Part shown: positions 1-64,000 of the stretch, in pieces | Layout of the letters: every line of letters begins with the position of its first letter | How positions within the stretch are numbered: the first letter of the stretch is position 1 | NCBI RefSeq assembly: GCF_011043775.1 | Contig: NZ_JAAKXY010000008.1 | Coordinates: forward strand, 1-64,000 | Length of the DNA stretch: 64,000 bases | DNA from: Natronolimnobius sp. AArcel1 | GTDB taxonomy: Archaea > Halobacteriota > Halobacteria > Halobacteriales > Natrialbaceae | Reading direction: 5' to 3' | Made by a program: the position numbers and the translations under genes | The notes under the pieces: model-generated | The model's database searches: none | Told to the model about the DNA's origin: nothing | Seen by the model: only the letters and a program-made list of their open reading frames with translations

Positions 1-807
1 GTTCTCTCCGAGGATTACGAGTTCCGCGAGAGTACGCTTCGGTACGACGCGGCCACCGACGAGTTTTACCTCAACATCTCGACTCGGCGGACAAACGGCA
101 ACGACGCAGGGGTTTCGGAAGATACCGGGCACCCCGACCAAACGGTCCTCGGTATCGACCTCGGCGTCAACTCGTTGGCTGTCTCCTCAACCGGCACGTT
201 TTGGCAGGGAGACGACTACAACCATTGGTGTCGTGAGTTCGAGAAGCGTCGGGGTGAGTTGCAACAGCGCGGCACGCAAGCCGCGCACAACGCTGTGCTT
301 CGACTCGGGAAGCGCGAAGAAGCATGGCGAAAACAGTACATCCACACCGTCGCTAACGAACTTGTGGGGGAAGCCGTCGAACACGACTCTGATGTTATCG
401 CGTTCGAGGACTTGACCGATATTCGAGAGCGGCTTCCGCACGCGAAGTGGCATCACGTCTGGGCGTTTCGACGCCTGTTCGAGTACGTCGGGTACAAAGC
501 GCCCGAGCAGGGCGTCTCCGTGGAGCAAGTCGAGCCCAACCATACGTCCCAACGCTGTTCGCGGACGGACTGTGGGTTCACGCATGAGGACAACCGCCAC
601 GGAGAACACTTTGAGTGCCAGAAGTGCGGCTACGAGGTGAACGCGGATTACAACGCCGCGAAGAACATCGGGCTACGCTATGCTCGGAAGCGGACACACA
701 GACTCCGTTCCTCGCCCACGTCGAGGAGCGGAGACGCACAAGTAGACGTGCGTATAACTGGTGGGACGCTGAACGGCGAGAGTCACCAGCCTATTGCTGG
801 CGACTAA
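1..807 (+). CDS. tnpB: TnpB-family RNA-guided endonuclease (IS200/IS605 type), 5' end outside window
   Basis: The reading frame is open from base 1, so the N-terminal half lies left of the window; 268 codons remain. TnpB proteins are RuvC-type nucleases guided by an RNA made from the element's right end. The catalytic set is visible: the first Asp in GIDLGVN (codon about 53), the Glu in AFEDL (about 136), a four-cysteine zinc finger (RCSRTDC and CQKC) and the last Asp in NADYNAAKN. All three acidic residues are present, so the nuclease may be active. The protein ends in a basic, serine-rich tail typical of the part overlapping the guide-RNA scaffold. No tnpA is visible. Family assignment is confident; activity is inferred. 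Confidence 0.93.
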   Translation, partial: VLSEDYEFRESTLRYDAATDEFYLNISTRRTNGNDAGVSEDTGHPDQTVLGIDLGVNSLAVSSTGTFWQGDDYNHWCREFEKRRGELQQRGTQAAHNAVLRLGKREEAWRKQYIHTVANELVGEAVEHDSDVIAFEDLTDIRERLPHAKWHHVWAFRRLFEYVGYKAPEQGVSVEQVEPNHTSQRCSRTDCGFTHEDNRHGEHFECQKCGYEVNADYNAAKNIGLRYARKRTHRLRSSPTSRSGDAQVDVRITGGTLNGESHQPIAGD

Positions 808-824
808 TCGCCGGGAGTCCACAT

Positions 825-882
825 CAAAGCCCCATCCTCAAGGACCGAGGCGCGTATGCGCCGAGGGAGTAGGGTGGGGTAG
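825..882 (+). ncRNA. right end / guide-RNA (omega RNA) scaffold of the TnpB element
   Basis: Just after tnpB lies a block starting AAAGCCCCATCCTCAAGGA, then a GGCGC-GTAT-GCGCC hairpin, then AGGGTGGGGTAG. The CCCCATCC and GGGTGGGG parts can pair around the hairpin. The same core (GCCCC-TCCTC-AAGGA plus hairpin plus GGGGTAG) recurs at 34,717-34,773 on the other strand and, more loosely, near 6,190. In characterised TnpB elements this right end forms the 3' scaffold of the guide RNA, with the guide read from flanking DNA after about 882. The RNA boundaries are inferred. Confidence 0.6.
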
Positions 883-1171
883 TTTACCGAGTTGTTTTGA
901 CTGCTTGTATATACAACTACCCCATCACGAAAGGCTACGCCAGCGTCTCGAGGCGGTCGCCACGCTCGAGGACTGGTTGGACGATGTTGGCGCCTCGAGT
1001 CTCTGACGGGAACCTGTATCACCAATCGCCGCCCGAAGAATGTTGACACCCCCAACTCAGGAGTCGAACCACGTTCAATCGACGAGATACTGTCGCCTAA
1101 ACGGCACGGCGATTGTGGTCGGCGTGTTTTTGTTCCCGACGTCGTTTTATCACCGCGATGTACGTGCATGG
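883..1171. other. intergenic flank of the TnpB element; no convincing gene
   Basis: The plus strand up to about 1006 reads RLRQRLEAVATLEDWLDDV then a stop, which could be the severed C-terminus of a gene hit by the TnpB element. There is no start and the product is unrecognised. The rest contains nothing recognisable. Confidence 0.4.
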
Positions 1172-1522
1172 TCAGTGCTCCCAGGCGGGTGCGTCACCCA
1201 GTGTGGAATCGGCTTCCTGCGATATATCCTCCATTTCCGCAGTGAGTTCCCGGTCACGATCGGCGCGTCGTCGATACCCCTCTGCAAGTTCCTCACGTGA
1301 TGTGGGTTTCTCGATCACGATTTTATTGCCCTCCTCGCGAATCGTCACTTCGTCACCGCCCGAGATACCGAAGTCTTCACGCAGGTGTTTCGGCAGTGTA
1401 ACCTGGCCACGCCCTCCCGCTTTCCGTGTCATAGCATATACATACCGAAAACGTTGTTGCCGGGCTTTCTCAGGCAAATTGACATGCGTGCTGGTTTCGC
1501 TCCCAGCGGCGAGTGCTTTCAT
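1172..1522 (-). CDS. AbrB/MazE-type (SpoVT-AbrB fold) DNA-binding protein
   Basis: A 116-residue protein with a swapped-hairpin AbrB domain at about residues 33-72: GGRGQVTLPKHLREDFGI, then GDEVTIREEGNKIVIEKP. This family includes transcription regulators and the antitoxin half of toxin-antitoxin pairs; no PIN or other toxin gene adjoins it, so a regulator role is as likely. The start at 1522 is supported by a TATA-like TTATAACTTAAA about 30 bases upstream, which fits a leaderless haloarchaeal transcript. An internal ATG at 1432 (MTRKAGG) would give the usual shorter AbrB length and cannot be excluded. It is divergent from the secreted repeat protein at 1604 and could regulate it through the shared 81-base gap. 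Confidence 0.8.
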   Translation of the reverse strand: MKALAAGSETSTHVNLPEKARQQRFRYVYAMTRKAGGRGQVTLPKHLREDFGISGGDEVTIREEGNKIVIEKPTSREELAEGYRRRADRDRELTAEMEDISQEADSTLGDAPAWEH

Positions 1523-1603
1523 TGAGTGTTGGAAACAATCACATTTAAGTTATAATTCAGAATATATGATAAATCTTATTAACTTTCACTATTTGGTATC
1601 GGC
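1523..1603. promoter_or_regulatory. divergent promoter region
   Basis: This AT-rich 81-base gap separates the AbrB-type gene from the secreted repeat protein. TTATAACTTAAA lies at a leaderless-promoter distance from 1522. On the other strand, AT-rich blocks (ATATATGATAAA, TTATTAAC) precede the ATG at 1604. Exact boxes are not proven. Confidence 0.45.
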
Positions 1604-4600
1604 ATGGTCGATATCGAGGACAGTAGTTTTGCGGAAGTTCGTCAGTCGGGGAAGAAACGAGTCACCACAAGTAGGCGGAACGTATTAAAAACCACGGGGG
1701 TGGGCGTACTCGGTGCAACCGGCCTTGGTGCGACCGGCGGGACCATGTCGGTTGCGGCGTCCTCCGACCACGAGATCGAAATTACGGAACGACCCGATCC
1801 AGGTGACGAGTCCATTGAAGTAGAGGTCGATGTGCCGTCGGACGAGGATCCGGTAGACGTCCGCGTGTTCCACTGGTTGGGGGACGATTTGACGGATGAA
1901 GTCATCACTGTCGAGTCTGGAGAGACCGACACCGAAACCGTCGAACTGATCCAGCCGCTCGAGAGAGGGGATAGCTTGGATATCGCCATCCTTGAAGAAG
2001 GGGCTACTGACCGTGATGAGGCGCTCAGTATGGCTGGCATAACAGTAGACGCCACATACATCGATTTCTACGCGTCTCCATCTACAAGCGACACCGACGT
2101 CGAATTCTTTGCATCGTCCTCTGAGGACCACGTGGACGAGCACGAAGGCGGCATTGAGGCACGCGTTGTGAATGAGGCAGACGAGGAACTGTCCGATGGG
2201 CCGGTTGATATTAGTCTGTTCTTCAGCGGGGGGATCGACCTGACTGATCCCCTCGCCGAAGAGGATGAGATATCCGTTATCCTGCAACCTGAGAGCGACA
2301 CATACGATCCCGATGAAGTGATAGCTTCGGCAAGTACCACTGCCACTGCGGATCTAGGTATCGCGGTCACGGAACGTCCAGACATCGAGGACGAAGAGGT
2401 CGAAGTAGAGGTCTTCGTTCCGTCGGACGAGAATTCAGTAGACGTCCGCGCATTTCATTGGGATGAGGGCGATATAACAGATGATGTCATCACTGTCGAG
2501 TCTGGAGAGTCCGTCACCGAAACCGTCGAACTGACAGAACCCCTCAAGAAAGGGGACAGACTAGATATTGTTCTCCTTGAACAGGGAGTCACAGACCCCG
2601 GTGAGGTTCTTCGTGAGACTAACACGGTAGTGGACGCAACTCACATCGAGTTCCACGCGTCTCCGTCTGCAGGCGACGATGTCATCGAAATTTTTGCGGT
2701 AGTCTCTGAGGAACACTGGGACGAGCACCAAGGGGACATCGAGGCACGCGTTGTAGATGGCACAGACGAGGAACTGACCGACGCGGCGGTTGAGATTTTC
2801 CGGGCTGACGGCAGGCCGATCGACCTGACTGAGTCCCTCACCGAGGGAGAAGAAATATCCGTCATCCTCCAGCCAGAGGGCGATAAATACGATCCCGATG
2901 AGGAATTGACTTCGGCAAGTGCCACCGCTAGTGTCGATCTAAGTATAGAGGCCCCACAACGTCCAGACGCCGAGGACGAGGACGTAGAGGTAGAGGTCAC
3001 CGTTCCGTCAGACCATGATCCAGTAGACGTCCGCGCATTTCATTGGGATAAGGGCAATATAACAGATGAAGTCATCACTGTCGAGTCTGGAGAGTCCGCC
3101 ACCAAAACCGTCGAACTAACAGAACCCCTTAAGAAAGGGGACAACCTAGAGATCGTCCTCCTTGAAGAGGGAGTCTCAGATCACGATGAGGCACTCCGTT
3201 GGGCTGGCACAGTGGTGGACGACACATACGTCGAGATCACACAACAGTTGACCGATGGTGACGAAGATGTCGAGGTATTTGCGACCGTCTCCGACGACGA
3301 CTTAGATACGTACGAGGAAGGCCTAGAGTTGCGGATTGTAGACGCCGATGGCGTTAATCTGAGTGACGAGCCCGTGGATATTGAGCTTTTCTGGGGTGGA
3401 TCGGTATCGGTGACTGAAGAACTTGTCGGGGGTGACGAGATCACGGCGGTCGTCCAGGAGGCTGCGGACGGATACGATGAGGAGAAGGTACAAGCTTCGG
3501 CAACGACCACCGTCGTCGGTGACATAGGATTTACCGTCCCGGAACGGCCCAACATCGGAGCCAAGTCCGTCGAAGTAGATGTGGACGTTCCAGCTACTCG
3601 TGGCGACGGGGTGGATGTACGAGCATTCGGGCTCGATGGATCGGACCTGACAGCAGACGTTCTGACAGTTACTCCGGGCGAGGATATCCAAGACGAGGTC
3701 ACCCTGACCGATGAACTCGAAGAAGGCGATATCCTGGAGGTTGCTCTTTTCGAGGAAGGAGACGAGGACCACAATGACGCATTCCAAACAGTGGTGGCTG
3801 CAGTTGATGCGACGTATGCAATGTTCACGCAACAGCCGTCCGACGGTAACGAATTCGCCTCCATCCACATTACCGTGTCCGACGAGGACTTTGACGATCA
3901 CGACGAGGTAGAGGTGCGCATCGTGGACGAGTTAGACGACGAACTCATCGAGGAACCACTACCGCTACCGCCCGAAGAACCCTTTGGCTATGGTACGATC
4001 GAACTGACGAGTGAGTTGACTGAAGACGAGGAGATTACGCTTGCTGTCCAGCCCCAGGCTGAGGAGTACACACCCGGCGAAACGTTAGCCTCCGATCCCG
4101 TTACTGTATCCGAGGATGTAGGCCCAACCGTCTCGTTTACGTTCTCACCGGAGTCCCCCGACGTCGAGACTGAGGTGACGTTCGACGCCAGCGACTCCGA
4201 ACCGACCGAGGAGATTGAGGATTATCTGTGGGACTTCACGGACGACAACGACTTTGACACCACTGGGATCGAAGCAACCCACACGTTCACAGACCCAGGC
4301 GACCACGAGGTCACACTGTACATTCTGGACGACACGGGCGAACCTCTCGGCATAACAACTGAGACGGTCAACGTCCGAGAGGGGTGTTTCATCGCAACGG
4401 CGGCCTGTGGAACGCCCGACCATGATCAGGTTGAGACGCTTCGAGCATTCCGTGACACGACCCTGAAAGGGAACGCGATCGGGGAACTATTTGTCAGACT
4501 GTACTACGCAACCAGCCCACCAATCGCCGATTGGATCGCCCAGGGCCCACGTCGGCGTTCGATTGTTCGCTCGACGGTCGTTCGACCTGCAGCTCGGATC

Positions 4601-4636
4601 GCCTCTATGTTCGGATTTGACGGGTCGGACGCATAA
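1604..4636 (+). CDS. Tat-exported surface repeat protein with PKD domain and CFI-box C-terminus
   Basis: A 1010-residue, strongly acidic secreted protein. Residues about 22-52 carry a twin-arginine signal (SRRNVLKTTG followed by a small hydrophobic stretch). The body has about four repeats of roughly 195 residues, each opening with a form of ERPDxxDExVEVEV and containing VDVRxFHW, DDVITVESGE and EISVILQPE; they begin near residues 57, 249, 446 and 641. A PKD-like domain (TFDASDS, YLWDFTDDNDFD, HTFTDPGDHEVTLY) follows at about 845-925. After it comes CFIATAACG, the CFI-box C-terminal motif found on many surface proteins, and a basic tail. Adhesin or cell-surface function is inferred. The repeats look recently amplified because DNA identity between repeats 2 and 3 is high. 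Confidence 0.75.
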   Translation: MVDIEDSSFAEVRQSGKKRVTTSRRNVLKTTGVGVLGATGLGATGGTMSVAASSDHEIEITERPDPGDESIEVEVDVPSDEDPVDVRVFHWLGDDLTDEVITVESGETDTETVELIQPLERGDSLDIAILEEGATDRDEALSMAGITVDATYIDFYASPSTSDTDVEFFASSSEDHVDEHEGGIEARVVNEADEELSDGPVDISLFFSGGIDLTDPLAEEDEISVILQPESDTYDPDEVIASASTTATADLGIAVTERPDIEDEEVEVEVFVPSDENSVDVRAFHWDEGDITDDVITVESGESVTETVELTEPLKKGDRLDIVLLEQGVTDPGEVLRETNTVVDATHIEFHASPSAGDDVIEIFAVVSEEHWDEHQGDIEARVVDGTDEELTDAAVEIFRADGRPIDLTESLTEGEEISVILQPEGDKYDPDEELTSASATASVDLSIEAPQRPDAEDEDVEVEVTVPSDHDPVDVRAFHWDKGNITDEVITVESGESATKTVELTEPLKKGDNLEIVLLEEGVSDHDEALRWAGTVVDDTYVEITQQLTDGDEDVEVFATVSDDDLDTYEEGLELRIVDADGVNLSDEPVDIELFWGGSVSVTEELVGGDEITAVVQEAADGYDEEKVQASATTTVVGDIGFTVPERPNIGAKSVEVDVDVPATRGDGVDVRAFGLDGSDLTADVLTVTPGEDIQDEVTLTDELEEGDILEVALFEEGDEDHNDAFQTVVAAVDATYAMFTQQPSDGNEFASIHITVSDEDFDDHDEVEVRIVDELDDELIEEPLPLPPEEPFGYGTIELTSELTEDEEITLAVQPQAEEYTPGETLASDPVTVSEDVGPTVSFTFSPESPDVETEVTFDASDSEPTEEIEDYLWDFTDDNDFDTTGIEATHTFTDPGDHEVTLYILDDTGEPLGITTETVNVREGCFIATAACGTPDHDQVETLRAFRDTTLKGNAIGELFVRLYYATSPPIADWIAQGPRRRSIVRSTVVRPAARIASMFGFDGSDA

Positions 4637-5047
4637 GAGGTGAATTGCCCGGGCAACGATGTCAACTGAGGGTTCCCTGAGACACGATGCCTCTACGTGG
4701 GTATCCGCGTTTGACTCGTCTAGCAGCGGGTGGAAGTGTCGGTCGTCTGGGGGAGCTGAAAAGTCGTGAGGGTGGATATCCCGCCGGAGGTTGTGCCCGG
4801 ACGCATCCGAGTAGTGTATATTGTAGTCGCCCGCCGTCGTCCATCGAACCGGGAATATGGTTGTATCTGCCTCCCCAATGCTATAGGGTATCGTGAGCTG
4901 TAGTTCGCGGGGATTGAGTCGGTCATCGATTTCGCCTGAGCCCATCGATTCGATGGCGCTGAACGCATCTCGGAACGCATTGAGTTTCGTCACGTCGATA
5001 GTGCTTCGAAGTGCGTGAGAGTCGCCATCTCCAGTGTCGAACTGCAT
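4487..5047 (-). CDS. TumE-like (DUF6516-type) toxin candidate
   Basis: A 186-residue protein whose centre resembles TumE-family toxins: NIHYSDASGHNLRRDIHPHDF then PDDRHFHP, i.e. an aromatic-rich strand, the RRD-HPH block and a second histidine cluster. Its ATG overlaps the stop of the upstream helix-turn-helix gene (ATGA at 5044-5047), the arrangement expected of an antitoxin-toxin operon. The family match ends near residue 130. The last about 50 residues run antisense into the 3' end of the surface protein gene (4487-4636) and are probably junk caused by loss of the normal stop or a frameshift. Family call is by motif only. Confidence 0.5.
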   Translation of the reverse strand: MQFDTGDGDSHALRSTIDVTKLNAFRDAFSAIESMGSGEIDDRLNPRELQLTIPYSIGEADTTIFPVRWTTAGDYNIHYSDASGHNLRRDIHPHDFSAPPDDRHFHPLLDESNADTHVEASCLREPSVDIVARAIHLLCVRPVKSEHRGDPSCRSNDRRANNRTPTWALGDPIGDWWAGCVVQSDK

Positions 5048-5577
5048 CAGACTGCTTCTGCATCATCAGTGAGGTTTTCGACCGCGCTGAGTGCGAGCGC
5101 TACCTCAGCGAATGCGAGGTTCCGCCGCGTCGTTCGCCACTCCAGGAGCGCCTCTGCGTCGATATTCGCGTGGGATCGGACGGCGTCATCGGGCGAGGTA
5201 GCGCCGGACCGGTCGCCGTACTCTCGAAGGTCCTCGCGCATCTCCAAAACGCGTGTTGAGAGCGTATCGGTGTCCGTCTCGTCGAGGATACGCCGAGTTT
5301 GTTCGAGGACGATCGAGTCCTTGGCCCGCTGATACAGCGCCCCCCTCGAGTCTGGCGATGTGGTCTCTGCCACGTAGCTGTGTTCGACAAGCGAGCGAAG
5401 GTGCCTGCCGGCAGTCTGTTCCGACGTAAGGGCGGTCTCGGCAACGGTCGCCGCGCTCATAGGCTCGTATGCCGTGCGCATCACTGACCGCACACGGTCG
5501 AACGGGCTGGTATCACGTTTCCAGTCCTCTTTGGCGCGCTCGTTCACATTCTCGAATGCCGGGGCAGATTCTGGCAT
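5047..5577 (-). CDS. winged-helix regulator, probable antitoxin partner
   Basis: A 176-residue protein with a winged helix at about residues 25-85 (YEPMSAATVAETALTSEQTAGRHLRSLVEHSYV), then a helical region rich in Leu and Glu and ending near the C-terminus in AEVALALSAVENL. It resembles the haloarchaeal DUF7342-type regulators that precede TumE-like genes. It is translationally coupled to the downstream toxin candidate. The promoter is in the 5578-5725 gap. It most likely represses its own operon and neutralises the toxin; this is inferred from layout. Confidence 0.65.
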   Translation of the reverse strand: MPESAPAFENVNERAKEDWKRDTSPFDRVRSVMRTAYEPMSAATVAETALTSEQTAGRHLRSLVEHSYVAETTSPDSRGALYQRAKDSIVLEQTRRILDETDTDTLSTRVLEMREDLREYGDRSGATSPDDAVRSHANIDAEALLEWRTTRRNLAFAEVALALSAVENLTDDAEAV

Positions 5578-5725
5578 CGAATCAACGTACGATACATGAG
5601 TAGATCATTTTTCGGGATGTCATTTCCACCTTCTTAGGCTGTCGGGTGCGTGTCAGTATAGAGTCAGTTCGGGAGAGTTTCGAGTTTTGCTCACATTAGC
5701 CGTGTGAATTGTTCTGCTTTCCGTA

Positions 5726-6177
5726 ATGTTATTAGACAACCATGTGAGGTGCGGTCTCGTGTCACGCAGACCCAAGGCATCTGGATTCCTTGGACTGGCG
5801 ATAATGATGAGTGTCGGAATGTACCAGAACTATCTGAACGCAACGGCACAGGGGACGCCAGCGTGGATGATCGGGGCCACGCCCACCTAGGCGTCCTCTC
5901 GATTCTGGCCATCGTCCTCGGCTTCGCTATCCCGGCCCTCGGCGTGAGCGGGCGACTCGAGCAGATGGTGACGTGGACATTCATCCTCGGACAGTGGGGG
6001 CTACCGATGGTTCCGTGGCTCGCCGTCGGCGGCGGCCTGAGCTTTTTGCACCCGACCGCGTTCCTCTGGGGCGGGCTGTTGCTCGTCTCAATGGTGATTA
6101 TGACCTGGCAGGCCGCCGTGCAGCCAGCAGGGGTTTCTGGCAAGCAGCGATCCGAACCGATGGTTGCTGACGATTAG
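5726..6177 (+). pseudogene. frameshifted small membrane protein
   Basis: Two frames together read like one polytopic membrane protein. From ATG 5726 the first frame gives SGFLGLAIMMSVGMYQNYLN, then TPAWMIGAT, and stops at 5888-5890. The next frame continues with HAHLGVLSILAIVLGFAIPA, then TFILGQWGLP and FLWGGLLLVSMVIMTWQAA to 6177. The switch lies in GGGGCCACGCCCACC, where a one- or two-base indel would restore WMIGATHAHLG. At least four hydrophobic segments result. The product is unrecognised and the gene is probably inactive unless a sequencing error is responsible. Confidence 0.6.
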
Positions 6178-6612
6178 CGTGGCGGTGAGGGCGCTAAGCC
6201 CCCGTCCTCTAGGAGCGAACGGAAAGCGCGAGTGAAGTACCTCGGGGACAAGCCCCGAGGCTTCACCGTTTTGCCCATGCCGTCCAGAAATGGACGGATG
6301 GGCGCAGGCGAATTTAATTCCCCTCGACCTTCCCGAAATGGGTCGGTTGGAATTAACACCCGAACGCCCGGTGCGTCCGTGAGGGTCGGTCGCTCCACCA
6401 CGGCCCGACAACACCCGTCTCACCACGTCAAGGACGCAGGTTTTGAGAGGTGTCGCATTCGTCGCAACTGCGCGCAGTTGCTTCGGATTAAGGTCTTTAA
6501 TCCACGTTGCAACTGTACTCGTCAATACGGTGGGGTGCGTCATATAGCTTACACGATTCACCCTCGGGGTCAAGTCCCGAGGCACTCTCGCTGTATCTCT
6601 GTAGAGCGGGGT
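6178..6612. repeat. TnpB-element-derived non-coding block (MITE-like)
   Basis: It begins with GGCGCTAAGC and CCCGTCCTCTAGGAG (6190-6215), the same core as the right-end scaffolds at 825-882 and 34,717-34,773. Two same-orientation hairpins follow at 6240-6260 (CCTCGGGG / CCCCGAGG) and 6562-6582 (CCTCGGG / CCCGAGG), the second nearly identical to one at 10,124-10,144. Between them is an 18-base perfect palindrome at 6464-6481 (GCAACTGCGCGCAGTTGC). No coding frame is convincing. It reads as a non-autonomous derivative or a nest of element ends. Confidence 0.5.
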
Positions 6613-6636
6613 AGTTCACTGGACTTTTGAGACGCT

Positions 6637-7032
6637 TCAGACGTGTACTCCGTCATCGTCTTCGTCGGACGACTGCGACTCTCCCCAGTCGGGGACTTCC
6701 CCGTCGTAGAACACGTCATTACTGGAGATACCGTCCTCGAGGTGGGGCTCGGGCGGTGTTCGATCGATCGACTCTCGGAGGAATTTGATTCGCATCGCCT
6801 CCTCACGGCCGAGGATTGCTTCGACGGTGTCGTAGTCGACGTGATCGTCGTAATACGCGTCACTAAGACGTCGACGAAACTCCTCGTCGTTCGCGAGCTC
6901 CTCGAGTTCATCCTCGAGGGCATCGGTGAGGAGCCGCGTCCGTGAGATATCCAGGACCTCAACGACGCTGTCGGCGCGTTCGACCAGCGACTTTGGGGCA
7001 TTGAAATCGACGCGTGTTTTCTCTTCACCCAT
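6637..7032 (-). CDS. ribbon-helix-helix type small DNA-binding protein
   Basis: From ATG 7032 the protein reads MGEEKTRVDFNAPKSLVERA and continues with a second helix (ISRTRLLTDALEDELEEL), the pattern of an RHH domain in the first 50 residues, then an acidic C-terminal half ending ESQSSDEDDDGVHV. Such proteins act as operon repressors, antitoxins or plasmid copy-control factors. A start at 7050 would add six residues and overlap the upstream gene by 26 bases. It follows the unrecognised gene at 7025-7294 on the same strand, so the two probably form an operon. Confidence 0.65.
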   Translation of the reverse strand: MGEEKTRVDFNAPKSLVERADSVVEVLDISRTRLLTDALEDELEELANDEEFRRRLSDAYYDDHVDYDTVEAILGREEAMRIKFLRESIDRTPPEPHLEDGISSNDVFYDGEVPDWGESQSSDEDDDGVHV

Positions 7033-7294
7033 CTTGCCATGTATAGACACTACACATACTTAGTTCGTCGCTGATTTCCTTCGCCACAGCGATAGAAATA
7101 TCGTCGCCATGGGCAAACTGATAGGCTTTTGAACCAGTATTGGCGAACTCGTTGCCGAAGTCGATCCGAGCGAGGACTCGCTGGAAGTCCTTGCTCAGAT
7201 CGGTGCCATTCGCACCGATCCCAAATTTTAGTTCCGGAAACAGCAGTGATGAAGCCGCGCGAGTCAGCTGCGTTGCCTCGGTTGTCTTGACCAT
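7025..7294 (-). CDS. hypothetical protein upstream of the RHH gene
   Basis: An 89-residue protein starting MVKTTEATQLTRAASSLLF. I do not recognise the family. It is mixed alpha/beta in look, with no cysteine pair, signal peptide or membrane segment. Its 3' end overlaps the start of the RHH gene by a few bases, suggesting co-transcription. A toxin or antitoxin-partner role is possible from the setting but nothing in the sequence shows it. Confidence 0.4.
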   Translation of the reverse strand: MVKTTEATQLTRAASSLLFPELKFGIGANGTDLSKDFQRVLARIDFGNEFANTGSKAYQFAHGDDISIAVAKEISDELSMCSVYTWQDG

Positions 7295-7398
7295 TGCGAG
7301 ACAACGACTACGACGACAATCGTCGCTTGGCTACGCCTGACTACCTGAGGAATCTTCGATCTCTCTCTGTTTACAGCGAGGAGGAGGCCACACTCCGG

Positions 7399-7752
7399 TC
7401 AGCTATCTTCAGTCTGGTTCCCGCTATCGCCTCGAGCGAAACTCGCTTGCGGACCACTGGTGTTGTCTGGAGTGATCTGGGTGCCTTCGATGAGCGCTTC
7501 AAAATCGTCTACCTCGTCGTACTGGTCTTGATGTACCAACGCTGTTTTGCCAAGCGTTGCAATCTCGTACAGTCCAGACCGTTCGGCTGGGCCAATTTTT
7601 CGGACGAGGCCATAGTCCTCGAGCACCGGCAGTCGTGTGTTGATGTTCTTTCGACTCTTCCCCGTGTGATGTGCTAGATTCGTCGCGACGTTTCGTCCTT
7701 TGTCTGCTAGCTCTTCAAGGATCAAAAAGTCGGTTGGCTGGCGTAATTTCAT
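7399..7752 (-). CDS. PhiH1-repressor-like winged-helix regulator
   Basis: A 117-residue protein beginning MKLRQPTDFLILEELADKGR, then NVATNLAHHTGKSRKNINTR, LPVLEDYGLV and GPAERSGLYEIATLGKTAL. The N-terminal half is the winged helix of the haloarchaeal phage PhiH1 repressor family, with its typical pattern RNVA-NL--N-RLP-L-DYGLV-KIGPA--SGLYEI. These proteins sit in proviruses and integrated plasmids and repress neighbouring promoters. The acidic tail is variable. It stands alone here beside a TnpB insertion, consistent with a remnant integrated element. Confidence 0.8.
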   Translation of the reverse strand: MKLRQPTDFLILEELADKGRNVATNLAHHTGKSRKNINTRLPVLEDYGLVRKIGPAERSGLYEIATLGKTALVHQDQYDEVDDFEALIEGTQITPDNTSGPQASFARGDSGNQTEDS

Positions 7753-7864
7753 GGATTCTAATTATTGTGATGATATCGAGTAATACTTTTTGGCTAGAAC
7801 ATTCCTTCTTTGATCGCCTCTTCTAAATAGATTAACGATTATAGATTCTACGAACCTATCTAGT

Positions 7865-7982
7865 TCACTCGAGGTCACCGTGAAGCAAAATACTGGTGAG
7901 TTTGTCGAACTCCTCAGGCTGGAATACAGGAATCCCAGTACGGACGATCCGCCGGATATCATCAGCAAAGGTGGGGACGCTC
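7865..7982 (-). pseudogene. 3' part of a small gene split by a TnpB element
   Basis: The minus strand reads SVPTFADDIRRIVRTGIPVF then QPEEFDKLTSILLHGDLE and a stop. The frame upstream is interrupted by the TnpB element right end. Joined to the fragment at 9506-9620 it would make a protein of about 80 residues. I do not recognise the family. Confidence 0.45.
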
Positions 7983-9505
7983 TTGACATCCTCCACACGA
8001 CTGAAGTCGTGGGATTCCCAACCGCCGTTGGGATATTGTGGTTTACGACGTGACCTGTTCTTGAGGTGCGAACACACCAGTTTCTTTGTCAAACAAGAAC
8101 GTCGATGGCTGTGCCAACCAGCCGTTACTCCTATCACCGTCCTCAGAACGGTTTAGGTTCTGATGTGCGGACGAGACGTTTTGCGTCTCGTCAACGCCAT
8201 CCGTGGCGAGACTCGGAGATACTTTCTGTCGAATGTTCTCAGCACCATTCACATCAGCGTTCGCCACCGCCCCGCAGTTATCGCACACGTACAACCCACG
8301 TTCAACACGGTTCGCATCACGCTTACGACCACAACACGAACACGACTTCGACGTATCCCGCTCGGATACCTGCTCGACCACGATGTCTTCCATCTCGGCC
8401 TTGTATTCGAGTAGGTCGGTGAAACGGTCGAACGCCCACGAATGCAGGTCAAGATTGCCATGTTTGCCCCAGTTCTTCGACTCACCGTTCTCCTCGTCTT
8501 CGCGGATGCCAGAGAGGTCACCCACCACGACCGTTCCAACACCTTCGTCCACACACCGTTCAACGATGTGCTTTGAGAGGGTGTGGAAGTAGTGGGTGCG
8601 GCGAGCTGACTTCGTCTGATGCAACCGAGTTGCTTGCTTGGAGTCGGCGTCGTCACACCGGGCAATTCGCTTGCTGAAGTAGTAGTCGTCCTGCTTCAAG
8701 CAGTTCAACGGGTACAACTCGGCGTGACCGTCTTCGTAGGCGAGCGCAGCGAAATTGTTGATGCCGAGATCGACGCCCACCGTCTTCTCACCGGGTGACT
8801 CGGACACCTCAATCTCGACTTTACAGACGAAGTGTAGCTCCCACTCCTCGTCAGTCCAGACAGCCCGAACCTGTTGGACGCTCTCGATTGTGGAAAGGTC
8901 AACGTCGGGACGAGTCTGGTACTCACAGAGGATAAAATCCGACCAGTGTTCCTTGAGGTTTGACCCCTTTGAGAGTCGAACGCGGTCGTACTGGGTGTCA
9001 AGTTTGAAACCAGCGGCTTTGAACGTGACCGTGCTTCGTGGGTGGTCGTCACCGTGTTTGCGGTAGCCGGGCGGGTTCGCTCGTGTGTCTCCGTTGCGTC
9101 GTTTACCGTACCAACCGTTAAACGCCTCAGCGAGTTCTTGAAGCACTCGCTGACTTGACTGAGAATGCAGGTCATCGTAGCGTTCGTGGCTCTTGAGGTA
9201 CGCGGTGAGTTCGTCGTGTTCTGGGATATAATCGATTTCATCCCAGACACGACTGATTGTCCACCGTCCGATGTTCCAGAGTTTCGACGCGGCGAACCCG
9301 AGCGAATCAAGGTCGTCAGACACCTGTTGCTGATTCCTGATGGAAGCAGTATAGGTGCGGGTGACGACCTGTTTCGCCATACGTAACCTATGTATACAAA
9401 CCTACTTGAAAGCACGGATTACAGAGCGTGGAATATCCTGCCGTGCCATTGAACCGTGGTCTGTGTAGTGGGTTGTCGGATTCATCCCACGACTGAAGTC
9501 GTGGG
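7983..9505 (-). mobile_element. TnpB-only IS200/IS605-type element
   Basis: Both ends carry the same hairpin motif: ACGACTGAAGTCGTGGG at about 8000-8016 and at 9491-9507. The right-end terminus GGATGTCAA (reverse of 7983-7991) recurs at two other element remnants (20,691 and 22,829), marking the boundary. The only gene is tnpB on the minus strand; tnpA is absent, so movement would need a transposase in trans. The element has split a small gene. Ends are accurate to a few bases. Confidence 0.7.
8043..9380 (-). CDS. tnpB: TnpB-family RuvC protein with non-canonical second active-site motif
   Basis: Full-length at 445 residues. The N-terminal half is the helical/wedge region (residues 1-195). 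RuvC-I is GVDLGINNF with Asp204. The zinc finger is C347-x2-C350 and C366-x2-C369. RuvC-III is NADVNGAEN with Asp376. At the RuvC-II position, where other TnpBs in this window read FEDL or FENL, this one has VVVGDLSGIRED, so the usual catalytic Glu is Gly287; Glu294 lies seven residues later. It could use a displaced acidic residue or be cleavage-impaired. A long C-terminal tail overlaps the right end. It belongs to a common haloarchaeal subfamily, so the change may be ancestral rather than a fresh mutation. Confidence 0.88.
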   Translation of the reverse strand: MAKQVVTRTYTASIRNQQQVSDDLDSLGFAASKLWNIGRWTISRVWDEIDYIPEHDELTAYLKSHERYDDLHSQSSQRVLQELAEAFNGWYGKRRNGDTRANPPGYRKHGDDHPRSTVTFKAAGFKLDTQYDRVRLSKGSNLKEHWSDFILCEYQTRPDVDLSTIESVQQVRAVWTDEEWELHFVCKVEIEVSESPGEKTVGVDLGINNFAALAYEDGHAELYPLNCLKQDDYYFSKRIARCDDADSKQATRLHQTKSARRTHYFHTLSKHIVERCVDEGVGTVVVGDLSGIREDEENGESKNWGKHGNLDLHSWAFDRFTDLLEYKAEMEDIVVEQVSERDTSKSCSCCGRKRDANRVERGLYVCDNCGAVANADVNGAENIRQKVSPSLATDGVDETQNVSSAHQNLNRSEDGDRSNGWLAQPSTFLFDKETGVFAPQEQVTS

Positions 9506-9620
9506 CTTTCTCCTCGATGTTCTGTAACCAGTCATCAACTACAAGGAAAGTCAGATCCACTTCCAATGAGCTGGTTGCTCCCAACTCAGACTGAACTCGA
9601 GATTTCGACCGATCACTTCA
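9506..9620 (-). pseudogene. 5' part of the small gene split by the TnpB element
   Basis: The minus strand frame reads SKSRVQSELGATSSLEVDL then TFLVVDDWLQNIEE and runs into the element left-end hairpin. No ATG is in frame: the start is lost or a frameshift separates it from an ATG near 9640. The gap to the upstream RHH gene is only about 16 bases, so it was probably the second gene of that operon. Confidence 0.4.
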
Positions 9621-9635
9621 TAGAATGCGCTGCTG

Positions 9636-10034
9636 TTAGTCATCATCTGATGTCGGTCCAACGTCCGTAGTCGGCTGGTCGGGATCGATGTCCACATCGG
9701 GGAGCGAGGGGAGATTTCCTGCTGGACCCAACATCGGATGTGGTTCGTCCATGAGTTCCATTCCCAAGGTACTCTCCGGGATGGATCGGTTGCTGATCTC
9801 AGAGAGTCGCGACTCCACTTTGTTTTGAGTCTCCTCTTCTACTCCGAAGTTTTCGATGAAGACATCCAACTTAGCGTCGATAATCTCCTGGCGGTACCGC
9901 ATCTCTCGGGCATGAAATCCTTCGAGTAAGATGAGTAGGATCGCTTTGCTAGCAGAGATGTCATGGTATTCTGCGATCGCGTCAATTCCCGCGGCGACAT
10001 CGTCGGGGACATGCGAACTAATATTCCTTGACAT
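9636..10034 (-). CDS. Arc/RHH-like small protein
   Basis: A 132-residue protein: MSRNISSHVPDDVAAGIDAI, then AEYHDISASKAILLILLEGF. This is a beta-strand plus two-helix layout typical of ribbon-helix-helix proteins in the first 50 residues. An amphipathic middle and a Pro/Asp-rich tail follow. It is probably the first gene of an operon whose second gene is the one broken by the TnpB element. DNA-binding regulator or antitoxin is the likeliest role. Confidence 0.55.
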   Translation of the reverse strand: MSRNISSHVPDDVAAGIDAIAEYHDISASKAILLILLEGFHAREMRYRQEIIDAKLDVFIENFGVEEETQNKVESRLSEISNRSIPESTLGMELMDEPHPMLGPAGNLPSLPDVDIDPDQPTTDVGPTSDDD

Positions 10035-10111
10035 TACGATCAGATAATCTCATCCAGACTATTAAACAATTCTCGCCAAATTCCAATGTAGGCACTAGTT
10101 CTACAGACTGA

Positions 10112-10264
10112 ACAGGCCGAGTGCCTCGGGGCTTGACCCCGAGGCGGTTCACGGTCATCGGAGTCATCCGAGACTGTCAATTCCACTCTCAAGCGAAAGT
10201 ACCACCCGCCTCCTCGAGCTGGTCAAGGTGGTCGTGGAGTCGGTCACCGGTCCATTGAAAGAGG
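10112..10264 (+). repeat. solo TnpB-type element end (hairpin) next to ISH3
   Basis: GAGTGCCTCGGGGCTTGACC and its pairing arm (10,121-10,144) make an 8-bp stem nearly identical to the hairpin at 6562-6582 on the other strand. No tnpA or tnpB follows; the ISH3 element begins at 10,265, so the older element was probably interrupted or deleted. Nothing else is recognised in this gap. Confidence 0.45.
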
Positions 10265-11666
10265 TTCAGTACTTCACAAAGCCAGTTAGTTAGAACGTCT
10301 GCTTGCTGAGGATGTGCACTCCAACAAGCAAGCAGACAACGTAATCCACGAAGACCAACTTCTTAACTTTCTCGTCAACCGGCTTGACGAGGAAGTACCG
10401 CTTTCGCTCGCTAACAACGCTGAGATCACTGCTGAAGACATCTATGAGGTCCTCGTCGGCGCGTGCGCCGACGGGACCTCAGTCTCTACGCTGTGTGCTT
10501 CGAGCAAGAACGCACCCGCTGCGAACACAATTCTCTACCATCTCCGGACGAAGCTCGAGCCAGAACGGCTCGAACGAGTCGCTAATACGCTCCTTCGGAA
10601 GGATCTCGATCAACTGCTCTCCGAGCAGGTGGAGGTCTGCGTAGACCTCCATCTGCGGCCCTACTACGGTGACGAAGATGAGACAGATGGGATCTATCAC
10701 TCGCAAGCAAAGCGTGGAACCACTGCCTTTCACGCCTATGCCATACTCTACGCGCGTGTGACAAACAAGCGATTCACCCTGGCAGTGCGCCGTCTCGAAG
10801 ACGGCGACACTGCCAGCAGTGTCCTCGCGGAGTTTCTCGGTGTGCTCGACGGCCTTGACTTCAGCGTCAAGGCCGTCTACCTTGACCGTGAATTCTACGA
10901 CAGCAAGTGTCTCACGGTGCTTCAGGCGCACAATCACGCCTACGTGATGCCGATCGTCCGCTGGGGAAAGGCGATCAAGCAGGAACTCTCCGAAGGCTGG
11001 AGTCGCGTCATCCAACACGAGCTGACGGGCAAACTCGACGGTCACAGCTGGACCGTCGAGTTTCCCGTCTACATCGACTGTACCTACCAGAACGGACGCT
11101 ACGATGAACACGGCGTGGCGCGTCACGGCTACGCCGCTGACGCGCCGTTCATCGACACGCCACGGGACGCTCGATACCACTACGCGAAACGCTTCGGTAT
11201 CGAGGCCAGCTACCGACTCTCCGAGCAAAGCATTGCAACGACATCAACACAAGATCCGGTCGTACGGCTGTTGTACGTTGTGGTGAGCCTGCTGTTGCAG
11301 AACGTCTGGCGGTATCTCCACTGGGAATTTGTGGCGACGCCGCGCCGTGGCGGGCGTCGCCTCTGGTCCTGGTCGTTCAAGGAGTTCATTAACATGGTCC
11401 GACGGGCAGCGTGGACGGCCCTCACGGTGCGTCGGGCCGTCCCCGCGAACCGGCCACCTGATGATCGGTTCCACCGGTAACCGGTGACCGAGGACGCCCT
11501 ATTCGACCAGTGGCAACACCGTCGCGTCGGCGGCTGATCGCCGCCGACTGCGACAGCCTCTCGTCTCTTGTTGCCGGTTAGATTGTCGGAGAACAGATCC
11601 GGCTCTGATTCGTCGGCAAATCAGGCTTCAACACCGTTGGCTGAGACTGAGTTGTGAGGTACTGAG
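10265..11666 (+). mobile_element. ISH3-family insertion sequence
   Basis: The element is about 1.4 kb, bounded by imperfect inverted repeats: TTCAGTACTTCACAA at 10,265-10,279 and TTGTGAGGTACTGAG at 11,652-11,666 (13 of 15 match). It holds one intact transposase gene. No clean target-site duplication is obvious, which suggests an old insertion or recombination between copies. Confidence 0.8.
10314..11480 (+). CDS. ISH3-family transposase
   Basis: 388 residues from GTG 10,314. The sequence follows the haloarchaeal ISH3 transposase pattern: HEDQLLNFLVNRLDEEVPL, DIYEVLVGACADGTSVSTLC, VCVDLHLRPYYGDEDETDG, YHSQAKRGTTAFHAYA, KAVYLDREFYDSKCL and KRFGIEASYRLSEQ. The acidic residues in DLHLRPYYGDED, YLDREFY and RFGIE match the DDE set of this IS4-related group. 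The length is normal and the frame intact, so it may be active. It cuts and pastes using the terminal repeats at 10,265 and 11,666. Confidence 0.95.
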   Translation: MHSNKQADNVIHEDQLLNFLVNRLDEEVPLSLANNAEITAEDIYEVLVGACADGTSVSTLCASSKNAPAANTILYHLRTKLEPERLERVANTLLRKDLDQLLSEQVEVCVDLHLRPYYGDEDETDGIYHSQAKRGTTAFHAYAILYARVTNKRFTLAVRRLEDGDTASSVLAEFLGVLDGLDFSVKAVYLDREFYDSKCLTVLQAHNHAYVMPIVRWGKAIKQELSEGWSRVIQHELTGKLDGHSWTVEFPVYIDCTYQNGRYDEHGVARHGYAADAPFIDTPRDARYHYAKRFGIEASYRLSEQSIATTSTQDPVVRLLYVVVSLLLQNVWRYLHWEFVATPRRGGRRLWSWSFKEFINMVRRAAWTALTVRRAVPANRPPDDRFHR

Positions 11667-13250
11667 GTTGTCTTTATCCGTCCCTCCAAGGAGGAGGACC
11701 GGTGCATCGTCATACGACCAGTACCACGGGTTCTCGGGACTTCGACGGACTCGATCAGTCATATCTCGTTACTCCCGAGTAGAGGGGATAAATCATTTGA
11801 TGCGTACAATAGGAGTAGAACCTGACAGTATACGTAGTGGGGTTGGTGGACTGGTGACAGACACGTTCGAGTCAAGAACGAAGCGATAGATAAGCAGCTC
11901 TCATTGGCCGACTGTTTCAGATGAGAATATGTCTAAAGTCAGTAACTACGAAATCGAATCGAAAATCCATTTCTCACTCCAATATGGACTTCTATGCAGA
12001 CCTTCTCTTGACGAAATGTGTGGATGTCAACAACGTGTGAGTCGGGTGGGAGAGTTAACGATCAGCAGTTGTACAGATCTCTTGAAATGGGAAACCGCTT
12101 TTCCTCTCCCGATACTACTGTCTCTGCGTCCGCCGCCTGCAGCTACCCTACTTCCCACATCTCTCCTGAAAATGTCTCCTCCGGAAGAGAGATTGCATCT
12201 TCCTTCGCAAGCTCGTGAACCGAGTTCCTTTGCGGCCCTGCGTTGGGGTTTCCACTCGTTGTCGATGATTCATTGTTGGCGACCATCGGCGGTACTTCCT
12301 GACCTATACCCACAACTCGAGGACGGCCAACCTTCCTCGCTGCGTTGCTGCCAGTTCGATGCTGCATCGACCCTCGCGATGATTCGGCCGGGTGGCAGTT
12401 TCTCGAATTGTGCTGACCAGCGCTACTCCTCATCCGGTACTCGTACTGACTACTCGAGGTTGAACTTCTCATCCTACCTCGAGTAGGTGAATCCTCACAC
12501 TGCCACGACCCAGTCAAATCCTCCACGTCGCTAACTGAGGTTGAATCCTCCACGTCGCCAAGCACCTTCGGGAATCCATTGCAACCCTGTAGCCTAATCC
12601 CCCACTCCCCAAAGCCAGGCAGACCCCCCTACCGTCGCGCGCGGCGGCGGCGTTGTTCTCCTCCCCCTTCGACGCTGTTGGAATCTCACCCCTCCCAATG
12701 CAGACTGTACTTCGGCGGTCGTCGCGATGAGTCGGTCCCGGTCTCGAGTTGTCTCCAGACAGTTCCATCTCGAGTCGTCGCCGGTTGGTCCAGTCTCGAG
12801 TCTACGTCAGCTCAAGGTGTCCCCTATTCTCGTCGACGGCCCGACCCCACCTGCGTCTGTTGCCTCCACCTCGAGTTTTCTGTGACTCCTCTGTCCTCGA
12901 GTCAGTGTTCACTCGTTCACCTTCCATCCTCCTCGGTCGACCCTCTCGAGGAGTACCCCCTGTCCTGGCCGTCCCGATCGCGTCGGTTTTCGATCTAACA
13001 TCCACTCTCGACCATCCCCCAGGCACACGTCATTGACCTCGCCCAATCAAACGGCCCCCTCCTCGAGCTAACAGCGGAACTACTGGGGTCGCTGGCATCA
13101 ACTTCTCATGTCCAATCCTCGCAAATCAAAACTCCCCCACCTCTGTATCAGATAACTGAGAGGCTCAAAATTTAGTATCTCCCCCGACTCCCAAATCAAC
13201 CATCGGTCACTCGGCTCCGCCTGATTCATTCGCTTGGCGTCTCACCATCT
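11667..13250. other. gene-poor stretch, pyrimidine-rich on the plus strand
   Basis: No convincing gene in about 1.6 kb. Longer open frames (for example 11,929-12,486 plus and 12,143-12,565 minus) have unnatural, low-complexity products and no family resemblance. From about 12,480 to 13,090 the plus strand is markedly C/T-rich with many CTCGAG and TCCTC words. A short direct repeat AATCCTCCACGTCGC occurs at about 12,513 and 12,545. It may be decayed plasmid backbone or an origin/transfer-linked region of the element that carries the ATPase at 14,312. Confidence 0.4.
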
Positions 13251-14000
13251 CATGAGGTCTACCCTTGAACAGTAATACTGTAATTTCCAAACCTTATGAG
13301 ATACGGGTCGTGTGCCATATTAGAGAGTCTATAAAGCCCTCTGAGGCCGTAAAACCTTATGAGATAGGATTATGGGGTAGGGGTCGTCTATAGAAAACCC
13401 CTCGTATTGCACCGCCGTATGGCTATTACAAAATTGGTAGAATATAATTAGTAAAGTATATGGGGTGCGTCTTAAGTCACCCCCGTACTACTATAACCAC
13501 TACAACTGGAGTCGTAATTATATTCTATAGGAGAACGCCTCAAATCCGACCACGTCCCCCTATATCGTATCCTATAGACACACCCCTCTATTGGATCCCC
13601 GTATGGCTATTACAGAATTCGATTTTTGAACGAACACCTTTGGACACCTGAAGCCAATGGCTATAGAGAAGACCCGCTATCTGGACCCCGTCTTGCTATT
13701 ACGGATTCTATAGAAAAAGGTGCAAAACGCGGCCCCGTCTGTCTATAGAAATATATCCTCAAATCGACCATCACACGGAGAGGGTTAGATTCGTCCCTAT
13801 AGGAAATACCTCCAAACGCGCCGCCGTATGGCTATTACAAGTTCTATAGAATAACCCCCATATTACAACTACGTCTTGCTATTATTGTAGATATGAGTCT
13901 ATCAGTTTACCATATTTCTTACACAACCTCCGATTTCTGATATCCGCGACGCCTGAATTGCGATTGTGATTTGGATTTTTTTAAACTAATTCCGCTATAG
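13251..14000. repeat. degenerate CTATAG / GGCTATTAC repeat array
   Basis: An AT-rich non-coding array. CTATAG occurs exactly at 13,388, 13,525, 13,572, 13,661, 13,708, 13,743, 13,797, 13,844 and 13,995, usually followed by an A-rich and then C-rich run (GAAAACCCCTC type). Between these sit GTATGGCTATTACA (13,418, 13,601, 13,827) and GTCTTGCTATTA (13,690, 13,873). An earlier pair CCTTATGAGATA is at 13,292 and 13,353. Spacings of roughly 35-140 bases are irregular, so this is not a CRISPR. One more unit lies on the other side of the ATPase gene at 18,182-18,226. Confidence 0.65.
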
Positions 14001-14007
14001 GAATACC

Positions 14008-14190
14008 ATGGTATTGGATAAGGAATGGTCTATGGAACAGGGTCAGGAATGGTCTATGGAACAGGGTCAGGAATGGTCTATGGAACCGGGTCAGGAATGG
14101 TCTATGGAACCGGGTCAGGAATGGTCTATGGAACCGGGTCAGGAATGGTCTATGGAACCGGGTCAGGAATGGTCTATTGTGACTCACTGA
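14008..14190 (+). CDS. 60-residue octapeptide-repeat protein (EWSMEPGQ) n
   Basis: An ATG at 14,008 follows a TATA-like TTTTTTAAAC by about 25 bases, fitting a leaderless start. The product is MVLDK followed by seven copies of EWSME(Q/P)GQ (the last incomplete) and a stop. The repeat is exactly in register with the 24-bp DNA repeat, so it stays open in more than one frame (the next frame gives VYGTGSGM repeats, the minus strand FHRPFLTR). Coding is therefore unproven. It sits between the CTATAG array and the 3' end of the ATPase gene. Confidence 0.35.
   Translation: MVLDKEWSMEQGQEWSMEQGQEWSMEPGQEWSMEPGQEWSMEPGQEWSMEPGQEWSIVTH
14021..14177. repeat. 24-bp tandem repeat, about 6.5 copies
   Basis: The unit AGGAATGGTCTATGGAAC plus six bases repeats at 14,021, 14,045, 14,069, 14,093, 14,117, 14,141 and 14,165. 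Copies are almost identical, with one A/C variant dividing the first two from the rest, so amplification is recent. It contains TCTATGG, reminiscent of the CTATAG motif of the adjoining array. Confidence 0.9.
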
Positions 14191-14311
14191 GCCTCTTTGT
14201 AGCCATATAGAAAATCAGTCGTGTGAATGCGTTAGCCCAAGAAACAATATTGGGATGGGAAATGAAGAAGCGAGTCGGGTATCTAGTGTGTGTTAATGTA
14301 GAGGGTGCATC

Positions 14312-17300
14312 TCACTCAACCATCTCTCGGAGGTTGTTTATGCCCAGGATTTTGCTTGCCCCGGGATCGTCCAAGGTTTCATTGATCTTTTCGAAGCTTC
14401 GGGTGCCTTTGGATGGTGTGTCTTCGAGCTTGTTAGACAGACTATTGAGGAGGGTTTCCGCCCCATCGTAGTTCTCCACGACCCAAATGGCATCCCCATA
14501 CCCTTCCGCGAGTTTCTCGTAGTCTCCTTCTACGTGTGGGCGATGTTCAGGAGTGATCTCAACTTCCACTAACTTGGCAGAGTTGTCTGGTGACTCTTTG
14601 GTGTCCTTCGCATAGACATCCAACTTTTGACTGTTGTCTCCATTTTCGAGGGTGTGGTACATGGAGACGTCGTAGCCCTGTTGATCATAGTAGGTCGCTA
14701 TAAGCCGTGTACCTATCCGGTGGAGAGGTGACTCCCCACCATATTCACCTCCTTCTTTAGGTGAGAGGTCTCTGTCGAGTTCCACTTGCGCTTTTTCTGT
14801 GGGATAGTAATATACTTGGTAGCGCCCAAGATGAATCTTCTCAAGGTACTCTTGGTCAACGAGGTCTTCTGCATACTCACTCCAGTGAAGCTCTTTCATC
14901 GGCTGTGCTAGAGTATAGTTTTTCACTCCGTCTGTGAGGGCGTCAAAGACCATCTCGAGGAAAGCAATTTCTTGGTGGGAGAGTTCAGTGTTCGATGCTC
15001 GAGCAGACTTTGTGGGTTCATCAGGTTCGTTCTCCTCACCAGCTGTGGCGATCCGAGTCCCACTGGTGTCGTCGATTGCCTCGTGGTCCCGACTGAGACA
15101 GTGCCGTTCACGGCTGCGCCTTCGGACTAGTTTGGTCTTAGGGGAGACCTCAAAGGGGCCTTCTTTGTGACCTGGGGGAATAGGGAGGGGGCGGAGTGTC
15201 AATATCTCGGGTTTGGACTCATGGAACCCTGTGGATGGGAGTTGGACAACCCATTCCCCACGGCGAAGGCCGGCAATCCGATCTTTGATCTCCTCTGTTT
15301 CCAGATCTTCATGGAACAAGGACTCGGCTAGCATATCGTCCGTCGCGATGTTGCCGATGATCTTGGTGTTGACGTTGTTGAGAATCTCCTTGTAGGCCCG
15401 ACGGTTGGCATGTGGATCTTCTCCCAACACTTGTTCAGGGTACTGCATGATCAGCCCCAGGGACAAGTTGAATTCACGCCCTTTGGGGAGGAGTTCGTTG
15501 TAGACGATTTCGTTCCGGGCCACGTCCGAACTCTCTTCGATGATGACGTTGGTGATGTAATCTTCACTGTTGGGCGTCCAAATGGATTGCACCGACGTCC
15601 ACAGGTGCGAGAGAAAGAGAACGGTGAAGATCTGACTACTCTGTGATCGCAGGTTCCCGGTGTCGAGGATCAGCACCTTGTTGGAATTGAGGATGTTCTT
15701 CAGGTCGAGCATTGGTATTTCCGAGTGGTCATACCAGTTGTTCTCATCGTCCCAGTATTCCTCACTGATTGTGTACGAGAGCATATTCCAGATGAAGTCC
15801 CGCTCCTTGAGTTTCCGGATCCGGTTTAGTACTGCGTCTGTCGTGTTCATGAACTGGGTCTGGTCCTTTGTGAGGTGGGACTCGAGGATGCTCCTGACCT
15901 GACTGTCGGTGGTGCGAGGGATGGCCTTGTTGACCTTGTCTGCGTCCTCTACAGCATCTTCAACTTCTTTCCCCCACTGTTGGAATTGTTGTGCAGCTTC
16001 CATCAGTTCACCAATGGAGAAGTAGTCGGTGCCGTAGTTGCGGTCGAACTTGGCTTTGATGAGGTTCTTGAGGATTTCATTGGCAACGAATGCCTGATCA
16101 ACGGTGTCTCTCCCAAGGACGAAGCGCAAGACCTGAAAATAGTGATCCGTGATATCTTGAATAGCCGCTTCACGTTCTCGGCCTGCACCTCGAGTAAGGG
16201 GTCGCAAGTCGAAGAAGGGCATCCCTGGTATCTTCCCATTCTTTTCAGGGATTTGGATGTACTCGACGTCCTCTAGGCTACCGAAGAGTGTCCGGTGGCA
16301 CCGGAGATAGTTCTCACACATGTCCCCGTTCTTGGGGTCGATCAAGATGAGGGGTCCATCGAGGTCCTGATGGGCAGTGAGCATATCGTTGATCGTGGCG
16401 ACGGTTTTCCCACTCCCGGTCGTTGCCGCTCTGATGTAGTGGTGGGTGAGGTCACTAGCTGACAACGAAAGGGCATCCCTATGGTTGATCTTTTGGGTCC
16501 ATTCGTTTTTGCTTTCGATGGCGCTGATGTCAATAGTGTCCTGGTCATTATCACGGATGGCGGTGACTGCATGACCGATGGTCATCCCGTTGGAGAATTT
16601 TTGGAACACCTCTTCGTTAGGAGAGGTAAGTGGGGATTGGGCTGCCGGAAGTCCACCTGTCCCTCCTCGAGAGGCTTTTGGGAGGGAGTCAATCGAGGGG
16701 ACCGTGATGAAGCTGGCGAGTTCTTTGATGTTGCATACCAGCATAGGTTTCCGTCGGGTGATCATCTCCCACCCAGTGGGGTACGTCAGAGCGTGCTTCA
16801 GCATCCGCTCATACTCATTTTTATGCTTGCCCAAGTATTTGCCTTCGATGGAGTAGAACTGGCCACTGAGTTGGTTCAGTGAGTCCTGTAGGTTCTGAGC
16901 GCATTTCTCTTGGGAAGTTGCTGCCCGAATAGTCAAGTTGTACGTGTGTGCGGGGTCCTTCAGGTCAATCTGAGCCATTCGGCTGGTCCCTGATCGCGGA
17001 CCTGCTGTTTGTGAGTCGTGGATGGTGCCCCCGATCTCATGTGGAGTGTCCCCACGGTGACGTTCTTGTTTCTCCTCTTGGCTGACGCCGAAGAGGGCGT
17101 CGATAAAAGACCGAAGCATGAGGCCGGCTGTGCTGTGGACGCCTTGCTTGAGGTTGCCTTTGTGCCGTTCTGCTTTCCGAGACCAATCAGCTCGTGGCTC
17201 GAAGACCATTTGGATTAGCACCGTCCCTTTCGACTGGACAATGGTCTCGAGCATGTTCGAGAGAGGGGATCGGTCACTGAGGTTGAGGTCGAAGGTGGTG

Positions 17301-18052
17301 AGTGTGGTCATCCAGTCCTTTCGCCTCTCTTCAATGCCGTCAAACCGAACCATATGCGGAACTGATTCGAACTTGTTAGTGATGTCGAACTGATCTCGGT
17401 CAAATTCGAAGTTTTCGGGATACTGTGAACGGGTTACGGACTCGAGGCGATCACAGTCGACGTCCCCCTTCTCACCGGGTCCAAGGTAGAACTTGAATTG
17501 GGGTTCTCCTTTGGGTTTGTAGATGATGAATTCAAAGTTGGTCATCCCCTCGATGCTGTCGATGTGCTTTTCCATATCCAAGGGGAGTTTTCGCCCCGAT
17601 CCGTATCGATGAAGCCCATAGAGTTCTCTGGTTACGGTTTCAGAATTAATCTCCTCTCTCACAGGAGTTATCCTGATATACTCTTGGTTTGATTCGATTT
17701 CTTTGATGAAATCTTCAGTGTCATCGTTTTCGCTGCCTCTCTCTTCCTCACCCGGCAGGTGTGGGCTAATAGGAGACGATTCAGGAATATCTTTTCTAGA
17801 CTGTCTCGAGGGTGGGTTTTCCCACTCCCCTTCTACATCTGATGAGGGATCTTGGTCGGGCGATCCTTGATTAGGTGGGTTGTCTGGGGCCGCCTGTGGG
17901 TCTGAAGATGGGGAATCATCTTCAAGACTAGCTAGGTATTCACCTTGCTTGAAAGGGTCAATCAGATCGTTTGATTCGGACCTTTGAGTCTCAGTCGAGC
18001 GCGGTTTTTGAGATGGGCGATCATCTTTCTTCTCTTCTTTTTCTCCTGTCAC
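14312..18052 (-). CDS. VirB4/HerA-like conjugation-type ATPase fused to wHTH and PD-(D/E)XK-like domains
   Basis: A 1246-residue protein. Residues 1-130 are disordered and charged. A P-loop appears at about 540-550 (AATTGSGKTVATINDML), followed by LILIDPKNGD (about 575), a candidate Walker B pair LILDTGNL (about 794) and VIIEESSDVARNE (about 835), and a late GLIMQYPEQV segment, the order seen in VirB4/TraC/HerA DNA- or protein-pumping ATPases. Residues about 1050-1110 look like a winged helix. The end (about 1125-1220) has TYYDQQGYDV, then KLDVYA and LVEVEIT, a D...ExE/K arrangement resembling a PD-(D/E)XK nuclease fold. It is likely the motor of DNA transfer for an integrated plasmid-like element. 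No other secretion gene is nearby. Both flanks carry the CTATAG repeats. Confidence 0.75.
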   Translation of the reverse strand: MTGEKEEKKDDRPSQKPRSTETQRSESNDLIDPFKQGEYLASLEDDSPSSDPQAAPDNPPNQGSPDQDPSSDVEGEWENPPSRQSRKDIPESSPISPHLPGEEERGSENDDTEDFIKEIESNQEYIRITPVREEINSETVTRELYGLHRYGSGRKLPLDMEKHIDSIEGMTNFEFIIYKPKGEPQFKFYLGPGEKGDVDCDRLESVTRSQYPENFEFDRDQFDITNKFESVPHMVRFDGIEERRKDWMTTLTTFDLNLSDRSPLSNMLETIVQSKGTVLIQMVFEPRADWSRKAERHKGNLKQGVHSTAGLMLRSFIDALFGVSQEEKQERHRGDTPHEIGGTIHDSQTAGPRSGTSRMAQIDLKDPAHTYNLTIRAATSQEKCAQNLQDSLNQLSGQFYSIEGKYLGKHKNEYERMLKHALTYPTGWEMITRRKPMLVCNIKELASFITVPSIDSLPKASRGGTGGLPAAQSPLTSPNEEVFQKFSNGMTIGHAVTAIRDNDQDTIDISAIESKNEWTQKINHRDALSLSASDLTHHYIRAATTGSGKTVATINDMLTAHQDLDGPLILIDPKNGDMCENYLRCHRTLFGSLEDVEYIQIPEKNGKIPGMPFFDLRPLTRGAGREREAAIQDITDHYFQVLRFVLGRDTVDQAFVANEILKNLIKAKFDRNYGTDYFSIGELMEAAQQFQQWGKEVEDAVEDADKVNKAIPRTTDSQVRSILESHLTKDQTQFMNTTDAVLNRIRKLKERDFIWNMLSYTISEEYWDDENNWYDHSEIPMLDLKNILNSNKVLILDTGNLRSQSSQIFTVLFLSHLWTSVQSIWTPNSEDYITNVIIEESSDVARNEIVYNELLPKGREFNLSLGLIMQYPEQVLGEDPHANRRAYKEILNNVNTKIIGNIATDDMLAESLFHEDLETEEIKDRIAGLRRGEWVVQLPSTGFHESKPEILTLRPLPIPPGHKEGPFEVSPKTKLVRRRSRERHCLSRDHEAIDDTSGTRIATAGEENEPDEPTKSARASNTELSHQEIAFLEMVFDALTDGVKNYTLAQPMKELHWSEYAEDLVDQEYLEKIHLGRYQVYYYPTEKAQVELDRDLSPKEGGEYGGESPLHRIGTRLIATYYDQQGYDVSMYHTLENGDNSQKLDVYAKDTKESPDNSAKLVEVEITPEHRPHVEGDYEKLAEGYGDAIWVVENYDGAETLLNSLSNKLEDTPSKGTRSFEKINETLDDPGASKILGINNLREMVE

Positions 18053-18384
18053 GTTTGACTCTGAGTTCGAAGGCCATTAATAAATTACGGCCAACTTATG
18101 TAAGTATAAATTCGTTAGCGAATTGGAGATTCACCTCTATGAATCTCCCACAGATTGTTTCCCGTTCCCGTATAACGGATCCTATTGAGAAAATCCCCCG
18201 ATCCGACCCTATACTGCTATCGTATTAGGTGTCTAATCTGATGTGGAGGTTCCGCCTTGAGGGTGGAAAATTCTCCTCGAGGACGATGTGAAATTTGTTG
18301 GAGTTGCATTGCTAGTAATTGAGGGTCGCGCGTGAATCAGAATTAGGCTGGTCACCCTCAAGATAGGGCAAACGTTCACCCAGA
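18053..18384. promoter_or_regulatory. upstream region of the ATPase gene with one copy of the array repeat
   Basis: Reading away from the gene start, AT-rich sequence (TTAATAAATTACGGCC, TAAGTATAAATT) gives plausible TATA boxes for the minus-strand ATPase gene. At 18,182-18,226 the sequence CTATTGAGAAAATCCCCC, then CCCTATACTGCTATCG, copies the two-part unit of the 13.3-14.0 kb array. The remainder to 18,384 shows no gene. Confidence 0.5.
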
Positions 18385-18441
18385 GAGTAATGTTCAATGA
18401 AATTTTTAGTTTTTGTTACAGCCATACAGACGTAAATAAGC
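18385..18441 (+). repeat. dispersed repeat, copy 1 (probable TnpB-element left end)
   Basis: GAGTAATGTTCA, a T-rich stretch, then ACAGCCATACAGACGTAAATAA. It matches 22,899-22,955 in order, spacing and most bases. A decayed TnpB C-terminus follows about 50 bases downstream, so this is probably the left end of that element family. Confidence 0.5.
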
Positions 18442-18486
18442 TGTTGTGGGTTGGACAAGTGCAAAATCTCGTTGTCCACAGAATTG

Positions 18487-18760
18487 CGAGCCAAGTGCCA
18501 CGAGATTTGACCTCGAGATGGGACACTGCAGGGACGGCGGTTCCGCTGTACGAACGACGAGTGTAACGTAGTGCAAGACCACGCCGACCGGAACGCATCG
18601 GTGAACATCGCGTGGCGCGAGAAGGCAAAACTCGACGGCAACGATTCGGATTACCGGACTCACAAAACCCAGCCGCAGGTGCGGTTGGTGCGTCTGTCCG
18701 GGTCGGGGCGTGTAAGTCGCTCACCCTCATCCCGTTCCCTCGCGGAATAGGGAGTGCTAG
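18487..18760 (+). pseudogene. TnpB C-terminal remnant
   Basis: The plus strand reads RDGTLQGRRFRCTNDECNVV then QDHADRNASVNIAWREKAKL, which is the second zinc-finger half and RuvC-III region (D in DHADRNASVNI) of a TnpB. The N-terminal three quarters are missing and a stop lies just upstream of RDG. A CGAGGCT-type hairpin near 18,788-18,812 probably marks its right end. It is non-functional. Confidence 0.65.
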
Positions 18761-18983
18761 CGCACTGCTGAGGGAATCTAGAAAAGCCTCGAGCCATCGT
18801 GCCCGAGGCTGTTTACTTAGGAGACTGTCGTTGGTATCGTGGCTTCCACCACAGAGTTGTCCAGGGGTGACGACGATTAAAGCGAGTTCGACCTCGAGGA
18901 CGGTAATTGCTTTCCCAACTACAGACGTTGCTCCTCTGTAGCCTTCCCGACGTCGTCCTTTCAGCATTCACTATATCACCGAA

Positions 18984-20150
18984 TCAAGCGGCGGTCGACC
19001 CACCATCCTCCTTCGCTGGGCGACCAAACTCAACCTTGAACTCAGTACCATTGGTGCCGGTCTCGACAAGTTTTATATTACCACCGTATCGCAACAGCAA
19101 CTCGTGGACGAGATACAGGCCGATACCGTGGTTGGCTTCCATACTTGACTCGAACAGCGATGCTTGCTTGGACTCTGGAATGCCGGGCCCATTGTCTGCT
19201 ACACGAACTTCGACGGTATCAGACCATTCCTCAACGGCAACCTCTATCTTGGGCATCGGGCTGTCATTGTGTTTGACCGCGTTTGAGAACAGGTTCCGAA
19301 AGACGCGGGGAAGGAGATCGTCCGCCTCGACAAAGATATCATCCGGGATGTTCGCCGTCACCTCAACCTCCTCCCTTGCCTGTACCTTCTCCAACTCCTC
19401 GGTCAGCACCCGCGACAGGTTTCGCGCTTCGAGAGAGCCCGTCCCCTGTATTGATGCGATGAGGATTCGTACATCAGTGATGATCGTGGCCATCTCCTCA
19501 CTCTGTTGGTAAATAACCGATAAGGCCCCTTCTTGAGTGCCCTCGCCCTCAAGGCCATGTTCGGCATATCCTTGAATGATGTTGACGTTGTTCAGCACCT
19601 CATGGCGAAGCACACTGTTCAGATACTCCAATTGGTCGGCATGATACTCGGCGGCGGCCCGCTCCGTCCGGAGGTGCTGGTTGAGCTGTGCCCGCTCAAT
19701 GGATCGCGCCTCGATGGTTCCGACGACCGCACCACCAGTGGTGCTGATCGCTACGATCGACATCACCCACCCAAAAAGGAACTCAGTGTTCATTTGATCA
19801 GCCAAGAGGGCCATTACGGGGGCGTTGAGGAAGAAGAGGAATACAACGGCACAGAGGATCCAAGCAGCCGCTCGCGGGTACCGCGATCTCGAGGTGTCTC
19901 CCCGATACAAGAAGACGCCACAGAGGACAATGACAGCGCTCAGTGTGCCGTAAAAGCCGACGTTGATCACTCCCAAGGCTGAGAAGAGGTCGCTGACACT
20001 GTTGAATATGAGAAAATAGCTGTTCCCGGCAAGGAGGATGCAGATACCGACTGCGTAGAAGATGCGTGGGCCAGCCCGTTGTAACACCCGGTAAAGGAGG
20101 CCATCTTCTCCCAGCCCCTCGCTCCCTATTTGTTCGGTGAATTGTGCCAT
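18984..20150 (-). CDS. membrane sensor histidine kinase
   Basis: 388 residues. Four membrane segments lie at about 29-49, 64-82, 95-115 and 124-145, followed by a short coiled linker. The kinase part has the H box LRHEVLNNVNII with His183, the N box FRNLFSNAVKHND with Asn290, the G1 box DNGPGI (319-324) and the G2 box GIGLYLV (342-348). All catalytic elements are present. No response regulator adjoins, so it is an orphan kinase typical of haloarchaea. The sensor has no recognised ligand-binding domain; sensing within the membrane is likely. It starts at ATG 20,150. The genes on both sides are TnpB remnants. Confidence 0.92.
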   Translation of the reverse strand: MAQFTEQIGSEGLGEDGLLYRVLQRAGPRIFYAVGICILLAGNSYFLIFNSVSDLFSALGVINVGFYGTLSAVIVLCGVFLYRGDTSRSRYPRAAAWILCAVVFLFFLNAPVMALLADQMNTEFLFGWVMSIVAISTTGGAVVGTIEARSIERAQLNQHLRTERAAAEYHADQLEYLNSVLRHEVLNNVNIIQGYAEHGLEGEGTQEGALSVIYQQSEEMATIITDVRILIASIQGTGSLEARNLSRVLTEELEKVQAREEVEVTANIPDDIFVEADDLLPRVFRNLFSNAVKHNDSPMPKIEVAVEEWSDTVEVRVADNGPGIPESKQASLFESSMEANHGIGLYLVHELLLRYGGNIKLVETGTNGTEFKVEFGRPAKEDGGSTAA

Positions 20151-20197
20151 ATCAGATGGTCTAGGTGCGAGCTACAAAGTGATGTGAGAAAACTCTG

Positions 20198-20695
20198 GTG
20201 GCGAACAAGAAACCGACAACGCACGACTTCGACTTCGGAGGATATCACTACTGTCGTGAGAAATGGTTAAATTCCAATATATTCACCCACCGTCTCGCGT
20301 GCGTCTGTGAGGAGTACGGTATCAGCCTCGAGGTCAAGTCAGAGTCGTGGACGAGTCAGACGGATCCCGAGTGTGGCGACCACGAGGAGACGATTCGCCA
20401 CGGGAATACGCTAACGTGTCCGTGTGGCTTTGAGGGGAACGCTGACCTCGTGGCTTCAGAATCGCTCCTGAGACGGCAGACAGTAGAAGTACGGTCGATG
20501 GCACGGCCTGTGTACCTCAAGTGGAACAATCACGATTGGCGGGAACACCATAGCCCGCCCTCCATCGCGGAGACAACGGCCAACGAGGAGTACACAAACC
20601 AAAGTACCGCTTTGGGCAAGAATATCGCTCTCGGGGACTCGGACGCCTGAGACTCCCTCGAGAGGAATCCCGCGACTTCAGTCATGGGTGGATGT
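20198..20695 (+). pseudogene. TnpB C-terminal remnant with right-end hairpin
   Basis: An open frame from GTG 20,198 gives [20 protein letters not shown], then [30 protein letters not shown]: the zinc finger and RuvC-III (NADL) of a TnpB with the rest missing. The right end follows at 20,668-20,695 as CGCGACTTCAGTCATGGG ending GGATGTCAA, a decayed form of the hairpin of the 7983-9505 element. The remnant abuts, and supplies the stop codon of, the convergent gene at 20,682. Confidence 0.65.
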
Positions 20696-22637
20696 CAATC
20701 GTGTCGCCTTCCTTGCGATCTTTGTACCACCAATACCCAATCATCAGAGGAACGACAGGAATGATGTGGATGACCCACAACAGTAAAAGGTGGTTGTCCC
20801 CGCCGATCCGCTGGAGAGATCGGTAGAGCAACGCCTCGTACTCGAGGGCGAAGTGCCACGCCGCGGGGATCATCAGGATAGCGGGGACAATTGCGCCAAT
20901 GAATCCGAGCGAGAGGACTTCTGGTGAAAGTCCGATCCGGATGAGAACCTCCGTAACGACGACCTGTGGAATGCCGAGGTACGATAGCCCCACGAGGAGA
21001 ACGTCCTCAGCAGGTAACATTGAGGCGTAGGCCGTCGCACGCTCCGGATACAGCTGGTGGTACGCGAGAACAGCACTCGCCCAGAGGTAGCCAGGAACGA
21101 AAAGCACCGCACCTAGCCGTCTCGAACTTGGCAACGAATGGGTTCGCACCTCAGAAATCGAACGGGGTTCATACCCAAGGTACGTCCCGCCGAAATTGAC
21201 ATCAGCAGTACTGTTCAATTCGACGCTTGTGTGTTCGTGACCGGAAACCGGGAGGTAGTCTCGCTTCTTCGCTCCACTACTTCCCTCTCGAGACGGCGTC
21301 AGGCCGGATTCCTTGCCGAGCAATTCCACTTGCGTCGTCAGTTGCTCGAGGAGGTATGGAAATGTCTTGAACCACGGGAGCAACCGGAGCGGCATGACGA
21401 ACACGACTGCGAGTGGTAGAATGAAAAATGAATAGAGCATCCCCAGACCGAGCGCATTCGCGAGATCGGCCGGTAAAATCAGGGTGACGAAGAAGGCGAT
21501 TGGAACCAACAGTACAAACAGAAGAACGGTGGCAGTAATCAATGCACCATAGGCGGCAAGAACGCGGATAGAGAGATCACGAAGCCCGATATCGATGTGT
21601 CCTTTGACCTCACTGTCCGCGTACCGACGGAGGTACAACACGATCATTGGTAAGAAGAAGAGAAGCAGAGCAATCAGACCAAACACAGGATTCCCCTCGT
21701 TGAACAGGCCAGTAACGGGGAAGAGAATGAGCCAGGTGAGAAAGACCGTCGACACGAGCACCCCAAGGCCGACGTACACGGACTTCACGAAGTCGACAGG
21801 ATCTGATAGAACCCCCCTCACCCAGTCGACTCGTAGTAAGGTTCGTCCGTAGTGAGAGACTTCTGTCCGGTTCACGAGGTACGCGGTTACAAAGAACAGA
21901 TTGAGTCCGGGTATCACTGATAGTATCCAGTAGTGAGCACCTCGAAACCGTGGCCAGGATTCCGCCTGATACATACGTTCAGCGTCTTTGTACATCGACC
22001 CAATGAGGAGAGATATAACGGCGAACATTATTCCCCAAGCACCTATTGGGGAGAGCTGTTGTAAGGGATCGAAAACGAGGAGGAGGGCGAACATTCCGAC
22101 GAGAGAGGTAAGCAACGTCACGTACCAGATTGACACCTGAGACTCTCGAGGATCGAACCACAACTCCGGCTTGGAGTCGCCGCTCTCCCTCGTCTCGTCT
22201 TCCGCCATTCCTTCAGACTCGGCAAACGTGAAGCGTTCATCCTTAATTCCGGTTGACTCCGCCGTTCCACCATCGGTGAGGTCTCGAGACGACGCGGCGA
22301 CCTCCGTCAGGGAGATGCGTTCAATCTCTTGTTCTTCAAGTGCCTTGTCGGCCACAGGTGTCACGTTGACGTCGGTCACCAGTTGCACCACGTCGGCGTC
22401 GTTTTTCCCCTCAAGTTCCGAAAGGCGCTCGACATTCTCTACGGTGACCTGTTCAACTGGCTTTGTCACGACCAGAGCGACCAGCGTCTGGACTCCACAA
22501 TCGGTCTCTCTGACGCCGCCGATCCCTCCGATCCCGTCACGGTACTGCTTCGATTCCGTCTTCCACCCCCTTCCCCTGAGGTGATTAGTGACCTCTTCGA
22601 TAACCCCCGTTACGATCATGTCCTCCAGTTTAGACAT
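20682..22637 (-). CDS. polytopic membrane protein with N-terminal restriction-endonuclease-like domain
   Basis: 651 residues. Residues 1-110 look like the Mrr/restriction-endonuclease-like fold: EEVTNHLRGRGWKTESKQY, TDCGVQTLVALVVTKP (D...Q pattern), then VENVERLSEL and NDADVVQLVTDVNVTPVAD. The classical catalytic Lys after the Gln is not clear, so this may be a binding or sensor domain. After a charged linker (110-170) come about ten hydrophobic segments. No transporter family is recognised. The C-terminus ends within a TnpB right-end sequence (DTIDIHP then stop), so a few native residues may have been replaced. It is possibly a membrane-anchored defence or stress protein; function unknown. 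Confidence 0.6.
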   Translation of the reverse strand: MSKLEDMIVTGVIEEVTNHLRGRGWKTESKQYRDGIGGIGGVRETDCGVQTLVALVVTKPVEQVTVENVERLSELEGKNDADVVQLVTDVNVTPVADKALEEQEIERISLTEVAASSRDLTDGGTAESTGIKDERFTFAESEGMAEDETRESGDSKPELWFDPRESQVSIWYVTLLTSLVGMFALLLVFDPLQQLSPIGAWGIMFAVISLLIGSMYKDAERMYQAESWPRFRGAHYWILSVIPGLNLFFVTAYLVNRTEVSHYGRTLLRVDWVRGVLSDPVDFVKSVYVGLGVLVSTVFLTWLILFPVTGLFNEGNPVFGLIALLLFFLPMIVLYLRRYADSEVKGHIDIGLRDLSIRVLAAYGALITATVLLFVLLVPIAFFVTLILPADLANALGLGMLYSFFILPLAVVFVMPLRLLPWFKTFPYLLEQLTTQVELLGKESGLTPSREGSSGAKKRDYLPVSGHEHTSVELNSTADVNFGGTYLGYEPRSISEVRTHSLPSSRRLGAVLFVPGYLWASAVLAYHQLYPERATAYASMLPAEDVLLVGLSYLGIPQVVVTEVLIRIGLSPEVLSLGFIGAIVPAILMIPAAWHFALEYEALLYRSLQRIGGDNHLLLLWVIHIIPVVPLMIGYWWYKDRKEGDTIDIHP

Positions 22638-22659
22638 ATAGATGATAATATTTCTGATC

Positions 22660-22850
22660 GAGACGGATTACGCCCATCGACTTTCGCGGAAGCGATCGGA
22701 CAACTTTGGCTCGGCACCTCGAAGGAACAGCCAAAAACCACACAAATGAAGGTGTCAACCGATGGTCTCGGTACTCATAGGGTTACGGAGAATCAAGGAG
22801 AAAGCCCCGTCCTTCAGGGTGGAGAGGATGTCAACCAAGATTCCATGGGG
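22660..22850 (+). pseudogene. TnpB-element right-end remnant
   Basis: GAAAGCCCCGTCCTTCAGGG followed by GGAGAGGATGTCAACC is the right-end core and terminus shared with the other TnpB elements here. The preceding open frame (for example THRVTENQGESPVLQGGEDV) resembles the hydrophilic tail of a TnpB that overlaps its right end. No catalytic part is left. Confidence 0.5.
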
Positions 22851-22898
22851 TTGGATCGGATAGGCCGGTCATAGTAGATGAGGCTGATTTTCACTCTC

Positions 22899-22955
22899 AT
22901 AGTAATGTTCACAGAAGATTGGTTTCGTTTTACGGCCATACATGCGTAAATAATC
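22899..22955 (+). repeat. dispersed repeat, copy 2
   Basis: ATAGTAATGTTCA, T-rich stretch, then ACGGCCATACATGCGTAAATAA; matches 18,385-18,441. Downstream to about 23,170 no gene is recognisable. Confidence 0.5.
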
Positions 22956-23169
22956 TACACCCAGCGGTTCTGAGTGATTTCGCATTGGTGACGCTACTTA
23001 GCTCGAAAGTTGCAGTCTGTGTTTCGCGTATGAACCGGCAAAAATCCGCTCAGGACTCATCACACAGTTGTTCGAGTCTGCTGTCGACCAAGGGGTCGTC
23101 AAGACTCGTCCGGTGTGTTTCGGATGCCTGGTCTGTAGATTCGGGGTGGCTTACAGTCCTATTACCAGG

Positions 23170-23345
23170 ACGCCCGTGGTGGCGATCAACCACATACGTG
23201 CGGCCACCGGTCGCTGCTGCGGGAGAGATTGGATGAGGATGGATGATAGCTCGGAGTGGCCAGAGTACGGCGTATGAGTAGCCCGAGGCGTTGACGAGCG
23301 CACAGAGCAGCGCTATGATGACGGAACTTCCGAACGTGCGCACTG
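23170..23345 (-). pseudogene. internally deleted third copy of the YdjM-like gene
   Basis: The minus strand reads RTFGSSVIIALLCALVNASG then YSYAVLWPL. Compared with the intact gene at 23,645-24,154 it lacks the block between CALV and ALVNASG. The intact gene has GACGAGCGC at both edges of that block, so recombination between these short direct repeats removed it. The start and the end are also lost. From 23,346 to 23,644 nothing is recognised. Confidence 0.7.
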
Positions 23346-23644
23346 GATCTTCCAGAGCGTTCGCATGGTCGACTCCAACGTATTTTCATGATGTACAAAT
23401 AATTGCATAGTATGCAAAGTTCGAAAATCAGTCTCGATTTTCCGTTTCCGGAAGAGCGTACTTTCGGATACCAAGCAATGCAAGATATTCTGCACCCCCC
23501 GTGAACAATCTCCTCGAAGCGTTCACACAACAGGAAGTTGTGACGATTATCAACCTTGGTGGGCAATCGCATGAGTGTGTCTGCGACTAGTACTCCTCGA
23601 GTTGTGAGACAGATGACGGTCACGGGTCGCTGAGAAAAGACGAC

Positions 23645-24154
23645 CTACGCTCCGGATGAACTAGACTGCGCCGGCCGTCGATACCGAAGATACCACACGA
23701 GGACTGCAAGCACAGTTACGACGAGCGCAGGCCATCGATCACTGCTGCGATAGAGGTTCGGTGAGGGTGGATGGTAGTTCGAGAGTGGCCAGAGCACGGC
23801 GTATGAGTATCCCGAGGCGTTGACGAGCGCCATATCCAACACGTGGTGGGAAGTAGCGCCGATGAGGAAGAGGGCAATCGCCTGGGTGCGATACTGTGGG
23901 GCGAGGACGAGCGCACAGAGTAACGCCATGATGACGGAGCCCCCGAGCGTGTGCAGTGGGCTCCACGAAAACGGTATTCCGAGTGTTGTTGCGACGGTGG
24001 CATCAGAGATGACGAGATTGATTTTAACAAAGTCTGGTGCAATTGCGCCGAGGACGACCAGTGAAATGTGGGCTGGGCACATCCAATCAACCCACCAGGA
24101 GAGACTGACGCCGATGATGAAGCCAGTCAGGGCGTGAGTGAAGACATCTGCCAT
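23645..24154 (-). CDS. YdjM/DUF457-type membrane-bound metal-dependent hydrolase, copy 1
   Basis: 169 residues from ATG 24,154: MADVFTHALTGFIIGVSLSW, then LGAIAPDFVKINLV, then HHVLDMALVNASGYSY. The N-terminal His, the PDF motif and the HHVLDM motif are the family's conserved putative metal ligands. Four or five hydrophobic segments are present. The start codon overlaps the stop of the upstream two-TM gene (TAATG), so both are co-translated. A near-identical pair lies at 28,325-29,409. The family is linked to membrane phospholipid or LexA-like responses in bacteria; the role here is unknown. Confidence 0.8.
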   Translation of the reverse strand: MADVFTHALTGFIIGVSLSWWVDWMCPAHISLVVLGAIAPDFVKINLVISDATVATTLGIPFSWSPLHTLGGSVIMALLCALVLAPQYRTQAIALFLIGATSHHVLDMALVNASGYSYAVLWPLSNYHPPSPNLYRSSDRWPALVVTVLAVLVWYLRYRRPAQSSSSGA

Positions 24155-24708
24155 TAGTTTCCACCTCGAGTGTCCTGCGGTGATTCTCGGTATGAGAGCG
24201 ACAGTGGCTGGTCTCGTGGGACAAACACGAGTTGTCTGCGGTCGAATCGCCAATGGCGGATGAAGTGGCCAAGTGCGAAGAGGCCGCCGATGAACGAGAT
24301 GATGTACATATAGATGCCTTCCCAGGGTTCGCGGGTTAGCGCTCGCTCAGCCTCGAGTGTGTCCGTGCTGGTGAGCGTCCCGAAGGCAGTGACGGGGTCG
24401 CCGTCCTCGAGGGTATCACTTTCGTGGAGATTTTCGTCGGCGTATTCGACTGTAACATGGTGTTGGGATGGGTGCTCGAGTTGGATGACAACCGGATCAG
24501 TGTCGACGGCCGTGCCCTCGAGGGATGCTTGGTCGCCAACATATGCATCTGGGTTCGGACTGACGTGGCTCTCGTCGGGATAGTCGTTTGCTGCGGTGTC
24601 GTAACCCGGTAGCGTCCCGTACCAGATCATGAGTCCGCCAAGAGCACAGAGGAGAACGAGTGCAACAAGAAGTCGAAGTCGGTGTTTGGACAGGTCCAAC
24701 GGAGTCAT
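24154..24708 (-). CDS. two-TM protein with extracytoplasmic beta domain, copy 1
   Basis: 184 residues. TM1 is at about 11-29 (LLVALVLLCALGGLMIWYG). An external region (30-130) contains DPVVIQLEHPSQHHVTVEY and AVTAFGTL-type strands resembling an OB-fold-like domain. TM2 is at about 130-150 (IYMYIISFIGGLFALGHFI), followed by a basic RHWRFDRRQ cytoplasmic tail. I do not recognise a named family. It is always paired with the YdjM-like gene here and divergent from a small zinc-finger gene. Confidence 0.7.
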   Translation of the reverse strand: MTPLDLSKHRLRLLVALVLLCALGGLMIWYGTLPGYDTAANDYPDESHVSPNPDAYVGDQASLEGTAVDTDPVVIQLEHPSQHHVTVEYADENLHESDTLEDGDPVTAFGTLTSTDTLEAERALTREPWEGIYMYIISFIGGLFALGHFIRHWRFDRRQLVFVPRDQPLSLSYRESPQDTRGGN

Positions 24709-24876
24709 CGGAGTTCAGTGTCGGTGTATGTCGGCACCAGCGTATGGCTTTTGTGGAACAGGTCTGGACGTTGTTTTTGTGAATGGGATCGGTGATACCC
24801 ACCGATTCATATGTATTCTTCACATCACCCGGTATACGAAAGTTAAAGTGTTCTCGGCCAAAAGATTCAATAAGGG
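24709..24876. promoter_or_regulatory. divergent promoter region of the cassette, copy 1
   Basis: This 168-base gap between the two-TM gene and the zinc-finger gene is conserved almost base for base at 29,410-29,571 in copy 2. TATACGAAAGTTAAAG at about 24,833-24,848 is the likely BRE/TATA for the zinc-finger gene. Conservation of the whole gap supports regulatory content. Confidence 0.5.
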
Positions 24877-24996
24877 ATGTCCCAAGAGCAAGAGACGGCG
24901 TATTGTGAACGGTGTGGTGAGCAGCAACCGGTCAAGAAGACGGTTCCGTGGCAGCCGGATCTCTGTGGGACCTGCAGCACCGAACTCGAGGATTAG
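24877..24996 (+). CDS. 39-residue zinc-finger microprotein, copy 1
   Basis: ATG 24,877 to TAG 24,996 encodes MSQEQETAYCERCGEQQPVK, then KTVPWQPDLCGTCSTELED. Two CxxC pairs (CERC and CGTC) spaced by 18 residues form a compact zinc-ribbon, like the many haloarchaeal micro zinc-finger proteins. It is preceded by GATTCAATAAGGG. A second copy with a nonsense codon is at 30,962. Conservation of the frame in both copies supports coding. Role unknown; such proteins often act as small regulators. Confidence 0.75.
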   Translation: MSQEQETAYCERCGEQQPVKKTVPWQPDLCGTCSTELED

Positions 24997-25173
24997 TCCT
25001 AATTGGTGTTCAATCCTTACTAGAGAAGTTATTACCGCTGAGCTTGGAATATAATTAACAAGTCGATGTGAATAACTCACAGTGTAGTGATTTGGGAGGG
25101 CCAGTTCTGCACTCAGTGTTGAATGACATAGATGGCCCAAGAATTAATCATACACCAAAATAATGTGTGTAGC

Positions 25174-25860
25174 ATGTCAAATACGACAGATGGCGATGTC
25201 TTCACTCAAACTCTTCAAAACCTCCATTCTGATTTTCAAGCTAACCCCTTCGAGTACGGAAACGAAGATATGATTCTCCCCGAGTTGTATCATCGGTTGA
25301 AGCTGGAACTGGACCAAACACGACTTCCGGCTAAGTTCGGAGTTGAATATGGAGACGACTCCTGGAAGGTTCAAAAAGCGTCTGAATCGACAGAGGCAGG
25401 CGAGGTAACCCGAACTCGAACAGAAACAGCCTTTATACATGATAGTGATTCCTGGATCCCATCAAATCGATCAATGACGTTCAAATTTGATTTGACTATC
25501 TTTTCGGAATCCGAATCGTTGCTTCTACAGAGTAAGCGCACTGGCCCAAGCAACTATTTTGATTCTGGGAATGAAATCTCTGTTCTGGCCGAAGTGAAAC
25601 ACTCAAAGAATCTAAGCGGGAACGATTTTTACTCACAGGAGAAAGGAATCAGTGATATCGTTGCTCTCTCAGAGTTCCCTGGAGAGGTTCATGAGCGCAC
25701 GTTTCTGTTCTTTGATTGGTGGCCCGAATATCAAGATGGTACTGAGCGATTCAGCAAGTATAAATCTAAACTACTCGCTCAACTACCAACTCTTTCATCA
25801 CCAGTCACTATTCGATACCTTCCTCGTATAGGTGACGAGCAGACGTTTACCATTTCATAA
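25174..25860 (+). CDS. PD-(D/E)XK-like nuclease-fold protein, putative defence gene
   Basis: 228 residues from ATG 25,174 (a start 14 codons earlier is possible at 25,132). A central SMTFKFDLTIFSES with Asp106 is followed by SVLAEVKHSKN with Glu140 and Lys142, i.e. the D...ExK signature of PD-(D/E)XK nucleases on adjacent strands. The ends are helical and charged. GC content is lower than that of its neighbours. It lies just before a DUF4365 gene on the same strand, and both are bracketed by the duplicated YdjM cassette. No methylase or helicase partner is seen. Family not recognised beyond the fold motif. Confidence 0.5.
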   Translation: MSNTTDGDVFTQTLQNLHSDFQANPFEYGNEDMILPELYHRLKLELDQTRLPAKFGVEYGDDSWKVQKASESTEAGEVTRTRTETAFIHDSDSWIPSNRSMTFKFDLTIFSESESLLLQSKRTGPSNYFDSGNEISVLAEVKHSKNLSGNDFYSQEKGISDIVALSEFPGEVHERTFLFFDWWPEYQDGTERFSKYKSKLLAQLPTLSSPVTIRYLPRIGDEQTFTIS

Positions 25861-25976
25861 CTAAATCCGTAATCCACATTCTGTCTGTTTTTGGGTCGAG
25901 GTGGCCGATCTGGCGGTCCCTGTCTTTTGCCTCTATGAATTCATTTCGAAGATGGTGTGGGAAGCGCCTCATTCAA

Positions 25977-26041
25977 ATGGGTAGCGAGGCCGATTCCGCC
26001 CCACCTTGGGCAGGGTTGAAGCCGACACTCGCCACTACTAA
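25977..26041 (+). repeat. solo left end of the 29,572 TnpB family
   Basis: The segment ends GGGTTGAAGCCGACACTCGC followed by CACTAC, matching 29,572-29,636 in sequence and layout (a C-rich hairpin-like stretch, then GGTTGAAGCCGACACTCGC). Both copies are preceded by ATTCAAA. No right end or tnpB follows, so this is an orphan end between the two putative nuclease genes. Confidence 0.65.
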
Positions 26042-26095
26042 CCTCGAACTATCTTGACCCAAACATTCAGTTTTGATTATCTGTTAATAGAAACA

Positions 26096-27394
26096 ATGGG
26101 TAAGCGCAAGGACTCGAATCACGTGTTGGAAGAACAATCGAAAGGAAAAGTACGGACAGAACTCGCTCAGTGGGTGGTAAATGCGCTGGATGATGAGGAC
26201 TATGCGTTTGATTATGAAATCCGGCCGGTTGGTGAGTTTGTGGATTCTGGTATCGTCGATCCGTCACCGTTCTACGCTCAGCTCAAGGCTTCTCGGTGGT
26301 TTGATGACGAAGACGACATCTGGTGGGACTTCAATACCGAGTATCTCCTCGAGGACTGCTTGCAGGCATCGGTTCCAGTCGTACTGCTTGTGTATGAACG
26401 CTACGGTGACACCCTGCATTGGTGCGTCATCCAAGAACATTGTTGGGATGTTTTAGACGAGGAACGACCGGGATGGCAAGAGCAGTCCTCCGTCCGTATC
26501 AGGTTCGAACGGGATCCGATCACCGACGTGAAAGGACGGAATCACCTTCGAACTGCCATCGAGAGAACCCAGCGTCGAATCTCAACGAGAGAGTATATTG
26601 CTACGTCGCAGCGAGAAACGTTCAGTCACTCTCAGGGAACGACACTCGCATCGTCCGAGGAGGTACTCGATCACAAGCACAAACTCATCGGCGAGGCGAA
26701 ATCGTTCATCGAAGCAAATCAAACCGCACGGGCTCTCCAGAAACTGATGGACGTCTATCAGCTGCCTGAAGTGGATGATCCGACGCTTGAAGCGATTAAA
26801 CATCTGATAGCGCTCCGTGAAACGACTGATGTCAGCGTCGCCCTCTCTAAGATTCGATTCGCGAGTAAAGGGCTACAACTCGCCGAGGAGTACAACCGGG
26901 CGGAACTACGAGAGTCACTCGAAGACGAACTCACGAACGCACAGGAGTACGTCTCCGAGCGATTCGTCGGCGCGAAATACGATCACACGAATGCGAAACG
27001 CGAACTATTAGTTCTCACTATCGAAGATTGGGGGATATCAGATGCCGGCGCTGATATCATTGCCCAAATCCAGTGGGGCAACGGTGAGTTAGACACCGAG
27101 ATGGCTCACGCGATCGCAGGCGACGATTGCATCAAATTGAAACAGTCAGGCGAATCTCGAACTCCACAGGGTATCGCCTGTGCGGAGCGAGAGCACCGGT
27201 TCGAAACCGATATGTTAGCAGAGTTGCCGTGCCTCGCGAAATGTACTGTGTGTGGGCTCTCCTGTGAGACACTCGAGGACGTCCTTGAGCAAGAGATTCC
27301 CGCTGTCTGTGATGAATGTGGGTCTCTCGGATACGATATTACGTGGCAGCGAGACACTAAATACTGTCCCGATTGCAGGGGGTCTTCGTCGTAG
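26096..27394 (+). CDS. DUF4365 protein with C-terminal zinc ribbon, putative defence nuclease
   Basis: 432 residues from ATG 26,096. The N-terminal about 150 residues fit DUF4365, a restriction-endonuclease-like domain common in defence genes: RTELAQWVVNALDDEDYAFD, FYAQLKASRW (Q62-x-K64, the catalytic QxK), then ASVPVVLLVYERYGDTLHWC. A helical middle (210-330) follows. The end has cysteine pairs CTVCGLSC, CDECGS and YCPDC, a zinc ribbon probably for nucleic-acid binding. The earlier TTG at 26,054 is unlikely since the orphan TnpB left end lies there. With the nuclease-like gene upstream it may form a two-gene system; this is inferred. Confidence 0.65.
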   Translation: MGKRKDSNHVLEEQSKGKVRTELAQWVVNALDDEDYAFDYEIRPVGEFVDSGIVDPSPFYAQLKASRWFDDEDDIWWDFNTEYLLEDCLQASVPVVLLVYERYGDTLHWCVIQEHCWDVLDEERPGWQEQSSVRIRFERDPITDVKGRNHLRTAIERTQRRISTREYIATSQRETFSHSQGTTLASSEEVLDHKHKLIGEAKSFIEANQTARALQKLMDVYQLPEVDDPTLEAIKHLIALRETTDVSVALSKIRFASKGLQLAEEYNRAELRESLEDELTNAQEYVSERFVGAKYDHTNAKRELLVLTIEDWGISDAGADIIAQIQWGNGELDTEMAHAIAGDDCIKLKQSGESRTPQGIACAEREHRFETDMLAELPCLAKCTVCGLSCETLEDVLEQEIPAVCDECGSLGYDITWQRDTKYCPDCRGSSS

Positions 27395-27636
27395 TTCCTG
27401 GTTCGAGCGATTCGCGTACCGACGAATTAGCGTACTGCCGTGCCGTACTACTGCATCCGTTTCGACGCCTCTCGGTCGTGTCGACTCGCGGTTATCCAAA
27501 TCGACTCCGTCGATCTGCTGGACCTTCTCCGTCGTTCGGTGGCCTCCGGTCCCGTACGAGTATTCGACGGCACCTTTGTCTTCGTCGAAAGCGATCACTG
27601 CTTATATCTCCCCCTAATAACTATGATCTTACACTT

Positions 27637-28011
27637 TTAATTTTCTCCCGAATACGTGTAGTATATCTCTGGTTCTACCAATTCCCAGTAGTCCGAGTCA
27701 GAGCTAGGAACCTCCCGGGATTCGACCAAACCTTTCTCCTTCAGGTCCCCTAACCGAATTTTAACTATCGTGAGTAAATCCTCTTTACGGCGCATATCTC
27801 TCGTCTCTTTAATAAGGTCTATGAGTCGGCCGTACTCATGATCGGCGTCCAAAGTATACTCGGACTCATTGAAATTAAAGAGTTCCTCGGCCAACTCGTT
27901 AACGGTATATGCTATATTATCGTTCTCTTTCAAAAACTCGAGTGCAAGATCACCAACACGGGACGGGGGGTCTGATTCAAGCCATGGGTCAGAATTCGTT
28001 TTGATTGGCAC
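27637..28011 (-). CDS. winged-helix-like protein of unknown role
   Basis: 124 residues from GTG 28,011. Residues about 17-100 look like a winged helix: VGDLALEFLKENDNIAYTVN, ELAEELFN, then VKIRLGDLKEKGLVESREV, and a final strand DYWELVEPEIYY. It is convergent with the DUF4365 gene across a 242-base gap that holds no clear gene. It probably regulates the island or belongs to it. Confidence 0.5.
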   Translation of the reverse strand: MPIKTNSDPWLESDPPSRVGDLALEFLKENDNIAYTVNELAEELFNFNESEYTLDADHEYGRLIDLIKETRDMRRKEDLLTIVKIRLGDLKEKGLVESREVPSSDSDYWELVEPEIYYTYSGEN

Positions 28012-28028
28012 GATTCTCCAGTTGCAAA

Positions 28029-28214
28029 CTATCCATAAGAATACTTCTGAAGCAAACTGTCTTTCGCCGGTTGGCTACGGGCTCCACGAGGCCTTTTTGA
28101 GACTTCGATGATCCTTGGAGATTTGAGTGAATCGTACTCGTTTGATTGGGTAATCGTAGGGTCGTCGAAGAATCGAGACTCATTGCCTGTGATAGAAGCG
28201 TCTGACCGATCCAT
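28029..28214 (-). CDS. small hypothetical protein
   Basis: 61 residues from ATG 28,214 (MDRSDASITGNESRFFDDPT), ending 17 bases before the GTG of the wHTH gene on the same strand. Hydrophilic, with no known motif. The close spacing suggests a leader gene, but coding is uncertain. Confidence 0.25.
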   Translation of the reverse strand: MDRSDASITGNESRFFDDPTITQSNEYDSLKSPRIIEVSKRPRGARSQPAKDSLLQKYSYG

Positions 28215-28324
28215 ACCCAGAAATTGATCTAGCCTAAGCTGACGACTTCATCGTCCTCATGATGTCCAGGAGTTTACTAACCGTTTATGTACCCTGATAT
28301 GCATGTTTTCGTATGAATTGTAAG

Positions 28325-28843
28325 TTAGGTATTCAGATCTCCTGTAGATGAAGACCGCCGTGGCCACTGGTATCGAAGATACCAGACGCTGATAGCAAGC
28401 AGCGTTGCGATGATCGCGGGCCATCGATCGCTGCTGCGGTAGAGATTGGGGGAGGGTGGGTGGTAGCTCGAGAGCGGCCAGAGGACGTCGTACGAGTAGC
28501 CCGACGGGTTGACGAGCGCCATGTCTAGCACGTGGTGGGACGCAGCCCCGAGCAGGAAGAGGGCGATCGCCTGGGCGCGATATTGGGGTGCGAGGACGAG
28601 TGCACAGAGCAGCGCCATGACGACGGAGCCTCCGAGCCTGTGCAGTGGGTCCCACGAGAACGGGATTCCGAGTGTTGTTGCGACCACTGCATCGGGGATG
28701 ACGAGGTAGATTTTGATGAAATCCGGTGCAATAGCGCCGAGCACAACGAGCGAAACGTGGGCTGGCCGCATCCAGTCGACCCACCAGGAGAGGCCGACGC
28801 CGATGATGAAACCGGCGATGGCGTGGGTGAAGACATCCGCCAT
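28325..28843 (-). CDS. YdjM/DUF457-type membrane-bound metal-dependent hydrolase, copy 2
   Basis: 172 residues from ATG 28,843; MADVFTHAIAGFIIGVGLSW, APDFIKIYLV and HHVLDMALVNPSGYSY match copy 1 residue for residue over most of the length. The start overlaps the stop of the upstream two-TM gene (TAATG). GC content is higher than in copy 1. Intact and probably functional. The C-terminal tail differs (RRSSSTGDLNT). Confidence 0.8.
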   Translation of the reverse strand: MADVFTHAIAGFIIGVGLSWWVDWMRPAHVSLVVLGAIAPDFIKIYLVIPDAVVATTLGIPFSWDPLHRLGGSVVMALLCALVLAPQYRAQAIALFLLGAASHHVLDMALVNPSGYSYDVLWPLSSYHPPSPNLYRSSDRWPAIIATLLAISVWYLRYQWPRRSSSTGDLNT

Positions 28844-29409
28844 TAGTCGTCACCTCGTATCGGGTCGTAGGTGTGGTCCGACGGCTCGTGGCGTGGAAGC
28901 GACAGTGGCTGGTCGCGTGGGACAAACGCGAGTTGCCGGCGGTCGAATCGCCAATGGCGGATGAAGTGGCCAAGCGCAAAGAGACCGCCAATGAACGAGA
29001 TAATGTACATGTACGTGGCTTCCCAGGGTTCTCGGGTGAGCGTTTGCTCGGCCTCGAGTGTGTCCGTGCTGGTGAGCGTCCCGAAGACGGTGATGGTTTT
29101 GTCTCGCTCGAGGGCGTCGCTGTCGTGGAGGTTCTGGGTGGCGTGTTCGACTGTGACGTGGTGTTGGGATGGGTGCTCGAGTTGGATAACGACCGGGTCC
29201 GTGTCGACGACGGTGCCCTCCAGGGAGGCCTGTTGGTCGACGTACGCATCCGGATCCGGACCGACATGGTCTTCGTTGGGATAGTCGTTTGCTGTGGGAT
29301 CGTATCCGGGAAGCGTCCCGTACCAGACCATGAGCCCGACGAGAGCGCAGATGAGGAGGACTGCAGCGAGGTGCCGTATTCGGTGTTTGGTCGGGTCCAG
29401 CGTCGTCAT
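28843..29409 (-). CDS. two-TM protein with extracytoplasmic beta domain, copy 2
   Basis: 188 residues, clearly paralogous to 24,154-24,708: TM1 (LAAVLLICALVGLMVWYG), DPVVIQLEHPSQHHVTVEHA, FGTLTSTDTLEAEQTLTREP, TM2 (YMYIISFIGGLFALGHFI), then RHWRFDRRQLAFVPRDQPL. The external domain is the most variable part. Co-translated with YdjM copy 2. Unknown function. Confidence 0.7.
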   Translation of the reverse strand: MTTLDPTKHRIRHLAAVLLICALVGLMVWYGTLPGYDPTANDYPNEDHVGPDPDAYVDQQASLEGTVVDTDPVVIQLEHPSQHHVTVEHATQNLHDSDALERDKTITVFGTLTSTDTLEAEQTLTREPWEATYMYIISFIGGLFALGHFIRHWRFDRRQLAFVPRDQPLSLPRHEPSDHTYDPIRGDD

Positions 29410-29571
29410 CTCGAGTTAGTATCGATGCATGTCGGCAACGGCGTATGGCTTTTGTGGAACAGGTCTGGAAGTTGTTTTTGTGGATGGGATTGTTGAGACC
29501 CACCTATCCATATGTATTCTTCACATTACCCGATATACGAAAGTTAAAGTGTTCTGGGCCAAAAGATTCAA

Positions 29572-30955
29572 ATAGGTATCAAGTCGGATCCCCCGGCCAC
29601 CGTGCCCGGGGTTGAAGCCGACACTCGCTGCCACTGACCACTACCTATTAAGTACCTCTATCATCTATTGAAGCCTGTGGCAGACGGCTACCTGAGACGT
29701 ACCGCAATCACCCGCCCTATTCTCACCACCGAGCAACAGGACTTGCTCGATGCCACCATCGATGAGTGGAAAGCTGCCTGCAACATCAGCAGTCGAATAG
29801 GATGGGAACACGGTGAGACGCGGAAAACTTCCCTCCAAGACCTTGCCTACGACAAGGTGTTAGGGGAAACACGTCTCGGAAGTCAACATGCAATTCTCGC
29901 CACTCATCAGGCCGCAGCCGCGCTTGATGGTGTCGAAGCAATCGAAGACCTTGATGAACACTACAAAACGTCTCGACCGGAGTTCAGCAGTAACACGGTG
30001 AAATACGACACGCGGACGATGACGCTGTTCGATGACGGGTCTGTTTCGCTCTCCACGGTCGATAGTCGGATTCAGTGTGATCTGAACCTCCCTGACGAAG
30101 TAGACGGTTATCAACACGAATACATTAACGACGACGAGTGGGAAGTAACGGAGTCTACGCTGTCGAAGCGCGATGGCGAATACTATCTCCACATCGGGTT
30201 TCGCAAAGACAAGCCCGAGAAACAGGTCGAAATACAGGATGACGACGAGGACAGGACAGTTCTCGGCGTTGACCTCGGCATCGTCAACATCGCCACCACC
30301 AGCACGGCGTACTTCGCGTCGGGGAGGGAACTTCGACACCAGCATCGAGAGTTCGAGCGGATTCGCGGCAACATTCAGCAGACCGGTACACAATCTGCCC
30401 ATCGAACGATTCAGCAGATGAGCGGAAGGGAGTCACGGTATCTTCGTGACGAACTCCATCAAGCCGCTAACCGGATTCTCGAAGAAGCACGCACACACGA
30501 CTGCGAATACATCGCGTTCGAGAACCTGAAACATATCCGAGAGCGTGCGCCGCCCATCAAGGAGTTCCACCAGTGGGCACACCGACAACTCGTTGACCTC
30601 GTGGAGTACAAGGCCGAAGCCGAAGGGATAAGCGTCGAGTTTGTCAATCCGAAGAATACGAGTCGGCGGTGCCCGGAGTGTGGGCACACAAGTAAGGGGA
30701 ACCGGGTGCGACAGGCGGAGTTCGAGTGTGAGTCGTGCGAAGCGACTCAGAATGCGGATTACGTAGGTGCGAAGAATGTTGGGTGGCGGTTTGTCCGTCG
30801 TGGGCTACAGTCCTCGCGGCGGACGGGCGACAGTCAACTCGCCCTGAAGTCAGGAACGGTGACGCCAAATCGGGGATTTGTCCCGTCCGACTAACCGTCG
30901 GCAGAGGCCGGGTTCACTGACAAGCCTCACGTCACCGTGCGCGGGGCAGTTGACA
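29572..30955 (+). mobile_element. complete TnpB-only IS200/IS605-type element
   Basis: The boundaries come from comparison with the uninterrupted copy 1 of the cassette: AAAAGATTCAA / TAAGG at 24,861-24,875 has become AAAAGATTCAA, 1384 bases, TAAGG. The element therefore entered directly after TTCAA with no target duplication, as IS200/IS605 elements do. It separates the second zinc-finger gene from its promoter. The left end is shared with the orphan at 25,977. Confidence 0.85.
29668..30894 (+). CDS. tnpB: TnpB-family RNA-guided endonuclease, complete
   Basis: 408 residues from TTG 29,668 (GTG 29,677 also possible). The N-terminal helical region occupies 1-190; RuvC-I is GVDLGIVNIA with Asp202; RuvC-II is IAFENL with Glu285; the zinc finger is C335-x2-C338 and C354-x2-C357; RuvC-III is QNADYVGAKN with Asp364. 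All three catalytic acids and the four cysteines are intact, so it is likely an active RNA-guided nuclease whose target-adjacent motif should match the insertion context (TTCAA-like). The guide RNA is expected from the right end, about 30,800-30,955 and beyond. Confidence 0.93.
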   Translation: MKPVADGYLRRTAITRPILTTEQQDLLDATIDEWKAACNISSRIGWEHGETRKTSLQDLAYDKVLGETRLGSQHAILATHQAAAALDGVEAIEDLDEHYKTSRPEFSSNTVKYDTRTMTLFDDGSVSLSTVDSRIQCDLNLPDEVDGYQHEYINDDEWEVTESTLSKRDGEYYLHIGFRKDKPEKQVEIQDDDEDRTVLGVDLGIVNIATTSTAYFASGRELRHQHREFERIRGNIQQTGTQSAHRTIQQMSGRESRYLRDELHQAANRILEEARTHDCEYIAFENLKHIRERAPPIKEFHQWAHRQLVDLVEYKAEAEGISVEFVNPKNTSRRCPECGHTSKGNRVRQAEFECESCEATQNADYVGAKNVGWRFVRRGLQSSRRTGDSQLALKSGTVTPNRGFVPSD

Positions 30956-30961
30956 TAAGGA

Positions 30962-31081
30962 ATGTCCTAAGAGCAAGAGACGGCCTACTGCGAACAGTGT
31001 GGTGAGCAGCAACCGGTCCAGAAGACGGTTCCGTGGCAGCCAGATCTCTGTGGGACTTGTAGCGCTGAACTCGAGGATTAG
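30962..31081 (+). pseudogene. zinc-finger microprotein, copy 2, nonsense codon at position 3
   Basis: Aligned to copy 1 the frame is ATG TCC TAA GAG CAA GAG, where copy 1 has CAA at codon 3. The remainder (ETAYCEQCGEQQPVQKTVPW, then QPDLCGTCSAELED) is intact to TAG 31,081 with only conservative changes. The gene has also lost its promoter to the TnpB element just upstream. It is probably dead unless a downstream start is used. Confidence 0.75.
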
Positions 31082-31227
31082 TTCTAACGCGGTCGTATGT
31101 AGCTGGATATTGGCTTACAGTCAGTAGTTAGTTCTCGAGACTGGTTGATTGGCACTGGATTCAAATGAAATTCACCAGCAGCGTCTACTAAAGATCAGGG
31201 TTTCGTCTGGTGAATAGGGCTGTCTGC

Positions 31228-32514
31228 TTACCAGGTCAAGCCCTCGTAGATAATGCCGTTACGGCGTTCGATGCAGCGACGGCCGTCAACGACGACTGGT
31301 GTTGCCATTGCGTCGAATTCTTCGTCGAGTTCGCTGAATTCATCCCAATCAGTGACGACAAGTGCGCCATCAGCCCCCTCGAGTGCATCCGCGGCGGACT
31401 CGGCGTACTCGATATCGGGGAACTTGTGGGACATCTCGTCAGCAGCGACCGGATCGTAGGCGGCGACATTAGCGCCACGAGACTGGAGTGCATCGATCAC
31501 TGGAATCGCCCTCGAGTTCCGGATATCGTCTGTATTTGGTTTGAACGCAAGCCCAAGGACTGCAATGCGTGCGTCCTCAGGATTGACGTGGCTCATTAGG
31601 CACTCGAGCATCCGGTTGGGTTGGCGGTCATTGACCTCAACGGTTCCCTCGAGTACGGCTGGATCGTAGTCGACTGCTTGTGCGGCTGCAATGATCGCGT
31701 TCACGTCTTTTGGGAAACAGGAGCCACCCCAGCCAACGCCGCTGCGGAGGAAACGCTCCGAGATGCGATCGTCGAGGCCGATTGCATCCATCACTTCGTA
31801 TGCATCGAGGTCGAACTCTTTGCAGATGTTCCCGAGGTCGTTCACCAGTGATATTTTCGAGGCAAGGAAGGCGTTGTTCGCGTACTTGATCATCGACGCT
31901 GTCTCGGGATCGGTCTCGACGACCGGTGCGTCGTGGTGCTCGAGTAGCGGCTCGAAGACGTTGTGCAGGCGCTCGGTCGCCCACTCAGATTGGGTACCGA
32001 AGACGAGTTTGTCCGGTTGCTGGAAATCGGTGACGGCGCTGCCTTCTCTGAGGAATTCAGGATTCATCCCGACCTCGATGGCGTCGTTCTCGTTTGCTCC
32101 GCTGTGAATTGCCGGCTCGAGGGTGGCCGGAATGCTCGGTGGCGTAACTGTACTCTTGATGACGACCAGGTGACGGTCGGTTTTGTTTGCGAGTGCGTCT
32201 CCAGTTGCTTCGGCGGCTGCCTCGAGTGCACTTAGATCGATACTCCCGTCATTGTTCGACGGCGTGCCAATTGCGAGAAAGGTGACGTCGGAGTCGGGAA
32301 CTGCGTCGTAGGACGTGGTCGCGGTGAGCCGGTCTCCGGCGTGGGTCTCGAGGAGGTCATCCAATCCTGGTTCGGTGATCGGTGCACGTCCGTCGTTGAG
32401 GGTATTGACGATCTCCTCGTCGATGTCAATCGCTGTGACTTCGTGACCAAGGTCGGCGAAACAAGCAGCGATCGTCGTTCCCACGTATCCACTCCCGATG
32501 ACGGTGATATGCAT
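31228..32514 (-). CDS. aglM: UDP-glucose 6-dehydrogenase
   Basis: 428 residues from ATG 32,514. It oxidises UDP-glucose to UDP-glucuronate with two NAD+. The Rossmann motif is MHITVIGSGYVGTTIAACF; the active site is VGWGGSCFPKDVNA with the catalytic Cys; the central-domain motifs KYANNAFLASKISLVNDLG and the C-terminal VLGLAFKPNTDDIRNS are all present. Length is normal. In Haloferax the homologue AglM supplies hexuronic acids for S-layer N-glycans. It is divergent from aglF at 32,617, which would make its substrate, so the two share a 100-base promoter region. Confidence 0.95.
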   Translation of the reverse strand: MHITVIGSGYVGTTIAACFADLGHEVTAIDIDEEIVNTLNDGRAPITEPGLDDLLETHAGDRLTATTSYDAVPDSDVTFLAIGTPSNNDGSIDLSALEAAAEATGDALANKTDRHLVVIKSTVTPPSIPATLEPAIHSGANENDAIEVGMNPEFLREGSAVTDFQQPDKLVFGTQSEWATERLHNVFEPLLEHHDAPVVETDPETASMIKYANNAFLASKISLVNDLGNICKEFDLDAYEVMDAIGLDDRISERFLRSGVGWGGSCFPKDVNAIIAAAQAVDYDPAVLEGTVEVNDRQPNRMLECLMSHVNPEDARIAVLGLAFKPNTDDIRNSRAIPVIDALQSRGANVAAYDPVAADEMSHKFPDIEYAESAADALEGADGALVVTDWDEFSELDEEFDAMATPVVVDGRRCIERRNGIIYEGLTW

Positions 32515-32616
32515 TGGTTGGAGTGCTCGAGGCAACCAGTATGAACGTTCTGGAATTATATGCCACTGGTCATGTTCTTCGGAAAATATTTGTTGCTATG
32601 ATCGAATCGGTGAGAT

Positions 32617-33369
32617 ATGCAAGCAGTTGTTCTCGCTGCAGGGAAAGGAACGCGGCTGCGTCCTCTTACGGATGACAAGCCCAAGGGGATGGTCGAAGTC
32701 AACGAAAAGCCGATTCTCACTCACTGTTTCGAGCAACTCGTTGAGCTCGGCGCGAGCGAGTTGATCGTGGTTGTCGGATATCTCAAAGAGAAGATCATCG
32801 ATCACTACGGCGATGACTATCGGGGTGTGCCCATTACGTACTGTCATCAGCGCGAACAGCAAGGGCTGGCCCATGCGCTGGTAACCGTTGAAGAGCATGT
32901 TGAGGATGACTTCATGCTGATCCTCGGCGATAATGTGTTCCAGGCGAATCTCGAGGACGTCGTTCGTCGCCAACGCGAAGAGCGTGCGGATGCTGCGTTT
33001 TTGGTGGAGGAAGTTCCTTGGGACGAAGCAAGTCGATACGGAGTCTGTGATACGAACAAATACGGCGAAGTGACTGACGTTGTTGAGAAACCCGACGATC
33101 CGCCATCGAATCTGGTGATGACTGGCTTTTACACGTTCACGCCCGCGATCTTTCACGCTTGTCACCTGGTCCAGCCATCGGATCGCGGCGAGTACGAGAT
33201 CAGCGAGGCCATTGATTTGTTGATTCAAAGCGGGCGGACGATTGATGCGATTGGACTCGAGGGGTGGCGTATTGATGTTGGGTATCCAGAGGACCGGGAG
33301 GAGGCAGAATCACGGCTGCAGGGTGATGAAGGGGACGACAACATGGTGCTCGAGTACGCGTCCAACTGA
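32617..33369 (+). CDS. aglF: AglF-like glucose-1-phosphate uridylyl/thymidylyltransferase
   Basis: 250 residues. The nucleotidyltransferase signature MQAVVLAAGKGTRLRPLTDD and KPKGMVEVNEKPI leads; GDNVF binds the metal and nucleotide; VVEKP and WRIDVGYPED complete the sugar pocket. No beta-helix domain follows, as in AglF. It activates glucose-1-phosphate to a UDP- or dTDP-sugar, the step before AglM. Its head-to-head placement with the dehydrogenase supports UDP-glucose as product. Confidence 0.85.
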   Translation: MQAVVLAAGKGTRLRPLTDDKPKGMVEVNEKPILTHCFEQLVELGASELIVVVGYLKEKIIDHYGDDYRGVPITYCHQREQQGLAHALVTVEEHVEDDFMLILGDNVFQANLEDVVRRQREERADAAFLVEEVPWDEASRYGVCDTNKYGEVTDVVEKPDDPPSNLVMTGFYTFTPAIFHACHLVQPSDRGEYEISEAIDLLIQSGRTIDAIGLEGWRIDVGYPEDREEAESRLQGDEGDDNMVLEYASN

Positions 33370-33744
33370 GTTATTGGCAATCTCGAGTTGGTTTGTGTTA
33401 TTGCTGTTGATGTGAAATCAGAGTATGGATGTCGTCACCGTCGATAACAGGGGGAATCATTGTGAAGACAATTTAAGATGATGTTCGGTTTCGACCACTA
33501 CGCTCACTTTTTCGCAAACACTGCTATATTCCATCAGCAGTTATCAGCCCAAGTCCTTGAGACGAGAAACACTGTGTGCAAACTATTATTCCAGCGCTGT
33601 GGTATGAGATTTCGACAAGTATTTGATGATATACCTAATATATGAGGTCACCAGGGGAACTAAAATGCATAATCAGTTTATGAGTGTGCGGGGGCACATT
33701 AGGATGGAAAGGGGGAATCAACAGATTCTATTTGGGCTTGTGAT
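33370..33744. other. intergenic, AT-rich, no gene seen
   Basis: 375 bases with lower GC than the flanking coding sequence. TATACCTAATATATGAGG near 33,630-33,647 and the run to ATG 33,745 could hold the promoter of the next gene. Nothing else is recognised. Confidence 0.4.
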
Positions 33745-34716
33745 ATGAAGGCAATTGTTCTTGCTGGCGGGTACGCAACTCGCCTTTGGCCGATCACAAA
33801 ACACCGTCCAAAGATGTTTCTGCCAATCGGTGAAGAGACAGTCATAGATCGTATCTTCGCCGAGTTAGAAGCGGATAATAGAGTTGACGATGTGTTCGTT
33901 AGTACAAATGAACGATTCGCATCAGACTTTGAGTTGCATCTTGAAGAGAGTGAGTTTGACAAACCACAACTATCGATTGAAGAGACAACAGGCGAAGACG
34001 AGAAATTCGGTGTTGTTGGTGCCCTTGCACAGCTAATTGAGCGTGAGAATATCAGCGACGATCTAATGGTCATCGCTGGAGATAACTTAATTAGTTTTGA
34101 TATCTCTGAGTTTATTGATTATTTTGAGAAAGTAGACAATCCAACACTTGCAGCTTACGATGTTGGATCTCGTGAACGCGCAAAATCCTACGGGCTAGTT
34201 GATCTTACAGGTGATCGTGTTGTTGACTTCCAAGAGAAACCAGATGAGCCAAACAGCACACTGGTCTCCATCGCGTGTTATGCATTCCCACAAGAAACAC
34301 TCTCATTGTTCCCAACGTATCTTGAAGAGGGGAATAATCCGGATGAACCGGGATGGTTCGTCCAATGGCTTCAGAATCGTGAACCAACATATGCATATAC
34401 ATTCGAAGGCGCGTGGTTTGATATTGGGACGCCAGAAAGCTATCTCGATGCAGTCGCCTGGCATCTAGATGGTGAATCACGTATCAACCCGGACGCATCC
34501 CTCGAAAACACAAGGATTGGTGAAAATACACACATAATGGAAGGCGCGACTCTCGTTGATGCTGAAATTGAAAATGCAGTGGTTTTCCCGAATGCGACAA
34601 TTGAAGCCACAACAATCCAGCGGTCGATTATCGATACAGAAACATCGATTGCAAACTTTGATCTGGCCAGTGCGTTGATCGGCCCACAACACCACCTCTC
34701 GAAAGAGAGCGAGTGA
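33745..34716 (+). CDS. sugar nucleotidyltransferase with short beta-helix tail
   Basis: 323 residues. The N-terminal Rossmann-type nucleotidyltransferase has MKAIVLAGGYATRLWPITKH and RPKMFLPIGEE, then MVIAGDNLISFD, VVDFQEKPDEP and WFDIGTPESYLDAV. The C-terminal 70 residues have hexapeptide-like turns (NTRIGENTHIMEGATLVDAE), a partial left-handed beta-helix. It probably activates glucose-, mannose- or a related sugar-1-phosphate for glycan synthesis. Codon use is more AT-rich than aglF, suggesting separate acquisition. The gene ends at the base where an orphan TnpB right end begins. Confidence 0.85.
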   Translation: MKAIVLAGGYATRLWPITKHRPKMFLPIGEETVIDRIFAELEADNRVDDVFVSTNERFASDFELHLEESEFDKPQLSIEETTGEDEKFGVVGALAQLIERENISDDLMVIAGDNLISFDISEFIDYFEKVDNPTLAAYDVGSRERAKSYGLVDLTGDRVVDFQEKPDEPNSTLVSIACYAFPQETLSLFPTYLEEGNNPDEPGWFVQWLQNREPTYAYTFEGAWFDIGTPESYLDAVAWHLDGESRINPDASLENTRIGENTHIMEGATLVDAEIENAVVFPNATIEATTIQRSIIDTETSIANFDLASALIGPQHHLSKESE

Positions 34717-34773
34717 ACTACCCCCGCCTACTCGCCGCCTTCGGCGACTCCTTGAGGAAGGGGACTTAGCGCC
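34717..34773 (-). ncRNA. solo TnpB right end / guide-RNA scaffold
   Basis: Read on the minus strand: GGCGCTAAGTCCCCTTCCTC, AAGGAGTCGCCGAAGGCGGC, GAGTAGGCGGGGGTAG. It has the same order as the TnpB scaffold at 825-882: C-rich arm, TCCTCAAGGA, hairpin (CGCC-GAA-GGCG), G-rich arm ending GGGGTAG. There is no tnpB or left end nearby. If transcribed, the guide segment would be read from the 3' end of the nucleotidyltransferase gene (TTCACTCGCTCTCTTTC). It is located between two convergent genes. Confidence 0.6.
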
Positions 34774-34805
34774 TACTTACAGTTAACAAAGGCGTTCGTA
34801 AACAG

Positions 34806-35744
34806 CTATTCGTCTTCTAGTTCGAGACCATTCACTAACTCTCGAGTCGATTGTCGGACTGCAGCATCGCTTTCGTATTCTGGTTCCCATCCAAGCGCGT
34901 CGAGTTTCTCGATAGATAGGCGCATCTTTGGAACGTCACCGGTCCATCCACGGTCACCACCAGTGTACTCGTAATCAGGATCAAGACCCAATTCGTCGCT
35001 GACAATATCCGCGATACGATTTACAGAGGTTGTGGTTCGTGTTCCGAGATTATATGTCGCGAGTGGGCCAGTTGCGTTCTCGAGGACATGCAACATAGCG
35101 TCAACACAGTCTGAAACGTGCATGTAGGATTTTTCTTGTCTCCCATTTCCGAGGATGGTCAACACATCCGGATTCTCGTCTAATTTTTCGATGAAGTCAG
35201 GGATAACAGCACCACGAAGTCTAGAACCAACGATATTCGCGAATCGGAACGTTCGAACAGTTAGATCGTGTGAATGGGCATACGTTGAACAAAGTCCTTC
35301 GTCTGCAAGCTTGCTCGCCCCATAGATGCTGATTGGCTCGAGCGGTGCGTAATCTTCGGGTGTTGGCCGTGGTGCTTCTCCGTATACTGTGGATGTGGAA
35401 GTATAGGCAAGTTCCGAGACGCCGACGTCATGCATCGTCTCGAGGACGTTGTACGTCATCTGGGTGTTCGCTTCAAACTGCTCTCTGGGACTGTCCGTGT
35501 TGACAGCCTTCGAGGCTGCGAGGTGGAACACGAGATCAAACTCTTCGGTGAGGACTCCCTCAAGTGCGTCCGATTCGGTCAGATCACGCTGTACGAAGGT
35601 TGCGTCATCAGGGACCCATTTTCGATGGCCGTTCGAACAGTCATCGACAACAGTGACTGTTGCGCCATCAGCGAGTAGTCGTTCACTGAGGTGTGTCCCA
35701 ATAAAACCAGCCCCACCCGTGACAAGCACACGTCGATCTTGCAT
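34806..35744 (-). CDS. NAD-dependent nucleotide-sugar epimerase/dehydratase (SDR)
   Basis: 312 residues. An extended SDR: RRVLVTGGAGFIGTHLSERL at the NAD site, FHLAASKAVNTDSP, TSTSTVYGEA, the catalytic pair in ISIYGASKLADE (Tyr-x3-Lys), and a sugar-binding C-terminal half (GNGRQEKSYMHVSDCVDAML). It resembles UDP-glucose 4-epimerases; specificity cannot be set from motifs. It belongs to the glycan cluster with two further SDRs at 38,700 and 41,645. Confidence 0.88.
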   Translation of the reverse strand: MQDRRVLVTGGAGFIGTHLSERLLADGATVTVVDDCSNGHRKWVPDDATFVQRDLTESDALEGVLTEEFDLVFHLAASKAVNTDSPREQFEANTQMTYNVLETMHDVGVSELAYTSTSTVYGEAPRPTPEDYAPLEPISIYGASKLADEGLCSTYAHSHDLTVRTFRFANIVGSRLRGAVIPDFIEKLDENPDVLTILGNGRQEKSYMHVSDCVDAMLHVLENATGPLATYNLGTRTTTSVNRIADIVSDELGLDPDYEYTGGDRGWTGDVPKMRLSIEKLDALGWEPEYESDAAVRQSTRELVNGLELEDE

Positions 35745-35859
35745 ACGTACTTACAAGAGTATAGAACATTAAACTGTTCGAATTCTATGATACACCTGCC
35801 GGCAGCAATCTAAGTGTTTCAAAGGTTCATAAGCATGAAACCAACAAATGAATTTACCC

Positions 35860-37125
35860 TCAAAGGTGTTCAAGTGGTGGAGTCCGGCTCACACGCCAGC
35901 CCGCAAACGCTGCAGCGACCGTGCCAATAACAACGGCAATCGCAAATCCACCCAACATAATTTCGGGCGACGTTTGAACCAGTCCTTCAAACCCGACGAC
36001 TGCTTCCGCCACTCTATTCAATACATTGACTGCAGGGATCGTAAAAAGGACACCTACAAGACCGCCAATAAAACCGATTGCGAGTCCTTGACCGATAACA
36101 GAGGTGATTAGCAACGATGATGAAACACCCTGGGCAGTCAATGCAGCGAAAGTTGCTCGTTGTTGAAACACGACCAGTGACAGTAGGTTAAATGTAAGTG
36201 TTATTCCAGCACCAACTGCAAGCGCGATCAACGCACCACCTGCTGCAAGTACGAGTGCTTGCTCTTGAATGACGCTCTCAAGTTGCTCTTGGTTTGACCG
36301 AATTTCATACTCAGGAAATGACTCCTCAAGATCTGACTGAACAGCTTCACTGTCAGCGCCACTTTCGAGAGTAACTGTGATGAACGTCGCAGGTTCGGTT
36401 TGAGTCGTCCCTGTTACATCGTGTAATTCACTCAGGGGCATAACAACGGTAGACGTACCAAGCATTCTCTCAAAGGTTGGTGACATCCCAATAACAGTGA
36501 CCTCATTCTCCCGTGCGCTCCCAAGTGTACCACCAACATAGAGTGTATCCCCAATGTCGATCTCGAGAGCATCAGCAGTCTCCTCATCAACGACAACCTC
36601 ATTCGTTCGTTCCCCATCGTAACTTCCATCGGCATAGTACGTATCGGACCCGAAGTCTTCGCCCTCAGTTACCTGAACAGATGGTCCACCCTGTGAAACC
36701 CCGGTACCAATAAACGTCTGAAAATTGTCTCCCGGATCTGTACCCACATATACAGTATCGAATGCCATTGGTATCGCGGTGTGTACCTCATCATGATCGC
36801 TGAGGTCTGAAGAAACATTCCGAGAATCATACAATGAATTCTCGAAGCCACCACCACCGGCTGTTGTTAGCCTTGTTTCGCCAGCAGACACCCACAAGTC
36901 TCGATCAGCTGCATCAAATTGTTGATAGCCAGTATCGACAACACCAATACCGGCACCGGCGAGTAACGTCATCGCTAAAACGGCAAGTCCAATCCCTACA
37001 ATGGCGAGGCCGAAGCGAAGACGATGATGTCGGAGTTGAGCAATTGTGATCGTACTTGCTGCTTGAATCCGAGCAGCCCACCGAGCAAGCAGAGATCTAA
37101 TCCCTGAACTGCGGTCAGACATCAC
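35860..37125 (-). CDS. FtsX/MacB-type ABC transporter permease, orphan
   Basis: 421 residues. One N-terminal membrane segment (FGLAIVGIGLAVLAMTLLAG, about 38-60) is followed by a large external MacB-like domain (65-280) and three C-terminal segments (about 290-320, 340-370, 385-410), ending FAGWRVSRTPPLEHL. This is the FtsX-family topology of permeases that move lipids, peptides or signal at the envelope. The partner ATPase gene is not adjacent. AT-rich codon use matches the neighbouring genes. It has no evident link to glycan synthesis. Confidence 0.85.
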   Translation of the reverse strand: MMSDRSSGIRSLLARWAARIQAASTITIAQLRHHRLRFGLAIVGIGLAVLAMTLLAGAGIGVVDTGYQQFDAADRDLWVSAGETRLTTAGGGGFENSLYDSRNVSSDLSDHDEVHTAIPMAFDTVYVGTDPGDNFQTFIGTGVSQGGPSVQVTEGEDFGSDTYYADGSYDGERTNEVVVDEETADALEIDIGDTLYVGGTLGSARENEVTVIGMSPTFERMLGTSTVVMPLSELHDVTGTTQTEPATFITVTLESGADSEAVQSDLEESFPEYEIRSNQEQLESVIQEQALVLAAGGALIALAVGAGITLTFNLLSLVVFQQRATFAALTAQGVSSSLLITSVIGQGLAIGFIGGLVGVLFTIPAVNVLNRVAEAVVGFEGLVQTSPEIMLGGFAIAVVIGTVAAAFAGWRVSRTPPLEHL

Positions 37126-37467
37126 AAATCACCTTCTTTAGTGGCAGACAACAGCAACAGACTGCATTAAGATGGTAGGTAGAAGATCCAGCTATTGGTT
37201 TGTTTATAGAGCAATTTGGCCGAGTATTGGACGGAGATTTTGGCTTTTGATGAGGAATATATTTTCTAATCATATTATATATTGGTGTGTCATGGGGGAT
37301 CTCAATCGAAAAAACACCAGAACGACGACGACAGCGAGGGCATATCCAGTACAGATAGTTACCACCAAATGAAACTACCGTTCTAATCGGCACTAATATA
37401 GGTGAGTATACGTAGCAGGTACGTTGAACCACCACTAATAAGACGATGCTGTTCTATCAGTAGAGAT
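37126..37467. other. intergenic, promoter region for divergent genes
   Basis: About 340 AT-rich bases (for example ATATTTTCTAATCATATTAT at about 37,259) between the permease gene and the next nucleotidyltransferase gene. Candidate TATA boxes on both strands; no gene seen. Confidence 0.4.
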
Positions 37468-38655
37468 ATGGATTCGGTTTCCGCTGTTGTTCTTGCAGGG
37501 GGAGAAGGGGAACGGCTTCAACCACTCACTCGTAACCGGCCAAAGCCGCACTTACCAGTTACTACAACACCACTTCTTGAATACGTTTTCGATCAACTCA
37601 TCGCGGCTGGTGTAGAAAGTATTACTGTCGTCGTTGGCTACAAACGAAATCGTATACAAGCACACTTTGGACCAACGTATCGTACAATTCCGCTCACGTA
37701 CGTGACTCAAGAGCAATTACATGGAAGCGGCCACGCACTACTAGTTGCTGAATCTGAAGTCAGTGGCACGGTCCTAGTTGTCAATGGTGATCAGTTTGCA
37801 GAGGGCCCGATGATAACTCATGTTCTGAATGCCCACGACACTAATTCAGCAGTTGCAACCCTTACTGCCTTAGATCGAACAGATATTGAACCATATGGAG
37901 GACTTGTTCTTGAGGATTCTGCTGTGGTGGATCTCGTAGAGAATCCCATGGATGATAGACCATATTATCTAAATGCGGGCGTGTATGCATTTGAACACGA
38001 TATCTTCGATGAACTTCGCCATCTCAATCCAAATGTTGGAGAGTTGTCTCTGATTGATGGCATCTTATCACTCCTTGAATCAGAAAAAACTGTTCGAGCA
38101 ACTGTTTCTGAGGGAACGTGGATTGATGCAACATATCCATGGGATTTGCTCAAAATGTCGTCTGCATTTTTGGATGCTGAAATCAGTGGTAAGAATCATG
38201 AGAATAACATTGCATCCTCTGCAGCAATCCATGATTCAGCGGTCATTCATGATCCAGTTATGATTGCCAATGATTGTGTAATCGGACCAGGAGCTGTCGT
38301 TGGTCCATATACCTGTCTTGGTGAGAATGTCACTGTTGAATCAAATGCAGCTGTTGAACGAAGCATAATTGACTCGGATACACGGGTTGGTGTTAGCGCG
38401 ACAGTTGTTGATTGCGTAGCTGGAACTGGTGTTCGGATTGGGAATGGAACGACGATTCCTGGTGGTTCAAGTGATATCGCTCTCGGTGATCGGATCTTTG
38501 AAAATGTAACACTAGGTGCTGTATTTGGAGACCGTGTGACAGATCATGGCAACAATACGTACTGCCCGGGTACGATCGTTGAACCAAACAGCGAGATAGA
38601 AACTGGAACAATTGTCCGTGGGACGGTTTCAGAAGATAAAACCATCAAATCGTAA
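37468..38655 (+). CDS. GlmU-like bifunctional sugar nucleotidyltransferase with beta-helix domain
   Basis: 395 residues from ATG 37,468. Residues 1-230 are the pyrophosphorylase domain: SAVVLAGGEGERLQPLTRNR, PKPHLPVTTTPLLEYVF, VNGDQF and DLVENP. Residues about 245-395 are a left-handed beta-helix with isoleucine/valine-rich hexads (AAIHDSAVIHDPVMIANDCV, GPGAVVGPYTCLGENV). In GlmU-type enzymes the second domain acetylates glucosamine-1-phosphate; here the acetyltransferase residues are not verifiable. It likely makes a UDP-N-acetylhexosamine or other activated sugar. The third nucleotidyltransferase of the cluster. Confidence 0.85.
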   Translation: MDSVSAVVLAGGEGERLQPLTRNRPKPHLPVTTTPLLEYVFDQLIAAGVESITVVVGYKRNRIQAHFGPTYRTIPLTYVTQEQLHGSGHALLVAESEVSGTVLVVNGDQFAEGPMITHVLNAHDTNSAVATLTALDRTDIEPYGGLVLEDSAVVDLVENPMDDRPYYLNAGVYAFEHDIFDELRHLNPNVGELSLIDGILSLLESEKTVRATVSEGTWIDATYPWDLLKMSSAFLDAEISGKNHENNIASSAAIHDSAVIHDPVMIANDCVIGPGAVVGPYTCLGENVTVESNAAVERSIIDSDTRVGVSATVVDCVAGTGVRIGNGTTIPGGSSDIALGDRIFENVTLGAVFGDRVTDHGNNTYCPGTIVEPNSEIETGTIVRGTVSEDKTIKS

Positions 38656-38699
38656 CACCATCTCTGTTGTGTCGTCCTAAGACACGCGCTATTTTACTA

Positions 38700-39617
38700 T
38701 CAGTAGTACGGTTCGCACACCTGTTCAAGACCTTCGTCTAGTGTGATCAATGGTTCCCAACCGGTCTCATCATGCATTCGATTAGAATCAGCACATGTGT
38801 CATGGACATATACCGACTCGGGAATAGGGTTCTCAATATACTCTGGTTCGATATCGGTCCCAAGTTCTTCATTGAGCATCTCGACGAGTTCATTAAAGCT
38901 GTACGCTGTACCAGTTCCAAGATTGTAGACACCGGTAAGGTCGTGCTCAGCCGCAAGTTCAAGGCCGCGAACGATATCGTCGACGTGCGTAAAGTCTCGC
39001 GTCTGCGTCCCGTCACCGTACAGGACAGGTGCCTCACCGCTTGCGAGGTCGTCAGCGAATTGGGAAATTACGTTTGCATACTCTCCTTTGTGTTCTTCAG
39101 CCCCGCCATAGCCCTGATAGACGGAGAAAAAGCGCATGCCAGCCATCGACATGTCGTAGTGATTCGCGAAGTACTCGCCGTATCGCTCGCGGGCGAGTTT
39201 CGAAGCTTCGTAGCCGGTGTTGACCGCGACCGGCATACTCTCTGGTGATGGATCAGTTTGACTGCCATATATCGATGACGTTGAGGCGTAGACAATGGTA
39301 TCACAGCCCTCCTGTCGTGCTTGGTCCACGACATTCACGAACCCTTCGACATTCACACGAGCGCCCGTCGTGGGGTCCTCTTCGTGCATTGCGTACGAAG
39401 ACAGCGCCGCAAGGTGAAAGACGACATCGACGTCCGTCGGAAGGTCGTCCTCAAGCACACTGTGCTTACGATAGTCGACTTCCGACCGAAGATTTTCCGC
39501 GGTACCGAGATATTCGTCGTCGATTGCGATGACTTCGTTATCTGCGGAGAGATGATTTGCGAGGTTTGAACCGATGAACCCCGCCCCACCAGTAATCAAG
39601 ATGGTTTGTTCCTGCAT
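38700..39617 (-). CDS. NAD-dependent nucleotide-sugar epimerase/dehydratase (SDR)
   Basis: 305 residues. TILITGGAGFIGSNLANHLS binds NAD; FHLAALSSYAMHEEDP, YASTSSIYGSQ, the catalytic TGYEASKLARE (Tyr-x3-Lys), GDGTQTRDFTHVDDIV and YNLGTGTAYSFNELVEML follow. Length and motifs fit UDP-glucose/GlcNAc 4-epimerases. It is convergent with the nucleotidyltransferase gene (44-base gap). A small zinc-finger gene lies upstream on the same strand. Confidence 0.88.
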   Translation of the reverse strand: MQEQTILITGGAGFIGSNLANHLSADNEVIAIDDEYLGTAENLRSEVDYRKHSVLEDDLPTDVDVVFHLAALSSYAMHEEDPTTGARVNVEGFVNVVDQARQEGCDTIVYASTSSIYGSQTDPSPESMPVAVNTGYEASKLARERYGEYFANHYDMSMAGMRFFSVYQGYGGAEEHKGEYANVISQFADDLASGEAPVLYGDGTQTRDFTHVDDIVRGLELAAEHDLTGVYNLGTGTAYSFNELVEMLNEELGTDIEPEYIENPIPESVYVHDTCADSNRMHDETGWEPLITLDEGLEQVCEPYY

Positions 39618-39819
39618 ATATCGCTATCTGTAACTTATCTCTGATAACTCTATGGAATGACTATCCAGTCTTTTAACTCGTACAGGCTAAGTCTGTATCT
39701 TTGAGGAACGAGTCACGTTAGTAGCGACTAACAAGATGGTGAAGTTCAGACGGAGACGGTGAGTAAATGCGGTTTCTCGGAGAGTGTGGTTTGCTTCTAT
39801 TTGTATCTGATTCGATTTT

Positions 39820-39987
39820 TCACCAGTTCTGGGCACCAGGAGTATGACAATTAGAGCAGACGACCGCATCGTTGTCCTTGTATGTGTTTCGTACGAGTTC
39901 CCCATCACCACAGAATGAGCACACTCCCCCTTCGAGTGCATCAAGAACTGAATGTGCCGAAGACTGGTTTTCAGTTAGTTGTCGCAT
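39820..39987 (-). CDS. HVO_A0556-type small zinc-finger protein
   Basis: 55 residues from ATG 39,987 to TGA 39,820: MRQLTENQSSAHSVLDALEG, then GVCSFCGDGELVRNTYKDND, then AVVCSNCHTPGAQNW. Two CxxC knuckles (CSFC and CSNC) 22 residues apart form a zinc ribbon; the start and the tail match the HVO_A0556 family found throughout haloarchaea. Probably a small regulatory or protein-binding factor. It lies alone between an SDR gene and a glycosyltransferase gene. Confidence 0.8.
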   Translation of the reverse strand: MRQLTENQSSAHSVLDALEGGVCSFCGDGELVRNTYKDNDAVVCSNCHTPGAQNW

Positions 39988-40182
39988 GACACACTATACA
40001 GGTTATTGCTCTATTATAAAATCTCTGGTCAGTATCTTTTGGGCAGTTATCATTCATTTATTTTTCGGTTAAACCACCCTAATTGATAGCAGAATATAAG
40101 TTCTGTAGCGAAGATATGAATAGCTACTATTAATAGGTCTCTATCTAGAGATACCAGAGAACGGACAATCACGTTTGTAAAT

Positions 40183-41412
40183 ATGTCTTCAAAATCAAAA
40201 CCAGATGATACTGGCTCCCTCCAACCCGAACGGGAGGGGCAAGTAATCGGCAATCAGTCGGCGGATGAGCTACTCGTCGATCGGACGAGCGAGTTCGATC
40301 CGGAACTGACCGTTGTGATGCCGACACTCAACGAAGAAGAAGGGATCGGAATTTGTCTCGAGTGGATCAAAGAAGCGATTGAGGAACTTCAGGTGCGAAC
40401 GGAAATCATCGTCAGCGACAGTTCAACGGATCGGACACCCGAAATCGCACGTGAGATGGGAGCAATCGTCGTTGAACCCGACAAGGGTGGGTACGGGTAC
40501 GCGTATCGCTACGCGTTCGAACGCGCCCGCGGAGACTACATCGCGATGGGTGACGCTGACACCACCTACGACTTCAAGGAAATTCCGCGACTCTTGAAGG
40601 AACTCGAGAAAGCCGATGCGGACATGGTCATGGGAAGTCGGCTGAACGGGGAGATCAAACCCGGCGCGATGCCGACCCTCCATCAGTACATTGGCAATCC
40701 GATGTTGACGCGGTTTCTGAACGCGTTCTATGGAGCCGGTGTCAGCGACGCTCACAGCGGCTTCCGGATTTTCACTAGTGAGGCCTACGAGACGATGGAC
40801 CTCAAGACGAGTGGAATGGAGTTCGCCTCAGAGATGATTATGGAAGCCGGCGCGAAGGACCTCGAGATTGTCGAGACGCCAATTGTCTATCACGAACGGG
40901 AAGGCGAGGAGACGCTCGAGAGTTTCAAAGACGGATGGCGACACGTGCGGTTCATGCTGGTGAACGCGCCCGGGTATCTGTTCTTGGTTCCTGGGTTGTT
41001 GATGGGGTTCCTTGGGACGGTCGTAATGGGAACCGCCGCGAGCGGGCTTGCTGTAAGCGGTGTCAATCTCGGTATTCACTCGATGATCGCCGGCAGTCTA
41101 TTGGCTATCGTCGGCTATCAGGTGGCGAGCCTCGGCGTGTTTGCTTCCGTTGCAAGCGATCCGATTCAGAAACCTTCAGATCCAATTACTGAACGTGTGA
41201 CGGGGTCATTGTCACTCGAGCGTGGGGCAACTGTTGGACTCATGGTTTTCACTGCCGGTACTCTGTATGCTGGTTTGCTCGTGTATCAGTGGATCTTGAG
41301 CGGGTTCAGTTCAATCTCATTTACGATTGGATCGCTCGGAGCGTTTACTGCGATTGTGGTTGGTTTGCAGACGGTATTCTCGTCGTTCTTCTTGAGTGCA
41401 GTTGATCAGTAA
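40183..41412 (+). CDS. GT2 glycosyltransferase with C-terminal membrane domain (dolichyl-phosphate sugar synthase-like)
   Basis: 409 residues. Residues about 40-270 form a GT-A domain: ELTVVMPTLNEEEGIGICLE, SDSSTDRTPEIAREMGA, KGGYGYAYRYAFERARGD, the metal-binding GDADTTYD, then SGFRIFTSEAY and a SGMEFASEMIMEAG acceptor region. Residues about 275-409 have four membrane segments. This layout is that of enzymes loading a sugar on dolichyl phosphate, the first step of archaeal N-glycan assembly (AglJ-related group). A decayed paralogue lies at 42,721-43,171. Confidence 0.85.
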   Translation: MSSKSKPDDTGSLQPEREGQVIGNQSADELLVDRTSEFDPELTVVMPTLNEEEGIGICLEWIKEAIEELQVRTEIIVSDSSTDRTPEIAREMGAIVVEPDKGGYGYAYRYAFERARGDYIAMGDADTTYDFKEIPRLLKELEKADADMVMGSRLNGEIKPGAMPTLHQYIGNPMLTRFLNAFYGAGVSDAHSGFRIFTSEAYETMDLKTSGMEFASEMIMEAGAKDLEIVETPIVYHEREGEETLESFKDGWRHVRFMLVNAPGYLFLVPGLLMGFLGTVVMGTAASGLAVSGVNLGIHSMIAGSLLAIVGYQVASLGVFASVASDPIQKPSDPITERVTGSLSLERGATVGLMVFTAGTLYAGLLVYQWILSGFSSISFTIGSLGAFTAIVVGLQTVFSSFFLSAVDQ

Positions 41413-41644
41413 TAGACATTGTTGAGGTTTGACAAGATCAGTTGGCGTTTTTGAGTTGAGTGTTGCCGTCGGGATCGGTGACATCACTTCTGTTGATCCA
41501 TGTCTGGACTACTGTCGCTTATATTGGCAACAGCGCTACCGGCACTTCGACATATAAAACTACGATATTCTAATTAAGTACGCGACTAACTACCTCCGAA
41601 TGGTCTCCAAGTTCTATATTCTGGATATTGTGTGATGATTAGAA

Positions 41645-42631
41645 TTAGGACAGTCTGACCAACGGGTCATACCAGTTCTGATTGTCGCGGTACCAGTCAA
41701 TGAACTTCGAGACGCCCTCTCGGATATCCGTCATCGGCTTGTAGCCGAGTAGATCGTTCGCCTTCGAGATATCGGCGTGAGTGTGTTCGGCATCTCCTTC
41801 GCGCGGATCGCCGTACTTGAGTTCGAGGGAGGGATCAATCTCATCCCGGACGACTTCGGCGAGGGTTTCGATGTCGATATTGTCCGTTGAGCCAACGTTG
41901 AGGATTTCGCCGTCGGCACTGTCATCCGTAAGGAGCTGGCCGTTGACTCGTTTCACGTCATCGATGTAGGTGAAGTCGCGGGTCTGGTTACCGTCACCGT
42001 AGATGACTGGCGGCTCGCCGTGAAGGCAGCGCGAGACAAAGTTCGTGATCGCCATGTTCGGTCGCATCCGGGGGCCGTAGACTGTGAAGTATCGTAAGGA
42101 GACCGTCGGGAGTCCGTACACCTCGTTGTAGACACGGGCGTACTGTTCGGTCGCGAGCTTGGAGACACCGTAGGGGGAGACGGGGGTCGTTGGATGGTCT
42201 TCGTCGTAGGGGAGATTCTCTGGTTTGCCGTAGACAGACGAGGACGAGGCAACCACGACGCGTGTTACGTCGTGGCGGCGAGCTGCCTCGAGGAGAGTGA
42301 GAGAGCCGTTGACGTTGTACTGATTGACCTTCTGTGGTTCCTCGACGCTTGTCCGGACGCCGGCCTGGGCGGCCTGGTGATAGATGACGTCTGCGTCCGC
42401 GACGAGTTCGTCGATGAGGTCGGCATCAGTGATCGATCCCTGCTTGAGTTCGTAGGTCGACCCCGCCTCATCTGCTGCAGTGCGGGCTGCATCAACGTTG
42501 TGCTCCTTAATTCCGAGATCGTAGTAGGGCTCAAAGTTATCGAGGACGGTTACGTTGTGGCCCTCTCGAGCGAAATGTTTGGCGAGATGGCCACCGATAA
42601 ACCCGGCCCCACCAGTAACGAGGACGTGCAT
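41645..42631 (-). CDS. UDP-glucuronate/galactose 4-epimerase-like SDR
   Basis: 328 residues. MHVLVTGGAGFIGGHLAKHF, HQAAQAGVRTSVEEPQ, ASSSSVYGKPENLP, catalytic SPYGVSKLATEQYARVY, LRYFTVYGPRMRPNMAI and GDGNQTRDFTYIDDV. The AQAGVR and YFTVYGPR(M)RP motifs favour the UDP-glucuronate 4-epimerase subgroup, which would act on the product of the dehydrogenase at 31,228. The flanks (41,413-41,644) hold no gene. Confidence 0.88.
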   Translation of the reverse strand: MHVLVTGGAGFIGGHLAKHFAREGHNVTVLDNFEPYYDLGIKEHNVDAARTAADEAGSTYELKQGSITDADLIDELVADADVIYHQAAQAGVRTSVEEPQKVNQYNVNGSLTLLEAARRHDVTRVVVASSSSVYGKPENLPYDEDHPTTPVSPYGVSKLATEQYARVYNEVYGLPTVSLRYFTVYGPRMRPNMAITNFVSRCLHGEPPVIYGDGNQTRDFTYIDDVKRVNGQLLTDDSADGEILNVGSTDNIDIETLAEVVRDEIDPSLELKYGDPREGDAEHTHADISKANDLLGYKPMTDIREGVSKFIDWYRDNQNWYDPLVRLS

Positions 42632-42720
42632 CGGCTATGTGTCTTCGATAAGACAGCAAAAACGATTCGATTTTTCAATAAAGCGTGTCACAACTGATTT
42701 CGAATCTCATTTTGCGAACA

Positions 42721-43171
42721 GTAAGTATAATCCGAAACCGACCGTCTTGATGCCGACGCTCAACAAGGAAGAGAGAATTGCGCGAGTGATGGCTCAACCG
42801 TCTTCAACCCCGATCAGAGCGGAACGCGTATCGATATGCTTTCAAACATGTCTGCGGCAAGTATACTGCTGTGGGTAACACCGACATAATCAGTAATTTC
42901 AAAGAAATCTGCCAGCTATTGAAGGTACTCGAAAACCCGATCCGGATATAGTTGAGAAACCGGCTGAAGGGGGGAGATCAAACCCGGCGTGATGCCGATC
43001 CCCCACCAGCACATCGGCAATCCGCTGTTGACGCGATTTCTGAACGTGTGCTACGTCGCCGGCGTCAGCGACGCCTACAGCGGCTTTCACTTCTTCACTT
43101 GCGGGGCCTACGAGACGACTGGGATTGAGTTCGCGTTGGAGATAATCATAGAAGCCGGTGCGAAGAGATGA
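42721..43171 (+). pseudogene. decayed GT2 glycosyltransferase paralogue
   Basis: Plus-strand frames read KPTVLMPTLNKEERIARVM, break, and resume as GEIKPGVMPIPHQHIGNPLL, TRFLNVCYVAGVSDAYSGFH and GIEFALEIIIEAGAKR then stop. These match residues about 42-60 and 165-235 of the intact GT2 at 40,183. Frameshifts, an internal deletion and loss of the membrane domain make it non-functional. The segment 43,172-43,429 has no recognisable gene. Confidence 0.8.
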
Positions 43172-43429
43172 CAAGGAATGTTCTCGACTTTCAAAAAACA
43201 CCCTAATCATTACAGTAGGTTCGGAGCGCTTGCCTCTGAGCGGAACATTTCAACTGAGGCATAAACCATTGATGCCGACGGATTAACCTTGCCCACTGCG
43301 TTTTCACAATGGCAGCTCTGACCAGCCAACAATCTGCTTTTAAAGAGTGTTCGGCGCGATGGAGAGTTGGCCGACTGACTCGAAGGCGTGATCCGCATGG
43401 ACAGCGGTGGCGAAGAATGAGATCTAAAG

Positions 43430-45304
43430 TTAGGGAATCTCAGTACTGTCGTCATCAGTCGGTTCGACACGGTAGAGATTAAACTCATCATTTGTGTATG
43501 TTCGAGAGATGTACTGGCTTTGATCAAGGTAGGCAAAATCGTTCTCCGAATAGCGGACACCGTCCCACAAATCGACATTGCGCTGCCTGTCGTTTTCGTT
43601 GACCGTGACATAGGTAGTCTTCTCGTAGTGAGTCCCGAGTGACTGGTTAGCAAAATTAAACGGTGTGTACGCCTCAAATGGGTGATCAACTCGGTCTTCA
43701 TCTGGTGGTGCAGTAAGAGACTGCACATCCACATATTCACTAGTTCCGTAGTCACTGACATCGTTCCCGATTGCTCCGCCCCGGAACCGGTAGAACTGGG
43801 ATGAGACAGTCGCAACTTGCATTGTGTCGGTTTCGTACTCTGCCATCCAGTCGTAACCTTCCATTGTACCCTGTGTGACATGGGGGTTTGGCTGGAACGT
43901 GTATGGGTCTTGATAAAGTCCAGGAACCATCGCGATCAGTGAAAGGATAAGGAGGGCCGCGAGTGCGATCGAGGCAAGTTGTGGACGATGATTTGATATC
44001 CGACGAGTCGTCTGCGCGAGACCAACCGATGAAATGAGTGTACCGATGACAAACACAAAGCCAATATATCTAAGCGCCTGCTCCAAGCGTCCAACAACCG
44101 CGAACACAGCAAACAGTCCAAATGCAGGAACAATCATTATACTCAAATAGAGAATGATTGGGTCCGTCGGAGTTTCGCGCCGCTGATGCAACCGGTAAAT
44201 TACCGCCGCAAGCACTAACGTAGTTGTCAGGGCAAAGATAATATGTGCCGGAAACACTCTCATAACTGTCTCAAAAGTAGTCCCACCTACCTCATCAAGA
44301 CGCCCTCCTTGGGTATCATCAGGCACAAAACCAAGCGCACGATAGGCACCGAGGACGACGTTCGCAACTGCTGCGCCGAAATTCTCGAGTGAGGAGAGCC
44401 ACCAAGCTAGAATGACTGATGATAATGTCAGAGGGAGAATCACTGCCCTCACTGTTATATCGCTTTTACTTGGTCGAATGCTATCCGGAATCGGCTCTGG
44501 TGCATGAGAGGCTAGAGAGCCAGCCAATCCGATCAGCAAGAGCCCTCCAATAAATACAAGGGCGTGCTGCGGGTGAAGCAGAATTAATATGATTGCTCCC
44601 ACTGACAAAAGTGCAGCATATCTTGTGTTCGGACGCTGGAGCAGGTTACTTAAAAACCCCACCGCAAAGGGAAGATACAAAAGTGCAACAACAGTCGGAA
44701 TCGGCTGGAGGTGTGGGAGTCTGACCGTCATGATGACAAGCAACAGGTAAGAGACGGCCGCAGAGATAGCAAGCGTATGTTGATTAGCATCAACCGATCG
44801 AACTGCAAATACGACACCAGTGACGTAGACAATAACAAATATTGGGACGGTCAGTAACAATACTCGCTCTGGGCTCAATCCCGTAATTTCACCCAGAGAG
44901 AAAGCAAACAGGTGCAAACCAGGATACAGTGTGTCCAGTGTGAACAATCCAATGCCAATATCCTTGACACTACCCAAATGCTGTAGTGAGTCGAAAAAGC
45001 CCTGAAAATGATAGTTGCGCAGCAGGGGAACCGCACTGACCGACGCGATTGCTAACGTTCCAACACCGATTGAGATATACCTAACCCACTCACTGGGTGC
45101 GTGCAGGCTGACGACAGTCGCGATTATGATTGATCCAGTCAGTAGGATCCACATCGATGCCGGCGATGATGACAGTATCGAGAGTTCGTATGCAGTAGCT
45201 GGAAATGAGCGTGCAATAAATGCACCCCCAGCAAGACAAAGAGCAGAGATGCTGACAGCGATTTTTGCCAATTGGCTAGATACAGTTAGTGGAATCTCCC
45301 GCAT
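43430..45304 (-). CDS. polytopic GT-C-like membrane protein of the glycan cluster
   Basis: 624 residues with about twelve hydrophobic segments over residues 10-440 and an extracytoplasmic C-terminal region of about 170 residues (FQPNPHVTQGTMEGYDWMAE, then VDVQSLTAPPDEDRVDHPFE). Short loops such as LFTLDTLYPGLHLFAF and LPHLQPIPTV between segments resemble GT-C type lipid-linked-sugar glycosyltransferases, but no signature Asp pair can be assigned with certainty. It could instead be a polymerase-like (Wzy) protein. Its position in the cluster supports a glycan role. Confidence 0.6.
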   Translation of the reverse strand: MREIPLTVSSQLAKIAVSISALCLAGGAFIARSFPATAYELSILSSSPASMWILLTGSIIIATVVSLHAPSEWVRYISIGVGTLAIASVSAVPLLRNYHFQGFFDSLQHLGSVKDIGIGLFTLDTLYPGLHLFAFSLGEITGLSPERVLLLTVPIFVIVYVTGVVFAVRSVDANQHTLAISAAVSYLLLVIMTVRLPHLQPIPTVVALLYLPFAVGFLSNLLQRPNTRYAALLSVGAIILILLHPQHALVFIGGLLLIGLAGSLASHAPEPIPDSIRPSKSDITVRAVILPLTLSSVILAWWLSSLENFGAAVANVVLGAYRALGFVPDDTQGGRLDEVGGTTFETVMRVFPAHIIFALTTTLVLAAVIYRLHQRRETPTDPIILYLSIMIVPAFGLFAVFAVVGRLEQALRYIGFVFVIGTLISSVGLAQTTRRISNHRPQLASIALAALLILSLIAMVPGLYQDPYTFQPNPHVTQGTMEGYDWMAEYETDTMQVATVSSQFYRFRGGAIGNDVSDYGTSEYVDVQSLTAPPDEDRVDHPFEAYTPFNFANQSLGTHYEKTTYVTVNENDRQRNVDLWDGVRYSENDFAYLDQSQYISRTYTNDEFNLYRVEPTDDDSTEIP

Positions 45305-45820
45305 TCAGTTACTAGTTGTATAGATCCCATTCCGGTATTTAAATATAGCGGGATTGCAAACCCTACATACGGAGAAAAGGTGAATTCCAATATTTAAATA
45401 CCCATATGATTACTCCGATCGGCCGTGTTGCGATCCCGATTCTCCTGTTCCTTCACGTTAGAGGTCCGTCACGCCCCTGTACTCGGAGGTGCATATCATA
45501 GATCAACCTTCAGCGGGATTCTCATAAAGTCACGTTCCCTACGAAGCAAATGACTTAACATACTCTCAAAAACAAGAGGGAAGGAAGGCCGAACGCTAAT
45601 ACTATTTTGATTACTTTGAATACGGTCCAACTGAAAAAGGTACACAGTGTGTCGAATGTTAGAAAATTATTGGAACGAGAACTCATAGCCTTTCTTAGAA
45701 CAAGGTTTGAAAACTCATCTATTACTACCCCACGGATAGTAGCACCTCCTACATGTGATTATGTCAACGCCTGGTAAAGTTAAAATGCTCAAAAGATTAT
45801 TAATACTATGACGATATTTG
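45305..45820. other. intergenic, start of low-GC segment
   Basis: About 515 bases. A short frame at about 45,602-45,658 (YFDYFEYGPTEKGTQCVEC then stop) may be a transposase scrap. TTTAAATA repeats near 45,340 and 45,393 and TAAAGTTAAAATG / TTATTAATACTATG before 45,821 are plausible promoters. GC falls from here to about 50.8 kb. Confidence 0.35.
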
Positions 45821-47260
45821 ATGAGTTCTAAGGAAAAGACGATTTCCGACATAATAGTGATCGGCATAATACAAATTGCGATTCGTGTTCGAGGAATAGT
45901 ATTTATTCCAGTAATTTCTATCTATCTTGGTGTTGGCGCATTCGGCGCATATGCGCAAATATTGGCATTAACCTCTTTGCTTGAATTAGTCTTTGGATTA
46001 GGATTGTATGGTGGATTGGTTCGGTTTGGCCAGAAGGATAAATACGATTTATCCAACCTATATTTTTCCTATATGTTCTTGTCTTTCTTGAGTGGTCTTA
46101 TAGTTGCCATATTATTTTATCATTTTTCAGCAGATCTCTCAGCTGTGACCTTGGGTACCTCTGAGTATGCAGCAGCATTTCAGATTGGGTCAGCACTCAT
46201 ATTAACAAATATTTTATCGCGAATTGGAAAGAACTATTTCAGAGTTGATTCGAGGATGAAAATATTTGGGTTATTAGAAGGGATAAAAGCCTATGCATCA
46301 ATAATATCTGTTGCATATATTGTCTTGTTTGAAGGGATGGGGATTAGTGAAGTCATCTTGGTTATTGTTCTAGTAGAGGCTATTTTCGTGCTATTAATAA
46401 ATTTCTACATAATATGGGAAGCGGGGTTTACATCTCCATCCTTTCCAGATATAAAAGATGGACTTAGGTATTCAATACCATTATCTATCTCTTCTCTCGG
46501 ATCAAACTTATCATCGCGCGCAGACAGAATCCTTATCGGTGTCTTTTTAGGGGATTCGGCAGTGGGAATCTATTCTATTGCCTATGAACTCGCAACAGGT
46601 ATGCGAATTTACACACTTCCTATTAGACAAACATTTTTCCCAGAATTTAGTCGATTTATTGAGAATGGTGAGATAGACACCTGCAAGGAGTATATAGATG
46701 CAGGAGTAAGGTATTTTTTGATGATTTCTATTCCTACTGTTGGAGGTCTTTATCTTATAGGTCCTACGGTTGCATCCCTCTTAGTCGGAACCGGTGAACC
46801 AGTTCCAACTGCAGCTCTAATGGTTATTCTAGCAACTGGTCTTTTACTCAGTGGAGTTGACCGGATGTATTCAGTAGTATTAGATGCGAATGATCGCACT
46901 GCTCGTGTAACCAGCGTTCGACTTCTGGGGGCTTTTTTCAATATTATACTAAATCTACTTCTTATTCCTGAATTTGGAGTTGTTGGTGCAGCATTTGCTA
47001 CTCTTCTAACGTATGCTTTTACAGTATTTGCTATCTACCTGAGCATAAATATAATAAAACAATCTATTCCAACAAAAACTTTGATTTCTTCGGTACTTTC
47101 AACCATAGTTATGGTCTATACGATAAGGTTATTCAATATAGAATCGATTATTCTAGTACCTTTTCTCGGTTCCCTACTTTATTTCACATTGTTATTTGCG
47201 TTTGGCGAGTTGAACATCAAGAGATTCACATCAAATTTTGATTATGTTGGTAGAGGATAG
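45821..47260 (+). CDS. Wzx-type lipid-linked oligosaccharide flippase
   Basis: 479 residues from ATG 45,821, about 12-14 membrane segments. The order of segments and loops (RGIVFIPVISIYLGVGAFGA near the start, LRYSIPLSISSLGSNLSSRA, DRILIGVFLGDSAVGIYSIA, LPIRQTFFPEFSRFI, then VGGLYLIGPTVASLLVG) fits the MATE-like polysaccharide transporter superfamily (Wzx/RfbX). In archaeal N-glycosylation this would flip the lipid-linked glycan (role of AglR). Strongly AT-rich codons, unlike the eastern half of the cluster, point to recent acquisition. Confidence 0.88.
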   Translation: MSSKEKTISDIIVIGIIQIAIRVRGIVFIPVISIYLGVGAFGAYAQILALTSLLELVFGLGLYGGLVRFGQKDKYDLSNLYFSYMFLSFLSGLIVAILFYHFSADLSAVTLGTSEYAAAFQIGSALILTNILSRIGKNYFRVDSRMKIFGLLEGIKAYASIISVAYIVLFEGMGISEVILVIVLVEAIFVLLINFYIIWEAGFTSPSFPDIKDGLRYSIPLSISSLGSNLSSRADRILIGVFLGDSAVGIYSIAYELATGMRIYTLPIRQTFFPEFSRFIENGEIDTCKEYIDAGVRYFLMISIPTVGGLYLIGPTVASLLVGTGEPVPTAALMVILATGLLLSGVDRMYSVVLDANDRTARVTSVRLLGAFFNIILNLLLIPEFGVVGAAFATLLTYAFTVFAIYLSINIIKQSIPTKTLISSVLSTIVMVYTIRLFNIESIILVPFLGSLLYFTLLFAFGELNIKRFTSNFDYVGRG

Positions 47261-47454
47261 CCATTACAATATACCATCACTTATGCTACTGAGCTACACG
47301 CAAATCGATCAAAGTAAAATATATTAATCACTGGTTTTAAAATAGTGTGTTGATGGCATCCAACTGTGGCTGTAGAATCGGGAATGGTGAGGGCACCGAG
47401 TTGACGGTCCCCAATACGTTTGATTCTGCTAGATCTGTTTGGATCGGAATTGAT

Positions 47455-48292
47455 CACAGCCAACCTATTGCAGCAGGTTCGCTGGCATAACGGTGTCTCC
47501 TGCCCCGCTGCCGTTTTGACCGAACGTTCAAGAACGCCAGCTATGGTACTTTCAGTGCTGTCTCTGTAAGAATTGCGACCGCACGTTCAACCCCAAGACT
47601 GGCACAATCATTGCTCACTCGAAGATTGCCTACCCCAGTAGTTGACGTCAATCTACACGTTCCTCCTTTTTAATGCGAGCTTCAGGCGGTTACAGTGGGT
47701 AATCGACGTGACCTATAAGACGATTCACCGGCGCATTGAGCGCTTCCTCAGAGCGCTCGATGCACCTTCCTCGATCTCGTTAGCCCAGTTGAGATCGACG
47801 AAGTACGTTACTGCCAGGAAGAAAGGCGCGAAAGCGACCAAGAGTCGCGCTCACGTGGCCCGTTTACACGTGGACGTAGCTCGTACAACTATGACAAGCT
47901 ACCTGTGTTCATTCCGTTGATCGTATCAATGGGCAGTGCTACGTGATCCCAGCGAAAGCCACCGACGAATCGACAATTCGACTCCTGCTGGCCGACCACC
48001 AGCAGGAGTCGCTCACCCTCTCCACTGACAGCTTTCGGGCGGATGATCCGTCGGAGGAGGGCGACGCATTCAACTGCGACTATGTCGTCTACGGCGACGA
48101 CGAATACGTCGCTGTCGAGGTGCACGTCAATACCTGCGAGAGTCACACGTCCTTCTGCGACGATAGCTCTCGACACCGAGGCATCTCCAAAGACAAGTTG
48201 ACGCAATATCTCAGAGCCTTTCAGTTCCGTCGAGAACCGAAAGCCAGGGCGAGAGACACTCAAATACGCTGTCCGTGCTACGCTCTGAAATC
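47455..48292 (+). pseudogene. IS1595-family transposase, frameshifted
   Basis: Fragments in different frames: QQVRWHNGVSCP, CKNCDRTFNPKTGTIIAHSK, DVTYKTIHRRIERFLRALDA, PVEIDEVRY, VIPAKATDESTIRLLLADHQ, EYVAVEVHVNTCESH and HRGISKDKLTQYLRAFQFRR. Together they follow the order of IS1595-type transposases (N-terminal zinc ribbon, catalytic DE(I/V) and the C-terminal NTCESH / KLTQYLRAF region). At least four frame breaks and an in-frame stop show it is dead. From 47,261 to 47,454 nothing else is recognised. Confidence 0.8.
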
Positions 48293-48385
48293 AACAATGT
48301 GCTACGCAAGAGCGTATACTAATACACGATATCTAATCGAAATCTTGTTAGTGGCCTACTTCCGAACAAAAACACAACTCCTCAC

Positions 48386-49585
48386 ATGCACGTTTCCATA
48401 ATAGCTGGTTCGTTAGATTTGACTGGTGCTGGATCCAATATTAGTCTGGATATCTTAGCCCGAACCCTAACTGAGTATGGTCACAATGTAGAAGTGATAA
48501 CAATTGATCCGACTGGGTCCAACGCCCTCACTTATGATACTCCTTATTCAGTCTCCACAATTAGTGAACTGGTTAGGAAAAAACACATATCAAGTCTATT
48601 CAATAGTAGAGAGTTTAAGCTATTGGAGGGTAAGTCAGACATATTTCACATATTTGATCCCATCTTCGCCCCAATTTTTGGATACTATCGATATTTAGGG
48701 GGCTCTGTACCAGTAGTATGTCGCCTAAATTCGTATACCATGTTCTGTTCTAACACTATGATGATGGATGGAAACTGCCATAAAAATTGCAGTACTATTG
48801 ACAGGGTAAGACACTCGGAATCTAGTACTGGTAGTAAAGTTTTTAAGTCCCCATTGTTCTTGATATCCTCACTCTCAATCCCGGATGTTGTTAACTCCAT
48901 AGATAAATTTTTCGCCCAAAGCCCTAGTGTGAAAAATATATATGAAGAAACAGGTATTGATCCTCAGAAGATAAAGGTGATAACTAACTTTTATGACCCG
49001 GATTTTGGAGAGCCAAATACAGAGAGAAAAGTAGACTTTGAAAGAGACTGTTTTAATGTTCTGTATGTTGGCAGAGTGAAAGAGAAGAAGGGTGTGGATT
49101 TGCTACTTGACGCTAGTCAGCACTCTGAGTTTGACCTCACAATTGATATAGTAGGTGACGGCGAAGCTCGAGCCTCATTGGAGACACAGGCAAAAAGCCT
49201 CTCGATAGGTGATAATATAAATTTCCATGGATGGGTAGATCATGATGATTTAAAAAATTATTATGGCCAATCTAATTTATTTGTACAGCCAAGTCGATGG
49301 GTAGAACCATCAGGCCGTGCTTTATTAGAAGCTATGCAATATAATTGCCCGGCAGTTGTTTCGAACATTGGAGGCCCACCTTGGATCGTTGGAAATGCAG
49401 GTCTGGTATTCGAAAAGAATAATAGCAAAGACCTGGCAAACAAAATTGATCTGCTATACAAAAATAAGGAGAAATACAAAGATTTAAGAAGGAAATGTTC
49501 ATCACGAATAGACGGATTTAATCCAGAAAAGATAATAAGAGAAATAGAAGAGGAATATATTTCAGCTACTAGTAACGGATACTGA
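48386..49585 (+). CDS. GT4-family glycosyltransferase
   Basis: 399 residues, GT-B fold. The N-terminal acceptor half starts MHVSIIAGSLDLTGAGSNIS; the C-terminal half has NVLYVGRVKEKKGVDLLLDA, VGDGEARASLE and the E-x7-E donor motif EPSGRALLEAMQYNCPAVVS. AT-rich, with long Lys/Ile codon runs like the flippase and FkbM genes, so the three were probably imported together. It adds one hexose-type residue to the lipid-linked glycan; the sugar is unknown. Confidence 0.88.
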   Translation: MHVSIIAGSLDLTGAGSNISLDILARTLTEYGHNVEVITIDPTGSNALTYDTPYSVSTISELVRKKHISSLFNSREFKLLEGKSDIFHIFDPIFAPIFGYYRYLGGSVPVVCRLNSYTMFCSNTMMMDGNCHKNCSTIDRVRHSESSTGSKVFKSPLFLISSLSIPDVVNSIDKFFAQSPSVKNIYEETGIDPQKIKVITNFYDPDFGEPNTERKVDFERDCFNVLYVGRVKEKKGVDLLLDASQHSEFDLTIDIVGDGEARASLETQAKSLSIGDNINFHGWVDHDDLKNYYGQSNLFVQPSRWVEPSGRALLEAMQYNCPAVVSNIGGPPWIVGNAGLVFEKNNSKDLANKIDLLYKNKEKYKDLRRKCSSRIDGFNPEKIIREIEEEYISATSNGY

Positions 49586-49659
49586 TTATACTTCTAAACA
49601 TTAAAATCGGTACTGTTTTGATAAGAGACTGAGAAGTGTTGTGTAATCTGGATTAGTGC

Positions 49660-50616
49660 ATGATAACCAAGCGAAATATTCGAGACATAGTTAGATCTAC
49701 AGAATTGGTCTGCGATTATTCACATGATGTTTCTTTCCGCACTATAAAACTCCTAAAGAGTGGGGAGATGATTAGAGCTATTGACTATATCATTAATGAA
49801 GTTACAGGAAAAAGTATATATGTGACTTATCTGCTATCACCTAACGATGAAAATATAACAAGTGTTAAAGTTCATGGAATTCCGATGTATATTGACCTTC
49901 TAGATCAGGGACTCTCATATGAACTATTAATACATAGAGATCGCGAACCGCTAACTGGGAAAATATTCCGAGAATATCTTTCCGATATAAATGCTACAGA
50001 GAGTAGTCCAGTAGTAATTGAAGCTGGAGCAAATATTGGATATTATGCACTCCAAGAAGCAGCGATACTAGGAAAAGAAAGTGAAATACATGCATTTGAA
50101 CCTGTTCCGGAAAGTGGAAATTTACTTTCAAAAAACATAGAAAGGAATGGTTTTGAGGATACGGTAAAGATTATTGATTCAGCAGTAGGAGATAAAAATA
50201 ATAAGGCTCAGATGTCAGTGGGTAATGCTCGTAATTGGGCGCGCATTTCTACAGACAATGAGGTAGGTAATAAACTCGAAGTGGATATGACAACTATTGA
50301 TAAATATTGTGCAGACAATGGTATCAGTGCAGAAGAGGTGAACGTTGTCAGGATGGACGTAGAGGGGTATGAGACAAATATAATAGAGGGAATGGACAAA
50401 GTCCTCTCTGAATCAAAGGATCTCTTATTACTCATCGAACTTCACATACGAGAATTGAAATCAAGGAACAGTCTTACTCCTTTCCTTCAGTCTTTGAAGA
50501 ATAAAGGGTTTAGACTGGAGGCTACAGTTCGACGACAAAACGAAATAGAAATTGACAATATAATGGAATTGACATCTGCCAGTGGTTGCCCAAATGTGTT
50601 TCTACGAAAATCATAA
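49660..50616 (+). CDS. FkbM-family methyltransferase
   Basis: 318 residues. The SAM site is VIEAGANIGYYALQEA, followed by EIHAFEPVPESGNLLSKNIE, then RMDVEGYETNIIEGMDKVL: the FkbM set (E-GANIG, F-EP-P, DVEG-E). Such enzymes O-methylate sugars; in Haloferax and other haloarchaea they modify glycan hexuronates. The N-terminal 90 residues are variable. AT-rich. The next gene starts six bases after its stop. Confidence 0.88.
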   Translation: MITKRNIRDIVRSTELVCDYSHDVSFRTIKLLKSGEMIRAIDYIINEVTGKSIYVTYLLSPNDENITSVKVHGIPMYIDLLDQGLSYELLIHRDREPLTGKIFREYLSDINATESSPVVIEAGANIGYYALQEAAILGKESEIHAFEPVPESGNLLSKNIERNGFEDTVKIIDSAVGDKNNKAQMSVGNARNWARISTDNEVGNKLEVDMTTIDKYCADNGISAEEVNVVRMDVEGYETNIIEGMDKVLSESKDLLLLIELHIRELKSRNSLTPFLQSLKNKGFRLEATVRRQNEIEIDNIMELTSASGCPNVFLRKS

Positions 50617-50621
50617 TAATA

Positions 50622-52235
50622 ATGAAGAGTGATCAGCCAGTTATATTGATAGGATTAGACGGTCTTGGTAGGTCGTCTATTGGCAGTTGGATACACCCGG
50701 AGAGTCTGTCGAATCTACATCAACTGAGTGAGAAAGGACTGCTAATCGACTTAGAGAGTACTCACCCCCCCTGGACACCTTGTGCCTGGCCCTCCTTTCT
50801 GAGTGGCCGTAACCCAGGTAAGCACGGCGTATTTGACTTCTTCACACGAGAGGGTTACGACAAGCGACTTATTGAGCGTCCAGATGTCGGCGCTCCTTAC
50901 CTCTTTGAGGCATCTGACACCGAGGGTCAAACCTCAGTCGTAATCAATTACCCAATTACGAACCCGGCGCCATCTCTTGAAAACGGCGCGGTCGTCCCCG
51001 GCTATCTTGCACGAGAGGACGTTACGTTCTCTCCAGAACACCTCCGCGACGAATACGAGGACGAGTACGGCGAGTACGTCATCTACCCGAAGTACGGCAC
51101 CGAAGACGATGCCGTCCGAGAGTACGTCGATGTCGCCCGGCACCGCCGAGATATGGCCCGATTCCTCGACGAGCGTTACGACTGGGATCTCATGGCCGTC
51201 CAGTTCCAGGTCACCGACTCGATCTTCCACGATCTCGAGGATCGCGACGAGATTCGCCAGGTCCTTGAGGCGGTCGACAAGTTCGTCGGCGATATCATCG
51301 ACCTCGGCGACGACCCGACCGTCTTCATTGCGTCGGACCACGGTATGGGTGACTACGACTGGACGTTCTACATCAACTCGTGGCTGGCAGAGCAGGGCTA
51401 CTGCGAGACGACGACGGGTGACGCACAGTACTTCCGTCAGCAAAAAGACGCGCTCACGGGGGCGGCCGAAGACGAAACGGAGGCCGAACAGTCGAGTGCG
51501 CTCGAGACGACCATCAAGACGACGGCGAACACGCTGTCCAGGGTCGGACTCTCACCCCAGCGAATCCATCGCGGACTCTCGACGGTCGGGCTCGCCGGGA
51601 CGGTTGAACGACTCCTCCCCGAAGACGCTCTCGTGGCCGCCCAGAATCAGGTCGTCGATCATCCGAACTCGAAAGCGTTCCAGCTGTACTTCAACAGCTT
51701 GGGCGTCCACCTGAACGTCCAAGGACGAGACCCCCATGGACAGATTCCACAAGCAGAGTACGAGGAGACGCGTACGGAACTCATCGAGAAACTCGAGCAA
51801 GTTCGTGATCCGGACGGCGAACTCGTCTTCGACGCGGTACAGCCTCGAGAAGCAGTTTACGAAGGAAAACACCTCGAGGATGCCCCAGATATCGTGCTCG
51901 TTCCACGCGACTATCGATACGACGTCAGCGGCTCGATCCTCGATACGTTCCGCCGTTTTCCACACAAGAACCACAAACCCGAGGGAATCCTTCTCTCGAA
52001 CCGATCGCTCGGCGACCTCGAGCATGCCGAAATCTACGATATTGCGCCGACCGTCGCGGCCGTCCTCGGGATTCCGGTCGATACGAACACCGACGGGCGA
52101 GTGCTCCTCGATGATGTCGAATCCATCGAACGAGTGGACTGGGACGAGCTCGCTGACGGATACGTTGATTCCCAGTCTGAGACCGATATGTCGAGCGTCG
52201 AGGACCGACTCGCTGATCTCGGTTATATGGAATAA
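50622..52235 (+). CDS. alkaline-phosphatase-superfamily phosphodiesterase/hydrolase
   Basis: 537 residues from ATG 50,622. ILIGLDGLGRSS holds the first metal Asp; HPPWTPCAWPSFLSGRNPGK carries the nucleophile Thr/Ser; GVFDFF follows; IASDHGMGDYDW holds the metal Asp-His; the C-terminus has HKNHKPEGILLS and AEIYDIAPTVAAVLGIPVDT. This is the type I phosphodiesterase/phosphotransferase group, common in glycan clusters where it may add or remove phosphate or phospho-alcohols. The first about 45 codons are AT-rich and the rest GC-rich, so the gene straddles a recombination boundary. Confidence 0.85.
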   Translation: MKSDQPVILIGLDGLGRSSIGSWIHPESLSNLHQLSEKGLLIDLESTHPPWTPCAWPSFLSGRNPGKHGVFDFFTREGYDKRLIERPDVGAPYLFEASDTEGQTSVVINYPITNPAPSLENGAVVPGYLAREDVTFSPEHLRDEYEDEYGEYVIYPKYGTEDDAVREYVDVARHRRDMARFLDERYDWDLMAVQFQVTDSIFHDLEDRDEIRQVLEAVDKFVGDIIDLGDDPTVFIASDHGMGDYDWTFYINSWLAEQGYCETTTGDAQYFRQQKDALTGAAEDETEAEQSSALETTIKTTANTLSRVGLSPQRIHRGLSTVGLAGTVERLLPEDALVAAQNQVVDHPNSKAFQLYFNSLGVHLNVQGRDPHGQIPQAEYEETRTELIEKLEQVRDPDGELVFDAVQPREAVYEGKHLEDAPDIVLVPRDYRYDVSGSILDTFRRFPHKNHKPEGILLSNRSLGDLEHAEIYDIAPTVAAVLGIPVDTNTDGRVLLDDVESIERVDWDELADGYVDSQSETDMSSVEDRLADLGYME

Positions 52236-52244
52236 GAACACCGA

Positions 52245-53375
52245 CTACGGCGACGTGATCTGCTCGTAAATTCGGTTCGTCCGATCGGCTACTCCTTCCC
52301 ACGAGTACTCTTCGCGAACGAGATCGTATGCGTTCGAAGCCCACCTCTGGCTTTCGTTCGGATTCGACAGCGCGTACTGAATCGCATCTGCGAGTTCGTC
52401 CGGCGACTCCGGAGGAACGAGATATCCGGTTTCCTTGTGATCGACGAACTCAGCGATCCCTTCGACCTCACTCGTGATGACCGGGACCTCACCGGCCCAC
52501 GCCTCGAGTAGCGTCAACGGGTGTCCTTCCCATACTGAAGGCAACACGAACAGGCGAGCTCGCCGATAGTAGCGCGGGATGGCTTCGTCCGAGACACGTC
52601 CTTCGAAGTGAACACGACCGTCGAGTCCGTACCGACTGGCCTGCGCTTTCAATTCGTCGCTCTTCGGACCTGTGCCGACGATGACGAGATCGGTCTCGGG
52701 AATCTCGTCTGCAATCCTGTTGAACGCCTCAATTAAGTCGCTGACTCGCTTTTTGGGCGCGAGACGACCGAGAAAGAGGATTTCGTCGCGCCGATCGACA
52801 TCAACGTTGAACCGCTCGAGATTGACACCGTTCGGTACACAGGAGAGATTTAGATGGTGTTCTCCCAGCAAATCCAGATGTTCTGTATTGACCGAAATCA
52901 CATGATCATAATCGAAATTGAGCACGAACTGCCGCTCGAGGCGTCGTTTGACGTGAGCGAGCATCGATTCGTCGCGACCCACGCCGGAGGTGAGTGCTGT
53001 GCCGTGGACGGTAAAGACCGTCGACGCATCAGTGAGCGCTCCAGCAGTTCGCGTCGGAACCGCCGGCAAGAACGTGTGGCCGTGAACGACGTCAAAATCC
53101 TCCGTTACGAGATGTGGGATTGGCGTCACGAGCGACGAAACCCGACCAATCGGGTTCCAGTACTCCCTTGACGGTTTCAACCGGTGAACTCGGACGGCAC
53201 CACCGACGAACGTCTCCGTGTCTGTATGAGTCTCACCATCTTTTTCGAGTGCACGAGTGTAGATATCGATCGTATGGTCGTACTGCTCTGCGAGTGCTAC
53301 CGAGAGTTCTTTGACGTGGACTGGTCCGCCGCCGGTGCGTGGCCACCAGTCGTCTTGTATCATTGCGATTCGCAT
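52245..53375 (-). CDS. GT4-family glycosyltransferase
   Basis: 376 residues, GT-B fold: MRIAMIQDDWWPRTGGGPVH at the acceptor side, HGHTFLPAVPTRTAGAL, VPNGVNLERF, then ILFLGRLAPKKRVSDLIEAF, VGTGPKSDELKAQA and the donor motif WEGHPLTLLEAWAGEVPVIT (E-x7-E). GC-rich. The sulfatase-like gene ends four bases upstream of its start, so they are one operon. It is convergent with the phosphodiesterase gene (9-base gap). Confidence 0.9.
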   Translation of the reverse strand: MRIAMIQDDWWPRTGGGPVHVKELSVALAEQYDHTIDIYTRALEKDGETHTDTETFVGGAVRVHRLKPSREYWNPIGRVSSLVTPIPHLVTEDFDVVHGHTFLPAVPTRTAGALTDASTVFTVHGTALTSGVGRDESMLAHVKRRLERQFVLNFDYDHVISVNTEHLDLLGEHHLNLSCVPNGVNLERFNVDVDRRDEILFLGRLAPKKRVSDLIEAFNRIADEIPETDLVIVGTGPKSDELKAQASRYGLDGRVHFEGRVSDEAIPRYYRRARLFVLPSVWEGHPLTLLEAWAGEVPVITSEVEGIAEFVDHKETGYLVPPESPDELADAIQYALSNPNESQRWASNAYDLVREEYSWEGVADRTNRIYEQITSP

Positions 53376-53379
53376 CGAA

Positions 53380-61631: not shown

Positions 61632-62548
61632 CGCGCATCCAGCCAGTCCACTGGGAGCTGGAGATGGACTACATCGGCCACCCGTACTACGTCTCGGGGA
61701 ACGCCATCCTCCATGCACTCGGCCAGCACGTCCCACACGAGAGCCACCAGCACCTCCACGCCAGTCACGGGATGTTTGTGCCTGGCCAGTTCGGGCAGTT
61801 CCCGGATGAACACTCACAGAGCGGTGTGCGCCCGTATCTCGGGAGTGGACTCCCAGATGTCGAATCATACGAGGACTTGTTCCTGATGCGCAACCCCGCA
61901 CATCGCTGGCTGCTCGACAGTCGCCCACGAGACGCGCTGAACACCCACGATATTCGCCCACAGAGCGGGCACCCAGCACTGGCCCACGAGATGATCATGG
62001 GCAAGCCCGAGGATGCACAGTACCAACACCAGACAACGAAGTGGTACATCCACGCCTACCTGCACGCTGACGATCCCGCCGTGCTTCCGCTGGATGAAGC
62101 GGTCCTTGACGGGCTTCAGTTCGGCGGCAAGCGGAACTATGGTTACGGCATCACCCGATTGAAAGAGACACGCGTCGTTGACTTAGAGGAAATAGACTAT
62201 TCCTCCCTTGAAGAGAGCGAGACGTTCATCCTCGAACTCGTGACGCCATTCGTGCTGGAGTCGGAATACGCGAACGTCCATGATCAAGACGTCCCGTGGT
62301 GGTGGAAAGAAGACCGCTCCGAACTCCGTGAACGCAAAGAAAAGATACTGGAGCAACGCGAGGTATACAGGCTCCAAACGGTTGACCATGGGCAAGTGGT
62401 TTCCTACGATGGTAACCGCCCGGTGAAAACCGCCAAAAGCGGCATTCTCCGAGTTGGCAGTCATTCAAAGTACGGCTTCGGTGAGCTGCGGGTGATACCG
62501 GTTGAATCACCGTCAGAACGCACAACGAGGGGTGGATCGCCAGGGTAG
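61628..62548 (+). CDS. Cas5/Cas6-like double-RAMP protein of the HRAMP system
   Basis: 306 residues from ATG 61,628, overlapping the previous stop (ATGA). Two RAMP units: the first (about 1-185) ends with the Gly-rich loop DGLQFGGKRNYGYGITRLKE (162-180); the second (about 198-292) with GILRVGSHSKYGFGELRVI (272-290). Such paired ferredoxin-like folds with G-loops are typical of Cas5 and Cas6. A His-rich stretch (HALGQHVPHESHQHLHASHG, 29-48) might serve in RNA binding or cleavage. As a Cas5 it would cap the 5' end of a guide; as a Cas6 it would process it. Confidence 0.78.
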   Translation: MTRIQPVHWELEMDYIGHPYYVSGNAILHALGQHVPHESHQHLHASHGMFVPGQFGQFPDEHSQSGVRPYLGSGLPDVESYEDLFLMRNPAHRWLLDSRPRDALNTHDIRPQSGHPALAHEMIMGKPEDAQYQHQTTKWYIHAYLHADDPAVLPLDEAVLDGLQFGGKRNYGYGITRLKETRVVDLEEIDYSSLEESETFILELVTPFVLESEYANVHDQDVPWWWKEDRSELRERKEKILEQREVYRLQTVDHGQVVSYDGNRPVKTAKSGILRVGSHSKYGFGELRVIPVESPSERTTRGGSPG

Positions 62549-62659
62549 ATAACTGATGGAGACGAGTGGAATCGCCACGGAAAATCATCCCAGAGATCAA
62601 ATAAAGAAATCGAATTTGCGACAAAAATTCACCTTCCGGTGGCAACCCCAACGAGACCA

Positions 62660-62695
62660 ATGACTAACGACACCCCAATCCAACGAAACCAATGA
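62660..62695 (+). CDS. 11-residue leader ORF coupled to the nuclease gene
   Basis: ATG ACT AAC ... CAA TGA encodes MTNDTPIQRNQ; its stop overlaps the ATG of the nuclease gene (ATGA at 62,692). The surrounding ACGAGACCAATGACTAACGACACC is echoed 33 bases on by ACGAAACCAATGACTGAGAACACA, so the leader arose by duplication of the start region. Re-initiation could couple translation. Expression is unproven. Confidence 0.4.
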   Translation: MTNDTPIQRNQ

Positions 62696-63723
62696 CTGAG
62701 AACACACCAAACCCGAACGCGTACTACGAGCAGCTCAACCCACTGCGAAAGACCGTCGACTCACTGCGAGAAAACGCGATGTCCCACAGCGATCTTGCAG
62801 ACAACATCTACCAGGTCCGACAGTGTCTCTTCCTGGTCGCACTCAACCTCCAGGAGGCACGTGAGATACTCCCCGATCCGGACCCAGCAGCCGAACTCAA
62901 TACAGAACAGGACGACTGGGAGGAATACGACGAGGCTATCCAACAGATCGAACGCCGACTCACAATCTGTCACGAACTGGCACAGAACGAACACCCCGAT
63001 GAGTACCGCTACAGCGAATCCCCCGGAGAAAAATTCGAATCCGCACTCTCAGTGATCAGAGAGCTTCGCGACCTCCTCCCCGGCGTCGACACCAACAGCC
63101 CCCTCGAGATTGACCTAAACACCAAAGATGCGACGTACGCCCACGTCGAGGGCCGCGGCCAAGGCGATGGACGCTGGCTCGAGTACCAACTCCAGCGGGC
63201 GTTCAGACGCTGGGGCTACACCGCCGACACTCGCCAGACAGCGTTCAGCCTCGAGGTCGACGTCGTCGCCTGCCGGACCGAGAAACAACACGACCCTTCA
63301 GACTGGCTCGTCGCCCAGTGTAAAGACTGGACCAACGACACGATCACCCCGGGGACGATCTACCGACTGTGTACCGTGGCGTTTGCCTGCCGAGCAATGC
63401 CCGTCCTCTGTCATACGACCGAACTCACGACCCGCGCTGAACAACTCGCCCGCCATCTCGAGGTCCGCGTCCTTGAACTCGAGGATCTCGCACGTGGTGA
63501 CCTCCCAGCACCGAAGACCACGACCCCCTCCTCGGATCTCTATGAGTACTCCGCGGAGTGGACGGCCCGCAAAAGCCGCGGCACGCTTCCCGTGATGTTT
63601 GCCACCGAGCCAGGCAAGCGCTTTAGCTACGTCCCCGGGTTCGAACCCGTCGGAAACGGCTGTGAATACAAACCCGTCGACGACGACCTCGACGATGACA
63701 CCCACCCCGCCGCCGGTCACTGA
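62692..63723 (+). CDS. Mrr-type restriction endonuclease-like nuclease linked to HRAMP
   Basis: 343 residues. Residues 1-130 are helical (QVRQCLFLVALNLQEAREIL). Residues about 155-270 form an Mrr-type PD-(D/E)XK domain: GDGRWLEYQLQRAFRRWGYT with Glu164, TAFSLEVDVVAC with Asp190, and DWLVAQCKDWTND with Gln209-Cys-Lys211, the D...QxK signature. RAEQLARHLEVRVLELEDLA is the usual closing helix/strand. The literature description of HRAMP includes various nucleases beside the Cas5/Cas7 homologues; this gene fits as the predicted effector that cleaves invader DNA. It is separated from the Cas5-like gene by 143 bases containing the leader ORF. Confidence 0.82.
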   Translation: MTENTPNPNAYYEQLNPLRKTVDSLRENAMSHSDLADNIYQVRQCLFLVALNLQEAREILPDPDPAAELNTEQDDWEEYDEAIQQIERRLTICHELAQNEHPDEYRYSESPGEKFESALSVIRELRDLLPGVDTNSPLEIDLNTKDATYAHVEGRGQGDGRWLEYQLQRAFRRWGYTADTRQTAFSLEVDVVACRTEKQHDPSDWLVAQCKDWTNDTITPGTIYRLCTVAFACRAMPVLCHTTELTTRAEQLARHLEVRVLELEDLARGDLPAPKTTTPSSDLYEYSAEWTARKSRGTLPVMFATEPGKRFSYVPGFEPVGNGCEYKPVDDDLDDDTHPAAGH

Positions 63724-63912
63724 CCCAGCGTAAGCGTGGGAACCACCACCTGTCGCGCATCGGTGCGCACAGGCGCGTAGTTGGACTCAAACTCGAGCTC
63801 GAATCTGAACTCGAGTTCGGGACCCACACAGCACTCACACTCGAGTGCAGTTCCGGGTTCCTCAGCTACGCCTCTCGGTATCGTTCGCTCACTAATTCGA
63901 TTCCACTTAGCA

Positions 63913-64000
63913 ATGTCCACCAACAGCGATTCGACGACTGCACAGTATCCAGACCAGCTTGCCGACCAACTCGAGGCCCTCCACGAACGAGTGGAGACCC
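63913..64000 (+). CDS. start of an unidentified gene, cut by the window edge
   Basis: ATG 63,913 opens MSTNSDSTTAQYPDQLADQL then EALHERVET to the end of the window. Too little to identify. Same strand as the HRAMP genes, 189 bases after the nuclease stop, so it may continue the operon. Confidence 0.5.
   Translation, partial: MSTNSDSTTAQYPDQLADQLEALHERVET

Follow-up and report, generated by a model that had tools for sequence, protein, structure and literature searches.

We describe a non-coding array of eight 46-nt units that lies just 3′ of a translocase-like ATPase gene in the window (the whole stretch of 64,000 nucleotides from Natronolimnobius sp. AArcel1 that was analysed) and recurs beside homologous genes in other haloarchaea. 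We favor the possibility, to which we would give an even chance, that the array is a plasmid recruitment site acting like an oriT/relaxosome array and bound by a lineage-specific ribbon-helix-helix (RHH) protein. Little is known of how plasmids and integrated elements of haloarchaea select their DNA and move it; the array offers a defined site in cis, together with candidates for the binding protein and the motor. In the literature that we searched there was no earlier description of the eight-unit array and no haloarchaeal origin of transfer. The features of the locus are collected in the table.

Features of the array locus (positions within the window)
Feature	Position	Strand	Basis or remark
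RHH protein, 132 aa, predicted box-binder	9636..10034	-	synteny, homology, predicted fold, strand-box covariation
Transposase ORF between array and RHH gene	10314..11480	+	clusters with annotated ISH3-family transposases of locus L038
Eight-unit array, non-coding	13385..13886	-	motif-blind layout scan and unit table
Unit 8	13385..13430	-	
Unit 7	13453..13498	-	weakest; no exact CTATAG; predicted from layout
Unit 6	13522..13567	-	paired with unit 5
Unit 5	13569..13614	-	
Unit 4	13658..13703	-	paired with unit 3
Unit 3	13705..13750	-	
Unit 2	13794..13839	-	paired with unit 1 at 47 bp
Unit 1	13841..13886	-	TAATAGC box left, CTATAG box right, core between
Translocase-like ATPase, 1246 aa	14312..18052	-	predicted motor fold related to VirB4, TrwB, HerA, DndH
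Single extra unit 5′ of ATPase start; possible operator	18179..18224	-	array-matrix score

In each unit a left box (TAATAGC) and a right box (CTATAG), 35 bp apart, enclose a core (AGACGG..GATT..GGGG). The original prediction had seen a degenerate array with irregular spacing. Its raw counts were real: nine exact CTATAG sites at 13388-14000 (0.46 expected, at most 4 in 5000 replicates of a first-order Markov model of the same region) and five GCTATTA sites at 13422-13878 (0.09 expected, at most 2 under the same null). Its description of the order was wrong, as the unit starts, followed along the minus strand, are strictly spaced at 47-89-47-89-47-69-68 bp. The window as a whole shows no enrichment of CTATAG, with 10 sites where 6.1 are expected; the significant part is the local clustering. 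In a motif-blind layout scan the array scored 51.6, compared with 23.9 or less for shuffles (three per locus) and 21.5-24.6 for real loci that lack an array. The array model matched only the eight units in the 4.56-Mb genome; an even scatter of the motif, which would have spoken against the prediction, was thus not seen. A CRISPR has near-identical repeats and spacers of about constant size, whereas these units are internally divergent and their spacings follow helical turns; comparative evidence likewise backs the predicted reading as protein-binding rather than CRISPR DNA. Outside the eight units lie the ninth CTATAG (13995) and a 24-bp tandem repeat (14021-14177). An Rfam scan of 12500-18700 gave no match within the array; at 18650-18700 there was only the first part of a sot2652 match, scoring under the gathering threshold.

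A further unit, predicted to lie upstream of the ATPase start, also proved real. Its boxes, CTATTG at 18182 and CTATCG at 18217, start 35 bp apart, precisely the distance seen in the array. With a matrix built from the array the unit scored 22.1 bits, whereas the null reached 12.4 at most. No counterpart was found in the ATPase upstream regions of relatives, and a general operator role for this unit was therefore dropped.

The array was found just 3′ of the homologous ATPase gene in 15 of 15 distinct testable haloarchaeal loci (ATPase homologues at 65% identity or more), at a distance of 0.2-1.5 kb; loci L053 and L094, which run out at a contig edge or close to it, fall outside this set. The proposed link to the ATPase thus held in every close relative that could be tested. 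Among loci the unit spacings are either fixed or altered by whole helical turns (68, 79-80, 89-90 bp), and this precision, kept across haloarchaeal families, is at odds with the earlier suggestion of a decayed multi-copy element. Box types vary among lineages (CTATAG, GTATAC, TAATTA, TAATGA, TAAATA and others), being alike within one locus and different between loci, whereas the core is conserved in both respects. L041 represents the GTATAC lineage and L054 the TAATGA lineage. Because the boxes change, ordinary similarity search all but misses the arrays: when the array region was compared with plasmids by plain blastn, one faint match came back.

Arrays were present in 29 of 391 genomes, in lineages that include Halobacterium salinarum R1, a laboratory organism (plasmid PHS2), and intact layouts also occurred on chromosome-sized contigs (L061, L099, L117 and L118). 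Haloarcula sinaiiensis is a further carrier, and in H. salinarum R1 the ATPase gene is interrupted. ATPase families at 30-45% identity, including the paralogue on contig C7 (L004), were without an array in the layout scan, and a cruder repeat scan revealed nothing comparable beside them either. Truncated ATPase copies (L043, L044, L045 and L066) also had none, and L046 has retained its array next to a broken ATPase. A full-length cognate ATPase was missing from 16 of 25 array-bearing genomes and an RHH homologue from about half, which argues that an array can be maintained in cells that lack either one.

The ATPase is predicted to contain a RecA-like motor, and its Walker A sequence, TGSGKT, is invariant; together these point to the VirB4/VirD4/HerA translocase superfamily. 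The predicted motor aligned with VirB4, TrwB, HerA and DndH at Z 16-19 over 295-378 residues (rmsd 3.6-4.8). Family-model matches were all under curated cut-offs: DUF87 in 5 of 27 members and, weakly, the TraD coupling-protein model in 11 of 27. With TIGR03743 at 14.5 bits against a cut-off of 366, the protein is not classed as a TraD-type coupling protein. A search of solved-structure sequences gave just one weak helicase match, Pfam gave none for the C-terminus, and a PHROGs search yielded nothing useful.

The candidate box-binder is encoded after the array in most ATPase-linked loci; in the window this conserved order is interrupted by a transposase ORF, itself without a Pfam match. Its model places helices at 11-24 and 28-62 behind an N-terminal segment, a predicted strand-helix-helix topology typical of RHH proteins, and its top structural matches are RHH proteins (probability 0.98, TM 0.80 to target, E 0.26). 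Pfam RHH_1 did not match the window protein and matched 4 of 13 relatives weakly (best E 0.0097); a sequence search of solved structures with the small gene returned no RHH protein. Statistical support for a connection with the boxes comes from moderate covariation between the predicted DNA-reading strand and box type (partial r 0.43, p 0.04, n=9 non-redundant). A strict pairing is ruled out by L104 and a 57-kb plasmid, where strand type and adjacent array are mismatched.

A plausible scenario is that, on plasmids and integrated elements of haloarchaea, the array serves in cis as a site where a nucleoprotein complex assembles. An array offers 16 near-palindromic boxes; linked RHH dimers would occupy these and pair over the 12-bp step that separates neighbouring boxes of 47-bp-spaced units; since unit spacings are approximately half-integral numbers of helical turns, the boxes could form one ordered complex. 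Recognition of the invariant core may fall to a second partner that stays constant, possibly the ATPase or a protein of the host. The assembled complex would then recruit or orient the adjacent VirB4/TrwB/HerA-class translocase, which would move the array-bearing DNA molecule, most likely during transfer between cells, so that the array would act as does the stretch of an oriT bound by TraM or SmpO, or as does clt in Streptomyces. Our reasoning for this is that: (i) the array lies 3′ of the ATPase in all testable loci, with the RHH gene after it in most; (ii) spacings shift by whole helical turns, and boxes vary between loci around a constant core; (iii) RHH strand and box covary; (iv) the motor resembles VirB4, TrwB and HerA, with weak TraD matches and (v) arrays that lack ATPase or RHH, two arrays on one plasmid and an array swap all match staphylococcal oriT biology. 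Several observations count against recruitment: neither a relaxase nor a secretion channel was identified among the neighbouring proteins scanned, ATPase family matches are sub-cut-off, two loci have a mismatched RHH protein, many array genomes are without RHH or full-length ATPase, and orc1/cdc6 and ParA lie near arrays on several plasmids, as they might for a maintenance site.

Of the three roles originally suggested (replication, partition or transfer), none is singled out, and the evidence tilts toward a transfer- or recruitment-type site. The main rival is segregation, which we think unlikely though it deserves serious weight: the RHH protein would be a centromere-binding protein like ParR, omega or SegB, and the ATPase or a plasmid ParA would move or resolve copies. 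Plasmid partition typically uses RHH proteins bound to phased arrays, and the parC/ParR and delta-omega sites, where an RHH protein sits on phased plasmid repeats, resemble our array with its predicted reader. In contrast to these systems, no actin-, ParA- or tubulin-type NTPase adjoins the array, and the linked NTPase is translocase-like. In a ParA-type partition locus the NTPase adjoins the site; here a distance of ~8-17 kb separates ParA, which sits beside other small genes, from the array on three complete plasmids, and no ParA match was found on the window's 108.8-kb contig, which may belong to a larger replicon. The restriction of arrays to 29 genomes, and the survival of intact layouts on chromosome-sized contigs and in genomes without an RHH homologue, also weigh against segregation. 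That ParA lies within this range of the array on complete plasmids nevertheless counts in favor of segregation. Proximity to orc1/cdc6 (~2-15 kb on four plasmids of relatives) also fits segregation and, together with phased multi-copy sites and an RHH protein, would equally suit replication iterons, which would belong to a plasmid origin or control copy number by handcuffing, the RHH protein being a CopG-like regulator. We consider this improbable, as the array is not adjacent to orc1/cdc6, as sites of an Orc1/Cdc6 origin would be, is missing near orc1 on most plasmids in this class of genomes (29 of 391 with an array), and has a translocase-like ATPase as its consistent partner. Moreover, two arrays of different type can share one plasmid, and on PHS2 no orc1 is annotated within the 49 kb examined around its array. 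The window's contig carries only an orc1 fragment (C8:67927).

A marginally better, still improbable, alternative to replication is packaging, in which the RHH-bound array would tag plasmid DNA that the ATPase then loads into virus-like particles or plasmid vesicles. The VirB4/HerA-like ATPase ORF25 of pR1SE-like plasmids is proposed to recruit plasmids into vesicles, and some of these plasmids have repeats just after ORF25, near-identical (>=25 bp, at most one mismatch) and taken as possible origins (PMC10818511). Structural alignment also matched our ATPase to B204, a packaging NTPase (Z 10.4), and the C-terminal part to a nuclease-like fold (Z 8.9). ORF25 and our ATPase, both described as VirB4/HerA-like and both from haloarchaeal plasmids, may be counterparts; the array units are divergent where the pR1SE-like repeats are near-identical. 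Against packaging, no relative of the ATPase was found on viral contigs. A large operator whose sole role is to regulate the ATPase gene, or a repeat element in decay, we regard as very unlikely. The single upstream unit would suit an operator; eight units whose helical layout is fixed, lying 0.2-1.5 kb 3′ of the gene, go far beyond operator needs, the layout is maintained across families, and units have not spread in this genome.

Precedent for the recruitment site that we favor comes from three systems. In Streptomyces, clt is a non-coding repeat locus beside the gene for the FtsK/HerA-superfamily translocase TraB, without a relaxase, and TraB itself reads its 8-bp repeats. Our array is likewise non-coding and beside a translocase gene, with no relaxase among the neighbouring proteins scanned; unlike clt, it has a separate RHH protein as its likely reader, and its units are 46 nt and helically phased. 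On the F plasmid, TraM bound to several sites (sbmA-C) beside oriT links the DNA to the VirD4-type ATPase TraD (PMC12117103). The haloarchaeal locus shares with this arrangement a predicted RHH-type accessory DNA-binder, multiple sites and an ATPase to which the DNA would be linked. It differs in that no TraI-like relaxase, IHF or secretion channel was found among the neighbouring proteins scanned, TraM is no sequence homologue of the RHH protein, and the 1246-aa ATPase has an extra C-terminal domain.

The closest parallel is the staphylococcal pWBG749-family oriT, where the RHH factor SmpO reads 6-10-bp near-palindromic sites spaced 65-67 bp apart; the sites fall into several subtypes, with specificity set by the N-terminal strand and replacement by recombination (PMC8136818). 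Near-palindromic boxes at fixed spacing, several subtypes and an RHH reader, predicted in our case, are common to both, whereas the staphylococcal oriT has two SmpO sites against 16 boxes and belongs to a Gram-positive host with known relaxase and secretion genes and proven function, where ours is inferred. Orphan 'mimic' sites occur on staphylococcal plasmids without transfer genes, with two or three subtypes per plasmid (PMC8136818). More tentatively, the array may be a haloarchaeal transfer origin of exchangeable specificity, whose 16-box phased RHH array would load a VirB4/HerA-class translocase without a classical relaxase, with array-only plasmids being mobilisable. The natural box types and RHH variants amount to a ready-made specificity-switch experiment, and the array offers a sequence tag for tracing haloarchaeal plasmids that may travel together. 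Like the staphylococcal mimics, arrays occur without ATPase or RHH, two to a plasmid, or swapped; in one replacement event the flank is 98.8% identical.

The nine CTATAG and five GCTATTA sites behind the original prediction lie within 750 bases, far in excess of a local Markov null, and when they are read along the ATPase strand, eight units with a common design emerge, in which a TAATAGC left box, an AGACGG..GATT..GGGG core and a CTATAG right box follow each other, the left-to-right box distance being 35 bp. Searched at E<=1 against the whole genome (a 4.56-Mb haloarchaeal draft in which the window forms bases 1-64000 of a 108.8-kb contig, C8), a model built from these units recovered the same eight, all downstream of the ATPase gene, and no others. 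The 24-bp tandem repeat in the stretch separating the array from the ATPase stop codon was not found at the equivalent place in relatives.

The array is nearly invisible to ordinary blastn, and the same structure was reached through homologues of the ATPase. It lies about 0.2-1.5 kb past the ATPase stop codon on plasmids of Halorubrum ezzemoulense, Haloarcula sinaiiensis and Halobacterium salinarum (where an insertion element splits the ATPase gene), and likewise at further loci. At distinct loci where the homologue reached at least about 65% identity, had a complete 3' end and was followed by enough sequence, an array was present in 15 of 15 (the window and homologous loci L036, L037, L038, L040, L041, L042, L054, L056, L057, L059, L061, L065, L099 and L118). 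A motif-blind layout scan scored 37-60 in testable loci versus 21.5-24.6 in array-less ones; the L118 array was detected separately, by the unit matrix. Other ATPase subfamilies (30-45% identity), common in the order, lack this array, and a pan-lineage array model matches 29 of 391 genomes of the class, a few through a single partial match. We regard the array as practically certain to be a genuine cis-element, conserved and organised by protein.

Units are paired at 47 bp, with spacers of 68, 79-80 or 89-90 bp and two final steps of about 68 bp. Unit starts are thus spaced 47-89-47-89-47-69-68 in the window, 47-68-47-68-47-68-68 in L105 and 47-69-47-89-47-69-67 in L038 and L121. Spacings above 55 bp are restricted to 67-70, 78-80 and 89-90 bp, with a single exception of 65, and their best period is 10.8 bp (range tested, 8-16 bp). 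Taken at 10.5 bp per turn, these longer spacings have a mean phase of 0.52 turns, against 0.48 turns for the 47-bp step; neighbouring box starts are 12 bp apart across the 47-bp junction and 35 bp apart within a unit. Spacing changes of whole helical turns are those that a rigid protein-DNA complex would permit.

Box columns are near-invariant inside one locus and differ among loci (column 7, 1.68 bits within locus versus 0.21 pooled; column 39, 1.40 versus 0.16), whereas core columns are conserved both ways (column 13, 1.88 versus 1.80). A selection from the longer list of consensus left/right boxes is: TAATAGC/CTATAG (window), GTATAC/GTATAC (L041), TAATTAC/TCATTA (L037), TAAATAC/TATATA (L036, L095, L096), TAATGAC/TCATTA (L054), TAATCGC/TTATCA (L059), TAATTAC/TAATTA (L065) and TATTCAC/TATTCA (L105). 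Loci L104 and L098 are 98.8% identical outward from the array edge and carry unlike arrays, so the array appears to have been swapped through recombination.

A small conserved gene downstream of the array encodes a predicted ribbon-helix-helix (RHH) protein; in the window, a transposase gene that clusters with annotated ISH3-family transposases separates the two. The predicted structure has a strand-like N-terminus followed by two confident helices, and the structures it matches best are of the RHH class, Arc, CopG, AmrZ and MatP among them; the shortness of the domain keeps the E-values weak. RHH proteins contact DNA bases through alternate residues of the N-terminal strand, and here these residues vary with box type: NSH in the window, HTR with GTATAC, KSY with TAATGAC, RGM or QSM with TAAATAC, RSY with TAATTAC/TAATCAC, and NSY/NTH with TAATCGC. 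With rest-of-protein distance removed, strand distance followed box distance at a partial r of 0.48 (p 0.0004; 14 loci, some close relatives), 0.43 (p 0.04; nine non-redundant ATPase-linked loci) and 0.35 (p 0.02; two mismatched loci added). This covariation between sequences supports, without proving, an RHH-box pairing, and the RHH protein probably binds the boxes. In relatives, the tract between array and RHH gene reaches 76% purine over 400 bp.

In the ATPase (1246 aa), TGSGKT is invariant. The modelled motor (residues 372-850) matches DndH, VirB4, TrwB and HerA at Z 16-19; model alignments to full-length VirB4 begin at the N-terminus, with poor rmsd. Against family models the ATPase scores below every cut-off, with weak hits to TraD coupling proteins, HerA and CedD. 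The last 140 residues are predicted to resemble AF1548 (Z 8.9), which has a restriction-endonuclease-like fold, and the invariant D1145, E1163 and E1165 would be compatible with a nuclease-like site.

Many arrays lack these partners: a full-length cognate ATPase occurs in only 9 of 25 other array-bearing genomes tested and a strong RHH homologue in 14 of 26 (the L118 genome has none), and the layout is preserved in genomes without ATPase or RHH. The H. ezzemoulense Fb21 megaplasmid carries a TAAATAC array beside its ATPase and a second one of TAATGAC type, and the 57-kb plasmid of this strain has two TAATGAC-type arrays and no annotated ATPase copy. A third protein family, with no Pfam match and no member in the window's genome, is encoded directly upstream of many arrays, including ones without ATPase and RHH, and is a candidate reader of the constant core.

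Among the DISCRIMINATING roles of the array, we favor a recruitment site for the translocase in transfer or mobilisation, to which we give about an even chance; it is the best reading because it accounts for the switching of subtypes and for orphan arrays as well as for the link to the ATPase. These orphans, subtypes and swaps parallel the staphylococcal oriT family, where RHH-read sites are split into subtypes, swapped by recombination and, on plasmids that lack transfer genes, present as mimics (PMC8136818). A role in maintenance draws on the position of the array about 2-15 kb from orc1/cdc6 on four complete plasmids and, on the three of them in which ParA was seen, about 8-17 kb from that gene, which makes it part of the plasmid backbone; on the H. 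salinarum R1 plasmid PHS2, no orc1 is annotated within the 49 kb examined. A centromere or an iteron, however, demands a binding protein in the same cell; unless a different protein stands in, either role is hard to square with intact arrays where the genome has no RHH homologue and with those on chromosome-sized contigs (L061, L099, L117, L118). We consider a segregation site unlikely and replication control quite improbable, with a packaging site only slightly less so than the latter. A search of the openly searchable literature turned up no account of this array or of any haloarchaeal transfer origin. The components are of known kinds; the phased eight-unit design with exchangeable boxes beside an archaeal VirB4/HerA-class ATPase appears to be new.

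Coordinates of the array and associated features (window positions unless a locus is named)
Feature	Position	Remarks
Array	13385-13886 (-)	eight 46-nt units
Unit 7	13453-13498	no exact CTATAG; position as the layout requires
24-bp tandem repeat	14021-14177	AGGAATGGTCTATGGAACCGGGTC; 6.5 copies, 99% matches; includes CTATGG
ATPase gene	14312-18052 (-)	
RHH gene	9636-10034 (-)	
Transposase gene	10314-11480	
Purine-rich, G-skewed tract, ATPase strand	12000-13385	also L036, L037, L038, L042, L061
TnpB/OrfB-type transposase	8043-9380	OrfB_IS605 and Cas12f1-like TNB domains
Shorter ORF	20198-20650	TNB domain only
Partial Rfam match	18650-18700	sot2652 (sense overlapping transcript)
Unnamed gene homologue	58645-59169	
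Unnamed gene homologue	62713-63720	by eye, looks like a PD-(D/E)XK nuclease
L118 array	9513-10128	ten units; beside 67% ATPase; 2.2-Mb contig
Second array	L042:2600-2640 region (G135:C5)	
Second array	L065:6312-6632	
Third protein family	L037:11216-11773	homologues in L036, L041, L056, L106, L110, L117
119-nt repeats	L049:6031-6338	two, 77% identical, 189 bp apart

Several further observations were made. In L042 and L065, the element that carries the first array has a second one, of different or related box type, a few kb away. At L118, two ParB-like genes lie close by on the opposite strand, and the array-downstream genes are found at 2-4 kb. The L049 repeats lie at the 3' terminus of the gene for a more divergent ATPase (39% identity), and L050 has similar ones. 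Two unnamed genes that in many relatives follow the RHH gene have their window homologues about 45 kb from the array. Finally, the partial sot2652 match suggests a TnpB-element remnant.
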